NCBI GenBank assembly: GCA_013360465.1
Contig: JABWBO010000012.1
Location: forward strand, 1-64,000
Origin: Anaerolineae bacterium
Lineage (GTDB): Bacteria > Chloroflexota > Anaerolineae > Aggregatilineales > Phototrophicaceae
Length of the DNA: 64,000 nt
Direction: 5' to 3'
Shown piece by piece: positions 1-64,000 of this stretch. The notes beneath the pieces were generated by a model. It worked only from the letters and a program-made list of their open reading frames with translations. It made no database searches and was not told the DNA's origin. Numbering within the stretch: position 1 is the stretch's first letter; every line of letters starts with the position of its first letter. A program made the position numbers and the translations under genes.

Positions 1-111
1 GAACACGCGCACGTTGGTCGCGCCATACTGTTCCGCCAGCTTCAGCACGGCGTCGCGCTTGTCGCCGATGATCTCGGCGATGCCCAGGCTGCCCTTTTTG
101 GGAACCGTCAT
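1..111 (-). CDS. MNT-domain nucleotidyltransferase (MntA-like), N-terminal part, 3' truncated by window edge
   Basis: Reverse translation MTVPKKGSLGIAEIIGDKRDAVLKLAEQYGATNVRVF is an intact N-terminus homologous to the two downstream copies. Confidence 0.7.
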   Translation of the reverse strand, partial: MTVPKKGSLGIAEIIGDKRDAVLKLAEQYGATNVRVF

Positions 112-213
112 GCGCTGCCCTCAATCTCTCCTGTATCCTGATTATAAGGCAGAATCTTCGGCTTGCCGTCGGTGCTGGCTGTGGGGGAGGGGCTTCAAAG
201 CGCGGCAGACGGG

Positions 214-576
214 CTAAATGAAGTCCGCTTCGTCGTCTGCGAGGACTTCGGGATCGGCAGCCATCGTTTCGACCACAGATCGCAGCGCCGGGAGCTGTTC
301 GACGGCTGCCCAGACGATCTCGAGATCAACTTTATCGTAACGATGGATCAGGAAATCGCGGAATCCTGCAACCGCCTGCCAATCCACCTCTGGAAACCGT
401 GCCAGAAAGGCTTTCGGCATACGTTTCACCGCTTCGCCGATGACTTCATAACAGCGAATAACGGCATCCTGCGTTCGGGTATCGGCGAAGAACGCCGTCC
501 GCCCTTCAGCCGTGTAGGTCTCCACATCGGAAGTCTTGCGAACCAGGTCATCGACAAGCTGCTTCAGAGCCGTCAC
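214..576 (-). CDS. HepT-like / DUF86 protein
   Basis: 120 aa; RDFLIHRY matches the RX4HXY motif of HepT ribonuclease-type toxins; overlaps the MNT gene stop. Confidence 0.8.
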   Translation of the reverse strand: MTALKQLVDDLVRKTSDVETYTAEGRTAFFADTRTQDAVIRCYEVIGEAVKRMPKAFLARFPEVDWQAVAGFRDFLIHRYDKVDLEIVWAAVEQLPALRSVVETMAADPEVLADDEADFI

Positions 577-886
577 AGCGGTCGCGCCTCTCTGAGCGCC
601 CTGGGTCGAATGAACTCCTTCAAGGTGCGTTCGGTAGAGAGATCAACCTCTCGCCCCAGCAGTTCTTTGAGTCTGACCCACAAGCCAACCACCTCAAACA
701 GGCTGCTGCCCGCGCGGAACTCCACCAGGAAATCGACATCGCTGTCTTCCCGCGCTTCGCCCCGCGCCACGCTGCCGAACACGCGCACGTTGGTCGCGCC
801 ATACTGTTCCGCCAGCTTCAGCCGGCGTCGCGCTTGTCGCCGATGATCTCGGCGATGCCCAGGCTGCCCTTGGGTTTCTTCGCCAT
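573..886 (-). pseudogene. MNT-domain nucleotidyltransferase (MntA-like), frameshifted near N-terminus
   Basis: GSVARGEAREDSDVD (GSX10DXD) intact in ORF 573..788; upstream MAKKPKGSLGIAEIIGDKRDAG* ends at a stop because of a 1-nt deletion relative to the copy at 1..111. Confidence 0.7.
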
Positions 887-897
887 AGCTATCGTCT

Positions 898-1248
898 CTA
901 GGTATCGTCAGTCAGGTCTTCGACTTTCTTCGCCAATGACTCGATTGCTGCTTTGAGTTCCGGCAGTTGTTCGACGGCTTCCCATACCAAAGTCAAATTG
1001 ACGCGATCATAATTGTGGGCGAGAAAGTCACGGAACAAGATCAATCGCCGCCAGTTCACCTCGGGTAGCTGCGCCAACACCAGCGGATCGATCCGCTTGA
1101 GGATCTCGGCGATATTCACATAAGCGAAGGCTACACCATACTGCACCAAAACATCTGCCAGGAAGACATCGCGACCACCGCGCGTGAACCGCTCGATGTT
1201 GCTGACTTCGTTCCGCAAATCATTGACGTACTCCGCAAGTGATTTCAT
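898..1248 (-). CDS. HepT-like / DUF86 protein
   Basis: 116 aa; RDFLAHNY matches RX4HXY; paralog of 214..576. Confidence 0.8.
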   Translation of the reverse strand: MKSLAEYVNDLRNEVSNIERFTRGGRDVFLADVLVQYGVAFAYVNIAEILKRIDPLVLAQLPEVNWRRLILFRDFLAHNYDRVNLTLVWEAVEQLPELKAAIESLAKKVEDLTDDT

Positions 1249-1545
1249 AGGCGGATCAGTTCGCGCAAAGCTGTTGGCTTCGCGAAATCCTTGAGCGTAT
1301 CCTCAGTGGACAGGCTGACATCGCGTTCCAGCAGGTCTTTGAGCGCTGCCCACAATTCAATTGCATCAAAAATCGAAGTTCCCGGTTTGTACTCTACCAG
1401 GAAATCGACATCGCTGTCTTCCCGCGCTTCGCCCCGCGCCACGCTGCCGAACACGCGCACGTTGGTCGCGCCATACTGTTCCGCCAGCTCGCTTGTCGCC
1501 GATGATCTCGGCGATGCCCAGGCTGCCCTTTTTCGGAACCGTCAT
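1245..1545 (-). pseudogene. MNT-domain nucleotidyltransferase (MntA-like), frameshifted by a 14-nt deletion
   Basis: ATG at 1545 gives MTVPKKGSLGIAEIIGDKR then shifts frame; the GSX10DXD part is in ORF 1245..1460. Confidence 0.7.
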
Positions 1546-1604
1546 GCGCTGCCCTCAATCTCTGCTGTATCCTGATTATACGGCAGGATGGGCAGCGCAG
1601 CGCA

Positions 1605-2414
1605 TCATGGCAGCGTGAGGATCTCCGGCTTGCCGTCGGTGATGGCGATGGTGTGTTCGAAGTGGGCGCACAGCGACCGGTCGCGCGTGACCACCGTCCA
1701 CTTGTCGCTCAATTCGTCCAGATCGGGGCGACCGGCGATGACCATCGGCTCGATAGCGTAGGTCATGCCAGGCTGAAGCTTGTAGCTCACCCAGCCGCGC
1801 TGCCGGCTGCCCCGGGGCCACCAGTTGGGGACCTGCGGCTCCTCGTGCATGTTGCGCCCCACGCCGTGCCCGGTGTATTCCCGCGCCACGCTGTAGCCCT
1901 GGCTTTGCACAAAGCGCATGACGGTCAGCGCCACATCCTTGGTCTCGTTGGGCGGCACCGAGGCTTCGATGCCGACGTATAGCGCCCGCTCGGTCACATC
2001 CAGAAGGCGCTGCACCGCTTTGGGGATTTCACCCACGCCCATCGTGAACGCGGCGTCGCCCACGTACCCCTGGTAGATCGCCCCGACATCCAGGCTGATG
2101 ATGTCGCCTTCGCGCAGAATGCGCTTGGCGCTGGGGATACCGTGTACCAGTTCGTGGTTGATCGAGGCGTTGATCGACGCGGGATAATCCGGCGCATCCT
2201 GCTTGGGATAGTTCAGGAAGGCGGGGATCGCGCCGTGATCGCGGATCACCTGTTCAGCGACGCGGTCGAGTTCGGCGGTCGAGACGCCGGGGCGCACCAG
2301 TTCTCGCATGGCAGCATGGGTTTTCGCCACGATCCGCCCGGCTTCACGCATGATGGCGATTTCGTCGCCGCTCTTGATGTGTACCTGCGCCCGTTCACGG
2401 CGTGTCACGACCAT
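1605..2414 (-). CDS. map: methionine aminopeptidase type I
   Basis: IMREAGRIVAKTHAAM, NHELVHGIP, GHGVGRNMHEEPQVPNW, EPMV motifs; position after adk. Confidence 0.97.
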   Translation of the reverse strand: MVVTRRERAQVHIKSGDEIAIMREAGRIVAKTHAAMRELVRPGVSTAELDRVAEQVIRDHGAIPAFLNYPKQDAPDYPASINASINHELVHGIPSAKRILREGDIISLDVGAIYQGYVGDAAFTMGVGEIPKAVQRLLDVTERALYVGIEASVPPNETKDVALTVMRFVQSQGYSVAREYTGHGVGRNMHEEPQVPNWWPRGSRQRGWVSYKLQPGMTYAIEPMVIAGRPDLDELSDKWTVVTRDRSLCAHFEHTIAITDGKPEILTLP

Positions 2415-2427
2415 GTTTCGCCTCTCC

Positions 2428-3144
2428 CTATTTTCCCTGCGCCGCCTGAATCGCCCGGCGGATATCGCTGCCTACCTGCTCGATGGTTTGATCAGCGTCG
2501 ATGCGGACGACCACGCCTTTTTCGTCGTAATAGGCGATCAGCGGGCGAGTCTGCTCGGTATAGGTGTCGATGCGCGTCAGCACGGCATGGGCGCTGCCAT
2601 CGTCGCTGCGGCGGGTCAGCTCGCGTCCATCCTGGCTGAGCGTCGCCAGCAGGCGCGGCGGAAACTGCTTGTCCGTCGGATGATCGACGAATTTCCAGTC
2701 GATGCCGCTGCTGTTGTAATAGATGTTATAGCTCTTGCCCGTCTCTGAATCGGTCACGCGCCCGAACGCCCGCTTGAAGGCGGTGTAGAGATCAAGCTGG
2801 AGCAGCAGCACCACGCCGATTCGCTCCCCGCGCGACTGAAGATAGCGATCCAGCCACTCCGCCTGGGCGGGGGTGCGCGGATAGCCATCGAGAATCACGC
2901 CATGTTCGGCGTCCGGCTGGCTCAGCCGCTCACTTACGACTTGATTGGTGGTATCGTCATCGACCAGCTTGCCGGCTGCCAGAATACCCTGTATGCGCTG
3001 TGCCAGCGCATCCGTCCGCGTCTTCATGGCACGGAACAAGTCACCGGTGGAAACGTGCGGGATGTCGAAGGACTGGCTGATGAATTTCGCCTGTTCGCCC
3101 TTTCCTGCCCCCTGCACACCCATCAGAATGATGTATAAGCCCAT
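2428..3144 (-). CDS. adk: adenylate kinase
   Basis: MGVQGAGKGEQAKFISQSFDIPHVSTGDLFRA, LDGYPRTPAQA; between secY and map. Confidence 0.95.
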   Translation of the reverse strand: MGLYIILMGVQGAGKGEQAKFISQSFDIPHVSTGDLFRAMKTRTDALAQRIQGILAAGKLVDDDTTNQVVSERLSQPDAEHGVILDGYPRTPAQAEWLDRYLQSRGERIGVVLLLQLDLYTAFKRAFGRVTDSETGKSYNIYYNSSGIDWKFVDHPTDKQFPPRLLATLSQDGRELTRRSDDGSAHAVLTRIDTYTEQTRPLIAYYDEKGVVVRIDADQTIEQVGSDIRRAIQAAQGK

Positions 3145-3200
3145 TTCCGTCTAGTCTCCAAGAATGCAGTTCGAAATGGTCCTGATCCATAAATAATACA

Positions 3201-3222
3201 GGGGCGGTCGCTGAACCGCCCC
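3201..3222 (-). terminator. possible intrinsic terminator or attenuator between secY and adk
   Basis: 8-bp perfect hairpin ggggcggt-cgctga-accgcccc followed on the minus strand by T/A-rich tgtattattta. Confidence 0.45.
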
Positions 3223-3285
3223 TTCATTGTTAATCGCCTTCAGGTGACAATTGTCAGGTCTCGCCCCCGCGCCGCCCCTGCGGAA

Positions 3286-4602
3286 CTAGCGAATGAAGCG
3301 GTCGTAGTTGCGCATGACCAGCTGGGCTTCAAGCTGCCGCAGCGTATCGATGACCACGCCGACCACGATGATCAAGCCGGACCCCGACAGCACATAGGCT
3401 GGATTGCCCGCCACGCCGGACACGAACTCGTTCGGGAACAGGATTCGGTAGATGAATTCGACGATGCCCGGAACGACCGCGACGATGCCCAGGAAGAGCG
3501 CGCCGACCAGCGTGATGCGCCGGGTGACGCGGACGATGTAATCCTGGGTGCGCTTGCCGGGGCGAATGCCGGGGATGAAGCCGCCGTTGCGCTGCAAGTT
3601 CTCGGAAAGGTTCTGATTGCCGATCATGATGTCGGAATACAGGAAGGTGAAGCCGACGACCAGCGCGAAGAAGGTCAGCCAGTAGGCAAGCCCCTGGTGC
3701 TGTCCAAAGGTCTGGTTGATCGACTGCCGCACCGGACCATCCGGGAACAGATTCACCAGCAGCGCCGGGAAGGAGATGATCGCCTGAGCGAAGATCAGCG
3801 GGATCATGCCGACCGGATTCACCTTCAGCGGAATGTGCGTCGAAGCGCCGCCGTACTGCTTGCGACCGCGCACCCGTTTGCCATACTGCACCGGGATGCG
3901 GCGCACGCCTTCCTGAATGAAGATGATGCCGATGACGCTCAGGATAGTGATGACGATGAAGAAGATGATATTGACGACCGGCTGGGTCGAGCTGTTCAGC
4001 AGGCGGATCAGGTTGCCCGGAGCCTGCGCCACGATGCCGGAGAAGATGATGATCGACAGACCGTTGCCGATACCCTGCTCGGTGATCATATTGCCGAGCC
4101 AGATGGCGAACATCGTGCCGGCGGTCATCGTCGCGATGACGGTGATGGTCAATAGGGCATCGGAGCCAAAGCCGGGGATGATCGGCGTGCCGCCGAGGGT
4201 GTTGAAGATCTGTATCTGGCTGACGACCTGGAGGATCGACATGGGTATCGCCAGATAATAAGTGTAGGTCTCCTTCTTTTCCTTGCCACCCGGCTCTTTA
4301 TCCATCGCTTCGAGCGCCGGGATGACCGGCGTGAGCACTTGCAGGATAATCGACGCCGTGATGTAAGGATAAACCCCGTTGGCAATCACGCTGAAGTTTT
4401 GCAGCGCGCCGCCAGACAGCAGGTTCAGCACGCCCAGCAGACCGCCGGACTGTCCTTCCAGCAGGCTGCGCAGTGCCGTGCGGTCAACGCCGACGACCGG
4501 CACGTGCGCCGCGAACTGGTAAATGACCAGGATCAACCCCGTGATCAGGAGTTTATTGCGCAGGTCAGGCAGGCGAAGGGCGTTACGCAGTGCCTCAATC
4601 AT
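3286..4602 (-). CDS. secY: preprotein translocase subunit SecY
   Basis: 438 aa, multi-TM, typical SecY sequence; after rplO. Confidence 0.97.
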   Translation of the reverse strand: MIEALRNALRLPDLRNKLLITGLILVIYQFAAHVPVVGVDRTALRSLLEGQSGGLLGVLNLLSGGALQNFSVIANGVYPYITASIILQVLTPVIPALEAMDKEPGGKEKKETYTYYLAIPMSILQVVSQIQIFNTLGGTPIIPGFGSDALLTITVIATMTAGTMFAIWLGNMITEQGIGNGLSIIIFSGIVAQAPGNLIRLLNSSTQPVVNIIFFIVITILSVIGIIFIQEGVRRIPVQYGKRVRGRKQYGGASTHIPLKVNPVGMIPLIFAQAIISFPALLVNLFPDGPVRQSINQTFGQHQGLAYWLTFFALVVGFTFLYSDIMIGNQNLSENLQRNGGFIPGIRPGKRTQDYIVRVTRRITLVGALFLGIVAVVPGIVEFIYRILFPNEFVSGVAGNPAYVLSGSGLIIVVGVVIDTLRQLEAQLVMRNYDRFIR

Positions 4603-4671
4603 GCCAGTTTCCTCAAGTCGATTGATGGGGACGCCCCAAAGGGTCGAGACGTCCTCTTGAATGACGGTGTT

Positions 4672-5202
4672 TTACGATTGGCTCTGCGCCATCAACTTCG
4701 CGAGCTTCGCCCTGGACAGCCGCTTGATGGTCAGCCGCGCACCGGTCACCGGCAGCGTGATGATTGTCGTCGTCCCGCCCGCCTTGGCGATCTTCTCCTG
4801 CGCGCTTTTGGTGAAGCGGTGTGCCTGAACCGTCAGCGCCTTGGTCAGGTCGCCATTGCCCAGGATCACGACAGGATTCTGCTCATCGCGAATCCAGCCC
4901 TGCGCCTTGAGCAGCGCCGGCGTTACCACCGTCCCCGCCGCCAGCTGATCGAGCTGTGCGATCTTGACTTCCTGGAACTCGATGCGGAACAGGTTGGTGA
5001 AACCGCGCTTGAACGGCAGACGACGCACCAGCGGCAGCTGACCGCCCTCAAAATAGGGTCCCTTGCGCGCATGACGACCACGCGCCCCAGCGCCCTTGGT
5101 GCCACGACCGGCAGTCTTGCCTTTGCCCGCCGAAATACCACGCCCGACGCGGGTGCGCTTCTTGTGCGATCCTTTGTTCGGCTGTAAATCGTGCAGCTTC
5201 AT
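4672..5202 (-). CDS. rplO: ribosomal protein L15
   Basis: MKLHDLQPNKGSHKKRTRVGRGISAGKGKTAGRGTKGAGAR. Confidence 0.97.
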   Translation of the reverse strand: MKLHDLQPNKGSHKKRTRVGRGISAGKGKTAGRGTKGAGARGRHARKGPYFEGGQLPLVRRLPFKRGFTNLFRIEFQEVKIAQLDQLAAGTVVTPALLKAQGWIRDEQNPVVILGNGDLTKALTVQAHRFTKSAQEKIAKAGGTTTIITLPVTGARLTIKRLSRAKLAKLMAQSQS

Positions 5203-5204
5203 GA

Positions 5205-5414
5205 TCAGCCTACCTCCTCGACAGCGAGCAAGTGGGTGATCTTGGCGATCATCCCGCGCACCGCCGGAATATCCTTGACAATGACGCTGGCGTGCATCTT
5301 GCGCAGCCCCAGCGCCCTGGCGGTCTCGCCCTGGCTCTTCTCATAACCGATCGGGCTGCGCACCAGCGTGACCTTTAGCTGCTTCTCGTTGGCTTGCGCT
5401 TTCGCCTTAGCCAT
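5205..5414 (-). CDS. rpmD: ribosomal protein L30
   Basis: KVTLVRSPIGYEKSQGETARALGLRKM. Confidence 0.95.
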   Translation of the reverse strand: MAKAKAQANEKQLKVTLVRSPIGYEKSQGETARALGLRKMHASVIVKDIPAVRGMIAKITHLLAVEEVG

Positions 5415-6033
5415 TCTTCACTTCCTCCTGCGCACCCGCCGGAGCCGTCACCACCACATCGCGGCGGCGGCGCTCCCAGAAGGGGCGCATCTCGCCGGCG
5501 TTCTTGCCGCGCATCGCCGCCAACTCCTGCGGGCTGCGCAGCTGCTGAAGCGCTTCCAGCGTCGCCATCGCCACATTCAGCAGATTGGGGCTGCCCATGC
5601 TCTTGGTGAGGATGTCGCGCACGCCCACCGCCTCCAGCACCGCACGCACCGGACCACCGGCGATGACGCCGGTACCGGGCGCAGCCGGCTTCAGCAGCAC
5701 ACGCGCACCGCCATGCTCGGCGACCACCGGATGCGGGATCGTCGTCCCCGACAGAGAAATCTTGAACATCTGGCGGCGCGCGTGATCGGTCCCCTTGCGA
5801 ATGCTGTCCGGCACGGCGCGCGCCTTACCGACGCCGACGCCCACCCGTCCAGTGCCGTCGCCGACGACGACCACGGTGCGGAAAGCGAAGCGCCGACCGC
5901 CCTTGATCACCTTAGCAACGCGCTTGATGTCGATCACGCGCTCTTGCAGTTCTTCACGTTCCTCGCGAGGCTCACGCCCTTCGCGCGGTTCACGCCCCTG
6001 ACGGGGTTCACGCGATGTCTCTTTTTTCTTCAT
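5407..6033 (-). CDS. rpsE: ribosomal protein S5
   Basis: ELQERVIDIKRVAKVIKGGRRFAFRTVVVVGDG. Confidence 0.97.
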   Translation of the reverse strand: MKKKETSREPRQGREPREGREPREEREELQERVIDIKRVAKVIKGGRRFAFRTVVVVGDGTGRVGVGVGKARAVPDSIRKGTDHARRQMFKISLSGTTIPHPVVAEHGGARVLLKPAAPGTGVIAGGPVRAVLEAVGVRDILTKSMGSPNLLNVAMATLEALQQLRSPQELAAMRGKNAGEMRPFWERRRRDVVVTAPAGAQEEVKNG

Positions 6034-6043
6034 CCGGTCCTCG

Positions 6044-6421
6044 CTAGAAACTCAAACCGCCCTCGCGCGCGCCTTCCGCAAGTGCGGCGACACGTCCGTG
6101 ATACTTGTAGCCGCCCCGGTCGAAGACGACTGCCGCGATTCCGGCATCCTTCGCCCGCTGCGCCAGCGCCTGTCCGACAATCTTAGCGGCTTCCGTCTTC
6201 GACTTACCGCTGATCTGCGGCGCAATCTCTTTGTCGATGGTGGACGCCGAAACGAGCGTCTGCCCGTTGAGATCGTCGATGACCTGGGCATAGATGTTCG
6301 TCAGACTGCGGAACACGCTCAGGCGTGGGCGCGCCGCAGTGCCTTCGACACGGGCGCGAATTCGCACTCTACGTCGGTCACGCAGCGCGCGCTTTTGCTT
6401 CAACTGCTTCGTCGTAGCCAT
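6044..6421 (-). CDS. rplR: ribosomal protein L18
   Basis: [34 protein letters not shown]. Confidence 0.97.
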
Positions 6422-6433
6422 ACGCTAATGACC

Positions 6434-6970
6434 TCACTTGCCCGTCTTGCCCGCTTTGCGGCGGATAATCTCGTCGGAATAGCGAACGCCCTTGCCCAGA
6501 TACGGCTCCGGCGGACGCAGCCCGCGAATGTTGGCGGCGATCTGCCCGACCACCTGCTTGTCGATGCCGTTGATGACGATGCGCTGGCGTCCTTCCGTCG
6601 CGAACGTGACGTTCGCCGGCGGGTTCACCACGATCTCGTGGGAGTAGCCCAGCTTCATCACCAGGTCCTTGCCGCGCAGTTCGGTGCTGTAGCCGACACC
6701 TTCGATCACCAGTTCGCGCTTGAAGCCATCGGAGACGCCGGTGACCATGTTCGCCAGCAGCGCCCGCGTCAAGCCGTGCAGCGCACGGTGCTGGCGTTCG
6801 TCCGAAGGACGGGTGACGACCAGCAATTTTTCCTCCACCTGGACGGTGATATCCGGGTGAACCTGATGGGTGAGCGTCCCCTTGGGTCCGTTCACCGTCA
6901 CCTGCTGCCCGTCGATCTTAACTTCGACCTTCGCCGGCAGCGTTATGGGTTTCTTGCCAATTCGTGACAT
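6434..6970 (-). CDS. rplF: ribosomal protein L6
   Basis: MSRIGKKPITLPAKVEVKIDGQQVTVNGPKG; start chosen at the internal Met of the ORF. Confidence 0.96.
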   Translation of the reverse strand: MSRIGKKPITLPAKVEVKIDGQQVTVNGPKGTLTHQVHPDITVQVEEKLLVVTRPSDERQHRALHGLTRALLANMVTGVSDGFKRELVIEGVGYSTELRGKDLVMKLGYSHEIVVNPPANVTFATEGRQRIVINGIDKQVVGQIAANIRGLRPPEPYLGKGVRYSDEIIRRKAGKTGK

Positions 6971-6986
6971 CGCTGTGCCTCTTCCC

Positions 6987-7391
6987 TTACCACACGTAGC
7001 ACAGCACTTCACCGCCGACCTGTTCGCGCCGCGCCTGCTGCGCCGTCATCACCCCTTTGGGAGTGGTCATGATGGCGATGCCAATGCCGCTCATCACGCG
7101 CGGCAGGTCGGTGCGCTTGCGGTAGACGCGGCGTCCTGGTTTGCTCACCCGGGTGATATTGGTGATCACCGGCTGACGGTCACGCCGCGTGCCGTGATAC
7201 TTCAAGGTGATGACGATATTGGAATAGGGCTGCCCCTCCACCACCTCGAAACTTTCGATGAACCCCTCCTCCTGCAAGATTCGGGCGATTTCCACCTTGA
7301 TCTTGGAAGCAGGGATGTCGCATGTGATCTTGCGCGCCAGCAGGGCATTGCGGATGCGCGTCAGCATATCTGCGATTGGATCGCTCGTCAT
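6987..7391 (-). CDS. rpsH: ribosomal protein S8
   Basis: [36 protein letters not shown]. Confidence 0.97.
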
Positions 7392-7409
7392 GCTACCCGA
7401 CTCTCTTTC

Positions 7410-7616
7410 TCACCAGCTTGACTTGACGACGCCGGGAATTTTGCCCGCCAGCGCGAGTTCACGAAAATGAATGCGGCACAGTCCGAAGCGGCGAATATAA
7501 CCGCGCGGACGCCCGCAGATCTTGCCCGAATTCGGGTCGACGTACTGGCAGCGATTCCGCACGCGCACTTTGTACTTCCGGCGACCTTCACGTGCTGTCA
7601 CCGACCTTTTCGCCAT
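7410..7616 (-). CDS. rpsN: ribosomal protein S14, short zinc type with unusual Cys/His arrangement
   Basis: [47 protein letters not shown]; between rplE and rpsH. Confidence 0.95.
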
Positions 7617-7637
7617 CTGCCTATCCTCTCGTCCTGG

Positions 7638-8186
7638 TTAGCTTTCGCGGAAAGGCATACCGAGCAGTCGCAGCAGCCGGCGTCCTTCCTCATCGGTCTT
7701 TGCCGTCGTCACGACAGTGATTTCCATGCCGCGAACCTTATCGATCTTGTCGTATTGGATTTCCGGAAAGACCAATTGTTCCCGCAAACCAATCGTATAG
7801 TTGCCGCGCCCATCAAACGTATCGGGCGAGACGCCTCGGAAGTCGCGAATACGCGGCAGCGCCACATTGATGAGGCGGTCGATCAACGCCCACATCCGCT
7901 GTCCGCGCAGGGTGACTTTCGTACCGATAGCGCGCCCCTCGCGCAGCTTGAAGGCGGCGATGCTCTTCTTCGCCTTGGTGATGACCGGCTGCTGACCGGT
8001 GATCTGGCGCAAGTCGGTGACCGCGCCATCCAGCGACTTGGCGTTATCGATAGCTTCGCCGACGCCGATATTGATCACGATCTTCTCGATACGCGGCACC
8101 TGCATGACGTTTTCATACCGGAACTCGTCCATCAGGACCGGTACGACCTGTTCTTCGTAGCGTTGTTGAATACCGTATTTCGCCAT
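7638..8186 (-). CDS. rplE: ribosomal protein L5
   Basis: [28 protein letters not shown]. Confidence 0.97.
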
Positions 8187-8196
8187 AGTGCGCCGC

Positions 8197-8520
8197 CTAA
8201 TCGATGTCCGCTTTGCACTTGCGGCAAACGCGGGTTTTAAACCCGTCTTCCCGAACGCGGAAGCCCACGCGGGTCGGTTTGCTGCACTGAGTGCAGACCA
8301 GCATCACATTCGAGAGATGAATCGGACCGTTGAATTCAACGATCTGCGCCGGAATCTGCTGCGCACCTGCCTGGCGCGCCTTGCGATGGCGCTTGAGGAG
8401 GTTGACCCCCTCGACTACCACGCGATCCTGCTTCGGAAAGACCGCCGTCACCCGACCGCGCTCACCAACATCCTTGCCGGTGATTACCTGAACCGTGTCA
8501 CCTGTCTTGATTCGCTGCAT
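8197..8520 (-). CDS. rplX: ribosomal protein L24
   Basis: [28 protein letters not shown] motif. Confidence 0.97.
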
Positions 8521-8536
8521 CGTTCACTCTCCTACC

Positions 8537-8908
8537 CTAGAGGGTCTCCGGCGCGAGCGAGACGATCTTCAAGAAGCCGCGATCCCGCAGTTCGCGGGCG
8601 ACCGGTCCAAAGACGCGGGTCCCTTTCGGATTCTGGAGGTCATCGCTGAGGATCACCGCCGCGTTGTCGTCGAACTTGATGTACGACCCATCGGAACGGC
8701 GGTATTCCTTCGCGGTGCGGACGATCACCGCCTTGACCACATCGCTTTTCTTCACCGACCCCTGCGGCGTCGCCGATTTGACGGCGGCGACGACGACGTC
8801 GCCCACGCCGCCGTAGTAGCGGCGAGAACCGCCAAGGACGCGGATCACCAGCAGTTCCTGCGCGCCGGTATTATCAGCAACCTTCAGCCGTGATTCGTTC
8901 TGTATCAT
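8537..8908 (-). CDS. rplN: ribosomal protein L14
   Basis: [28 protein letters not shown]. Confidence 0.98.
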
Positions 8909-8911
8909 CGC

Positions 8912-9220
8912 TCAGTCCTCCCCGCTGCCGCTGACGACCGATTCGTCCGCCAGCGTGCCGACTTCCGGCGTGCCGGTTTCACGGAGGACTTCCTCGACGA
9001 CCCAGCGCTTGTGACGGCTGAGCGGGCGGCTTTCGACCACGCGCACCAGCGCCCCCATCTGGATCGCATTGCTTTCGTCGTGCGCCATGACCTTCTTCGT
9101 CGTCCTGACCACCTTGCCATAGATCGGGTGGGTCGTGCGACGTTCGATAGCGACAACGACCGTCTTGTCCATCTTGTTGCTCACAACGCGCCCCACCAGA
9201 CGCCGACGCTTGTTAGCCAT
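8912..9220 (-). CDS. rpsQ: ribosomal protein S17
   Basis: [32 protein letters not shown]. Confidence 0.97.
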
Positions 9221-9422
9221 TACCTTTTTCCTTCTGAATTTCCCGTTCGCGCATGATCGTCTTCATACGCGCGATAGTGCGGCGTGCCTGACGGATAGCG
9301 GTCGGGTCTTCCAGGCGACCAAACCCATCCTGAAGACGCAGCATGAACAGATTTTCCTTCTGGTCTTCCAGGGCATCCGCGAGATCCTGGTCAGACAGGT
9401 TGCGAACTTCTTTCGACTTCAT
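9213..9422 (-). CDS. rpmC: ribosomal protein L29
   Basis: [29 protein letters not shown]. Confidence 0.95.
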
Positions 9423-9853
9423 GAGCCGACCACCTCCTGACCGGAAATCGGGTCAATACGCTTGATGAACCGCGTCCGAATGGGCAGCTTGTGCGCCGCC
9501 AGACGCAGCGCTTCGCGCGCCTCTTCCTCGGTAATGCCGCCCATTTCGAACAGCACACGCCCCGGACGGATGACCGCAACCCAGTATTCCACCGACCCCT
9601 TGCCGCTGCCCATGCGGGTTTCAGCAGCCTTCTTGGTGAACGGCTTATCGGGGAAAACGCGGATCCAAATCTTGCCACGACGGCGGACGTAACGCACCAT
9701 CGTACGGCGCGCAGCTTCGATCTGACGGCTCGACAGCCAGCAGGGTTCAAGCGCCTGCAAGCCGAACTCGCCAAAATGCACGGACGCCCCGCGCGAGGCG
9801 GTGCCTTTCATGCGCCCACGCATTTGCTTGCGATACTTTACACGCTTTGGCAT
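9419..9853 (-). CDS. rplP: ribosomal protein L16
   Basis: [40 protein letters not shown]; start at the third codon of the ORF. Confidence 0.97.
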
Positions 9854-9871
9854 CAACATGATCAGCAGCTC

Positions 9872-10552
9872 CTACGGGCTGACGTAAGCTTCTTTCGCTT
9901 CGCCGCTCGGTTTCTTCAGCTCACGACTCAGCACGTCGCCACGATAGACCCAGACCTTGATGCCGATGCGTCCGAAAGTTGTCGTCGCTTCTGCCTTCGC
10001 AAAGTCAATGTCCGAGCGCAGCGTGCCGCGTGGGACACGTCCTTCGCTTTGCCACTCGCGCCGCGCCATGTCGGCGCCCGCCAGACGACCCGCTACTTCG
10101 ATCTTGATTCCCAGCGCCCCTTGACGCATCGCCTGACCAACCGCCCGCTTGATGGCACGACTGTGCCCGACACGTCGTTCGATCTGCTGAGCGATGTTCT
10201 GCGCCACGAGATAGGCGTCCAGGTCGGGCTTCTCGATTTCGGTGACTTCCACCTTGGCGTTCTTGCCCGTCATATCCTGCAAGCCCTGCTTCATCTTCTT
10301 GACCGCTTCACCCTTGCGCCCGATCAGGATGCCGGGACGCGCCGTATGAATAGTGATCTGAAGCTGATTACTGTTACGCTCGATCTCGATGCGCGACACG
10401 CCGGCTTTTTCCGCCTCCTTGGCGATGAAGTGCCGGATACGGAAGTCTTCGTGCAGCATGTCCTTGTACTGGGTGCCGGGCGCAAACCAGCGCGCGTCCC
10501 AGTCCCGGTTGATCTTGAGTCTGAACCCTACCGGGTTGACTTTGCGCCCCAT
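9872..10552 (-). CDS. rpsC: ribosomal protein S3
   Basis: MGRKVNPVGFRLKINRDWDARWFA; KH domain region. Confidence 0.98.
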   Translation of the reverse strand: MGRKVNPVGFRLKINRDWDARWFAPGTQYKDMLHEDFRIRHFIAKEAEKAGVSRIEIERNSNQLQITIHTARPGILIGRKGEAVKKMKQGLQDMTGKNAKVEVTEIEKPDLDAYLVAQNIAQQIERRVGHSRAIKRAVGQAMRQGALGIKIEVAGRLAGADMARREWQSEGRVPRGTLRSDIDFAKAEATTTFGRIGIKVWVYRGDVLSRELKKPSGEAKEAYVSP

Positions 10553-10554
10553 CC

Positions 10555-10896
10555 TTAATTCCCTTCCCGCTCGGCGAGTACCACCGTCAAGTGCGAGGTA
10601 CGGCGCTTGCGCGGCTTGTAGCGCCCGCGCGCCCCCGCCTTGAACCGCTTAAGCATCGGTCCGCCATTGGCGAAGATCGTCTTGATCTGCATGTCGCCGC
10701 GTTCAAGATCAAAATTGTTCTCGGCATTCGCCAACGCCGAAGATACCAGCTTATGTACGATGGCGGCGCCCTTTTGCGGCATATATTGCAGCACCGTCAG
10801 CGCCTGTTCCGCGCCCATTCCCCGCACCTGATCGATGACCAGGCGCAGCTTCTGCGGGGAGATCGACGCATAGCTCAGATGAGCCTTCACTTCCAT
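10555..10896 (-). CDS. rplV: ribosomal protein L22
   Basis: ISPQKLRLVIDQVRG; ARGRYKPRKRRTSHLTVVL. Confidence 0.97.
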   Translation of the reverse strand: MEVKAHLSYASISPQKLRLVIDQVRGMGAEQALTVLQYMPQKGAAIVHKLVSSALANAENNFDLERGDMQIKTIFANGGPMLKRFKAGARGRYKPRKRRTSHLTVVLAEREGN

Positions 10897-10910
10897 GATC
10901 TACCCCCTCG

Positions 10911-11183
10911 CTACTTCTTCTTCTTCTCGACCAGATGCCCGCGATACGTGCGCGTCGGGGCAAATTCGCCGAGCTTGTGACCAACCATGTTCTCGGTGAT
11001 ATAGATCGGCACATGACGGCGTCCGTCATGCACGGCGATCGTATGACCGACCATCTGCGGGAAGACAGTGCTGGCGCGGCTCCAAGTGCGGATGACCGCC
11101 TTCTTGCCGTCAGTGTTCAGCTTGTCCACCTTTTGCAGCAGCTTCGCGTCCACAAAGGGACCTTTTTTCAGCGAACGTGACAT
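10911..11183 (-). CDS. rpsS: ribosomal protein S19
   Basis: [23 protein letters not shown]. Confidence 0.98.
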
Positions 11184-11209
11184 CGCAGTTCCCTCACTTC
11201 ACGGCTCGA

Positions 11210-12043
11210 TTAGCGCCGCTTGCCGCGTCGGCGGACGATGAATTTATCGGTACGCTTGTTCCGGCGGGTGCGCTTGCCCAGGGCAGGCTTGCCCCAGGGA
11301 GTCTTGGGACCAGGCAGACCGATACCCGAACGACCTTCACCACCACCATGCGGGTGACCCGACGGGTCCATCGCAATACCACGAACCGTTGGGCGCCAGC
11401 CCATCCAACGGCGGCGTCCAGCCTTGCCCAGGTTGATGTTGCCGTGGTCGGTGTTGCCCACCTGACCGATGGTCGCCATACACAACTCGTGTACCATGCG
11501 CACTTCGCCGCTCGGCAGACGAATTTGAGCGTAGATGCCCTCTTTCGCCATCAACTGCGCCGAAACGCCCGCCGCGCGCGCCAGCTGTCCCCCGTGTCCG
11601 GGCAGCAGTTCCACGTTGTGAATCTGCGTGCCAACGGGGATATCGCGGATGTGCAGCGCGTTGCCCGGTCGCAGTTCGGCAGCGTCGCCGTTGGCGATAC
11701 GGTCGCCAACTTTCAGACCAAGCGGGGCGATGATGTAGCGCTTCTCACCATCGCTGTATTCCACCAGCGCGATGCGCGCCGAGCGGTTGGGATCGTATTC
11801 AATCGCCGTGACCTGCGCCACCGCGTCGAACTTATTGCGTTTGAAATCGATGATGCGGTAGCGCCGCTTGTGACCGCCGCCGCGATGCCGCACCGTCAGA
11901 CGCCCCTGTGCGTTGCGTCCGCCGCTTTTGCGGATCGCCTCTGTCAGCGAGCGCTCCGGCTTCTTCTTGGTGATTTCCTCGAATGAGTGCCCTGTCATTC
12001 CTCGGCGACCTGCCGAGGTGGGCTTGTACGCTTTGACCGGCAT
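11210..12043 (-). CDS. rplB: ribosomal protein L2
   Basis: [52 protein letters not shown]. Confidence 0.98.
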
Positions 12044-12060
12044 AATGTCTCGTCCCGCCT

Positions 12061-12354
12061 TTAGACTTCGAACAACTCGATGCGCTCGCCGGCTTCCAGC
12101 GTCACAACAGCTTTCTTCCACTGCTTGGAGCGCATGTAGGTGCGGCGTCCACGAAAACCGCGCTTGGCGGGCATGATCATGGTGTTGACCTTCTTCACCC
12201 GCTTTTCGAAGATGGTTTCCACCGCCTCGCGGATCTGCTGCTTGTTCGCATCCGGGTGGACTTCGAAGACGTACTGACCGTTCTCGTCGGTCATGATGTT
12301 CGACTTCTCAGTCACCACCGGGCGAAGGATCACATCGTACAGGTGCAGCGCCAT
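12061..12354 (-). CDS. rplW: ribosomal protein L23
   Basis: [32 protein letters not shown]. Confidence 0.96.
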
Positions 12355-12355
12355 C

Positions 12356-13003
12356 TCATTCCGCTCCCTTCTCATTGCCCCAGATGCGCTTGATCACATC
12401 CAGCGCGTCGAGCGGCACGACCACGTGGTCAAACTGAAGCAGGTCGCGGATATTTAGGTAGCTGGCGCGCAGCGTCTTGGCATCCGGCAGGTTGTTCACA
12501 CTGCGCTGCACGTTCTCGCTGCGCTCGGCGACCAGGACCAGCTTGCTGCCACCGCCCGTCAGGGCATTCAGCACGCGATTCGCTTCTTTGGTCTTCGGCT
12601 GCGACATGGTCAGACGATCCACGAAGACCAGCTGCTTGTCTCGCAGCAGGGCGGTCAGCGCGCTGCGTACCGCACCCCGGCGCATCTTCTTGGGCATATC
12701 CATGAAGTACTTGCGAGGGCGCGGACCCATCGGGCGACCGCCGCCCACAAACTGTGTGGCGCTGTGCGACCCGTGACGCGCGCGACCCGTGCCCTTCTGA
12801 CGGTACATCTTCGCCGTCGTCAGGCTGACCTCACCACGTCGCTGGACCTTGTGCGTCCCCAGGCGAAGCCCTGCCATCTGGCGCACATACGCCTGATGCA
12901 TCAGCCCCTTGTTGACTTCGACATCGAAAATATCGGCAGGCAGATCGATGGTGGAGACCTGCTGACCGTTCATATTCAGGACTGGAACCTGCATACTCAT
13001 CAT
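12356..13003 (-). CDS. rplD: ribosomal protein L4
   Basis: KMYRQKGTGRARHGSHSATQFVGGGRPMGPRPR. Confidence 0.97.
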   Translation of the reverse strand: MMSMQVPVLNMNGQQVSTIDLPADIFDVEVNKGLMHQAYVRQMAGLRLGTHKVQRRGEVSLTTAKMYRQKGTGRARHGSHSATQFVGGGRPMGPRPRKYFMDMPKKMRRGAVRSALTALLRDKQLVFVDRLTMSQPKTKEANRVLNALTGGGSKLVLVAERSENVQRSVNNLPDAKTLRASYLNIRDLLQFDHVVVPLDALDVIKRIWGNEKGAE

Positions 13004-13016
13004 CTCACCTCCTCGC

Positions 13017-13658
13017 CTACTTGCGACGACGCGGACGGGCGGGTTTCACCACCACGATTCCGCCGTTCGTGCCGGGAATGGATCCCCGAACTGCGAGCAG
13101 GTTGCGTGCGCTGTCAATCACGATCACCTCCAGGTTTTCCGAGGTGACGCGCTCGTTGCCGGAGCGACCCGACATGCGCGTTCCGATGTAGGTGCGCCCT
13201 GGGGTGGAGCCTGCGCCCACCGAACCCGGCGCACGTTCACGGTCGGACTGACCATGTGTCTTCGGCTGGCGATTAAACCCATGCCGCTTGATCGTGCCTG
13301 TGAAACCGCGTCCCTTGCTCGTGCCGATCACGTCGACGCGCTCACCCACGATGAACACGTCACATTTCACTTCCTGCCCTTCAGCCACGTCCACCTCGCC
13401 GTTCTTCAGGCGAAATTCGCGCAGGACCTTCAATGCTGGAAGATTATTCCGCTTCAAGTGACCCAGGCGTCCCTTAGTCAGGCGCTGCGGTTTGGTTTCG
13501 CCGAAGCCGAGCTGCACAGCCGTGTAGCCGTCCTTATCGGCGGTCCGCACCTGGGTGACGTAGCATGGACCCGCCTGGATGACCGTCACAGGAACGGCGT
13601 TCCCGCTGTTGTCGAAGACCTGGGTCATGCCCACCTTACGACCGATAATGCCCTTCAT
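13017..13658 (-). CDS. rplC: ribosomal protein L3
   Basis: MKGIIGRKVGMTQVFD; KGRGFTGTIKRHGFN; start at an internal Met. Confidence 0.97.
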   Translation of the reverse strand: MKGIIGRKVGMTQVFDNSGNAVPVTVIQAGPCYVTQVRTADKDGYTAVQLGFGETKPQRLTKGRLGHLKRNNLPALKVLREFRLKNGEVDVAEGQEVKCDVFIVGERVDVIGTSKGRGFTGTIKRHGFNRQPKTHGQSDRERAPGSVGAGSTPGRTYIGTRMSGRSGNERVTSENLEVIVIDSARNLLAVRGSIPGTNGGIVVVKPARPRRRK

Positions 13659-13750
13659 GCCTTTTTCGTTCCTTCCGAAGGGGGTGCTGACGCCCCCGTA
13701 CTCCATCGAGCGACCTCGTATTGGCGGGTAGGCTTGACCCGCTTGCGAGA

Positions 13751-14059
13751 CTAGATCTTGATCTCGATGTCCACACCTGCTGGGAGATTCAGACGCATCA
13801 GCGTGTCAATCGTCTTGCTGTCCGGGTCCAACACATCGAGCAGACGCTTATGCGTGCGAATCTCGAAGTGTTCGTGCGAGTCCTTGTCGATAAACGAGGA
13901 GCGTCGCACAGTGAACCGTTCGAGCCGAGTAGGCAGCGGCACGGGACCAATCACGCGCGCCCCGGTGCGCTCCGCCGTCTCGACGATGCGCTGTGCTGAT
14001 TGGTCCAGCACGCGGTGATCATATGCCTTCAAACGGATGCGTATCTTGTTCTTGAACAT
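13751..14059 (-). CDS. rpsJ: ribosomal protein S10
   Basis: [39 protein letters not shown]. Confidence 0.98.
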
Positions 14060-14182
14060 TCTGTCTATCCCTTTGCTCCGCGTTCCCGCGCTCCTCAGAA
14101 GCGACGCCGGGCTGCTGTGGGGATATTCCCTGTCACAGGACGCCCGGCATCACGACGCGGAGTTGCTGATCTTCGCGAACGG

Positions 14183-15382
<1,200 letters not shown>

Positions 15383-15476
15383 TTTTCGTTCCTCTTGCTT
15401 TTCGTGCTTCTCTATCTCATCAAACACATCGGCGGCGCTGGTCGCGCCGCCTCATCGGAGGAGGTCAGGATGACCT

Positions 15477-17582
15477 CTAGCCTGCGCCCTTGATCACTTC
15501 GTCGGCGATGGTCTGCGGCGCGATGCTGTACTTCTCGAATTCCATCGTGAAGCTGCCGCGCCCCTGCGTCATGTTGCGAATCTGTGTCGCATAACCGAAC
15601 ATCTCGCCCAGCGGGACGTTGGCGCGCACCGCAGTTGCCCCCGCGCCGCGCGGTTCCATCCCGGCGATGATCCCACGCCGCGACGACAGATCGCCGACCA
15701 CTGTACCGGTGTATTCATCCGGCACATTGACCTCAACTTTCATCGTCGGCTCCAGCAGCACCGGCTTGCCCTTATGAACGCCGTCCTTCAGGGACATCGA
15801 GCCGGCGACCTTGAAGGCGATATCGCTGGAGTCCACTTCGTGGTACGAGCCATCGACGAGCGACGCCTTCAGCCCGACCACCGGGTAGCCCGCCAGCACG
15901 CCGCCGGACATGGCTTCGCGAATGCCGTTCTCCGTCGGGCGGATGTACTCGCGGGGGACTGACCCACCCTTGACGGCATCCACGAACAGCAGCCCATCCT
16001 TCGCCAGCGGCAGCTCTTCGTCGGTGAGCGGCTCATATTCGATGACGACGCGGGCGTACTGACCCGAACCGCCGGTCTGACGCTTGAAGGTCGTATCGAT
16101 GCGAACCGCTTTGGTGATCGCTTCGCGATATGCCACACGCGGGCGACCGACCGTCGCCTGGACGCCGAATTCGCGCATCATGCGGTCAACGAGGATCTCC
16201 AGGTGCAGCTCGCCCATCCCTTTGATCTTGGTCTGCCCGAGCTTCTCATCTACCTCGATGCGGAAGGTGGGGTCTTCTTCCGCCAACCGGCGGAGTGCCA
16301 TACCCATCTTGTCCTGATCGCCCTTGGTGTTCGGTTCGATGGCGACTTCGATGACGGGTTCAGGGAAGGATATCTTCTCCAGCACGATGGGGTTTTCCAT
16401 CTCGCTGAGCGTGTCGCCGGTGAAGCTCTCCTTGAGTGCCAGCACCGCCGCGATGTCTCCCGCATGTACTTCTTCGATGTCTTCACGGTTCGCCGCGAAC
16501 ATCCGGACGATACGCCCGATACGCTCGCGCTGACCCTTGGTGGTGTTCAGCATTGTCGTACCGACGCGCACGACGCCGGAATAGACGCGGAAGAACGCCA
16601 GGCGTCCGACATAGGGATCGGTCAAAATCTTGAAGACCAGCGCCGCCGTCGGTTCCTCATCGCTGGCGCTGCGGAACAGTTCAGCATCGGTCTTCGGGTC
16701 CAGCCCGCGTACCGCCGGAATATCCAGAGGCGAAGGCAGGAGTTCGACAACCTTGTCCAGCATCAGCTGAACGCCCTTGTTCTTGAGCGCCGACCCACAC
16801 AGCACCGGATGCACCTTGCCCTTGATGGTGGCGTCGCGCAGCGCCGGCAGAAGTTCTTCCGTGGCGATCTCCTCACCCATCAGATACTTCTCAGTCAGAT
16901 AATCATCGTTTTCGACGATCTTTTCGACCATCTCCGCGCGGCGCGTCTCCGCCTCTTCCCGAAGGCTTTCCGGGATGGGGTGGACTTCAATCGCCGTACC
17001 CAGATCGTTGCCATAGGTGACCAGCTGCATCGCCAGAAGATCGACGATGCCCGCAAATTCCGCCCCTTCGCCCATCGGGAACTGAAGCGGAACCGGGTTG
17101 CCGTGCAGACGTTCGACGATCATGTCCACACAGCGGTTGAAGTTCGCGCCAACGCGATCCATCTTGTTGATGAAGCAGATGCGCGGGACGTTGTACTGAT
17201 TCGCCTGGCGCCACACCGTCTCGGACTGCGGCTCAACACCGGCAACCCCGTCGAACACCACCACGCCGCCATCAAGGACGCGCAGACTGCGCTGCACTTC
17301 AGCAGTGAAATCGACGTGACCGGGGGTATCGATGATGTTGACCTGGTGTCCCTTCCAGGACGCCGTGACCGCCGCCGCCGTGATCGTGATGCCGCGCTCG
17401 CGCTCCTGCTCCATGTAGTCGGTGGTCGCTGCGCCGTCGTGGACTTCACCGATCTTGTGTACCATACCGGTATAGTACAGGACACGTTCGGTCGTCGTCG
17501 TCTTGCCGGCATCAATGTGCGCGATGATACCGATGTTGCGGACTTTATTGATGTCGTATGCTTGTTCTGTTTTCTTCGCCAT
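15477..17582 (-). CDS. fusA: elongation factor G
   Basis: [24 protein letters not shown]; start at MAKKTEQ. Confidence 0.98.
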
Positions 17583-17668
17583 TGTCTCTTGTAGCCTGGC
17601 TTGCATTCATTGCGCGTGGGCGTCAAACCGTCAGTCAGTCCTCAGCCCGTGCGTTACTGCGCCTACCC

Positions 17669-18136
17669 TTAACGGAAGTGGGCAAAGGCGCGGTTGGCTT
17701 CCGCCATACGATGCGTATCGTCCTTCTTCTTGACGGACGCGCCCTGCCCGTTGAAGGCATCCAGCAGCTCGTTCGCCAACTTGTCCGACATGCTGCGTCC
17801 GCCGCGCGAACGGGCATTGTCAAGAATCCAGCGCATCGCCAGGGTCGTCCCGCGTTCCGTCGGAACTTCGACGGGAACCTGGTAGGTGGCGCCGCCGACG
17901 CGCATCGGCTTCACTTCGATCGCCGGAGTCACGTTGCGCAGCGCCTGTTCGAGTACCTCGACAGGATTTCGCTTGGCGCGCTCTTCGATGATCTCCATCG
18001 CACGATACATGATCCCCTGTGCCGTACTCTTCTTGCCGCCGACCATCATACGATTGATGATCATGGCAATGTGCAGGCTGTTGTAGCGGTTATCCACCGG
18101 CGTGATCCGCTTCGGTGGGCTTTTGCGTCGAGGCAT
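17669..18136 (-). CDS. rpsG: ribosomal protein S7
   Basis: MPRRKSPPKRITPVDNRYNSLHIAMIINRMMVGGKKSTAQ. Confidence 0.98.
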   Translation of the reverse strand: MPRRKSPPKRITPVDNRYNSLHIAMIINRMMVGGKKSTAQGIMYRAMEIIEERAKRNPVEVLEQALRNVTPAIEVKPMRVGGATYQVPVEVPTERGTTLAMRWILDNARSRGGRSMSDKLANELLDAFNGQGASVKKKDDTHRMAEANRAFAHFR

Positions 18137-18148
18137 CGTTCCTACCCT

Positions 18149-18598
18149 TTACTTCTTCTTCGCGCCGGCAGCAGCCTGACCCGGTTTCGGACGCTTGGAA
18201 CCATACTTACTGCGCCCCTGCTGACGGTTCTTGACGCCATCCGTGTCGAGTGTTCCGCGCACGATGTGGTAACGGACGCCCGGCAGGTCGCGAACACGCC
18301 CGCCGCGCACCAGCACGACGCTGTGTTCCTGCAGGCTGTGTCCCTCACCCGGGATATAGGCGGTCACTTCGATCCCGTTCGAAAGCCGCACGCGCGCCAC
18401 TTTACGCAGCGCCGAATTCGGCTTCTTAGGGGTCATCGTCTTCACGACTGTGCACACCCCACGCTTCTGTGGTGCGCCCTTGCGGCGACGGGTGCGCCGC
18501 TGCTGGTAGACGTTCAAGGTGTACTGAAGCGCAGGAGCCTTACTCTTCGACTTCTTCGCTTTTCGTCCCTTGCGCACCAGTTGGTTGATTGTCGGCAT
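18149..18598 (-). CDS. rpsL: ribosomal protein S12
   Basis: [73 protein letters not shown]. Confidence 0.98.
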
Positions 18599-18903
18599 AA
18601 AACACTCCACAAAAATCACTGGCTAGCTTGCGCTAGGCACGCAAAAAGGCGATCGGTTTTATCCCGGAACGCCTCTATGCACCCTACCCCGTGGCGAGCC
18701 AGACCGCTATGCGGAACGCTTTCGCCACCACTCGCTCAGTTCGGTACGCCATTGCCTTCGGAAAGGGTGTGTACCGTACGTGCTACCAAGCATAGTAGCA
18801 GTCTCCCCTTGGCAAGTCAAGGGTGACTGACGCTGGGGCATCTGTAGATTATAATATCATTAAAATGGATGGAGAGAGAGGCTGCGTCCGAGAGGACGCG
18901 CCG

Positions 18904-19809
18904 TCATCCGGCGCTGACGGCGCTCACAGCGGTGTTCAACGCCTGAATCAGATTGGCGACGGCGACCGGCTTGTTCAGTACAACATCCGCCCCCGCCTCA
19001 CGCGCCTGATTGACCTGGTAGCCGCCCGTCCCGCCACCGCCGATCACCAGCACCGGGACGGGGTGTGCAAGCTTCTGGCGGCGGACATAACGCACCAGGT
19101 CGAGAGCGTTCATATCGGGGAGCATCATGTCCAGGACGATGGCATCGGGCATCGACTGGAAGACGTAGCCCAGCCCCTTGGTCACATCGGTGACCAGAGT
19201 CGTGCGAAAGCCGACTCCCTCCAGCGCATCCTTGAAGACGCTGCCGACATCCGGGTCGTTTTCGACGATCAGCACGCGCCGCCCGTTGCCGGTGACGGGC
19301 AGGGTAGCTTCCGGCGTCAGCAGAGGCATTTCAGAAGTGGCGGCATAGGCGTGGGACGGGACCACCGCCAGCGACATCTGCATCCGAAGCTGTCCGAATT
19401 GCAGTTCGTCGCCATGACGCAGCCGTTTCTCCGCCCCCGGTTCGCAGATCACCCCGTTGAGGCGTGTGCCGTTGGTGCTGTTCAGATCGCGCAGGCTGAG
19501 GCGGTTGTTCTTGATGGTGATCACCGCGTGACGGCGCGACACGCCCTTGCTGAAGGCGTCGAACGGGGTGAGATCGACTTCCGGGCGGTAGCCGCTGCTG
19601 ACATCACCGCGTCCGATGATCATGGCGTCGCGCACCTGAACCTGAAGTGTCGTCGCCGTACCGACGATACGAAATTCGACCACCCAGGGCAGAGTCAGGT
19701 CCAGAGGTCCGGTTTGAACGCCGGAGGCTGAGCGCACAGGTTCCGGGTCGGATTCCGGCAGTTCGAGGTGTCGGGTCGTCGCTCTGCTGGTCGGCTCGCC
19801 TGGGATCAT
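18904..19809 (-). CDS. FHA domain - receiver (REC) domain fusion protein
   Basis: FHA: IIGRGD...VSRRHAVI...DLNSTNGTRLNG; REC: RRVLIVENDPDVG...PDAIVLDMMLPDMNALDLV...LNKPVAV. Confidence 0.85.
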   Translation of the reverse strand: MIPGEPTSRATTRHLELPESDPEPVRSASGVQTGPLDLTLPWVVEFRIVGTATTLQVQVRDAMIIGRGDVSSGYRPEVDLTPFDAFSKGVSRRHAVITIKNNRLSLRDLNSTNGTRLNGVICEPGAEKRLRHGDELQFGQLRMQMSLAVVPSHAYAATSEMPLLTPEATLPVTGNGRRVLIVENDPDVGSVFKDALEGVGFRTTLVTDVTKGLGYVFQSMPDAIVLDMMLPDMNALDLVRYVRRQKLAHPVPVLVIGGGGTGGYQVNQAREAGADVVLNKPVAVANLIQALNTAVSAVSAG

Positions 19810-19933
19810 GGGTTTCCTGCCTTGTTAGATAAACGCAGACGACAATGTGGGGCATTGCGCTAGTATCACATTACTCTAAGGAACAGGATACTCCCCATAG
19901 TCCTGTGGTACTGATAAGAAACCATTCTGATTT

Positions 19934-20941
19934 CTAGAGCCGGTCGAGAAGCACTTTGCCCGCCGCCAAGCCGGACAGCACCGCCCCTTCCAGGCGCGGT
20001 CCGCCGAAAGCGTCCCCCGCAAACAGCAGATTCCCATGTCCCCGGGCGATCAGCGTCCGCTCTGGATAAACACTGACCGGGCGTGAATAGCGCCAGCGCT
20101 TCAACTGCGCGTCGAGTACCCTGGTCTCACCAAGAATAGGCATCACATCAACGCGGAAAGCGTTCAGGATGGACTCGTCGGTTTGGTCCCACAGCTGGCG
20201 GCTGTAAGTCCCCGTTGCCTGCATGGTCAGGATCGTCGCCTCCGGGGAAATGCCTTTCGCGCGGTTGTCAGCGATCCAGTGAATGTTGGCGTTTTCGCGC
20301 TGGATCGCCCCCGGGGAGGGCAGGAAGATCGGACGGTCCACCAGGAACATCGCCGTCAGACACATTTCATATTGGATCGCCTTGAGCGCCGCCTCATCCT
20401 CGGCGTGCAGCCCAACACCCCCGGACTCTACCAGATCGAGAGACTGTGGAACGGGAGGCGTGAGCAGGACCGCCGACGCTGCGAGCTGCCCCTTCCCTTC
20501 CATATCGACATACCAGCGACCAAGCTGTGAACGCACCGCCTTCACGCGCACATCGGTGAAGACTTGCAGCCCTTCGCCGGCATGCTTGGCAAGCTGGTTC
20601 ATACCGCCGCGCACCGCATAACGAGGATGCCCGTCACGAGTGCCGATCAGGCTGCCATCCGTCCACCCGCGCGACCACTCGAAGACCAGTCCTTCCGCCA
20701 GCCAGCGCTCGACGTAAACGCCGAATTCCGGGGTACGCACCGTGAAGAACTGCGCGCCGTGATCGGCAGCGCCCTCGCCGATTCGGCGGGTTGCCAGGCG
20801 TCCGCCGACGCTGCGCCCCTTGTCGATGAGGATGACCTCTTTGCCGGCATCCTTCAACACGCGCGCTGCCATCAATCCGCAGATGCCCGCGCCCACGATA
20901 ATCACATCTATCACATAGGTTTGCGTCATGTCATCCGTCAT
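19934..20941 (-). CDS. FAD-dependent oxidoreductase, renalase / amine-oxidase-like
   Basis: DVIIVGAGICGLMAARVLKDAGKEVILIDKGRSVGGRLATRR; C-terminal LLFAGDAFGGPRLEGAVLSGLAAG. Confidence 0.85.
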   Translation of the reverse strand: MTDDMTQTYVIDVIIVGAGICGLMAARVLKDAGKEVILIDKGRSVGGRLATRRIGEGAADHGAQFFTVRTPEFGVYVERWLAEGLVFEWSRGWTDGSLIGTRDGHPRYAVRGGMNQLAKHAGEGLQVFTDVRVKAVRSQLGRWYVDMEGKGQLAASAVLLTPPVPQSLDLVESGGVGLHAEDEAALKAIQYEMCLTAMFLVDRPIFLPSPGAIQRENANIHWIADNRAKGISPEATILTMQATGTYSRQLWDQTDESILNAFRVDVMPILGETRVLDAQLKRWRYSRPVSVYPERTLIARGHGNLLFAGDAFGGPRLEGAVLSGLAAGKVLLDRL

Positions 20942-21043
20942 TCACGACCATTGAGGTCCGCTACCATGCGCCCTATTCTATCGCGGAATCAACAGGGACG
21001 GCATAGCCTACCGTCCCTGTTCAGTTAACGTCCGCGAATCAGT

Positions 21044-22219
21044 CTATCGGAAGAGTTCACGCACGATGACGTTGCGCTGAATTTCGCTCGTCCCTTCGTA
21101 GATCTGGAACACCTTCACATCGCGCATCAGCTTCTCGACCGGGTATTCGCGCATGTAGCCATAGCCACCGAAGACCTGCACAGCGTCCACCGTGACCTTC
21201 ATCGCCATATCCGCCGCGAACGCCTTCGCCATGGCGATCACCTTTGGATTCTCGATGCCGTGATCGACCAACCATGCCGCCTGATACACCAGCAGGCGGG
21301 CAGCTTCGATATTCATCGCCATATCGGCGATCTTGTGTCCGATTGCCTGATGCTGCCAGATCGGCAGCCCAAAGGTCTCGCGTTCCTTGGCGTACTTCAC
21401 CGATTCTTCCAGCGCCCGCCGCGCCACACCGACCGCGCCCGCCGCCACGCCGGGACGACTGTGATCGAAGACCTTCATCGCCAGCAGAAAACCCATGCCT
21501 TCTGCGCCGATGCGGTTGTCCGCCGGCACTTCGACGTTTTCGAAGGTGATCTCGGCAGTATCCGCAGCGCGCTGCCCCAGCTTGTCGAAGTGCCGGCTGA
21601 CCTTGATGCCGGGCGTATCGCGATCGACGACAAAGCAGGAGATTCCGCGATGCCTGGCAGCGGGATCGGTCACGGCAAAAACGGTGTAGAAACTGGCGTA
21701 GTTGACATTGCTGATGAAAATCTTCGAGCCGTTGAGGACGTACTTGCCGTCAGCGCGCTCGGCGCGCGTTTGCATCCCGACGACGTTCGACCCCGCCGCC
21801 GGTTCTGTCACACAGTAGGCGGCGAGTTCACCCCTGTTCACCATGCGCTCGCCCAGCCAGTGATCTTTCTGGGCTTCGGTCCCCCCCAGCAGGATCGGCA
21901 GCGACGACAGGTTGTTGACGCCCATCGCCGTGCTGATACCGGAACATCCATACGCCAATTCTTCGGTGACAATCGCCTCTTCCAGCACACTCGCACCGGG
22001 TCCACCGTACTGATCCGGGATGTTCAGATTGACCAGCCCGACTTCGCGCCCCTTGTTGATCACGTCGATGGGAAACTCGCCGGTCTTGTCATAGTGTTCT
22101 GCGACCGGAATGATCTCTTTCGTGGCGAAATCGCGCGCGAGCTTCTGGAGCTGCTTCTGCTCCACGCTCAGTTCGAACTGCACGCCCGCCGCTGTCATAT
22201 CTTTTGTCGTCATCGCCAA
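21044..22219 (-). CDS. acyl-CoA dehydrogenase
   Basis: YCVTEPAAGSNVVGMQTRAER; QVFGGYGYMREYPVEKLMRDVKVFQIYEGTSEIQRNVI. Confidence 0.96.
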   Translation of the reverse strand: MAMTTKDMTAAGVQFELSVEQKQLQKLARDFATKEIIPVAEHYDKTGEFPIDVINKGREVGLVNLNIPDQYGGPGASVLEEAIVTEELAYGCSGISTAMGVNNLSSLPILLGGTEAQKDHWLGERMVNRGELAAYCVTEPAAGSNVVGMQTRAERADGKYVLNGSKIFISNVNYASFYTVFAVTDPAARHRGISCFVVDRDTPGIKVSRHFDKLGQRAADTAEITFENVEVPADNRIGAEGMGFLLAMKVFDHSRPGVAAGAVGVARRALEESVKYAKERETFGLPIWQHQAIGHKIADMAMNIEAARLLVYQAAWLVDHGIENPKVIAMAKAFAADMAMKVTVDAVQVFGGYGYMREYPVEKLMRDVKVFQIYEGTSEIQRNVIVRELFR

Positions 22220-22254
22220 ATGTCCTCAAGAAAAAGAATCGAATGCAGATTTGA

Positions 22255-23091
22255 TTATTCTAGCAGGTCCAGCAGCGCTTCGGCAATCTGACGATGCCCG
22301 TTCGCATCCGGGTGCTTATCGGCGAAGCTCAGGCGGGTAGTATAGGGCGCGATGGGGACCGCACGGGGGGTGATCGGCGTCAGCACGTCGTCATAGCCGA
22401 CGATCAGCACGCGCGGATCGTTGCTGAAGGCGCTCACTTCGCTCTGGTATGCCTCCAGGTCGCGCCCGGCGTTGCTGAAACGCGGATCGCCCGCTTGCAG
22501 GACGACCGGCAGAAAACGCCAGTACAGCGCCGTCCAGGGCAGATCGGGGAAGCGGTCTTCCGGCGCGAAGCTCGGTTCGAAAATCGGGTCGGCGTCATTA
22601 TCGCTGATCAGGTAAATGATGCGCGCCTCTGGCGGTTGAGTTGCGACGGCGCGGCGGATGTTGGTGATATTGAAAGCGGGCATCCCGGCATTGACGACGC
22701 GGACGCCGGGATTAGCCTGAGCGATCAGGTTAACGAAGGTCTGCTCATCGCTGACTCCCAGACCAAAAGTCACGCTGTCGCCGACGAAAACCAGCAGGGA
22801 TGTGCCGCCCGAACTGCTGTCTGGGACGAGCCGCGTACCATCTTCCAGCATGGTGACGACGCTGCGCGACAGGGTGTAGCGCCCCGCCGCGTAGGTGTAG
22901 CCCGCCGGAGCTGGGAGAATCTGATCGGTCAGAATCTTGTAGTCGCGGATATAACGCAGCCCGACCGGGTCGAGCGAAAGCAGCCCTTCCAGCAGCAGCA
23001 GCGCCAGGATCATCCCGGTCAGCGCCGCGATCAGCCGGCGCGCCCAGATCGCGCCGCGCGTTGGCGCGGGTTTGACCTGCGGAGCGCTCAC
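22255..23091 (-). CDS. SGNH/GDSL-type hydrolase-like protein with N-terminal membrane anchor
   Basis: LVFVGDSVTFGLGVSDEQTFVNLIA...PDANGHRQIAEAL; GTG start overlapping the glpC stop (GTGA); TM LIAALTGMILALLLLEGLLSL. Confidence 0.75.
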   Translation of the reverse strand: MSAPQVKPAPTRGAIWARRLIAALTGMILALLLLEGLLSLDPVGLRYIRDYKILTDQILPAPAGYTYAAGRYTLSRSVVTMLEDGTRLVPDSSSGGTSLLVFVGDSVTFGLGVSDEQTFVNLIAQANPGVRVVNAGMPAFNITNIRRAVATQPPEARIIYLISDNDADPIFEPSFAPEDRFPDLPWTALYWRFLPVVLQAGDPRFSNAGRDLEAYQSEVSAFSNDPRVLIVGYDDVLTPITPRAVPIAPYTTRLSFADKHPDANGHRQIAEALLDLLE

Positions 23092-24377
23092 AACGCCATC
23101 AATCCATAGGCTGCCGCGAGGACCTGCACCGGATGCACGACGCGCTTGCCCGTCGCATGGGCGATCTGCCAGCGACAGGTCTCGCTGTCGCAGATCACCG
23201 GGCTGGCGATGTCCGGCGCAGCCGCCTGTTCGAAGAGCGGACGCCCGACATCCATGCCGATCTGGTATTTTTCCACTTTGTAGCCATAGGTTCCGGCGAT
23301 GCCGCAGCACGCCGCATCTGCCAGACGCACGCGCAGTCCAGGCACGAGGTCGAACAGGTCGAGCGCCGGCTGCCCCATGTTGTGCGCCTTCTGCTGGCAG
23401 GGGGCGTGATAAAGCAGTACGCCTTCTGTCGAGAAGGGGTGAAAATCCTGACGCAGTTCCCCACGCCGCACCAGCATCAGCAGGAACTCGCTGATGTCGT
23501 AGGTATCGGCTGCGACCACGTCGCGCGCCGGGTGTTCGAGCTGAAGGATCTCGCGGTAGTCCGACTTCAGGCTGAGCGTGCAGGATGTACTCGCCCCGAC
23601 TATCGGGATGCCGCGTTCGGCATATTCACGCAGCCAGTCGAGGTTGCGCCGGGCATAGGCACGAGCGGCGTCGAATTCGCCGTTGGACTGCATGGGCAGC
23701 CCACAGCAGTTTTGTTCCGGCAGGACCACATCGTAGCCGTTGTGCGCCAGCACCATGACCGCCGCCTTAGAGGTCGCCAGTTCGAAATAATTGCCGGCGC
23801 AGGCGTGGAAATAAGCGATCTGACCGCGCGCTTCGCCCTCTGGCTGCGGCTTGTGACGGGCGAACCAGTCGCGAAAAGAGGTGAATTCGAAATGCGGCAG
23901 CGGGGCGTCGCGGTGAATGCCGATCACCTTCTCGACGACGATGCGCGCCGGGCGCAGGTTCGCCCCCCAGTTGACCAGCGGGGCGAAGCGGTGACCCAAT
24001 TTACCCATCAGTTCTGAGCGCCCCAGCAGGCGGTTGCGCAGCGGTATCTTGCCGTCGTAGAGTCGCTCGCGAGCGCGGGCGTTCATCTCCATGATTTTGA
24101 CGCCGTGTGGGCAGACCATCGTACAGATGCCGCATCCAGAGCAGTAATCCACGCTCTTATCCGGCGAGTCGTTTCCGCGCGGCTCGGTCATGCGGAAGCG
24201 CTGCGCCTGCGGTCCTACCGTCTTAGGTCCGGGGAACAGCTCGGTGACTGGAGCCACCGGACACGCCGATGTGCAGATGTTGCACTTCACGCATAGATCG
24301 GCAGTGAACTCCGCTGCGAAATACTGATCCGGCGCAAACGGGTCCTGGATGAACTCCGGTTTGATCAGAGAAGTCAC
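23088..24377 (-). CDS. glpC: anaerobic glycerol-3-phosphate dehydrogenase subunit C (Fe-S)
   Basis: Two CX2CX2CX3CP-like clusters (CVKCNICTSACP, CSGCGICTMVCPHG) and CCG-type motifs (NCCGLPM, ACCGIAGTYG). Confidence 0.92.
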   Translation of the reverse strand: MTSLIKPEFIQDPFAPDQYFAAEFTADLCVKCNICTSACPVAPVTELFPGPKTVGPQAQRFRMTEPRGNDSPDKSVDYCSGCGICTMVCPHGVKIMEMNARARERLYDGKIPLRNRLLGRSELMGKLGHRFAPLVNWGANLRPARIVVEKVIGIHRDAPLPHFEFTSFRDWFARHKPQPEGEARGQIAYFHACAGNYFELATSKAAVMVLAHNGYDVVLPEQNCCGLPMQSNGEFDAARAYARRNLDWLREYAERGIPIVGASTSCTLSLKSDYREILQLEHPARDVVAADTYDISEFLLMLVRRGELRQDFHPFSTEGVLLYHAPCQQKAHNMGQPALDLFDLVPGLRVRLADAACCGIAGTYGYKVEKYQIGMDVGRPLFEQAAAPDIASPVICDSETCRWQIAHATGKRVVHPVQVLAAAYGLMAL

Positions 24378-24392
24378 GTCACACCTTTACCA

Positions 24393-27191
24393 TTATCTCA
24401 CCTGCTGAAGTGCAAGTATCGCCTGGATGGCGGCGTGCGCTCCGCTGGCAACATCGACACCTTCCGTGCAGCCTTCGATGATCGGGCTGCTGCCCGACAG
24501 CAGTCTGCCGGCGGCGAACAGGTTTGCGGCTACTGTGCCGCCAGTGCTGTCGAGCGGGCGCAGCGCCGGGTCGGTCAGAATGCCGACGCGGTGAATCGGC
24601 TGCGAGCTTTCTCCCAGAAGCGGCGCGGAAAACCAGTCCGCTACCGGCGGGGTCTCAACGACGTTCATGCCGCCGACGCTCTCATGAACCGCCCCCCGAT
24701 AGTCGCTCTCCAGCCCGCCGCCATACAAGCCGCCGGTCGCCAGGATCACGGCGTCGGCGGGGACCAGTCGGGGGCGGTGATGCGCCGCCGTCTCGGCATA
24801 GACGCCGGCAGCCCGTTCGTCGTCGTAGGCGAGTCCCTGAACGGATGTGCCTACAGTGAAACGCGCCCCGGCTGCCAGGAGCGCCGTCCGCAGGCGGTGG
24901 TAGAGACGCAAACCGGGCACGGATGGGGTGAGCGTGGGAATCTCGACCACCGGACAGCCCAGTTCGTCCGCCAGGATATGCCGCGTCTCCAGCTTGAAGC
25001 CCAGCACCGCCGGAAAGGCGGCCACCTGCGCGCCGGCGCGTTTTGGTTTGACAACATCGATCAGGGTGCGCAGACCGGCGGGGGTATCCAGCCAGGCGGC
25101 GACATCGACCGTCCAGGTGTCGAAGTTGCCCATCTTCACCGGCAGCGGAATGGAGATTGCATTAGCATCGATTCCCTGGCGGCGCAGGTTGTCGGCGCAC
25201 AAGGTCGGATAGAAGTCGCGCCAGCCGTCGAAGCCGACGATCAGGACTTGGCGGTCGGTCAGCGCCGGATAGGGTTCGCCCACCGTGAACGCCACCGGTC
25301 TCAGGAAGCCGGCAGCAGTGATGGCACGGATCGGTCCGCCCGGTTCGGCGCTTGATTCCAGCGGCACGCGACTATCGATGACGGCTAAGCCCGCCGCCAG
25401 CGACTCGCGCGCTCTGGCATAAGGGTGAGCGGCGTTTTCAGCGAGGACATCGACATCGCCGGTCTCGACCCAGCCCGGATGCAGGGTCAGCGCCCCCTGT
25501 CCCATCGCCAGGACTTCCACTTTCGCCCCGGCATCGACGGCAGTCAGCGCCGCCGTCAGTCCGGCAAGTCCCGCGCCCACGACCACGATACGCGGCGAAC
25601 GTCCGTTGGTGAAATTCAGCGCCGGGCGGCGGGCGCTCGACCAATCCGGGGCGGTCTGTGCCGCCGCCGCGCCCCCTAACCCCATCACACGCCTGTAGAG
25701 ATGTTCCGCCAGCAGCACCTGACGCAGATTGTGCCCCCAAAGCAGCGGTTTCATCCCCAGGAATCGGCGCTCAGCGAACTCGCACAGCAGCTCCAGGGTG
25801 TGTTCCGGGCTGTCATGGACGACTTCATGACGGATCGCGGCTGTGCGATAGGCGCAGAAACCGCCCTGGCAGGGTCCCATACCGACTCGCAGATCGCGGC
25901 GCAGATCGTGCAGCGTGTTCACATCGCCCCCTTGCAGCGCCGCGCGAATCTGCGGCTCGGTGACGATCTCGCACTCGCAGATCAGCGCGCCCCGGTTTTC
26001 GCCGTGTTCCAGCGCGCTCAGGCGGTCGGGCAGGCGATGCAGATGCGGCTCGGCGGAGGGCAGCGTCGTCTCGGCGGTTCGGCAGGAGGTGGTCACGTTC
26101 AGCCTGGCACAGATCACATCGCAGGCTTTTTCTGCCATCAGCCGGTACGTCGTCAGTTTGCCGCCCAGGATGCTGATCAGACCCTCGACGCCATCCGTCT
26201 CGGCATGATCCAGCACGGTGAAAGTGCGCTTCGCGCCGCGCCCGTCGCCGCCAGGATCATAGAGCGGACGAACGCCGCCCCAGGCGCGCAGGATGCGCGC
26301 GCGGCTGATCCCCGGTGTCATCGCTTCCGTCTCGTCCAGGATGCGCTCCACCTCCCAGCGTTCGACGCGGACATCGCCGGGGTCATCGGTGGCGACGCTG
26401 GTCGTGCCGATCACGCTCACTGTGCCAACCGGGACGAAGATGTCGCCGTCGCCAGGCGCGCGCAGTTTGTTGATAACCGTGTTCACCCAGCGGATGTTGT
26501 ACGCCAGCATCGCCCCCCGGCTGAGGCGCATCTTGAACGACGCGCCCGCCATCTCGCCGATCTGCGCCGCCCAGGGTCCAGCGGCGTTGATGGCGGCGGC
26601 GAAACCGATATCGAAGCTCTGATCATTGCGCAGATTGCGCAGCCGCGCGCCGGTGAGGCGGTTTCCCGTCTTGTGGAACGCCTCCACCCGATGATAGGTG
26701 AGAAAAGTCGCCTTGCCGGTCGCTTTTGCCCCTGCCATCAGCCCGTGCAGCAGGTCCCAGGCGTCGCAGGAGCCGTCCGGCACTTCGTAGACGGCTTCCA
26801 AGCGGGGATTGAGGATCCGTTCGCGGCGCAGCGCTTCCGATAGGCTGACTTCGCGCGTCGGGATGCCGGCGTCGGCGCAGCCTTGGACGAATTTTTCGGC
26901 ATAAGTCGGATCATCGCCGGGGCAGAGGACGAAATACCCGCCGGTATCTTCGACCGCCTCCGGCGCGATACGGCGCAGGATGCGATTTTCGTCGATGCAC
27001 TCTCTGGCGCTTTCCGGGTCACGGACGGCATAGCGCGCCCCTGAATGCAGCAGTCCGTGATAGCGCCCGCTCGTGCCGGTCGCCAGATCGCCCATTTCGA
27101 CCAGCACCACCCGGACGCCTCGAAGCGCCAAGTCCCAGGCGATCCCACCGCCGGTCGCCCCGCCACCGATCACCAATACATCACAGTCCAT
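24393..27191 (-). CDS. fused anaerobic glycerol-3-phosphate dehydrogenase subunits A and B
   Basis: N-terminal GlpA FAD domain DVLVIGGGATGGGIAWDLALRG, BFD-like CECEIV...GMGPCQGGFC, then second FAD domain RIVVVGAGLAGLTAALTAVDAGAKV and GlpB-like C-terminus VEIPTLTPSVPGLRLYHRL...NLFAAGRLLSGSSPIIEGCTEGVDVASG. Confidence 0.9.
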   Translation of the reverse strand: MDCDVLVIGGGATGGGIAWDLALRGVRVVLVEMGDLATGTSGRYHGLLHSGARYAVRDPESARECIDENRILRRIAPEAVEDTGGYFVLCPGDDPTYAEKFVQGCADAGIPTREVSLSEALRRERILNPRLEAVYEVPDGSCDAWDLLHGLMAGAKATGKATFLTYHRVEAFHKTGNRLTGARLRNLRNDQSFDIGFAAAINAAGPWAAQIGEMAGASFKMRLSRGAMLAYNIRWVNTVINKLRAPGDGDIFVPVGTVSVIGTTSVATDDPGDVRVERWEVERILDETEAMTPGISRARILRAWGGVRPLYDPGGDGRGAKRTFTVLDHAETDGVEGLISILGGKLTTYRLMAEKACDVICARLNVTTSCRTAETTLPSAEPHLHRLPDRLSALEHGENRGALICECEIVTEPQIRAALQGGDVNTLHDLRRDLRVGMGPCQGGFCAYRTAAIRHEVVHDSPEHTLELLCEFAERRFLGMKPLLWGHNLRQVLLAEHLYRRVMGLGGAAAAQTAPDWSSARRPALNFTNGRSPRIVVVGAGLAGLTAALTAVDAGAKVEVLAMGQGALTLHPGWVETGDVDVLAENAAHPYARARESLAAGLAVIDSRVPLESSAEPGGPIRAITAAGFLRPVAFTVGEPYPALTDRQVLIVGFDGWRDFYPTLCADNLRRQGIDANAISIPLPVKMGNFDTWTVDVAAWLDTPAGLRTLIDVVKPKRAGAQVAAFPAVLGFKLETRHILADELGCPVVEIPTLTPSVPGLRLYHRLRTALLAAGARFTVGTSVQGLAYDDERAAGVYAETAAHHRPRLVPADAVILATGGLYGGGLESDYRGAVHESVGGMNVVETPPVADWFSAPLLGESSQPIHRVGILTDPALRPLDSTGGTVAANLFAAGRLLSGSSPIIEGCTEGVDVASGAHAAIQAILALQQVR

Positions 27192-27200
27192 CGCATTGGC

Positions 27201-28694
27201 TCATTCTATCCACAGCTTCGCACGGTCCACAGCTTTGCGCCAGCCCGCCGCCAGCGCTTCCCGACGGTCGGCAGACATCGCCGGTTCGAAGGTGCGCTCG
27301 ACCCGCCACTGCGCGGCGATCTGGTCCTGGGTCTCCCAGAAGCGCATCGCCAGACCCGCCAGGTACGCCGCGCCTAACGCCGTCGTCTCGGTCACCACCG
27401 GGCGCTGTACCGGCACGCCCAGGATGTCGGCTTGGAACTGCATCAGGAAATCGTTACGCACCATCCCGCCGTCCACCCGCAGGGCGGTGAGACGCAAGCC
27501 GCTGTCCGCCTGCATCGCCTCGACGACATCGCGCGTCTGATAGGCGACGCTCTCCAGCGTAGCGCGGACGATCTGCGCGCGACCGCTGCCGCGCGTCAAG
27601 CCGACGACCGCCCCGCGCGCGAACTGATCCCAGTGCGGCGCGCCCAACCCGACGAACGCCGGTACGACGTACACGCCGCCGGAATCGGCGACAGAACGCG
27701 CCAGCGTTTCGCTCTCCGCCGAGTCGCGAATTAAGCCCAGTTCGTCGCGGAGCCACTGCACGGCTGCCCCGGCGATGAAGACACTGCCCTCCAGGGCGTA
27801 CTGGGTCGGCTGGTTTTCGCCCAGCTTCCAGGCGACCGTAGTCAGCAGGCGGTTATTCGAAACGACGGCTTCGCTGCCGGTGTTCATCAGCATGAAGCAG
27901 CCTGTGCCGTAAGTATTCTTCGCCAGTCCCGGCTGGTGGCAGACCTGCCCGAAGGTCGCCGCCTGCTGGTCGCCCGCCACGCCGGTGATGGCGATTTCGC
28001 CGCCGCCCAGCAGGGTGGTCGCCCCATAGTCGGCGCTGCTGGGCAGCACGCGCGGCAGGACGGAGCGCGGAATGCGCAGTCGATCCAGGATCGGCTGACT
28101 CCAATCGCCGGCGCGGATGTCATAGAGCAGCGTTCGACTGGCGTTGCTCACATCCGTCAGGTGCGCCCTGCCCTCCGTCAGCCGCCAGATCAGGTACGTG
28201 TCAACCGTGCCAAACGCCAGTTCACCCCGTTCGGCGCGCTCGCGGACGCCGGGGATATTGTCCAGCAGCCATCCCAGCTTGGTCCCAGAGAAGTAGGCGT
28301 CGGTGACCAGCCCGGTCGTCGCGGCGATCACCTGGTCGAACCCCTCCGCCTTCAGCATTTCGCACATCGCTGCCGTCCGGCGGCACTGCCAGACGATGGC
28401 GTTGGCGACCGGTTCGCCGGTTCGCCGGTCCCATAGCAGCGTCGTCTCGCGCTGGTTGGTGATGCCGATCGCCGCCACGTCCTGCGCCGCCAGCCCCAAC
28501 CGGCTCAGCACGGTCTGCGCCACATCCAGCTGAGTCCGCCAAATGTCCTGCGGATCATGTTCCACCCAGCCGGGCTGTGGGTAGATCTGCCGGAATTCCT
28601 GCTGCGCCGTCGCGGCGATCTGCCCGGCGTGATCAAACAGGATCGCCCGTGAGGAAGTCGTGCCCTGGTCGAGGGAAAGAACGTAACGCGCCAT
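27201..28694 (-). CDS. glpK: glycerol kinase
   Basis: [46 protein letters not shown]. Confidence 0.97.
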
Positions 28695-28791
28695 CGAATC
28701 CACCTTCATCCGCGCAAACTCTCTCTACGCCATAGTCTTTTCGCCGCCATTATAACGCCGAGGGGAGTGATTGCGGCAATCTGGTGGAATC

Positions 28792-28815
28792 AAAAAGAGC
28801 GACGGGCAGTCGCTC
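28792..28815 (-). terminator. intrinsic terminator downstream of the response regulator gene
   Basis: Minus strand gagcgac-tgccc-gtcgctc followed by TTTTTG. Confidence 0.7.
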
Positions 28816-28835
28816 GAGGACGCGACGCGTTACAG

Positions 28836-29216
28836 TTACATGGCGGAAGCCGGCGGGATGCGGCGGTTGATCTCGTGCATCATGCGAGTCGCCAGCTCAT
28901 CCTTTGTGAAGTATTCATCGGCTCCGGCGGCGCGGCTGTCACGGATGACCTGTACGTCGCTCAACGCCGAAAGCATGAAGATAGGGGTTTGGCGGGTGTC
29001 CAGCCTATCGCGAATCCTGCGGCACAGACGAATCCCATCGAGACCGGGCATCATATAGTCCAGGATGATAAGATCGGGCGTCGTCGTGTCAAGAATCCCT
29101 TCCACCTGAAGCGGGTCGGTCGTCACCAGAACTTCAAATCCCTTTTTGCGCAGGATCAAGTTCAGCATGTGCGTCATCGACAGCTCATCGTCCACGACCA
29201 GGATGGTTCTACTCAT
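28836..29216 (-). CDS. single-domain response regulator
   Basis: ILVVDDELSMTHML...LIILDYMMPGLDGIRL...FMLSAL...YFTKDEL. Confidence 0.9.
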   Translation of the reverse strand: MSRTILVVDDELSMTHMLNLILRKKGFEVLVTTDPLQVEGILDTTTPDLIILDYMMPGLDGIRLCRRIRDRLDTRQTPIFMLSALSDVQVIRDSRAAGADEYFTKDELATRMMHEINRRIPPASAM

Positions 29217-29327
29217 TGTCCCTGCTTTGTCCTACGACTACAGCGCGATAACCCAGAGAGCCGGACATCCAGGTTCCTGCGTCCGGCTCAGTCAGTCATG
29301 AATCGATGGCGTTCTGAATTATCCATT

Positions 29328-29627
29328 TCACAGCTGCAGCGAGATTTCGCCTGCCAGCTCCTCCAATGATTCTGCCTGGATACCGCGAAGCCATTGTTGC
29401 GTTTCTAATGATAACCCGAACGAAGACAAAAGGCTCGAATCCCGATCGTATACCAGCCGGGCGCACAGGGCATCGTCCAGAAGTGCGCTGGTCAACATGC
29501 GATTGATCCGCCGTTTTTCGTCCTGACCTATAAGATATCCGCGCCAGACCGGTCCGCGACGACGTACAGACGCGGGAAGGTCAATGATTTCGAGGGGGTT
29601 CTGGCGTGGGTTGGCTAGAGCCATCAC
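29328..29627 (-). CDS. hypothetical protein (99 aa)
   Basis: Open frame with no competing gene; no family recognised. Confidence 0.5.
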   Translation of the reverse strand: MMALANPRQNPLEIIDLPASVRRRGPVWRGYLIGQDEKRRINRMLTSALLDDALCARLVYDRDSSLLSSFGLSLETQQWLRGIQAESLEELAGEISLQL

Positions 29628-29681
29628 GTCTCCTCAGTCACCCAATTGAACTTGTGGGAAAACGATCTCCGTACGATGAAC

Positions 29682-29843
29682 TTACGGATGCGGAACGTCA
29701 GGTCCACCACCGGAAGAACCATCCGCGCCCACGATGCCGACGCCGACGAGGCTCAGCGCGAGCATAGTGACCAGCATGATCATCTTGGTGCGGCGCATAT
29801 CGGAACCAACCCACGTGCTGAGCAGGACGAGATTCGACTTCAT
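29682..29843 (-). CDS. small exported/TM peptide candidate (53 aa)
   Basis: MKSNLVLLSTWVGSDMRRTKMIMLVTMLALSLVGVGIVGADGSSGGGPDVPHP*; AAGGAGA ribosome-binding site 7 nt upstream of ATG; below the ORF-track length cutoff. Confidence 0.6.
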   Translation of the reverse strand: MKSNLVLLSTWVGSDMRRTKMIMLVTMLALSLVGVGIVGADGSSGGGPDVPHP

Positions 29844-30022
29844 GATGGTTCTCCTTATCAGACAGACGCTTCATTCGTTGATGTCTGTACTGTATCGGAG
29901 ACCACTCAACATGGCGCTTACCAGCGAAAAAAACACCTGTGCGCGCGATTGTCGGGGTTGCTGCGCTGTGGATCAGTGCCGGACGGGGACAGGAACGGAC
30001 GGGCGCGCCCGTCGCAGCGCTG

Positions 30023-30301
30023 TCATTGCCCGGCGATCCTAAAGCGCCGGGCAGAACGCGCCTGAGCTTTCGCCGCTTCTTTAGCACGGCTTTTCGGCGG
30101 AGCCTGTGTTTCCAGCGCGTTCAGCAGCCTTCCCGCCGCCGCCGCGATCGCCTCGACCGCCGCAGCAAAAGCCGCTTCGTTCGCCTTCGAGGGTTTGTTG
30201 AAGCCGCTCAGTTTGCGCACAAATTGCAGCGCGGCTGCGCGCACCTCATCTTCAGTGGCGGGCGGCTCGAAGTTGTACAGGGTCTTGATATTTCTGCACA
30301 T
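30023..30301 (-). CDS. DUF2277-like protein
   Basis: MCRNIKTLYNFEPPATEDEVRAAALQFVRKLSGFNKPSKANEAAF. Confidence 0.85.
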   Translation of the reverse strand: MCRNIKTLYNFEPPATEDEVRAAALQFVRKLSGFNKPSKANEAAFAAAVEAIAAAAGRLLNALETQAPPKSRAKEAAKAQARSARRFRIAGQ

Positions 30302-30398
30302 GGTCTGTTCTCTCGCTTCTATCGTCGGCTCTGGGGCAGAGCAATGCCAGCCGCGCATCGAATGACGGCAAGGCGCACGCGGCAAGTCCCTCGGCAGA

Positions 30399-33300
30399 TC
30401 AGTTCAACAGGTTTGCGACGAGCTGTACCGTCTCCTGAGCCGGTTCCGCCCCCAGCTCTTCAAGGAAGATGCGCCGCATCTTTTCATAGTGGCTCTTGAT
30501 CTTCTGTTTCTGACCCAGCGCCCGATAGGCGATCATCAGGCTGCGATGCACTTCTTCGCGCAGGGGGTCGATCTTCAGCGCCTGCTGAAACATCTTCGCC
30601 GCCTCGCTGAAGTCGGCGCGCATCTGAGCGCATTCGCCCGCCGTGATCAGCGCTTCCAGGTACAGATCATTCAGGCGTTCACGAGTCTCTTCGATCCAGT
30701 TCGAATACAAGCCGGGCAGGAACTCGCCCTGATACAGCGCAATGGCGCGCCGCCACAGTTCTGCCGTATTGAGTTCGCGCAGCGGTTTGCCGCGTGCTTC
30801 TTTCACGGTGCGCTCGAAAATATGCGCGTCTGACCACAAATCGACATCCGAGTTGATGCCGTATACCTCATCCTGATGCACGATCACGTTCGTGCCGACC
30901 GCCTGCCGGGCACGATGGACGGTGGCATGGAACAGCGCGCGCGTCTTGTCCTCCGACTTATCGGGCCAGAATTCCAGGCAGATGTCTTCGCGCCGCCGCG
31001 CCCCTTCGAACAGCAGGTAAAGGAAGACTTCGCGCGCCGCCGCCGACCGCCACTCCGTCGCCAGCACCAGAGTGCTGTCGCGTTCGAAGATCTCCTTACC
31101 CATCGTCTGAACGCGCAGGCTGTAGGTGCGGATTCCGCCGCTTTCACGCTGGTCGTTCAGCGCGATGATGTTGGCGGGGTGAATCTGCGCCTTGCGCAGC
31201 CGGCGCACCGCCTGGGTGAGTGCCGTAAAGCGAGCGCCGGCATTGGCGAAATGTGCCGCAGCCAGCGAGGAGAAAGCCAGTTCGGCTATCGCCGTCTGGA
31301 CCATCTGCTTCTCTTCGAGATGCCTGGTAATTGCGCTCAGCGCGCTGTCGGCAGCGGCGATCTCACCGCTGACCAGGCATACCTGGGCATGTACCGCTAG
31401 AGCGTGCGCCAGTTCCGTCGGAGCCTGAAGTGTGCGCAGTCGGTCCAGATGACCGGCGATTTCGCCGAGCGCCTCGTTGCTGCGCGCGGTCTGCGCCATC
31501 ACGGCGCAGCGCGACACTCTGGCAACCGTGACTTCCAGATGCAGATCGTGCGCTGTGGCAATGGCTTCGGCTTCCACAAGCAGCTGTTCGGCATCGTCGC
31601 ACTGATCCTGCCAGCGCCGCAGCCACGACAGCCCGATCAGAACGTTGACCCGAATATACGGCTCGCTGCTCCCGGCGAGTTCTATGGCGCGGTTGTACAG
31701 GCTGACCGCCTCTTCGAACGCGCCCCGGTCCCGCTGGAGGTCGGCATACGTCCAGGAAAGATAGGCTTCGATACGCCGGTCTGTGCGGGCGGCGATACGC
31801 AGCCCTTCCTGGATGTGATTCTGCGCTTCGTCGAAATCACCGCATAGATAAAGGAAGTGTCCCAGGTTGTTCAGTGCCTGCGCCAGCGCCACCTGCCCCC
31901 CGAGTTCGCGGCGCAGCGTCACCACCGTCTGAAGACAATCTGCCGCATCCTGGATGCGCCCCACCTGGCGGTAGGCGACATCGAGGTCCATCAGCAGTTT
32001 GGTCAGGGCGAATCGATCGCTGTGGGCTTCGTAGAGCGGTCGCGCCGCCTCAAGATCGCGCAGCGCCTCGTCGGCGAGACCCAGACGCAGCTTGGCGAAA
32101 CCCATCAGGCGCAGCGCCGCCGCGTTCAAGTGCGGCAGGTCGCCTGTCTGTGCGAATACGGTCTCGGCGCTGCGAATCGCCGTCAAATGCTCACCGCGCT
32201 GCATATCGAGATGACCGCGCAGCAGCAGGACCCGCACCACTCCCTCAATATTCGCCTGCTCCTCGAAACGGCGCTCCGCCTGGTTCAGGTTCGCCCTCGC
32301 CTGATCGTAGTCCAGGCGCTCGACATCGAGGACCGCGCATAGATACAGCAGCCATCCGCAGAACACGCCGTGCTGCGTCAGGTCGGCGTTCCAGCGCTGA
32401 AGCGTCTCCATCTTCCCCTGATCGTAGTAGGTTCGCGCGTAAAGCTCGATCAGCCGGACGGCATCGTCAAAATATCCGCCGGCGATATACTGCTGGACCG
32501 CTTCATCGACGAAGTGGTGATCCTCGTACCAGCGCGCTGACTCGATGTGATGCGTCCGATACTGGGCAGGATCGCGCTGGAAGTATTCACGCTGGAGGTA
32601 TTCACGGAAGAGTCCGTGATACATCATGCCGCCTGGAACTGGCATGACGAACAGATTGCGATCCGCCACTTCTTGCAGCAGCGCCATCGCATTTGGCAGG
32701 CGCAGCGCTTCGATCAGCAGTTCGGGCTGCATACGTGTCACCGTCGAAGATGCCAGCAGAAAATCGCGGATCATCGGCGTCTGCGCGCTGACCATGTTGC
32801 GCGCCAGCGCGTCGAACAGCGTTTCCGGCGACCCTACGCCGAAGATCGTGCTGTCGGTGAATTCAGCATTGAGCGGTTGAAACACCAGCATCAGCCCGGT
32901 GGGCCACCCTTCCATACGCTTGACAAGCGCATCGACATCTCGGCGCGCCGCCAGCGGAATGCCGCCGATCACCTGCGCCAGATGCTCCACCTCGTCGGGG
33001 ACAAAGCGCAGCGACTGAGCGCCCAGAGGCAGCACTTCGTGACGGGCGATCATTTCAGGACCGATTACATCCAGCACAACGCGGCTGATCAGGACCAGAT
33101 GACAGTGACGCGGCAGCGCGGCGATGAGCGACGACAGCCATGTTTCAGCCGCCTGCGAGCCGTGCAGATGATGCGCGTCATCGATGAAGTAGATGATGTC
33201 ACGCCCGCCCTGCGCACGCAGATAGTCGCTCAGGCTGTTGGTCAGTTCGACGATAGAAAGACCGGGGGTCGGTTCACGAACCGACACATCGACATAGGTC

Positions 33301-33557
33301 TCGCCCAGGGCGGCGAGCGCCTGAAAGTGCAGGTTGTAGACATCGCGCTGCGTTTCGTCCACGACATGCCAGACGACACTGGCGTGGGTTTGCGCGGCGA
33401 ATTGCAGGGCGAGCGTGGTCTTGCCATATCCCGGCGGCGCGCAGAGGAAGGTGAGCCGATGCTCCAGGATGCGGTCGAGCTGTTCGAGCAGGCGTGGGCG
33501 CTCAATGAGATTGGGAGATCCTCGCCCGGTGATGCGCTGCACAATATCCGGTATCAT
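30399..33557 (-). CDS. MalT-like AAA/STAND ATPase - TPR - winged-helix/BTAD (SARP-type) transcriptional regulator
   Basis: P-loop FLCAPPGYGKTTLALQFA; VIYFIDDAHHL-like Walker B (IIYFIDDAHHL); TPR region; C-terminal EVFLYLLFEGARRREDICLEFWPDKSEDKTRALFHATVHRARQAVG then LYQGEFLPGLYSNWIEETRERLNDLYLEAL. Confidence 0.9.
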   Translation of the reverse strand: MIPDIVQRITGRGSPNLIERPRLLEQLDRILEHRLTFLCAPPGYGKTTLALQFAAQTHASVVWHVVDETQRDVYNLHFQALAALGETYVDVSVREPTPGLSIVELTNSLSDYLRAQGGRDIIYFIDDAHHLHGSQAAETWLSSLIAALPRHCHLVLISRVVLDVIGPEMIARHEVLPLGAQSLRFVPDEVEHLAQVIGGIPLAARRDVDALVKRMEGWPTGLMLVFQPLNAEFTDSTIFGVGSPETLFDALARNMVSAQTPMIRDFLLASSTVTRMQPELLIEALRLPNAMALLQEVADRNLFVMPVPGGMMYHGLFREYLQREYFQRDPAQYRTHHIESARWYEDHHFVDEAVQQYIAGGYFDDAVRLIELYARTYYDQGKMETLQRWNADLTQHGVFCGWLLYLCAVLDVERLDYDQARANLNQAERRFEEQANIEGVVRVLLLRGHLDMQRGEHLTAIRSAETVFAQTGDLPHLNAAALRLMGFAKLRLGLADEALRDLEAARPLYEAHSDRFALTKLLMDLDVAYRQVGRIQDAADCLQTVVTLRRELGGQVALAQALNNLGHFLYLCGDFDEAQNHIQEGLRIAARTDRRIEAYLSWTYADLQRDRGAFEEAVSLYNRAIELAGSSEPYIRVNVLIGLSWLRRWQDQCDDAEQLLVEAEAIATAHDLHLEVTVARVSRCAVMAQTARSNEALGEIAGHLDRLRTLQAPTELAHALAVHAQVCLVSGEIAAADSALSAITRHLEEKQMVQTAIAELAFSSLAAAHFANAGARFTALTQAVRRLRKAQIHPANIIALNDQRESGGIRTYSLRVQTMGKEIFERDSTLVLATEWRSAAAREVFLYLLFEGARRREDICLEFWPDKSEDKTRALFHATVHRARQAVGTNVIVHQDEVYGINSDVDLWSDAHIFERTVKEARGKPLRELNTAELWRRAIALYQGEFLPGLYSNWIEETRERLNDLYLEALITAGECAQMRADFSEAAKMFQQALKIDPLREEVHRSLMIAYRALGQKQKIKSHYEKMRRIFLEELGAEPAQETVQLVANLLN

Positions 33558-33622
33558 CGATGCATCCGCCTTAACTCGCTCAGCGCCTCTGCGGCTGTGA
33601 TCGTCGCCGCCGTCGTCATTCC

Positions 33623-33847
33623 CTATCCTAGTTTCTGCTCGTACAGGGTGCGATGCTTGATCGCTTCACCAAATACCGACAAGCCGGCATTCAGCAGGAC
33701 CAGCCCGATCAATCCAAACCAGAACCAGCCGCCTTTTTTGCGCGCTTTCAACACGACGGCATGACCCACAACGGTCACGCCCGCGCCCACCAGCAGCAGA
33801 CCGCGCGGCGCATTCGTGCTCCATTCTTCGTAGTGTTGATCCATCAC
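33623..33847 (-). CDS. small membrane protein (about 2 TM)
   Basis: GLLLVGAGVTVVGHAVVL and WFWFGLIGLVLLNAGLSVFG hydrophobic segments. Confidence 0.6.
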   Translation of the reverse strand: MMDQHYEEWSTNAPRGLLLVGAGVTVVGHAVVLKARKKGGWFWFGLIGLVLLNAGLSVFGEAIKHRTLYEQKLG

Positions 33848-34341
33848 GGTTGAGTCCTCTGCGCAGCTTCTTGATTCTATTACTAGATATCGACAGAATC
33901 ATACTCTGTCACAAAGAACTTTCCAACTCACCTTGTTCAAGCGCCCCCCTGGGCAATGCCTGATCTGCTGCTCCTGAAGGCGATTATCCTTCAGAATTAC
34001 GACAAATAAACCATCTTTGCAAACCCGCCGCCGTGCCTTAAGTCACATTTCCCAAACCTCACTGTCACGACTGTGCAGTCGGAGACGGTTCTTGGCTGTA
34101 CTTGGTGGTGAGCCGGGAATCTCATCGGGACGATATCTATCAGATGCTCACAGCGCCGACCGCGCCGATGCGCAGGGTCGATAATGCCGACATCCCGGTC
34201 GCCTGAGATGTCGATCCCAGGCGGCTGCCACGCCCTATGCGCCGCCGGGCGGACGAAATCCTCGACAGCCCGTCCGCATCCGCATATGATAATATCTAGT
34301 CCAGCATCGACCATGAGCAGTGGGTTCTCTGCGCATTTGTG

Positions 34342-35610
34342 ATGACCAACAGTTCTGACAGCGGATTGATCCAGCGCGTCCGGGCGGAGTTACAGCTGCA
34401 CGACCGGGCGATGAGCGCTTCGAGTTGCGGCATCACCATCGCCGACGCCGTCGATCCTGAACTCCCGCTGATCTACATCAATGAAGGGTTCACCCGTATC
34501 ACCGGTTACAGCCCTACAGACACCCTGGGGCGCAACTGCCGTTTCTTGCAGCGCGAGGACCGGGACCAGGAGAACCTGCCCCTGCTGCGCAGCGCTCTGC
34601 GCGGCGCGCAGGACTGCACCATCGTCCTGCGCAACTACCGCAAGGACGGCACGCCCTTCTGGAATGAACTGTTCACCTCACCGATCTTCGACGATCAGGG
34701 GCGCCTGACCCATTTTGTCGGCATTCAGACCGATGTCACCCGGCGCGTGGAAGCAGAAGAGGCGCTGCGCCGCGAACGCGACTCGCTGGAAAAGACGCTG
34801 GCGCAGCTGCGCCATACTCAGGCGATGCTGGTCCATTCGGAGAAGATGAACGCCCTGGGTCAGCTGGTCGCCGGAGTCGCCCACGAGATCAATAACCCCC
34901 TGGCATTCGTCACCAGCAACATTCACAGCCTGCAGCGCACCATAGACGATATTTTCAGCACCTACAGCCGGCTGGAGGCGTTGGCAGCTGCCGGAGCCGC
35001 CGACCAGGCGCTCATCCAGTCCATCCGCGCCGATGCCGATCTTGATTTCATCGCGGAAGACACCGCCGATCTCCTGAAAGCCTCTCTGGGCGGGTTGAGC
35101 AGGGTCAAGAAGATCGTCGATGGGCTGCGAACGTTCTCCCGGCTCGACGAAGCCGAGCGAAAACTGACCGATTTGCAGGAGGACCTGGAAAGCACGGTGC
35201 TGCTGGCGGGCGTCGAGATGCGCGGCAGAGTCCAGGTCCGCTTCGACATCGACGACCTTGCGCCGATCATGTGTTACCCGGCAGCGCTGAACCAGGTCTT
35301 CCTGAATATCATCATGAACGCCGCGCAGGCGATCCCTGATTCGGGAACTCTGACGATCACGGCGCGCGATCAGGGCGATCACATCATGATACGCTTTTCC
35401 GACACCGGCACAGGTATCGCGCCGGAGGTCCTGCCCCACATCTTTGAGCCGTTCTTTACCACCAAGCCGGTAGGCAAAGGGACGGGATTGGGCTTGGCAA
35501 TCGCCTATCAGATCATCACCGAACATCATGGGGGGACGATCACCGTCGATTCGACCCCCGGTATGGGCGCAGCATTTACGATTACACTTCCGAAAGGGAC
35601 AGGCGCGTGA
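34342..35610 (+). CDS. LOV-domain sensor histidine kinase
   Basis: LOV signature [33 protein letters not shown]; His[12 protein letters not shown]; HATPase N/G boxes [26 protein letters not shown]. Confidence 0.93.
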
Positions 35611-36827
35611 CGGAACCGATGCTGCTCGACGGCTCTACCGTCGATTTCAAGGCAGTCCTGGGCGGCAGCTGCAACCTGCTGATCGTCGATGACGAAGATG
35701 AAATTCTGAAGGCGCTCCAGCGTCAGTTCAGGCGCGACTATCAGATCTTCCTCGCTCACAGCGCAGACGAGGGTTATCGCCTTGTGACCGAAGCGCCGAT
35801 CCACGTGATCATCAGCGACCAGCGTATGCCGGGGATCAGCGGCGCGGAGTTTTTCGGCAAGATCAAGACGGAATTCCCGGACGCAGTGAGGCTTCTGCTC
35901 ACCGGCTACGCGGATATTCAGGCGGTGATCGAGGCGATCAACGACGGCAATATCTTCCGCTACATCCCCAAACCCTGGAACCCGGTTGAGCTGGATACTA
36001 TCGTCCGCGAAGCCTTCCAGCGCTGCGCGCTGATCATCCAGAACCGGCGGTTGGTCAAAGAGCTTCGCGATACGAATGCTCAGCTGGAACAGCGGGTCGC
36101 CGAACGCACCAACGAACTCGCCGAGATGAATGATCGCCTCAAGGTGCTGAACGGGCAGAAGGATGCCTTTCTCGGCATGGCAGCCCACGATCTGCGCACG
36201 CCGATCACCATCATTCAGGGGTTCACCGATTTGCTGGCGCACCCCAAATCCAGCCAGGAGGATACCCGGCAGTTCGTTCAGATCATCCGTGAGACCCTGA
36301 GCCAGATGCTCAACCTGCTCGACGACATTCTGGACATCACGGTGATTGAATCGGGCAAGCTGACTCTGCGCTCGCAGCCCACCGAGATCGCCGGTTTTGT
36401 GGAGCGCGTGGCGCGGCTGAACCGCTTCATCGGCAATCCCAAAGGCATCGCCCTGGTGACGGAGCTTGAGCCGAATCTGCCCCTGGCGACGTTCGATCCA
36501 CTGCGCATCGAACAGGTGCTGAATAACCTGCTCAGCAACGCCTTCAAGTTCTCTCACAGCGATACGCAGGTGACGCTGTGCGTGGTCCGAAAAGGCAGCG
36601 AGATCGAATTCTCGGTGCAGGATCAGGGTTTGGGCATTCGCGAAGATGAGATCGACAAAGTCTTCGGCGAATTCCAGCGGGTCAGCACGCAGCCCACCGC
36701 GAACGAGACCAGCACCGGCTTAGGGCTGTCGATCTGCAAGCGCATCATCGCCCTGCACGGTGGACAGATCGGCGTGTCCAGCCGTGATGGCGAGGGCAGC
36801 CGCTTCAGCTTCACCCTGCCGCTGTAA
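35607..36827 (+). CDS. receiver (REC) - HisKA - HATPase histidine kinase
   Basis: LLIVDDEDEILKALQRQF...VIISDQRMPGISG...YIPKPWN; FLGMAAHDLRTPITIIQGF; GLGLSICKRII; GTGA overlap with the upstream kinase. Confidence 0.92.
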   Translation: MTEPMLLDGSTVDFKAVLGGSCNLLIVDDEDEILKALQRQFRRDYQIFLAHSADEGYRLVTEAPIHVIISDQRMPGISGAEFFGKIKTEFPDAVRLLLTGYADIQAVIEAINDGNIFRYIPKPWNPVELDTIVREAFQRCALIIQNRRLVKELRDTNAQLEQRVAERTNELAEMNDRLKVLNGQKDAFLGMAAHDLRTPITIIQGFTDLLAHPKSSQEDTRQFVQIIRETLSQMLNLLDDILDITVIESGKLTLRSQPTEIAGFVERVARLNRFIGNPKGIALVTELEPNLPLATFDPLRIEQVLNNLLSNAFKFSHSDTQVTLCVVRKGSEIEFSVQDQGLGIREDEIDKVFGEFQRVSTQPTANETSTGLGLSICKRIIALHGGQIGVSSRDGEGSRFSFTLPL

Positions 36828-36904
36828 TCTACCCTGCAACTCCCTGCCCTGGTTTTCGTATACCTTCGTGAAGTGACAACACAGAGGGCTTAGGGGGCTG
36901 CATC

Positions 36905-37558
36905 ATGAACGTACAGGTAAATCGCAACAGTTTCGGCGCGCTGGCACTCATCGCTGCAGGGGTGCTGCTGTTCGCCTTTCAGGCGCTCAATATCGATCTG
37001 GGCGACATCCTGGGGCAGTTCTGGACCCTGTTGGTGATGGCTCCAGGAATCGTCTTTCTGCTCATCGCCTGGTCGGGAGACCGCAGCACCAGCGGTTTCG
37101 CCTTCCCCGGTATGATCATTTTCGGCACGGGCGCAATTCTGACCTACCAGAATCTCACGGATCACTGGGAAAGCTGGGCGTACATCTGGACGCTCTACCC
37201 GGGACTCGTCGGCATGGCGATGATCTTCAACGGGTCGCGCCAGAACGCCCCCAACGAGGTGAAGACCGGGCGGCAGATGCTTCAATGGTCGCTGGTCGCC
37301 TTCGTGATCGGGCTGGTCTTCTTCGAGTACTTCATCTTCGGCGGTAACACGGCGCTGGTGCGCTATCTGCTGCCGGCGGCGCTGCTGACGGTTGGCGCCT
37401 GGCTGCTGCTGGCGCGGCGCAATGAGACCGGCGAGAAGCCGAAGCGCACCTTCGTCGGCGGCGGAGACACGCCAGGGCTGAAGGCGAGCGACGCCGACAT
37501 CACGCCGGAACTGCGCCGTAAGATCGACGAGGCGCTGCGCGAGGGCGATCCGGTCTGA
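36905..37558 (+). CDS. multi-TM membrane protein
   Basis: Several hydrophobic segments, e.g. ALALIAAGVLLFAFQAL, LVMAPGIVFLLIAW; Shine-Dalgarno-like gagggcttaggggg upstream. Confidence 0.7.
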   Translation: MNVQVNRNSFGALALIAAGVLLFAFQALNIDLGDILGQFWTLLVMAPGIVFLLIAWSGDRSTSGFAFPGMIIFGTGAILTYQNLTDHWESWAYIWTLYPGLVGMAMIFNGSRQNAPNEVKTGRQMLQWSLVAFVIGLVFFEYFIFGGNTALVRYLLPAALLTVGAWLLLARRNETGEKPKRTFVGGGDTPGLKASDADITPELRRKIDEALREGDPV

Positions 37559-37707
37559 AGCAGGGTCTCGCATCTTTTCAACGGGCGGGCGACCGACGGT
37601 TATCCCCTACATCTGATGACTCGTCGGGGCAATCCGGCGGGTCGTCCGTCAGATAAATCCATCCGCTATGGGGGTCTGGCGTACATCCAGGTTCACACAC
37701 TTTCCAG

Positions 37708-37733
37708 CAGGGGCGCGAATCCTCGCGCCCCTG
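37708..37733. terminator. perfect 11-bp hairpin, possible terminator
   Basis: caggggcgcga-atcc-tcgcgcccctg; no strong T-tract. Confidence 0.4.
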
Positions 37734-37747
37734 GCATTTCCTCGATC

Positions 37748-37849
37748 TTTAACATTCCATCCCCATCACTTAACAATATCCTCGGTGCATTGGTGGAGAA
37801 TATCGACAGAAGTTTAACAAAAACCTATTGCGTTTAACCAGAATTTAAC
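37748..37849 (+). promoter_or_regulatory. cluster of TTTAAC-type direct repeats upstream of a small membrane ORF
   Basis: tttaac at 37748, 37813, 37833, 37844 and cttaac at 37769; last two are 11 bp apart. Confidence 0.45.
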
Positions 37850-37933
37850 ATACAATAATCCTTGTGTTCGATGATATGGCATTATGGCTGTATCTTTAGC
37901 GGCGTTCCTGTGAACGCAAGGGAAGGTAGCAGA

Positions 37934-38113
37934 ATGACCGCATTCATGATCATCGTATGCGTGTTGGTGCTGCTTCAGATCAGCTACTTCCTTGTGATAC
38001 TCACGGGCGAACTCACCTTCTGGCTCAAAGACCGACTTGGCGAGGCGTACCGGAAAAGCAAGAAACAGCAGGAAGCAGTTCCATTCACAGCCACGGTCAT
38101 GCCCAAAGCATAG
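37934..38113 (+). CDS. small single-TM protein (59 aa)
   Basis: MTAFMIIVCVLVLLQISYFLVILTGELTFWLKDRLGEAYRKSKKQQ; ggaagg RBS upstream; terminator follows. Confidence 0.65.
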   Translation: MTAFMIIVCVLVLLQISYFLVILTGELTFWLKDRLGEAYRKSKKQQEAVPFTATVMPKA

Positions 38114-38141
38114 CGCCGAGCTTTTCCTGAGTTCAGCGATG

Positions 38142-38169
38142 AAAAACGGGCGAGCATACGCCCGTTTTT
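38142..38169. terminator. bidirectional intrinsic terminator
   Basis: aaaaacgggcg-agcata-cgcccgttttt between convergent genes. Confidence 0.88.
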
Positions 38170-38213
38170 GATTCCCCTCCCGTGCGCTGATGCGCTGCCT
38201 GTTGATCTGTCCC

Positions 38214-38813
38214 CTATGGAAGCGGCGGAGACTCGCTCAGCGCGGCGAAGTTCTCGCGCAGCATGGCATAGATCTGGGTATCGCGCAGGCTTTCGTCGTT
38301 CGAGCGCGCTTCACGTCGAAGCACCGCTTCCAGCAGGAAACCGGCGCGGCGTGCGACGGCGGCGCTGCGCACATTGCGCGCGTCACAGCGAATCTCGACC
38401 CGTTCCGCCCCCAGTTCGTCGAAGAGATAGCGCGTCAGCTTGCGCACCGCTTCGGTGATATACCCCTGACCGGTTGCGCGTGTACGCCCCCAGTAGCCCA
38501 GTTCGAAGCGCGGCACATCCCAACGGATGTGATGAACGCCGACTGTGCCGACGACCAGCCGATCGGATTTGCGCAGGATGATGAAATTGAACTCCTGACG
38601 ATTGACGAACTTCTGCGCGGCTTCCCGCACGACGTTCTCCGTCTCGGAAAGAGTTGGCATCACCTTCGCCCAATCCATCCAGGTATGCAGTTCAGGAAAC
38701 GAGTCCTCGACCGCCTCATGAAGCAGCCGCCCATCGCCGGGCTGCCAGATGCGCATCAGCAGCCGCTCCGTCTCGTGCTGTTTTGGGATGTAAAACGCCG
38801 AGTGTTCGTCCAT
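38214..38813 (-). CDS. GNAT family N-acetyltransferase (RimJ/RimL type)
   Basis: TERLLMRIWQPGD; VGTVGVHHI; FELGYWGRTRATGQGYITEAVRKL; ARNVRSAAVARRAGF. Confidence 0.93.
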   Translation of the reverse strand: MDEHSAFYIPKQHETERLLMRIWQPGDGRLLHEAVEDSFPELHTWMDWAKVMPTLSETENVVREAAQKFVNRQEFNFIILRKSDRLVVGTVGVHHIRWDVPRFELGYWGRTRATGQGYITEAVRKLTRYLFDELGAERVEIRCDARNVRSAAVARRAGFLLEAVLRREARSNDESLRDTQIYAMLRENFAALSESPPLP

Positions 38814-38942
38814 GTCACTTCCTCGGGTTCGACCGTATCGCCGATTTCCGAACTACTATAGCCGATCATACGCTGCACAGCGCGCCGGTGATATACTTCG
38901 CGGCATCTCGATAGTCCATTGAGCGGGTCGCGATTCCAACCC

Positions 38943-39692
38943 ATGACGCAGCAACGCAGCAGTGCAAGCCTCATGACGCGCCTGGCGCGCGTCGATACCA
39001 CCCCGCCCTGGTCGCTCGCTTCGGCGGCGCTGATCCTGGTCTTCGCCTTCATCGTGCTGATCGTCGGCACGACCGCCGCCTATGTCTGGCTGGGGGATCG
39101 CAGCACCACACCGCTGATCGGCTGGACTCTGGGCTGCCTGCTGATCGCCGCGCTCGTCTGGCAGACCCGCGCGCAGGACCGCGCCGATCTGCGGCTGGGT
39201 GCGTCGTCAGCGCCTATCGCCCTGGTGATGTTCATCGGCGTCGGAGCGGCGGTCGCCATTGACGTGCTTGGCTTGGCGGTGACCCGCGCCTTCCTACCGG
39301 TGCCCGAGCTGCTGGATATCAGCATTGACGGCGTCTCTGCCGGTGACATTGCCCTGGCGGCGCTGTTCCTGATCGTCGCCCAACCGATCGGCGAGGAGCT
39401 GGCGTTTCGCGGCGTCGGGCTGCCCGCGCTGCGCGCGGCGCTCGGCGGCTGGATCGGATTGATCGTAGCGTCGGCTGCCTATGGAGTCTTTCACTGGGTC
39501 GCCTACACGCCGGCGTACAGCGCCGAAAGTGGAGCCGCCGCCGCTGTCTGGTATGGCTTGATCGCTCCCATCGCGGCAGGTCTGCTCTTCGGCGGTGTTC
39601 GAGTCGTGACCGGTTCGACGCGCGCCGCCATCGCCGCCCACATGGCGTTTGGCATCTTCGCCCTTTTCAAGCTGTTGGCGCTGGTGAACTGA
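38943..39692 (+). CDS. CPBP family intramembrane metalloprotease
   Basis: GEELAFRGVGLPALR (EExxxR), AAYGVFHWVAY, HMAFGIFAL; multi-TM. Confidence 0.88.
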   Translation: MTQQRSSASLMTRLARVDTTPPWSLASAALILVFAFIVLIVGTTAAYVWLGDRSTTPLIGWTLGCLLIAALVWQTRAQDRADLRLGASSAPIALVMFIGVGAAVAIDVLGLAVTRAFLPVPELLDISIDGVSAGDIALAALFLIVAQPIGEELAFRGVGLPALRAALGGWIGLIVASAAYGVFHWVAYTPAYSAESGAAAAVWYGLIAPIAAGLLFGGVRVVTGSTRAAIAAHMAFGIFALFKLLALVN

Positions 39693-40237
39693 TGCTGCAC
39701 AAGATCGTCGTCGCTTCGACCAACCCGGTGAAGATCAACGCCGCGCTGAACGGCTTCAGACGCATGTTCGCGGGCAGGGATTATGTCGTCACCGGCGTGA
39801 GCGTGCCCTCCAGCGTGAGCGATCAGCCGATGAGCGATGAAGAGACGCGCCAGGGAGCGCTCAATCGTGCGCGGGCGGCGCATACTGCCCAGCCCGACGG
39901 CGATGTCTGGGTCGGCATCGAAGGCGGCATCGACTCGGCGCGCGGCGTGATGGAGGCGTTCGCCTGGGTCGTCATCACCGACGGCGCGCGCACCGGCATG
40001 AGCCGGACTGCCGCCTTCACCCTGCCAGAGGAGACGGCGGCGCTCATCCGCCAGGGGCTTGAACTCGGCGACGCCGATGACCGCATCTTCGGGCGCAGCA
40101 ACTCCAAGCAGCAGAACGGCTCCGTCGGCATCCTCACCGGAGATGTCATCGACCGTCTGGCGTTTTACGAACAGGCGGTCATCCTGGCGCTGATCCCCTT
40201 CAAGAACCCGGCGCTGACCTTCGCCCCGCACTCTTAA
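39692..40237 (+). CDS. inosine/xanthosine triphosphatase, YjjX-like
   Basis: IVVASTNPVKINAALNGF; SDQPMSDEETRQGALNRA; WVGIEGGI; QQNGSVGILT. Confidence 0.9.
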   Translation: MLHKIVVASTNPVKINAALNGFRRMFAGRDYVVTGVSVPSSVSDQPMSDEETRQGALNRARAAHTAQPDGDVWVGIEGGIDSARGVMEAFAWVVITDGARTGMSRTAAFTLPEETAALIRQGLELGDADDRIFGRSNSKQQNGSVGILTGDVIDRLAFYEQAVILALIPFKNPALTFAPHS

Positions 40238-40262
40238 AGACGAATCGAAGTGCGATTCCGCC

Positions 40263-43200
40263 TCACTCGCCCGCCAGACTGCTGAAGAAGTTGGCGCAGG
40301 TGATGCGTTCGCTGGTCGCCATCGCCTCAAATTCCTCGCCCAGGTCCATCGCCAGCGCGGCGTTCAGGTCGGCGGTTCCCTGCTCTATCGCCCCCTGCGC
40401 AGCGCGCGATTCGGCGCGCAGGACCAACAGCACAGGATGCCCTGGCTCGATCTCCAGCCCACTGGTGTATGCCACCTCCGCCTGGGCGTGATCGCCCAGG
40501 CTGCAATAGGCAAGCCCTTCCAGCAGGTAGAGATCGGCGAGATCGGCGCGCAGACTCAGGGCGCGCTGAACATCGGCGATGACGCTGTCGTACTGTCCGA
40601 GGATCAGGTTGGTGTAAGCGGCGAAGAACGGTCCCCAGATGATGGCATCATCCTGCCCGTAAAGCGCCTGTAAGGTGCGGTTGGCGAACGCGGGATCGGG
40701 GAATTCGCGAAGTACGGTGCGCATCAAGGCGCGGGCGTCGCTGATGCGTCCGTCGCGCATGGCGATCAGCGTCGCAAACGGATAAGGGAAATTGGCGTTC
40801 GGTTTAAGGGCAATCGAGGAGTCCAGATCGCGCCGCGCTGCTGCATAATCGCCGGTCAGATAGTGGAGCGCGCCGCGATAGTTGAGCGGGAACCAATCCT
40901 CCGGGCGACCAGCGACGATGCGATCGTAGGCGGCGACGGCGGACGGGTAGTCGCGCGTATAGGTCGCCGTGTTGGCGATCAGATAGTAGGGCTGAAGCCA
41001 ACTTTCCGGCGCAAGGCGCTGCGCCGTCCCCAGGTCCTGCGCCGACCCGGCAAAATCACCGATGCGCTGGCGCGCCAGCGCCCGGAACAGATAGAGGAGG
41101 GGGTTGCCGCCTTCCAGGGCAATCGCCGCGTCGAGCGTCTGCACGGCTTCCGGCGCGGCGGCGCTGAATCGCTCCAGCGCCCGGTGCGCCAGCGCGGCAG
41201 TTCCGCTGCCCACAACTTCGCCTGAAGGCATCGCCAGTTCATTGAGGATGGTCATCGTGCGCAGCAGCTCGTAGCCGTCGCCATCGGCATTGTGCAGCAG
41301 GATCAGCGCGGTCAGCACCTGAGGCGCGGTCGTTTGGACGCGCTCGTCGGTCAGGCGCACCCGTACGTTCGCCAGTTGATCGATGATCGCACGGTCAAAC
41401 GGGTTGTGCGAGAACGATTCCAGCGAACCCGTCTGGACCGTCAGATCGACCAGATCGTCGCTGTAGTTCCCCCAGATCACCACCGTCGCGCCGACTTCTT
41501 CGGCGCGTGCCAGCGCCTCTTCCGATGAAGTGACCACCTGAGGATAGTGGCGCACGCGAATGGGCGAAAACGGCACTTCGACTTCCAGACGCTGAGCCAG
41601 ATCATCCAGCACGAAGCGCGTGGCGTCGCGCGCGCTGGCGCGCAGCGGTTCAAAATCGGCAACCAGCACCATCACCTCGCCATCCCCGACCGGCTGCACC
41701 ACCGGCGCGTTCGCCGGTGGCGCGGGAGCCATGATCTGCGACAATGCCACGCCGACCATCAGCAGCAGAGCGACAGCGAACAGCGCCACCAGCCCCCAAA
41801 CCAGCCGAGAACGCGGACGAGCGACAACGCCAAAGTGTGCCTGAATAGTCTTGACCAGCCGCTGCGCCTGCGCATCCAGCGGTTGATCCTGCTGGATGAC
41901 GAAGGGCATCCGGCTGCGCATCCCTTCCAGAGCGGGCGGCAGCGCTTCGGGCAGCGCTCCGCCGTTGACCAGCACCGGAATGATCAGCATGTCGGGGCGG
42001 CGCAGCCCGGCTTCGATCTGCATACGCATGACATCTTTGGGGTTATCGATTGCCCGTCCTGTCGATGCCGTGCGTCGGTCGCGCGGCATCCCCGCCCAGC
42101 TGGGTCCGATCACCACCAGCATAACGTCAACCGAGCCAACGATATCGTTCGCCAGGACGTAGCGCGATACCGTGCGGTCGGCGATGCGATCCACATCGCG
42201 GACGATGTTGTTTTCACCCAGGATGGCGGCGATCTGGTCATATAGGCGTCCGGCAATTTCGCCGCTGTCCTCACGCCGGTAGGCGATGAACAGGCGCGGT
42301 GTGGTCACCCCGCGCGGCGGAGTCCTCGCTTCGACTGGCGTGCTGACCAGCGAATTCCTCGCGCCGACCACCGTCTCGCCCGTAGGTTCGCGCACTGCCG
42401 TCACCGGGGTGATCGGGGTTGGGGCGAAGCGCGACAGCAGTTGGGTCGCTTCGATCTCGCGCTGTTCCTGATCGACGCGGCGCAGGTGAACCAGAATGCG
42501 CTCCAGTTCGACCCCGATCTCGCGCACGCTGCCGATTCGCTCGTTCGGGTCCTTTGCCAGCAGCGTTTCCAGCAGCGCCGCGATGTCTCCCGGAAGATCG
42601 GGACGATCCAGGCGAGCGTCTGGGACCGGCTTACGCAGGATCGCCGTCAGCATCGCGGCGGCGGTGTTCTCCTGGTAGGCATGATGACCGGTCAGCATCT
42701 CGAAGAGTATCATGCCGAACGACCAGATGTCGCTCTTTTCGCTGTGCGCTTCGCCGGCGCTGACCTCCGGGCTGAGATAGGCTATCGTCCCCAGCAGGCT
42801 GCCGACCTGGGTCAGGAGAGTCTGAGCATCGGCGACATGCGCCACGCCGAAATCGGTCAGGCGCGGCGTGCCATCTTCCGCCAGCAGGACGTTGCCGGGT
42901 TTCAGGTCACGGTGGATAACACCCAGGCGGTGGGTCCGCGTCAGGGCATCCGCCAGATCGAGCGCGATCTGCACCGCTCGTTCGATGGGCAGCGCCCCCT
43001 GCCTGCGGATCAGCCCTGAAAGCGAGCCGCCGCTGACGAACTCCATGACGATGTAATTGCGCCCGTCTTCTTTGAAAGTGTCATAGACGCGCACGATGTT
43101 GGGATGATTGAGCTTGCGCAGCACGACCGCCTCGCGGCAAAAGCGGTCCACCAGGGTGGGGTCCTGAGCGACGACGTGATCCTTGAGGACTTTGATGGCA

Positions 43201-43310
43201 ACGATCTCGCCGGTCTGGCGGTCGCGTCCACGATAAACCTGACCCATGCCCCCTTCGTCGATCAGCTCGATGAGTTCATAGCGGTCGGCGATCAGTCGGT
43301 TTACAGCCAT
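40263..43310 (-). CDS. Ser/Thr protein kinase - TIR domain - TM - TPR protein
   Basis: Kinase: ELIDEGGMGQVYRGRD, AIKVL, HRDLKPGNVLL, TDFGVA; TIR: LFIAYRREDSGEIAGRLYDQI...VDVMLVVIGPSW...MQIEAGLRRPDMLIIPVLV; TM: LVWGLVALFAVALLLMVGVAL; C-terminal TPR repeats. Confidence 0.92.
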   Translation of the reverse strand: MAVNRLIADRYELIELIDEGGMGQVYRGRDRQTGEIVAIKVLKDHVVAQDPTLVDRFCREAVVLRKLNHPNIVRVYDTFKEDGRNYIVMEFVSGGSLSGLIRRQGALPIERAVQIALDLADALTRTHRLGVIHRDLKPGNVLLAEDGTPRLTDFGVAHVADAQTLLTQVGSLLGTIAYLSPEVSAGEAHSEKSDIWSFGMILFEMLTGHHAYQENTAAAMLTAILRKPVPDARLDRPDLPGDIAALLETLLAKDPNERIGSVREIGVELERILVHLRRVDQEQREIEATQLLSRFAPTPITPVTAVREPTGETVVGARNSLVSTPVEARTPPRGVTTPRLFIAYRREDSGEIAGRLYDQIAAILGENNIVRDVDRIADRTVSRYVLANDIVGSVDVMLVVIGPSWAGMPRDRRTASTGRAIDNPKDVMRMQIEAGLRRPDMLIIPVLVNGGALPEALPPALEGMRSRMPFVIQQDQPLDAQAQRLVKTIQAHFGVVARPRSRLVWGLVALFAVALLLMVGVALSQIMAPAPPANAPVVQPVGDGEVMVLVADFEPLRASARDATRFVLDDLAQRLEVEVPFSPIRVRHYPQVVTSSEEALARAEEVGATVVIWGNYSDDLVDLTVQTGSLESFSHNPFDRAIIDQLANVRVRLTDERVQTTAPQVLTALILLHNADGDGYELLRTMTILNELAMPSGEVVGSGTAALAHRALERFSAAAPEAVQTLDAAIALEGGNPLLYLFRALARQRIGDFAGSAQDLGTAQRLAPESWLQPYYLIANTATYTRDYPSAVAAYDRIVAGRPEDWFPLNYRGALHYLTGDYAAARRDLDSSIALKPNANFPYPFATLIAMRDGRISDARALMRTVLREFPDPAFANRTLQALYGQDDAIIWGPFFAAYTNLILGQYDSVIADVQRALSLRADLADLYLLEGLAYCSLGDHAQAEVAYTSGLEIEPGHPVLLVLRAESRAAQGAIEQGTADLNAALAMDLGEEFEAMATSERITCANFFSSLAGE

Positions 43311-43378
43311 CCCAGTCCTCGACGGTGGAACCATTCAAACCCGCATACGATTGTAGCACGACACGCCGGCGCGGCGCT

Positions 43379-43972
43379 TCAGCCCGCGCCGCCGCGCTTC
43401 CTGCGGGTCTGCTCCGCCTCTGCCAGGATGAAGTCGATGAGACCGGCAATCGTCGGGTCGGGCGGCGTCCCCGGCGGCAGGCGGTAGACCCCGCTCGATG
43501 CCAGCCGCCACCCTTTCGCATCGGCGTTCAAATGAGCGACACCGACCTCCAGGGCTTCCACTGTCGTCAGGCGCAGCCGTCCACCCTCCTCCAGCAGCGT
43601 TGCCTCCCCCGGAACCGGGTCGATGCATAGTCCGGCGTGATCGCAGGTCTGATCAGCCTCAAGAAGGCGCAGGTGCAGAATCTCCCCCATCGTCGCCAGC
43701 TTGGCGCGGGCGGCGGCGCTCAGGTAGCCTGTCACTCGCGCGGCGTCATAGCCCATGCCATCCAGCCCAAGCAGCATCGACCGCCCTTCGGTGACATCGC
43801 AGTGCCAGACGCCGGACGCGCACGCCTCGCCCAGGTCCAGCAGCAGGGTCGTCTCGGCTCGGAATTCGCCGCGCAGCCGGCGCAAAAAGGCGCTCAGCCG
43901 GGGCAGGGATTCCAGGTCGCCGCGCAGTCGAGCGGTGTAAAGGAGGGTCAGCGTCTTCAGCGGTGCTTCCAC
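43379..43972 (-). CDS. hypothetical protein, weak resemblance to a degenerate metallophosphoesterase/5'-nucleotidase fold
   Basis: TLLYTARLRGDLESLPRLSAFLRRLR...TLLLDLGEA; overlaps upstream crotonase by 16 bp. Confidence 0.6.
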   Translation of the reverse strand: MEAPLKTLTLLYTARLRGDLESLPRLSAFLRRLRGEFRAETTLLLDLGEACASGVWHCDVTEGRSMLLGLDGMGYDAARVTGYLSAAARAKLATMGEILHLRLLEADQTCDHAGLCIDPVPGEATLLEEGGRLRLTTVEALEVGVAHLNADAKGWRLASSGVYRLPPGTPPDPTIAGLIDFILAEAEQTRRKRGGAG

Positions 43973-44730
43973 TGCGCCGGGCGCTTCTCCACGAATGCCG
44001 ACATCCCTTCGACCTTATCCTCGGTGCTGAAGGTCAGGTAGAAGTTGCGTTTTTCGTATTCCAGCGCCTGCGTCAGCCCGGTCTCATAGGACTTGTTGAC
44101 GGCATCCTTGATCAGCCGCACGGCGACGCGCGGCATGGCGGCGATCTTGCCCGCCAGCGCCACCGCCTCGGCGAAGTAGCTCTCGACCGGGTAAACGCGG
44201 TTGACCAGCCCGGCGGTCTGAGCTTCCTGGGCGGTCAGATGCCGGTTTCCGAGCAGGACTTCCATCGCCACCGCCTTGCCAACCGCCCGCGTGAGGCGCT
44301 GTGTGCCGCCCGCCCCCGGCATGATGCCGATGGTGATCTCCGGCTGTCCGAATTTGGCGGTCTCGCTGGCGACGATCATGTCGCACATCATCGCCATCTC
44401 GCAGCCGCCGCCCAGCGCCCACCCGCTCACCGCCGCGATCACCGGTTTGCCCAGGCGGGTCAGGCGCGACCAATCGGTGAAATCATCCTGCATCATCTGC
44501 ACGGCGCTCACATCGAGCATCTGCTTGATGTCCGCGCCGGCGGCAAAGGCTTTATCGCTGCCGGTCAGCACCATACAGCCGATTGTTTCGTCGCGGTCGA
44601 AGGCTTCCAGCGCCTCGAAAATCTCGCGGGTGATCTGGCTGTTCAGGGCATTGAGCGCCTGCGGTCGGTTGAGTCGCACCACGCCAACGCCATCCGCCGG
44701 CTTTTCCGTCAGAATCATCTCGTAAGTCAT
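43957..44730 (-). CDS. enoyl-CoA hydratase/isomerase (crotonase) family
   Basis: VGVVRLNRPQALNALN; GSDKAFAAGADIKQM; AVSGWALGGGCEMAMMCDMIVA; GIMPGAGGTQRL. Confidence 0.96.
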   Translation of the reverse strand: MTYEMILTEKPADGVGVVRLNRPQALNALNSQITREIFEALEAFDRDETIGCMVLTGSDKAFAAGADIKQMLDVSAVQMMQDDFTDWSRLTRLGKPVIAAVSGWALGGGCEMAMMCDMIVASETAKFGQPEITIGIMPGAGGTQRLTRAVGKAVAMEVLLGNRHLTAQEAQTAGLVNRVYPVESYFAEAVALAGKIAAMPRVAVRLIKDAVNKSYETGLTQALEYEKRNFYLTFSTEDKVEGMSAFVEKRPAQWKHR

Positions 44731-44769
44731 CTTCAGTCCCTTTAGGTCAAGGTGTGTCTATTCGGTTAT

Positions 44770-45117
44770 CTACGGGAAGCGCGCCTGAAATGTCTCGACC
44801 GCCTCATCGATCTCCTCGGTCAGAACCGGATCGTCGTCCTCCTTGGGCAGCCGCCGCAGCACATCGATCAGCGCCGTTTTCATGTCGTCATACGCCTGTT
44901 TGGCGGTGGCTTCATCGGCGAAGAAGCGCGTATGCACCATCCAGCCGTAGACCGTGACTGTGATGGCGAAGGGCGCGCGCAGACACCCGCTTTCCAGCAT
45001 GATGCGCGCCCCGTCGTCGTGCTGCTCATCTTCGACGACGGTTCCACCTTCCGCGCCGGTGATGCCGCGCGTCTCGCCCCGTTCGAACGGATACCAGTAG
45101 GGTGAGGCAAGGTTCAT
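44770..45117 (-). CDS. hypothetical protein (115 aa)
   Basis: Open frame in a plausible operon position; no family recognised. Confidence 0.55.
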   Translation of the reverse strand: MNLASPYWYPFERGETRGITGAEGGTVVEDEQHDDGARIMLESGCLRAPFAITVTVYGWMVHTRFFADEATAKQAYDDMKTALIDVLRRLPKEDDDPVLTEEIDEAVETFQARFP

Positions 45118-45267
45118 AATCTTTTCCCTTTTGTCCGCGCAGAAAACAACTTCGCGCTACAATGAGACGCAATAATACCCGATTCCCTGGGAGGGCGGCA
45201 CGTTTCGCCAACGTTTAGAATATGTTACATTCTTTCGAGTTTGAGCCTTGGCGCAGGAGCGGCGCGT

Positions 45268-46080
45268 ATGTTCAGCTTCATCAGACGGTTTTTCGGCATG
45301 AATCAGGACGACGCGCCGCCGACAGCTGCGCTGGAGGCATTCACGGTTTACTTTCCCAACGGGCAGACGCCGCGCGCGGTCAAGACGCCGGCGCGCATTG
45401 ATCCGCAGAGCGTCATCGACGCCCTGGGGCTGGAATCGCCCACGCCGACGATCTTCGTCTCCGGCGGTGCGGGCGGCATGGACCTGGATTCGATGACCAG
45501 CAGCCGCTCGACCATCGAAGACGGCTTAGCCTGGTTCCTTAATGAGTATCAGGTCACGCTCCTCGACGGCGGCACATCAACCGGCGTCATGCAGCTGATC
45601 GGGATTGCCCGGCAGCGAAGGCATTACACCTTTCCGCTGATCGGCGTCGCGCCGGATCAAGTGGTCTGGATGCCAGGTAAAGAGCGCGGCGAAGAGCAGC
45701 TTGCCGATCTCGACGCCTTTCATTCCCATTTCGTCCTGACCGATGGCAGCGACTTCGGCGCGGAATCGGAACTGCTGATCAACCTCGCCTACCGACTTTG
45801 CGGGCGCGGGGCGCGTCCGCGCCTGTGCATCGTGGTCAACGGCGGGCAGATTGTGAAGCGTGAGGTCCACCGCATGTCCACCCGCGAACCGCGCTTTCCT
45901 ATCCTGGTCCTGGAAGGCACCGGACGCTTTGCCGATGAACTGGCTGCCGCCAACCGCTCAAAAGCGACCGACGATCCACTCATTCACGATATACTGAGCA
46001 AAGGCAACGTCCATTTTCTGCACATCAAGGCGGGCGCAGAACCGCTGCGCAACTGGCTGGAAAACTACTGTGGTTTCTGA
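45268..46080 (+). CDS. LSDAT/SLOG-like (TRPM-type prokaryotic) predicted ligand-binding protein
   Basis: TPTIFVSGGAGGMDLD; VTLLDGGTSTGVMQLIGIA; LIGVAP; HFVLTDGSDFGAESELLINLAYRL; PRLCIVVNGGQIVKREV; FPILVLEGTGRFADEL. Confidence 0.7.
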   Translation: MFSFIRRFFGMNQDDAPPTAALEAFTVYFPNGQTPRAVKTPARIDPQSVIDALGLESPTPTIFVSGGAGGMDLDSMTSSRSTIEDGLAWFLNEYQVTLLDGGTSTGVMQLIGIARQRRHYTFPLIGVAPDQVVWMPGKERGEEQLADLDAFHSHFVLTDGSDFGAESELLINLAYRLCGRGARPRLCIVVNGGQIVKREVHRMSTREPRFPILVLEGTGRFADELAAANRSKATDDPLIHDILSKGNVHFLHIKAGAEPLRNWLENYCGF

Positions 46081-46107
46081 CACCGATCATCCAGGATGGA
46101 GAAGTCC

Positions 46108-47430
46108 ATGAGACAATGCCGCTCCGCCCCTTTCGCCCGGTTGATCCTCTCGCTGGTGGTGGTCGTCCTGTTCGCCGCGCTGCCGGCAGGACGTATCGCC
46201 GCGCAGGGCGACCCACCCGCGCAGCCCACCGCCGTCACGGCGCCGCCGGTTGAGACGGTCGAGCCGATTGACCTGGAGGAACTGCGCACGCTGGCAGCCG
46301 TCGTGCGCAGCAACGCCGAGGATGCGGCGCGCTACGCCTCTGATGCCAGCAACTTCCTGAGCCTGTTCGAGGCGTTCAGCGTCGTCATCGCGATTGCCGC
46401 CGCCTCGCTCGGCGTGGTCGGCGTGACTCGTTTGTTCGCCGCGCAGAGCGCCTTGACCGACGCGCGCAAGCGGCTGCTCGAAGAACTGGCGGGGCTGCGC
46501 GCCGATTTCGAACGGCAGATCGAAGAGCGCGAACGGGATCTGCGCGCCCTGGAAGATCAGCTGACGAAGACGCTCGAACTACAGCGGCGGTCAGCGGCGC
46601 AGTCGACGCTGGCGCTCTCGCTCCTGCCGCTGGGCGAACGGCAGTATAAGGCGCAGGATTACAGCGGCGCTGCCGAAACCTACAAGCGCGCGCTGAAGCT
46701 GGACGAGAACAACCCGCTCATCCATTACCGCCTCGGCTACGTCTACGTGCAGAACGGACAGCTTGAGGAAGCCGAGCGCCACTTGATTCGCGCGCTGGAG
46801 ATCGATCCCGAATTCGAGCTGGCGCGGGCGGCGCTCGGCTACGTCTACCGGCGCATCTCCGACAAGCAGCCGGAGGGGCTGGACCACGATCTGCTGATGA
46901 ATCGCGGTGAGCAGTTCCTTCTGGAAGCGCTCAAGGCGCAGCCGCGCCTGGTCGATGAGGATGGCGAATCCTGGTGGGGGTCCCTGGGCGGGCTGTACCG
47001 ACGCCGGGGGCAGGTCGATCAGGCGATTCACGCCTACGAACAGGCGGCGAAAGTCACCCCACACTCCTCCTACCCGTTCAGCAACCTGGCGCTGCTCTAT
47101 ATGGGCAAACACGACCGCGCCGAGATGCTGCGCACCTACAAACGGGTCGAACGGCTGGCGCGCGGCGAGACTCAGGCGGAAGTCGATAACTACTGGGCAT
47201 ATGCCGACCTGCTCACGTCCAGCCTGGCGATGGGCAAGCTGGAACAGGCGGAAGAGGCGCTCACCTCGGTGCTGGATATCGCCCCGACCGAGTCGGATTA
47301 CACGCTCACCCTGCTGATCGACACGCTGGAACGCCTCAGGGTTGCCCTGGGCGGGTCAGACTCTGCGCCGCACATCGATCACTACATCGGGCGCATCCGC
47401 GAGCATCTCAACCGCCGCGCGAAAAGCTGA
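46108..47430 (+). CDS. membrane-anchored coiled-coil TPR protein
   Basis: Signal-like N-terminus LILSLVVVVLFAALPAG, TM AFSVVIAIAAASLGVVGV, coiled coil LLEELAGLRADFERQIEERERDLRALEDQLTKTLELQ, then TPR repeats. Confidence 0.8.
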   Translation: MRQCRSAPFARLILSLVVVVLFAALPAGRIAAQGDPPAQPTAVTAPPVETVEPIDLEELRTLAAVVRSNAEDAARYASDASNFLSLFEAFSVVIAIAAASLGVVGVTRLFAAQSALTDARKRLLEELAGLRADFERQIEERERDLRALEDQLTKTLELQRRSAAQSTLALSLLPLGERQYKAQDYSGAAETYKRALKLDENNPLIHYRLGYVYVQNGQLEEAERHLIRALEIDPEFELARAALGYVYRRISDKQPEGLDHDLLMNRGEQFLLEALKAQPRLVDEDGESWWGSLGGLYRRRGQVDQAIHAYEQAAKVTPHSSYPFSNLALLYMGKHDRAEMLRTYKRVERLARGETQAEVDNYWAYADLLTSSLAMGKLEQAEEALTSVLDIAPTESDYTLTLLIDTLERLRVALGGSDSAPHIDHYIGRIREHLNRRAKS

Positions 47431-47524
47431 AGGTAGGCGGCAAGGAGAGGGATGAGAAAAGATAGAGATGAGGAAATGCAGTACAGCTTCCCTCATCCCT
47501 CGTCCCCCATGCCTCATCCCTTTC

Positions 47525-49027
47525 CTACCCATAGATATCGCGATACTTCTCTTGCAGATAGGTGATGAAATAGCTGCACTCGACCGGTTCACCGGTCAGG
47601 CGCTGCGTCAGTTCGTCGGCGGTAAATTTGCGCCCATGCTGGTAGATGTTGACGCGCATCCATTCGCGCAGCGTGTCGAACTTTCCCTGGGCAATCTCGT
47701 CGGGGATGGACGGGTGCGCCGCGAGCGCCTGGCGGTAGAACTGCGCTGTCAGCAGGTTGCCGATGGCGTAAGTCGGGAAGTAGCCGATCAAGCCGGATGA
47801 CCAGTGAACATCCTGAAGGACGCCGAGCTTGTTGCTGGGCGGCACGATGCCCAGGTAGGACTCAAATTTTTCGTTCCACAGCTGCGGCACCTTTTCCAGC
47901 GGAACCGCCCCGGTCACCAGGTCGAGTTCGATCTCGAAGCGCACCATGATGTGCAGATTATAAGTCGCCTCGTCCGCTTCGACGCGCACGAACGACGGCG
48001 CAACCCGGTTGATGGCGCGGTAGAACGTCTCTAGATCAACGCCGCCGAGCTGGTCCGGGAAGGTACTCTGAAGCTGAGGATACGCCCAGGTCCAGAAGGG
48101 GCGGCTGCGCCCAACGAAATTCTCCCATAGGCGCGACTGCGACTCGTGTACGCCGAGCGAGGTTCCGCGCGACAGCGGCGTGCCTTCCAGCGCCGGGTCA
48201 ACGCCCTGCTCGTACATGGCATGTCCTGATTCGTGCATCGTGCCGAACAGCGCCGGGTTCAGATAGTCGGAGTTGTAGCGCGTGGTGATGCGAACGTCGC
48301 CCTGTGAAAAGGTGATGCAGAACGGATGCACCGCCACATCCTGCCGCCCCCGTTCAAAGTCGTAGCCGTATGCCCGAACCATCTGTTCGCCAAATGCGCG
48401 CTGTTTGTCGATGTCGTAGGTCTGGCGCAGCAGCGCGTCGCTGACCCCGTCGCCACGCTCTTTGATCGCCGCCACCAGGCTGACCAGCGCGCCTTTGTGA
48501 GCGTCGAACAGCTTCTTGACGCGGCTGGCGGTCATCCCCGGCTCGTAATCGTCGAGGAAGGCGTCGTAAGGATGCTCGCTGTACCCGCGAAACTCTGCTT
48601 CGCGCCGTTTCAGGTCGAGGATGCGCTGCAGAGCGGGCAGGAACTTGCCGAAATGATCCTGCGCGCGCGCTTCCGCCCAGACTTCATGCGCGAGCGTCTC
48701 CGCCTCCGCCAGTTCCGCCACCAGACTGGAGGGCACACAGGTCGATTTTCGAAAGTCCCGTTTGGCGACACGAAGCATACTGGCTTCGACAGAATCGTAA
48801 TCCGCGCTGCCAACTTCGGTTTCGGCGTCGGCGATCAGCCGCGCCGTCTCGTCGCTGATCAGCATCTCATGGGCGATCTTGGAGAGAGTTGCCAGCTGTG
48901 CCGCCCTGCCTCTCGCGCCGCCGCGCGGCATGTTCACCTGCTGATCCCAGTGCAGGACGGCAGCAGCGCGGTCTACGTTGCGGATCTCTTTCAGGCGTAC
49001 GACCAGCGCCTGATACTTCTCGCCCAT
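47525..49027 (-). CDS. carboxypeptidase Taq (M32) metallopeptidase
   Basis: MHESGHAMYEQGV (HEXXH) and HESQSRLWENFVGRS. Confidence 0.96.
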   Translation of the reverse strand: MGEKYQALVVRLKEIRNVDRAAAVLHWDQQVNMPRGGARGRAAQLATLSKIAHEMLISDETARLIADAETEVGSADYDSVEASMLRVAKRDFRKSTCVPSSLVAELAEAETLAHEVWAEARAQDHFGKFLPALQRILDLKRREAEFRGYSEHPYDAFLDDYEPGMTASRVKKLFDAHKGALVSLVAAIKERGDGVSDALLRQTYDIDKQRAFGEQMVRAYGYDFERGRQDVAVHPFCITFSQGDVRITTRYNSDYLNPALFGTMHESGHAMYEQGVDPALEGTPLSRGTSLGVHESQSRLWENFVGRSRPFWTWAYPQLQSTFPDQLGGVDLETFYRAINRVAPSFVRVEADEATYNLHIMVRFEIELDLVTGAVPLEKVPQLWNEKFESYLGIVPPSNKLGVLQDVHWSSGLIGYFPTYAIGNLLTAQFYRQALAAHPSIPDEIAQGKFDTLREWMRVNIYQHGRKFTADELTQRLTGEPVECSYFITYLQEKYRDIYG

Positions 49028-49165
49028 GTGATCACCTTTCAAATGAATTTCAGCGTGAGAAGAAAGTTTAGCAGGGCGGCGGGCGGCGGACCAGATCGGG
49101 AGAGATGAAGGCGGGCAAACGCCAAACGATGCTACACTTCGGGAGATGACGACGAGGAGAAGCGC

Positions 49166-50164
49166 TTGACCCTATTGAAACGTCTTCTCGCCCGGCGACC
49201 GCTGCGGACTCTGAACGACAGCCCGGTCGCCCGCGCCGAGCGGATGCACATCGAGCGAAATCAGCTTGCCGGACGGCGGCTGCGTCTTTCCCGCCTGATG
49301 CTGCTGGCGCTGGCGCTGAGCATGGCAGTGCCGGCGGCGGAGGCGCTGCGCGATCCGATTGCCGCCATCACCCGCAAGTCTCCGCTCGATGTCGAGACGC
49401 TGCTGCGTCTGGCGGCGGAATTCACCACCCTCCTGATCGCGGCGATCCTCTTCACCCACAACCTGATGATCTCCGGGCTGGCTTCGCGCCTGACGAGCAG
49501 CACGGTCGCCCGCGAGAAGCGCGGGCGCACCTGGGAAGCGCTGATCCTCACGGCGCAGCCCGCCCGGCGGCTCGTGGTCGGCAAGTGGTGGGGGGTGATG
49601 CAGGTGATCTGGGCGCGTCACCGCGCGGCGATCCTGCTGCGCGCGGCGCTGGCGATCTGGCTACAGGTGCTGTTCAGTCTGCGTGCGCTCACCAACCCTC
49701 CGGCGCTCTTGCCGGCGACGCTGGCAATCGGCTTCATCACCCTCATCCCGCTGATCAACGGCGCTTTCACGGGCGCGCTGGGGATGATCAGTTCGTCGCT
49801 GGCGGGCAGCGAGACAAGCGCCGCTCGAGTCAATGGGCTGATAGGCGCCGCCAGCGTGCTGCTGTTGTTCGGTTTCGGCTGCTGCAGCGCGTCGTTCCTG
49901 TTCAACGGCGTCGATGCCGCCCTGCCGCTGATCGCCGCCGCGCTGATCTTCACCATCGTTGACGGCGGGCTGACGGCGCTGCTGGTGCTGATCCTCAGCC
50001 CGGATGACCCCAATCAGGCGGTCCTCTACCTCGGCGGCGTCGCGCTGTGGACTCTGTTCTTCTGCCTGCTGACCGGGGCGGCGCTGTGGGCGGCGGCGCG
50101 CCTGCTGCGGATGCAGGGCGCATCGGGGGCGGCGGCAAAGTCGAGAAGTCGAGGTGATGGATGA
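49166..50164 (+). CDS. multi-TM protein, ABC-2-type permease-like
   Basis: EKRGRTWEALILTAQPARRLVVGKWWGV resembles ABC-2 permease segments; multiple TM segments. Confidence 0.6.
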   Translation: MTLLKRLLARRPLRTLNDSPVARAERMHIERNQLAGRRLRLSRLMLLALALSMAVPAAEALRDPIAAITRKSPLDVETLLRLAAEFTTLLIAAILFTHNLMISGLASRLTSSTVAREKRGRTWEALILTAQPARRLVVGKWWGVMQVIWARHRAAILLRAALAIWLQVLFSLRALTNPPALLPATLAIGFITLIPLINGAFTGALGMISSSLAGSETSAARVNGLIGAASVLLLFGFGCCSASFLFNGVDAALPLIAAALIFTIVDGGLTALLVLILSPDDPNQAVLYLGGVALWTLFFCLLTGAALWAAARLLRMQGASGAAAKSRSRGDG

Positions 50165-50324
50165 TGTAAACCGTCAAGTTGGGTATAGTTGGGGCGTTTC
50201 TGCAAATTCATCTGACCTCACCCTTCGGTCTCCTTTTTATATTCTGGGAACCAGTCGAAATACAGCAGGGGTGAGGACAGCCCAGGCAAAAGTGCTTTGC
50301 GTTCTTTAGGTGATGGGGGCAATT

Positions 50325-52394
<2,070 letters not shown>

Positions 52395-52576
52395 CGCCGG
52401 GCGGCAAAGCAAAAACCCCCTACACGCGGCGGTCATTCGGTGGTTAACTAGTGGACAGGGCGAGGATCAGGCATCTTCGCCCTGTTGCTGTGCCAGCGAC
52501 GCCGGAAAACCAGCCAAGCATCGCTTCAGGGCGTTCGTGCGTATATCAACACAGAAGGTCAGGAAAGGAAAAAGCT

Positions 52577-53317
52577 TTGCGTGTCGCCACCATCCTGCTG
52601 ATCGCCGCCGCGCTGCTGACGGCATGTTCCGGCGGCGCTCCCACCGAGACCGCCCCCGATCCACTCGCTCTGGTCACCGAAGCGGCGGCGAAAATCCGCG
52701 CCGTCGATACCTTCCAGCTCAGCGTCATTCAAGAGGGACCTGATTACTACCTCTATACGGACTATGCGGCGGCGGTCTTCCGCATGGCGACCGGTCAATA
52801 CGTCGCGCCATCGGTCATTCAGGCGTCGGTGCGCGTGCTGGCGCTCGGACTGCCGGTCGATGTCGATGTCTACGCGGAGGGCGACGACCAGTGGTATCGC
52901 GCCATCTGGACGGGCAACAACTGGATCAATCAGCCGTTTCAGGCGGGTTTCAACGCCGAGACGCTGATCGCCGAAGAGACCGGCTTTCAGAAGGCGCTGG
53001 AGTCGCTGATCGATCTGAAGTACGCCGGTACGACGACGCTGGAAAGCGGCGTCAACGCCCACCGCCTGGATGCAACCGCCAACGGTCCCGATGTCGCCGC
53101 CCTGCTCGGCGGGCTGATCGAGCCGGTCGGCACGGTCGAGGTCGAAGCCTACATCGCGGTGGACAGCGGCTACCCGGTCCGTTTCGTCATCCGTGAGTTC
53201 AACAGCCCCTACGCCGCCACTCCCACGCCGGGAACTCAGGCGGAGCCGGTGACCTGGACGATTGACCTCTTCGACTTCAACGGCGCGCCCAATGTTGACC
53301 CCCCGGAGGGCGAATGA
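52577..53317 (+). CDS. LppX/LprAFG-like lipoprotein
   Basis: TTG start; signal and lipobox LRVATILLIAAALLTAC; KIRAVDTFQLSV...; GTVEVEAYIAVDSGYPVRFVI. Confidence 0.8.
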   Translation: MRVATILLIAAALLTACSGGAPTETAPDPLALVTEAAAKIRAVDTFQLSVIQEGPDYYLYTDYAAAVFRMATGQYVAPSVIQASVRVLALGLPVDVDVYAEGDDQWYRAIWTGNNWINQPFQAGFNAETLIAEETGFQKALESLIDLKYAGTTTLESGVNAHRLDATANGPDVAALLGGLIEPVGTVEVEAYIAVDSGYPVRFVIREFNSPYAATPTPGTQAEPVTWTIDLFDFNGAPNVDPPEGE

Positions 53318-55002
53318 GCGCGAAGGACAGGATCGACAGTACGGCAAAGCCGCGCATCAACCCCTGGGTAGCGCTGGCGTTCATCGCCATACCGGTCTTC
53401 ATCGGTTCCATCGATCTGACCATCGTCTCGGCGTTCCTGCCGGAGATCATCGTCAGCCTGGAACTGCCGGTGCAGAGCGTCATCGACGACGCCGCCTGGA
53501 TCGTCACCGGCTACCTGCTGGCGTATACCATCAGTCTGATCGTTATGGGGCGGCTGAGCGACCTGATCGGGCGGCGGCGCGCCTATGTCCTCTGCCTGAT
53601 CGTGTTCATGATCGGCTCGTTCATCGTCGCCGAGGTCGATCCGCAGGCGCGCAGCGGATTGTCTGGCGCGCTCTACAACCTGTCGTTTCGCATGACCGGC
53701 GCGCGCCCTGATCCGGGCAGCATCGCGCTGACCGCCATCATCATCGGGCGCATCGTGCAGGCGCTCGGCGCAGGCGCAATTGTCCCTGTCAGCCTGGCGC
53801 TGGTCGGCGACCTCTTCCCGGCAAACCGCCGCGCGCAGCCCTTCGGCGTGATCGGCGCTATCGACACCCTGGGCTGGGTGCTGGGACACCTTTATGGCGG
53901 GGTGATGGTCCGCTGGTTTGCCGATCTCAACGCTGCACGCCTGCAAGAGAGGGCTTCGCCGCTGCTCGCCGCCTTCGGGACGACTCTTCCCCCCCTCGAC
54001 TGGCGTATGCTCTTCTGGATCAACATCCCGATCTCGCTGATCGGTCTGGCGCTGACCTGGTGGGCGCTGCGCGGCGTGCCGCAGACGAAGCGAGCCAACC
54101 GCATGGACTGGCTCGGCGCGGCGTTGATCAGCGCCGCGCTGATCCTGCTGGTCGTCGGGCTGGGCGCGAATATCGAGATCGCCTCGACCGCCGCCAGCTT
54201 CGAAGACATCGGCGGTCTGCCGCCCTACGCCGGACCGGCGCTCGGCGCGGCGCTGGTCCTGACCCTGCTCTTCATCGTGGTTGAGCGCCGGGGGCGTGAT
54301 CCCCTCTTCGACATCAGGATGATGCGGCGGCGCGCCGTCGCGTCAGGGCTGGCGGCGAACCTGTTCATCGGTTTCTGTCTGATGATCGGGCTGGTCAGTG
54401 TGCCGATCCTGGTCAACGTCCGCGTCGCCGATCCCAGCTTCTTGTCCGAAGCCGCCCTGCAGGTGGGCATCCTGCTCTCGGCGCTGACCGTGCCGATGGC
54501 GCTGGCGGCGGTCCCCGGCGGCTGGCTGAGCGACCGCATCGGCTACCCGCGCACCACCATAACCGGGCTGCTGCTGGCGCTGGTCGGCTTCGTACTGATC
54601 TGGCAGACCTGGACGCTGGATGTCGCCGATCAGGTGATCGCGCTGGAGATGATGCTGGTCGGCATCGGCTTGGGGCTGACCTTCTCGCCGATCAGCGCCT
54701 CGGTCATCAACAGCGCCGACGAGGACAGGCTCGGCGTCAGTTCCGCCCTGGTGATCATCATGCGCCTGCTGGGCATGACCCTCGGCGTCTCATCGCTGAC
54801 CTCGTTCGCCTCGCAGCGCCTGAGCCTGCTCGCCGCCGCTGAACTGGGCGCAGACTTCATCGATCCTTATGCGGCGGTCGATGTCTACGCGCGGCTGACC
54901 GTGCAGGTCCTCGCCGAGATCGCTCTGCTCGGCGCGATCCTCTGCGCCGTCGCCTTGATCCCGGCACTGCTGCTGCGCCGTCGCGCCGAAGGGCAGGCAT
55001 AA
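53314..55002 (+). CDS. MFS transporter, DHA2 family (EmrB/P55-like)
   Basis: FIGSIDLTIVSAFLPEI; WIVTGYLLAYTISLIVMGRLSDLIGRRRAYV; about 14 TM; ATGA overlap with the lipoprotein gene. Confidence 0.92.
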   Translation: MSAKDRIDSTAKPRINPWVALAFIAIPVFIGSIDLTIVSAFLPEIIVSLELPVQSVIDDAAWIVTGYLLAYTISLIVMGRLSDLIGRRRAYVLCLIVFMIGSFIVAEVDPQARSGLSGALYNLSFRMTGARPDPGSIALTAIIIGRIVQALGAGAIVPVSLALVGDLFPANRRAQPFGVIGAIDTLGWVLGHLYGGVMVRWFADLNAARLQERASPLLAAFGTTLPPLDWRMLFWINIPISLIGLALTWWALRGVPQTKRANRMDWLGAALISAALILLVVGLGANIEIASTAASFEDIGGLPPYAGPALGAALVLTLLFIVVERRGRDPLFDIRMMRRRAVASGLAANLFIGFCLMIGLVSVPILVNVRVADPSFLSEAALQVGILLSALTVPMALAAVPGGWLSDRIGYPRTTITGLLLALVGFVLIWQTWTLDVADQVIALEMMLVGIGLGLTFSPISASVINSADEDRLGVSSALVIIMRLLGMTLGVSSLTSFASQRLSLLAAAELGADFIDPYAAVDVYARLTVQVLAEIALLGAILCAVALIPALLLRRRAEGQA

Positions 55003-55046
55003 AAAACGCCGCCTGACAGGCATTAAACCGTACCTGTCAGGCGGCG
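55001..55046 (-). terminator. strong intrinsic terminator between convergent genes
   Basis: 14-bp perfect stem cgccgcctgacagg/cctgtcaggcggcg followed on minus strand by TTTTTT. Confidence 0.88.
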
Positions 55047-55067
55047 CTCGCTCGTCGAACGCTCAGT

Positions 55068-55820
55068 TCAGTTGCACGCCACCATGACGTAGCCCAGGGC
55101 GCGCAGCACATCGTAGACGATGGGGATCTTGTTCCACAGGCAGAGCTGATCGACCAGCACCAGACCCAGGACGCTTGAACAGCAGCAGAACAGGCTGAGA
55201 CCCGCACAGCCGATCAGGATCAGGCGGGTGGTGTTGCTGCCACCCTCTTCACGCGCAGCATACGGATCATAATCCGCGCCGATCTCGCCGACCGGGTTCA
55301 CGCCGACAGGATTAGCGTTCGCCTGGGGGCTGTAAGGCGAATAGCCGCTCTGCGGCTGCGGCGCAGGACTCTGGTAGCCGCCGTACTGCGGCTGCGCCTG
55401 TGGCTGGAGCGGCTGCGGCTGCGGCTGCACGAACGGCTGAGGGGCGGGCGCTGCCGGGCGGGCAGCAGGGCTGGTGAGTGCGCCGGGCGCATCTTCTGCC
55501 GGACGGGCGGCGGACATGACTTCGTAGGTCAGCGTGACGGTCTCGCCCAGACCGATCATATCTCCTGGGCGCATCGGACGCGCACCGCTGAGCCGCTGCC
55601 CATTGACAAACGTGCCGTTCGTCGAACCCAGGTCCTCGACCGAAAAGCCGCTTGCCCCGCGCGTCAGGCGCATGTGATGCCGGCTGACTTCCGGGTCATT
55701 GATCACGATGTCGTTGGTGATGTCGCGTCCCAGCGTCACGATGTCCTTGTTGAGATCGTAACTCTGGTTAGGCTGTGGACCTCGACGCACGATCAGCCGG
55801 AAGCTGTCGCCCTGTATCAT
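55068..55820 (-). CDS. FHA domain protein with Pro/Gln-rich linker and C-terminal TM
   Basis: VTLGRDITNDIVINDPEVSRHHMRLTR...VEDLGSTNGTFVNGQRL; linker PQPFVQPQPQPLQPQAQPQYGGYQ; TM near C-terminus. Confidence 0.9.
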   Translation of the reverse strand: MIQGDSFRLIVRRGPQPNQSYDLNKDIVTLGRDITNDIVINDPEVSRHHMRLTRGASGFSVEDLGSTNGTFVNGQRLSGARPMRPGDMIGLGETVTLTYEVMSAARPAEDAPGALTSPAARPAAPAPQPFVQPQPQPLQPQAQPQYGGYQSPAPQPQSGYSPYSPQANANPVGVNPVGEIGADYDPYAAREEGGSNTTRLILIGCAGLSLFCCCSSVLGLVLVDQLCLWNKIPIVYDVLRALGYVMVACN

Positions 55821-55985
55821 GCTCGCCTCCTGGGGCGGACAAGGAGAAGATCTGCTCGGTTAACTACCTTGTGGAGTATACGTAGTCCAAGACCCACTGT
55901 CAACTGAGCGCGCCGCGCCTTTCCCCCTACGCCTCTCCATCGGGTATCGTGCGGATGTCGTGCGGATGCCGTGCGCCCGTCCAGT

Positions 55986-56777
55986 TCAATCCTGCTGGGG
56001 CTGATAGACGATTGAGAAGTACGGCAGGCTTTGCGCCATGTCGGCGACATGGTCCATTTCCAGCGTCATCGTCGGCGGAGCCGGCATCCGCCGCAAAATC
56101 GGCAGGACCTGATCGTAGCGCACGACGCCTGTCGAGAGCGCGCGGTGATTATCCTGCAAGCCGTCGTTGTTGTTGAGGTGAACGTGAATCAGGTAGGGTG
56201 ACAGGACATCCAGCCAGGTCTCGAACGGGACGTCGGAATACAGGCGGGAATGCCCGACATCAAGGCAGGCGCGCACCCAGGGATGATTCAGCCGCTTCAG
56301 GACATCGCCGATGATGGTCGGGTCGAACTCCCACATATTCTCGATGGCGACCAACACGCCGAGGCGCTGCGCCGTCTCGCCAATTTCACCCCACAGATCG
56401 ATATTCCGGTTCTGCCATCCGATGCGGTAGTCGTCTGTGCGAATCGCCGCGATGTAGTTGGCATGCAGCACCACCAGCTTCGCCTTGAGTTCGTGGGCAA
56501 TCTCGAGCGACTGGCGAAACCGATTCTTCACCACTGCGTTGATCTGCCGGTCTGGGCTGCCCGCCGCCATATCCATGAAGGGACCATGCAGCGAGATCAC
56601 GCCGGGGACGGATCTCAGAAGGGCGCGGTACGCCTCGATGGTCGTCCGCAGATCGCCGTCAAGGATGTGGGGATACGCGAACGCCATCACCTCGATCCCC
56701 AGACCGGCTTCAACCGCAAGTTCGACGCAACCCTGGATGTTTCCCAACCCGGCGCTCAAAAGGACGGCATCAGCCAC
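55986..56777 (-). CDS. sugar phosphate isomerase/epimerase (xylose isomerase-like TIM barrel)
   Basis: VISLHGPFMDMAAG; LVVLHANY; VLVAIENMWEFDP; ACLDVGHSRLYS; HVHLNNNDGLQDNH. Confidence 0.88.
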   Translation of the reverse strand: MADAVLLSAGLGNIQGCVELAVEAGLGIEVMAFAYPHILDGDLRTTIEAYRALLRSVPGVISLHGPFMDMAAGSPDRQINAVVKNRFRQSLEIAHELKAKLVVLHANYIAAIRTDDYRIGWQNRNIDLWGEIGETAQRLGVLVAIENMWEFDPTIIGDVLKRLNHPWVRACLDVGHSRLYSDVPFETWLDVLSPYLIHVHLNNNDGLQDNHRALSTGVVRYDQVLPILRRMPAPPTMTLEMDHVADMAQSLPYFSIVYQPQQD

Positions 56778-56953
56778 AATCGACCCTTAAGGTTCTGTAA
56801 TCCGCATTAAGCACAGTCTACAACCAGTTTTCAGCGCTGGCAACTGCCCGCACAGACCGGTGACAGGACGGTTCGCGAGGGAGAGTTGGGTCTGCCAGGA
56901 GAAGTTTGTCGGGGCAAACTGCCGTCTGCCCCGATTGGCACACGGTCACTGCA

Positions 56954-58309
56954 CTACAGTGCCCGAACGCCGATGCGATCCTCGACGACGCGCACCGCGT
57001 CAGAAAAGACCGCCATGCCTTCGTCGATCTGCTCATCGGTGATCACCAGCGGCGGCAGGAAGCGGATGCAGTTGCTATAGATGCCCGCCCGCATGCCGAT
57101 CACGCCGCGCTTCAGCGCTTCTTGAATCACGGCGAGCGTCTCTTCCGGTGCCGGCTGCCTGGTCAGCGGGTTCCTGACCAGCTCGATCAGCAGCATCGCG
57201 CCCAGTCCGCGCACATCATCGACCAGCGCCGACTCCGCGTTCAACCGGTCGAGATGCCCGCGCAGGCGCGCTCCAACCGCCGCAACGCGCGCCAGAAATT
57301 CCGGCTGGCGCAGCAGAGTGATCGTCTCGATGGCGGCGACACACGCCAGCGGATTACCGCTGTACGTGCCGCCCAAGCCGCCGGGGTGCGGCGCATCCAT
57401 GATCTCCACCCTGCCGGTGACGGCGGCGAGGGGCATACCAGAGGCAATCGACTTGGCGGTGACGATCAGGTCGGGGATGATGCCGTAATGTTCGACGGCA
57501 AACAGCCTGCCGGTGCGTCCGAAACCGCACTGCACCTCGTCGGCGATCATGACGATGCCATGCTGATCGCAGATCTGGCGGATGCGCTCCAGGAAACGCT
57601 GCGGCACCGGGATAAAACCGCCTTCGCCCTGCACCGGCTCGATCACGAAGGCGGCGATAGCGCTCGGATCAACCTGGGCGATCATGGCGTGATCCAGACG
57701 GGCGATGCAGTCGTCGATGTAGTCCTCGACATCCATGCCCGCCGGACGGCGGTAGAGGTTGGGGAACGGCAGACGGTAGATCTCTGGCGCGAAAGGTCCA
57801 AAACCCTTCTTGAACAGCCCGTACTTGCTGGTCATCGCCAGCGTCAGGTTGGTGCGTCCGTGATAGCCGCCCTCGAAGACGACGACTGCCGCCCGACCGG
57901 TGGCGCTCCGGGCGATCTTGACCGCCGTCTCGTTGGCTTCCGCGCCGCTGTTGAGCAGCACCGTCTTCTTGGGAAAGTCGCCCGGCGTCACCGCGTTGAG
58001 CAGTTCCGCCACCCGCACGAACGGCTCATAGGTTCCGACGATGGCGCAGAAATGGATCAGGTCTTCCGCCTGCGACTTGATGGCATCCACGACCGTCGGT
58101 GGGCAGTGTCCCGCCGCCAGCGCGCCGATTCCTCCGGCGAAATCCAACAGGGTATTGCCGTCGGCGTCGGTCACTACAGCGCCCGACGCCCTGACGACGG
58201 CGATCTGTGAGGCTTTGGCGGCACCGCGCGCTGTCGCCGCATCACGCCGCTGCGCCAGGGCGATGCTGTTCGGTCCCGGAATGGCGGTATTGAGATGAAT
58301 GGTTGGCAT
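56954..58309 (-). CDS. gabT: 4-aminobutyrate aminotransferase-like class III aminotransferase
   Basis: VLLNSGAEANETAVKIAR; FEGGYHGRTNLTLAMTSK; FVIEPVQGEGGFIPVP; IADEVQCGFGRTG. Confidence 0.9.
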   Translation of the reverse strand: MPTIHLNTAIPGPNSIALAQRRDAATARGAAKASQIAVVRASGAVVTDADGNTLLDFAGGIGALAAGHCPPTVVDAIKSQAEDLIHFCAIVGTYEPFVRVAELLNAVTPGDFPKKTVLLNSGAEANETAVKIARSATGRAAVVVFEGGYHGRTNLTLAMTSKYGLFKKGFGPFAPEIYRLPFPNLYRRPAGMDVEDYIDDCIARLDHAMIAQVDPSAIAAFVIEPVQGEGGFIPVPQRFLERIRQICDQHGIVMIADEVQCGFGRTGRLFAVEHYGIIPDLIVTAKSIASGMPLAAVTGRVEIMDAPHPGGLGGTYSGNPLACVAAIETITLLRQPEFLARVAAVGARLRGHLDRLNAESALVDDVRGLGAMLLIELVRNPLTRQPAPEETLAVIQEALKRGVIGMRAGIYSNCIRFLPPLVITDEQIDEGMAVFSDAVRVVEDRIGVRAL

Positions 58310-58320
58310 GGTGGGTCACT

Positions 58321-58410
58321 CTAATCGACTTTATATACAAGACTGTCGATTAGCGTAACGTCGATCCCCACGCCGCGCAATCGCCAAGATTATCGTCTGT
58401 CGATTGGCGT
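58321..58410. promoter_or_regulatory. inverted and direct repeats in a divergent intergenic region
   Basis: IR ctaatcgac...gtcgattag (58321-58353) and direct repeats ctgtcgattRgcgt at 58343 and 58397. Confidence 0.5.
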
Positions 58411-58477
58411 TCTGATGGGAGTCCTGGGTATGATCGGGGAGAAGAATGAACCATCACCGTCGGGCGAGGAGTGAGGC

Positions 58478-59545
58478 ATGAGCGAACCCGATCGCATCGA
58501 GAATCTCGGCACTTACGAGATGATCTGGGACTGCAAATTCTGCGGAACCCAGAGCCTTCCGGCGAAGACCCACAAGTTCTGTCCCAACTGCGGCGCGGCG
58601 CAGGATGCGCGCAGCCGTCGTTTTCCTTCGGATGATGAGAAGAAAGCCGTCGAAAACTACGTCAGCCAGGGTGCAGACCTGATCTGCCCCGCCTGCTCGA
58701 CGCCCAACGCTGCGACCGCCAAATTCTGTCAGCAGTGCGGCGCGCCGATGGAAGGGGCGCAGAAGGTCGAAACGCTGCACTCGCAGGTGCGGGACCAGGA
58801 CGAGAAATTCCAGGCATCTGAGGTGCGCAGCGTCGATAACGTCGCCTATGAAAAGGACCTGCGCGCGGCGGGCGTGCTGCCCAACGCGGCGGCGGGCGGC
58901 AGCAAGACGGGGCTGTACGTCCTGATCGGCATCGGGGCGCTGGCGATCATCGCCATCCTGGTGGCGATCTTCTGGCGCAAGGACGCCAGCGCCGTCGTCG
59001 CCGGTCATGAGTGGGAGCGCAGCATCGACATTCAGACGCTTTCGGCTGTGCCCGGCGGCACATGGTGCGACTCCATGCCCTTCGACGCCTACAACATCTC
59101 GCGCAGCCGCGAGCAGCGCAGTTCGCGCAGCATCCCGGTGGGCGAAGAGTGCGGCGTGCGGCGTATCGATAACGGTGACGGCACTTTCAGCGAGCGCCGG
59201 GAGTGCCAGACGGTCTACGAAGAAGAGCCGATCTACGACGACTACTGCTCTTTCGTCACCAATCAGTGGGTCTATGCGCGCAGCGTCGAGCAGATGGGCG
59301 AAAGCCTGACCGACGCGCCGCGCTGGCCCCTGCTTCAGCTCAACAGCGGGACCTGCCTGGGCTGCGAGCGCGAAGGAGGGCGGAGCGAGTCCTACGCGAT
59401 CACCCTGCAGGCGGGCGATAAGACCTACACCTGTCAGGTTCCGTACGCATTCTGGGAACAGGCAGACGTCGGCTCGGCATGGAACTTCAAGGTCAGCGTG
59501 ATCACCGGTCGTCCTGACTGCGGTTCGCTCGAACCGACGGGCTGA
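58478..59545 (+). CDS. zinc-ribbon membrane protein
   Basis: Two double-Cys ribbons CKFCGTQ...CPNCG and CPACSTPNAATAKFCQQCG; TM GLYVLIGIGALAIIAILVAIFW. Confidence 0.85.
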   Translation: MSEPDRIENLGTYEMIWDCKFCGTQSLPAKTHKFCPNCGAAQDARSRRFPSDDEKKAVENYVSQGADLICPACSTPNAATAKFCQQCGAPMEGAQKVETLHSQVRDQDEKFQASEVRSVDNVAYEKDLRAAGVLPNAAAGGSKTGLYVLIGIGALAIIAILVAIFWRKDASAVVAGHEWERSIDIQTLSAVPGGTWCDSMPFDAYNISRSREQRSSRSIPVGEECGVRRIDNGDGTFSERRECQTVYEEEPIYDDYCSFVTNQWVYARSVEQMGESLTDAPRWPLLQLNSGTCLGCEREGGRSESYAITLQAGDKTYTCQVPYAFWEQADVGSAWNFKVSVITGRPDCGSLEPTG

Positions 59546-59547
59546 GA

Positions 59548-60420
59548 CTACAGGCGAATCAGCTTATCCGGGCTGCGGATGAGGCGCAGGGCGGTCAGGC
59601 GTTCACCGTCGGTATCGAAAGTGAAGACGACAATCGCCCGCCCGCCCTCGCGGATCAGCAGGGCGGCGCTGCCGTTCACCTGGACGATCTCCGTCGTCAT
59701 GCGCGCCGGGTCGTACCCCCGGCTGATGCCGATCAAGAACTCCGCCACCGTTGCTGCGCCCGTCAGCGGACGTGTCGCCGCCGTCACCTTGCCGCCCCCA
59801 TCCGACCACAGGCGCACATCTTCCGCCAGCAGCATCTCGAGTCGATGCAGATCGCCGCTGCCCACCGCTGTCAGAAATTGTTCGACCACCCGCTGATGCG
59901 CTTCCGGCGCAACCGCAAAGCGCGGGCGGCGTTCGCTGACATGCGCTTTCGCCCGGTGATACAGCTGCCGGCAGGCGGATTCGCCGCGACCGATCATCTG
60001 GGCAATGTCCTCATACTCGTAGCTGAACACTTCGCGCAGCAGATAGACCGCCCGCTCCAGCGGGGACAGACTCTCCATCAGGACCAGAAACGCCATCGAG
60101 ATCGACTCGCCCATCAGCATTTGTTCCTGAGGCGAAAGCGCCGTCTCCAGCGGTTCCGGCAGCCAGGGTCCGATATACGTCTCACGCTGTTCGCGTGCCG
60201 ACTTGAGAACGTCCAGGGATAGGTTGGTCACGATACGCACCAGGAACGGACGAGGTGAATGCACCTCATCCGCCTGACGAAAGCGCAGGAAAGCCTCCTG
60301 TACCACATCTTCAGCGTCACCCACCGTTCCGAGCATCCGGTATGCTACCCCGAAGAGCAGCGAACGATGGTGTTCGAATTCAGCGGCTTTTTCAGCATCG
60401 GCAGCGGATGGATCGGTCAT
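59548..60420 (-). CDS. ECF sigma factor, ECF41/SigJ-like with SnoaL-type C-terminal domain
   Basis: VEDVVQEAFLRFR; PWLPEPLE linker; SLSPLERAVYLLREVFSYEYEDIAQMIGRGESACRQLYHRAK; DVRLWSDGGGKVTAATRPL. Confidence 0.93.
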   Translation of the reverse strand: MTDPSAADAEKAAEFEHHRSLLFGVAYRMLGTVGDAEDVVQEAFLRFRQADEVHSPRPFLVRIVTNLSLDVLKSAREQRETYIGPWLPEPLETALSPQEQMLMGESISMAFLVLMESLSPLERAVYLLREVFSYEYEDIAQMIGRGESACRQLYHRAKAHVSERRPRFAVAPEAHQRVVEQFLTAVGSGDLHRLEMLLAEDVRLWSDGGGKVTAATRPLTGAATVAEFLIGISRGYDPARMTTEIVQVNGSAALLIREGGRAIVVFTFDTDGERLTALRLIRSPDKLIRL

Positions 60421-60435
60421 CTCAAGGCATCCCTA

Positions 60436-61587
60436 TCAGGCAAGCGAGGGCAGCGGGCGCAGACTCGACGGCACTTCGGCGCGATTCCAGGTAAAGGCTC
60501 CCGGCAGCCTGCGTTCGATTTCCAGAGAATACCACGTGCCCTGGCAAACCAGCTCCTTGACGACTGCGCCTGGGCGTCCGGTGATGATCCTATCGCGAGG
60601 CTGGTCCAGCGGATCCACCAACTGGATCAGTCCATCATCGCGTCCCAAGCTGATGCAGCGCACTGTATAGCCAAATCGGTGCGGCTGAACCGGTTCGTCA
60701 TCCAGATCGGCGAGGATGCTGTCCGCCGCGTGCGCGCCCATCGGCAGGGCAGTCGCGCATCCCATACGCAGACCGGAGGCGGCAGCGTCGCCGACCACAT
60801 AAACCTCGGGGTGCGATATCGAACGCAGCGCGGCATCGACCAGGATACGTCCGGCAGCATCGACGGCGAAACCGGACTGTGCGGCGAGCTTGGAGACCTC
60901 GAATGACCCCGCCCACAGGCACATATCAAAGCTTTCGACCGCGCCGCCGGCGCAGTATGCGCGATCTGCCTCCAACCGCGCTGCCCGCTGGTTCTCGATG
61001 ACGCTAACGCCTTTTCGCCGCAGAGCAGCGCGCAGATAATCCTGTCCGCGCGGCGACAGATCGGCACCCAATGTCCCGGCAGACAGCAGGGTCACCTGCC
61101 ATTCCGCATGACGTTTGGCGATCTCCGCCGCCGCTTCAATGCCCGTCAATCCACCACCGACCACGAGCAGGCGACCGGCATGTCGCTCAAGCAGTGCGGC
61201 ATACAGGCGAGCAGCAGAATCCGGGTTGTTCAGGCGATGCGCATACGCGCTGACGCCCGGCACGGCGGATGTGCCGGTCTGGCTGCCCAGGGCATAGATC
61301 AGTCGATCATAGGTCAGCGCCGTGCCATCCGCCAGCAGAATCTCGCGTCGAGCCGGCTGAAGTTCAGCGATACGTCCCAATACCAAGCCGATCGGTGCGC
61401 CGGCGATCAGCCGGGTAAGCGGGCTTTCGACTCGTGTGCCATCGGCAGCAGTCTGATGCAGTCGAATTCGCTCCACAAAATTCGGCGACGCACTGACCAG
61501 CGTCACCTGATGCGCGCGCGTCTTCCGCAGTCTCAGTGCCGCCAGCATTCCCGCATATCCCGCCCCAGCGACCACAATATGCGCCAT
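60436..61587 (-). CDS. NDH-2-like FAD-dependent pyridine nucleotide-disulfide oxidoreductase
   Basis: HIVVAGAGYAGMLAALRLRK; LLVVGGGLTGIEAAAEIAKR; PEVYVVGDAA; start chosen at MAHIVV. Confidence 0.9.
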   Translation of the reverse strand: MAHIVVAGAGYAGMLAALRLRKTRAHQVTLVSASPNFVERIRLHQTAADGTRVESPLTRLIAGAPIGLVLGRIAELQPARREILLADGTALTYDRLIYALGSQTGTSAVPGVSAYAHRLNNPDSAARLYAALLERHAGRLLVVGGGLTGIEAAAEIAKRHAEWQVTLLSAGTLGADLSPRGQDYLRAALRRKGVSVIENQRAARLEADRAYCAGGAVESFDMCLWAGSFEVSKLAAQSGFAVDAAGRILVDAALRSISHPEVYVVGDAAASGLRMGCATALPMGAHAADSILADLDDEPVQPHRFGYTVRCISLGRDDGLIQLVDPLDQPRDRIITGRPGAVVKELVCQGTWYSLEIERRLPGAFTWNRAEVPSSLRPLPSLA

Positions 61588-61772
61588 CGCCTGTCCACCT
61601 TTCCATCTTTCCATGTCCAAATCTTTCGTCTTGCCGCAAAGAAGACGAGTGAGATGCATGGTTTGTGACACGCCAAAAAACCGGCAAGTCAGGTTAGAAT
61701 GGGCATACCATTTCAACCGAACCCCGCGCCCCGGCGATTCTGCCGACGCGCGGTTCCATCGATAGGGCTGTC

Positions 61773-62429
61773 GTGAGGCGATTCTTCCTGCGCCTGCTGC
61801 CCGCCTGGCTGGCGCTGGCGGCAATCATCATGTTCGTGCTGCCGACAGCGCTGGCGACGACCCTGAGCGCGACGGGACGCCTGCTCAACCGGCTGCCGGC
61901 GCTGACCGGAATCGACCGGGGCACAGTCGGGGCGATTGCCCCATTCTTCACCCCGGAGGTGCAGTACTGGCAGGCGGACATCCGCCGCTGGGCAGTGCAG
62001 TATGACCTCGATGCCAACCTCCTGGCGACGATCATGCAGATCGAATCATGCGGCGACTCGACCGTGAGCAGCCCCGCGGGCGCGCAAGGTCTCTTCCAGG
62101 TCATGCCTTTCCACTTCGCGACCGGCGAAAACCAGATCGATCCCGACACCAACATCATGCGCGGGGCAAACCATCTCAACCTGTGCCTGGAATATGCCGA
62201 AGGCGATGCCGGCGAGGCGCTCGCCTGCTACAACGCCGGTTTTGTGGTGATCGGCGACCTCATTGAAAACTGGCCCGACGAGACGCAGCGCTACTACAAC
62301 TGGGGGACGCGCATCTATGCCGACGCCCAGAGCAGCGCCGCGAACAGCGCCGCCCTTCAGGAATGGCTGGATGCCGGCGGCGTGAATCTGTGCAGCCGAG
62401 CGGCGCGTTCGCTGGGGCTGGCGGGCTGA
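61773..62429 (+). CDS. lytic transglycosylase (SLT domain) with signal anchor
   Basis: GTG start; LLATIMQIESCGDSTVSSPAGAQGLFQVMPFHF...ALACYNAGF. Confidence 0.92.
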   Translation: MRRFFLRLLPAWLALAAIIMFVLPTALATTLSATGRLLNRLPALTGIDRGTVGAIAPFFTPEVQYWQADIRRWAVQYDLDANLLATIMQIESCGDSTVSSPAGAQGLFQVMPFHFATGENQIDPDTNIMRGANHLNLCLEYAEGDAGEALACYNAGFVVIGDLIENWPDETQRYYNWGTRIYADAQSSAANSAALQEWLDAGGVNLCSRAARSLGLAG

Positions 62430-62547
62430 AATCGTAAGCATTTCATCAGAGATCGCGCTGACCTGTAGACAGACGCACATAAAACACGGTATCATAACAA
62501 ACGGATTCGCTTGTAAACCTTGTTTGTCCTTTCGCTGAGGTGGTGTT

Positions 62548-62856
62548 ATGCCCGTATACACGTATCGCCGCGAGGATGGTACGACGTTCGATTTTCGGCA
62601 AAAGTTCACCGACGAACCCCTGGCGGTCGATCCGCACTCCGGTCAGGCTGTCGTTCGGGTGGTTCAGGCTGCCGGGATCATCTTCAAGGGGACCGGCTTT
62701 TACGTGAATGACAGCAAGAGTGCATCGAAAGCAAACATCAGCAGCCCTCCCAGCAGCAAGCCGGGCGACGCTCCCGCTTCCAAGCCTGCCGAGTCCGCCC
62801 CGGTCAGCGAAGCCAAACCCGCCGAGTCCAAGCCGCTGCCAGCAGCGGCAGACTGA
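62548..62856 (+). CDS. FmdB-like protein lacking the zinc-ribbon cysteines
   Basis: MPVYTYRREDGTTFDFRQKFTDEPLAVDPHSGQAVVRVVQAAGIIFKGTGFYVNDSK. Confidence 0.8.
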   Translation: MPVYTYRREDGTTFDFRQKFTDEPLAVDPHSGQAVVRVVQAAGIIFKGTGFYVNDSKSASKANISSPPSSKPGDAPASKPAESAPVSEAKPAESKPLPAAAD

Positions 62857-62920
62857 CGAGCCAGCCTGGGTCAATGCGCAGCGCGCTGGTCCAGTGTGAC
62901 AGTCAGGCAATCTGGAATGC

Positions 62921-62970
62921 AAAAGAGACGCCCTGTTCCGTCTGCGATTATAGATGGACCAGGGCGTCTC
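62921..62970 (-). terminator. intrinsic terminator between convergent genes
   Basis: gagacgccctg/cagggcgtctc stem with TTTT on the minus-strand 3' side. Confidence 0.65.
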
Positions 62971-62992
62971 TCGATGTTGCGGTAGCTTCAAC

Positions 62993-64000
62993 TCACTCAG
63001 CGCCTGTTTCGGCGGCTTCCTGACGGGAAAATTCCAAAAAGGCGATCTCAGCGCGGCGGCGGCGGTAGCTGGCGGTCTTGGGCGGCGGGTTAGTGGTATA
63101 GTGCCGGATCAGCCCTTCCAGATACTCATTCAGCGGCGTGTAGACCATGCCGAATTCCTGCTTGCTCAGGGTGTTGTCGAGTTCCGACATCCAGCGCTCG
63201 CTAAATGGAGAGCAGTCGGGCAGAAAACCCTGCGCCTCCAGCTTCTTGAACGGCAGCCGGGCGATCTTCGCCTCGACCCCCAGGAATCCGGCGACCAGAT
63301 CAAGGAACTGCTCCAGCGAGACCGTCTCATCCTGCGAGATGTTATAGGCTTTGCCGATGCCGATACCCTTATCGATCAGACGGATGATGGCGGTGACCAC
63401 ATCCATAGCGTAGACGTGCCGCAGGGCGAAGTTCGGCGTCTCTGGCGCAAGGATCGGGTCTCCATCTTTGAGCCGCAGGATGTAGTTGTAGAGCCGGAAG
63501 AAATGATCGCGCTCGCTGTTGACCATCGGCAGACGCAGCGACGTATACGGAAAACGATGTGTCTCCCAGGCGGAAGCCATCGCGTCTTCTACCCGCCGCT
63601 TATCCATGCCGTAGGACCATTCCTCAAGCCCATAAGACCCGGCTTTGGGCGCGGGCATCACCCGACCGGCGTAGTCGCCCTCCTTGAACGGACGCTGCAA
63701 ACCCTCGCGCACCAGATAGACCTGTCCGGTACTCAAAAAGAAGTAGCGTTTGACTCGTCCGCGCATGAGGTCGATGACCGTCTCCGCTTCGGCGGCTTTG
63801 TACAGGGCATTATCGACCACGACATCGAATGTCCGCCCCCGCAGGATACGCTCCAGCTGCGTCCGCTCGGTGCGGTCGGCGACCAGTCGCTCGACCGAGA
63901 CAGGGAGATTGTCCTGGGTGCGTCCGCGATTCAGGACGGTCACCCGGTGTCCATCGGCGACCAGCCTGTGCGTCAGAAAATGCCCGATGTTTCGTGTCCC
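62993..64000 (-). CDS. NAD-dependent epimerase/dehydratase, 5' truncated by window edge
   Basis: Frame continues to the edge: GTRNIGHFLTHRLVADGHRVTVLNRG...VDNALYKAAEAETVIDLM...YFFLSTGQVY. Confidence 0.85.
   Translation of the reverse strand, partial: GTRNIGHFLTHRLVADGHRVTVLNRGRTQDNLPVSVERLVADRTERTQLERILRGRTFDVVVDNALYKAAEAETVIDLMRGRVKRYFFLSTGQVYLVREGLQRPFKEGDYAGRVMPAPKAGSYGLEEWSYGMDKRRVEDAMASAWETHRFPYTSLRLPMVNSERDHFFRLYNYILRLKDGDPILAPETPNFALRHVYAMDVVTAIIRLIDKGIGIGKAYNISQDETVSLEQFLDLVAGFLGVEAKIARLPFKKLEAQGFLPDCSPFSERWMSELDNTLSKQEFGMVYTPLNEYLEGLIRHYTTNPPPKTASYRRRRAEIAFLEFSRQEAAETGAE

What the first reader, a model, noticed from the sequence alone, without database searches (positions are those of the whole stretch)
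45268..47430. LSDAT/SLOG-like sensor paired with a membrane coiled-coil TPR protein
The first protein has a Rossmann-like pattern typical of LSDAT (TRPM-associated SLOG) domains: VSGGAGGMD, LLDGGTSTGVMQLIG, FVLTDGSDFGAESELLINLAYRL. SLOG families are proposed nucleotide-derived ligand sensors or processors in conflict and signalling systems. The next gene, 27 bp downstream on the same strand, encodes an N-terminal TM, coiled coil and TPR protein that could be the effector or anchor. Together with the nearby kinase-TIR gene this may form a nucleotide-signalling locus.
Basis: partly seen in the sequence, partly recalled or inferred. Interest (0 to 1): 0.7.

Follow-up and report, generated by a model that had tools for sequence, protein, structure and literature searches.

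The report
TRPM-like sensor with membrane TPR partner
Two neighbouring bacterial genes encode a relative of the ligand-sensing domain of animal TRPM ion channels and a membrane-anchored scaffold protein; across one Chloroflexota family they usually sit head-to-head with the DNA-repair gene mutY, suggesting a membrane-bound stress sensor rather than the phage-defence toxin pair first proposed.

Summary
Window 45268-46080 encodes an LSDAT_prok (SLOG) protein (Pfam 147 bits; its AlphaFold model matches TRPM MHR1/2). A gene for a signal-peptide/TM/coiled-coil/TPR protein (B) follows 27 bp downstream. In the window's family, 51 of 98 genomes carry the LSDAT gene, nearly always once. B is directly downstream in 37 of 51, and three genomes carry B-LSDAT fusions. 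New here: the unit is normally divergent from mutY (A/G glycosylase with Nudix tail), in 43/51 by direct adjacency, plus 2 through a fusion. In 10 of 11 genomes with B but no LSDAT, B itself abuts mutY. Other neighbours are scrambled. The window and its sister species are exceptions, with mutY on another contig. In other phyla LSDAT is instead fused to DUF4231/SLATT 2TM domains, and in Verrucomicrobia it can lie near TIR and patatin genes. The nearby kinase gene is not part of the unit, and no defence context was found in this family. Best explanation: a cytosolic nucleotide-derivative sensor docked on a single-pass membrane scaffold, kept next to mutY and probably serving stress physiology. 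Neither ligand nor output is shown. It is a new variant of a known kind.

The parts
45268..46080 (+). gene A: stand-alone LSDAT_prok (SLOG) protein, 270 aa; GGAG at 45256-45259
   Evidence: Pfam PF18171 147 bits; TRPM2 by phmmer and profile; AlphaFold model pLDDT 92 matches TRPM MHR1/2
45268..45297 (+). N-terminal basic-hydrophobic peptide MFSFIRRFFG, similar in form to M-x-x-I/L-R-R-x-F-G of same-genus relatives; possible peripheral membrane contact (inference)
   Evidence: alignment; 8 of 52 related LSDAT ORFs have a predicted N-terminal TM segment instead
45445..46035 (+). LSDAT domain proper
   Evidence: Pfam residues 60-256; genome search
45754..45756 (+). codon of F163, the W/F column aligned to TRPM2 Y295 (adenine clamp)
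   Evidence: 36/36 W or F; alignment to TRPM2; ligand role from PMC6759353
45925..45927 (+). codon of R220, the column aligned to TRPM2 R358 (phosphate contact)
   Evidence: 36/36 R in the family set, 34/39 in the wider set; PMC6759353
46108..47430 (+). gene B: signal peptide / TM / coiled coil / TPR protein, 440 aa from Met 46108 (444 aa from Met 46096)
   Evidence: ORF and sequence; TPR families; homologues
46108..46203 (+). predicted cleavable signal peptide, up to the conserved A36-Q37
   Evidence: hydrophobic N-terminus in all 34 homologues analysed; conserved A36-Q37
46363..46434 (+). predicted single TM helix, with K/R enrichment on its C-terminal side (TPRs cytosolic)
   Evidence: hydropathy 2.2; K/R before/after the TM 29 vs 89 over 34 homologues
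46438..46620 (+). long coiled-coil helix
   Evidence: AlphaFold helix 110-185; charged heptads
46633..47427 (+). TPR superhelix
   Evidence: TPR_11 and others; Foldseek hits TPR superhelices
46948..47007 (+). most conserved patch LVDxDGESWWGSLGGLYRRR
   Evidence: largely invariant in 28 homologues; also kept in genomes without A

Best explanation
A is a cytosolic nucleotide-derivative sensor of the TRPM-MHR1/2 type. It works docked on B, a type-I single-pass membrane protein whose cytosolic coiled coil and TPRs form a scaffold. Ligand closes A's cleft and changes how the A-B assembly holds a further, unidentified partner, probably at B's DGESWWG patch. In relatives the unit lies head-to-head with mutY, so it is most likely co-regulated with oxidative-damage repair and serves stress physiology, not phage defence. 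Shown: the families, the fold, the conserved A-B linkage, the fusions, B's anatomy and the mutY linkage. Inferred: physical A-B binding, a small-molecule ligand, co-regulation, and output through a partner.
For: LSDAT family and TRPM fold. Two of three known TRPM2 ADPR contacts are kept: aromatic 163 in 36/36 and R220 in 36/36. A-B adjacent on the same strand in 37/51. In-frame B-A fusions in G024 and G050, and the 3' part of one in G049. A and B distances co-vary (r 0.67; 0.60 after removing MutY distance). B is predicted N-out/C-in, putting the TPRs in A's compartment. The three B-less genomes of one genus (G020-G022) carry an A with its own N-terminal TM. Elsewhere LSDAT is fused to or paired with 2TM DUF4231/SLATT. 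mutY is divergent next to A in 43/51 and next to B in 10/11 A-less genomes, while the next most conserved neighbour occurs in 7 loci.
Against: TRPM2 R302, whose counterpart is essential for the ADPR response of the choanoflagellate TRPM2, is I/L/M in every family member, so the ligand may not be ADPR. B survives without A and A without B (five genomes), so neither needs the other absolutely. The mutY link is absent in the window's own genome and sister and in 19 genomes of other families of the order. No shared regulatory motif was found in the mutY-A intergenic regions.
Confidence: 0.5

Rival explanations
1. Anti-phage or abortive-infection module: A senses an ADPR-type immune signal (TIR product) and B executes or anchors a toxic response.
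For: SLOG domains in prokaryotic immune systems are implicated in sensing cADPR variants (literature); LSDAT with TIR, patatin and TPR-S genes in Verrucomicrobia; 36 TIR_2 matches in this genome.
Against: Near single-copy retention in 22/24 genera with purifying selection; mutY linkage; no specific PADLOC match for A or B; no TIR gene as conserved neighbour; B has no effector domain and is kept without A.
Confidence: 0.15
2. A is an enzyme (nucleotide N-glycosidase or phosphoribohydrolase like LOG) feeding a nucleotide-salvage or detoxification step beside MutY-Nudix; B only localises it.
For: SLOG superfamily includes LOG enzymes (literature); invariant E166, nearly invariant H152/H154 and GG-T loops; neighbour MutY acts on damaged bases (and general knowledge).
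Against: LOG motif PGGxGTxxE absent from all 36 proteins; closest fold matches are the ligand-binding MHR1/2 of TRPM channels.
Confidence: 0.17
3. A and B are independent housekeeping genes; B is an envelope scaffold with its own job, and gene order is retained only because divergent promoters resist rearrangement.
For: B-only and A-only genomes exist; B's conserved patch is independent of A.
Against: B-A fusions; distance co-variation beyond MutY; genus g22 lacks both in nearly all of its genomes.
Confidence: 0.18

Closest known systems
TRPM2 channel MHR1/2 domain (LSDAT_euk)
   Same: same fold over nearly the whole A protein; aromatic clamp and phosphate-binding Arg aligned and conserved; cytosolic sensor attached to a membrane protein; TRPM2 is an oxidative-stress sensor (literature)
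   Different: no channel domain; the adenosine-ribose Arg (R302) is I/L/M here; partner is a single-pass TPR protein in a separate gene
prokaryotic LSDAT-DUF4231-SLATT_1 fusions (L118 Thiomargarita, L133 Nitrosocosmicus, L122 Verrucomicrobia)
   Same: same LSDAT domain linked to a membrane module
   Different: there the membrane part is a predicted 2TM SLATT effector in the same chain; here no SLATT or DUF4231, but a signal-peptide/TM/coiled-coil/TPR protein
Thoeris ThsA SIR2-SLOG
   Same: a SLOG domain as nucleotide-signal sensor (literature)
   Different: different SLOG clade; no SIR2 domain, no paired TIR; not in a defence context
TPR-S proteins (PF20308)
   Same: TPR protein in SLOG neighbourhoods; weak score 24.1 bits for B
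   Different: below the 27.6-bit cut-off; B has a signal peptide, TM helix and coiled coil

Membership tests
LSDAT_prok (PF18171) | score over the curated Pfam cut-off, full-length domain | tested here: met
   146.8 bits vs 25.4, profile 2-189 of 195
LSDAT_prok (PF18171) | TRPM-MHR1/2-type Rossmann fold | tested here: met
   model pLDDT 92; all 50 listed PDB matches are TRPM channels or TRPM domains, E 1e-15 to 6e-13
TRPM2-type ADPR sensor | aromatic clamp (Y295), phosphate Arg (R358), ribose Arg (R302) | tested here: not met
   Y295 and R358 positions kept (W/F, R); R302 position is I/L/M in all
LSDAT-SLATT two-component or fused effector systems | SLATT or DUF4231 2TM partner | tested here: not met
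   B matches only TPR-type families; DUF4231 pairing exists in another family of the order (L149)
Thoeris | ThsA (SIR2-SLOG) plus ThsB (TIR) gene pair | tested here: not met
   no SIR2 domain in A, no PADLOC match to A, no conserved TIR neighbour
LOG phosphoribohydrolase | PGGxGTxxE motif | tested here: not met
   absent in all 36 proteins
TPR protein | several TPR repeats over cut-off | tested here: met
   TPR_11 85.7 bits, TPR_1 79.8 bits; superhelix model
any SLOG sensor | binds a nucleotide-derived ligand | not testable with these tools
   needs binding assays

The most novel reading that the evidence does not exclude
A bacterial counterpart of TRPM2 logic: a membrane-tethered LSDAT sensor that reads an NAD- or nucleotide-derived metabolite produced under oxidative damage, transcribed from the same divergent control region as mutY, so that oxidative-stress sensing by this domain predates its fusion to a channel in eukaryotes.
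Probability: 0.12. Interest if true: 0.85.

Novelty: new variant of a known kind. Interest (0 to 1): 0.5.

Why it matters
The sensing domain of TRPM channels has bacterial relatives whose job is unknown. Here one sits in a simple, conserved, soluble-plus-scaffold form tied by gene order to oxidative DNA repair. That gives a testable setting for asking what bacterial LSDAT domains sense and whether the TRPM2 oxidative-stress link is older than the channel.

Tried and rejected
Kinase gene 40263-43334 as part of the system: its cluster is present only in the sister genome's locus, and its presumed TIR region has no Pfam or PDB match. Defence system by PADLOC: no match for A, one weak TPR-level match for B. 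LOG enzyme motif: absent. Shared regulatory motif between mutY and A: 7- and 8-mer counts no higher than in shuffled sequences. mutY co-occurrence as the driver: mutY is nearly universal in the family (87/98 over cut-off), so only its position is informative. mutY-LSDAT linkage in other families of the order or other phyla: none found. B's conserved patch as the A-docking site: it is kept in A-less genomes, so it more likely serves another partner. First LSDAT alignment too divergent for the pattern search, solved with a narrower one. Burroughs et al. 2015, the source of the LSDAT name, is not in the library.

Full report
Observation. PF18171 scores 146.8 bits against a cut-off of 25.4. It is the only match in the 5.9-Mb genome. 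A single-sequence search already finds TRPM2 (E 4e-8), and a family profile finds the TRPM channels (E 1e-24 for the best TRPM2 chain). The AlphaFold model (pLDDT 92) matches TRPM MHR1/2 structures, and all 50 listed hits are TRPM entries.

Pocket. Human TRPM2 holds ADPR with Y295, R302 and R358 (PMC6759353). In the choanoflagellate channel the essential residues are F268 and R275, where alanine at either abolishes the ADPR response (PMC11479946); I take these as the counterparts of Y295 and R302. The aligned columns here are W/F (36 of 36), I/L/M (36 of 36) and R (36 of 36). So the clamp and phosphate contacts are kept, but the ribose arginine is not. A nucleotide-like ligand is plausible; ADPR itself is uncertain.

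B. It has a predicted signal peptide ending at a conserved AQ, a low-complexity stretch, a predicted TM helix near residue 90, a long coiled coil and a TPR superhelix. K/R counts before and after the TM helix are 29 and 89 over 34 homologues, which predicts the TPRs in the cytosol with A. The AlphaFold model is weak in the TM region (pLDDT below 50 at 83-113), so topology rests on hydropathy and charge. The most conserved patch is LVDxDGESWWGSLGGLYRRR.

Conservation. In the window's family, 51 of 98 genomes have A, covering 22 of 24 genera, nearly always in one copy; G039 has a second, and G050 and G045 have partial second matches. Genus g22 has A in only one genome. B is on the same strand directly downstream in 37 of 51. 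Of the 51, 46 have a B somewhere; five have none at E 1e-30. Three loci carry B-A fusions: L033, L082, and the 3' part of one in L038. A and B distances co-vary (r 0.67; 0.60 after regressing out MutY). These are pairwise identities, so relatedness is only partly removed.

mutY. Clustering genes around the 51 loci shows MutY (TIGR01084 336 bits, with a Nudix tail matching MutT models) divergent and directly upstream of A. The next most conserved neighbour cluster occurs in 7 loci. By coordinates, A is adjacent to mutY in 43 of 51, always on opposite strands. In two more (G024, G050) the B-A fusion abuts mutY. In three of the remaining six (G025, G049, G097) A lies on a short contig or near a contig end; the exceptions with A on a longer contig are the window's genome, its sister G028, and G036. 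Eleven genomes have B without A; in ten of them B itself is divergent next to mutY, and the eleventh is a 2-kb contig. In 19 genomes from other families of the order, mutY is not adjacent to A or B (comparing). The arrangement therefore looks like a single family-level event retained while surroundings scrambled. Retention of divergent pairs often reflects a shared control region (general knowledge); I found no shared motif.

Wider context. LSDAT_prok is uncommon in the phylum (9 of 301 genomes) and commoner in the order (73 of 154). Other families of the order have a more distant LSDAT without mutY or B alongside. Other phyla carry LSDAT-DUF4231-SLATT_1 fusions, and one genome of the order pairs LSDAT with a separate DUF4231 gene (L149). 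In this family that setting was not seen. In eight of 52 LSDAT ORFs the N-terminus encodes a predicted TM segment, including all three genomes of genus g5, which have no B. The common theme is an LSDAT domain held at a membrane.

Reading. I favour a membrane-docked nucleotide-derivative sensor whose scaffold B has an additional partner, because B and its conserved patch survive loss of A. Ligand, A-B contact, co-regulation with mutY and the output are inferences. A defence role (0.15), an enzymatic role for A (0.17) and unlinked housekeeping roles (0.18) remain open.

Limits. Genomes are mostly metagenome assemblies with anonymous handles; named records are labelled Anaerolineae, Aggregatilineales or Phototrophicales. 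ORF calling around loci was heuristic, and clusters were single-linkage. Synteny counts rest on profile-hit coordinates. That this arrangement is undescribed is judged only from the open-access papers searched here.

Noticed in passing
window 40263-43334 (-): 1023-aa protein: Hanks-type kinase, a TIR-looking middle (about residues 340-490) without Pfam or PDB support, TM, TPR; PADLOC PD-T4-6 match covers only the kinase.
   Followed up: partly
whole genome G000: 36 TIR_2 (PF13676) matches, none on the window's contig.
   Followed up: no
L114, L116, L119 (Verrucomicrobia): LSDAT gene near TIR, patatin, M15 peptidase and TPR-S genes; looks like a conflict locus (L114 and L116 scanned).
   Followed up: partly
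L118, L122, L133, L120, L130, L139: LSDAT followed in one chain by C-terminal membrane segments; DUF4231 and SLATT_1 confirmed by Pfam in L118, L122 and L133.
   Followed up: partly
L128: Gemmatimonadetes contig with two LSDAT genes in tandem, the second carrying C-terminal membrane segments.
   Followed up: no
window 30402-33557 (-): AAA/TPR/BTAD protein, probably a regulator.
   Followed up: no
L057, L077, L081 (genus g5): LSDAT proteins with a predicted N-terminal TM segment in genomes that lack B.
   Followed up: yes
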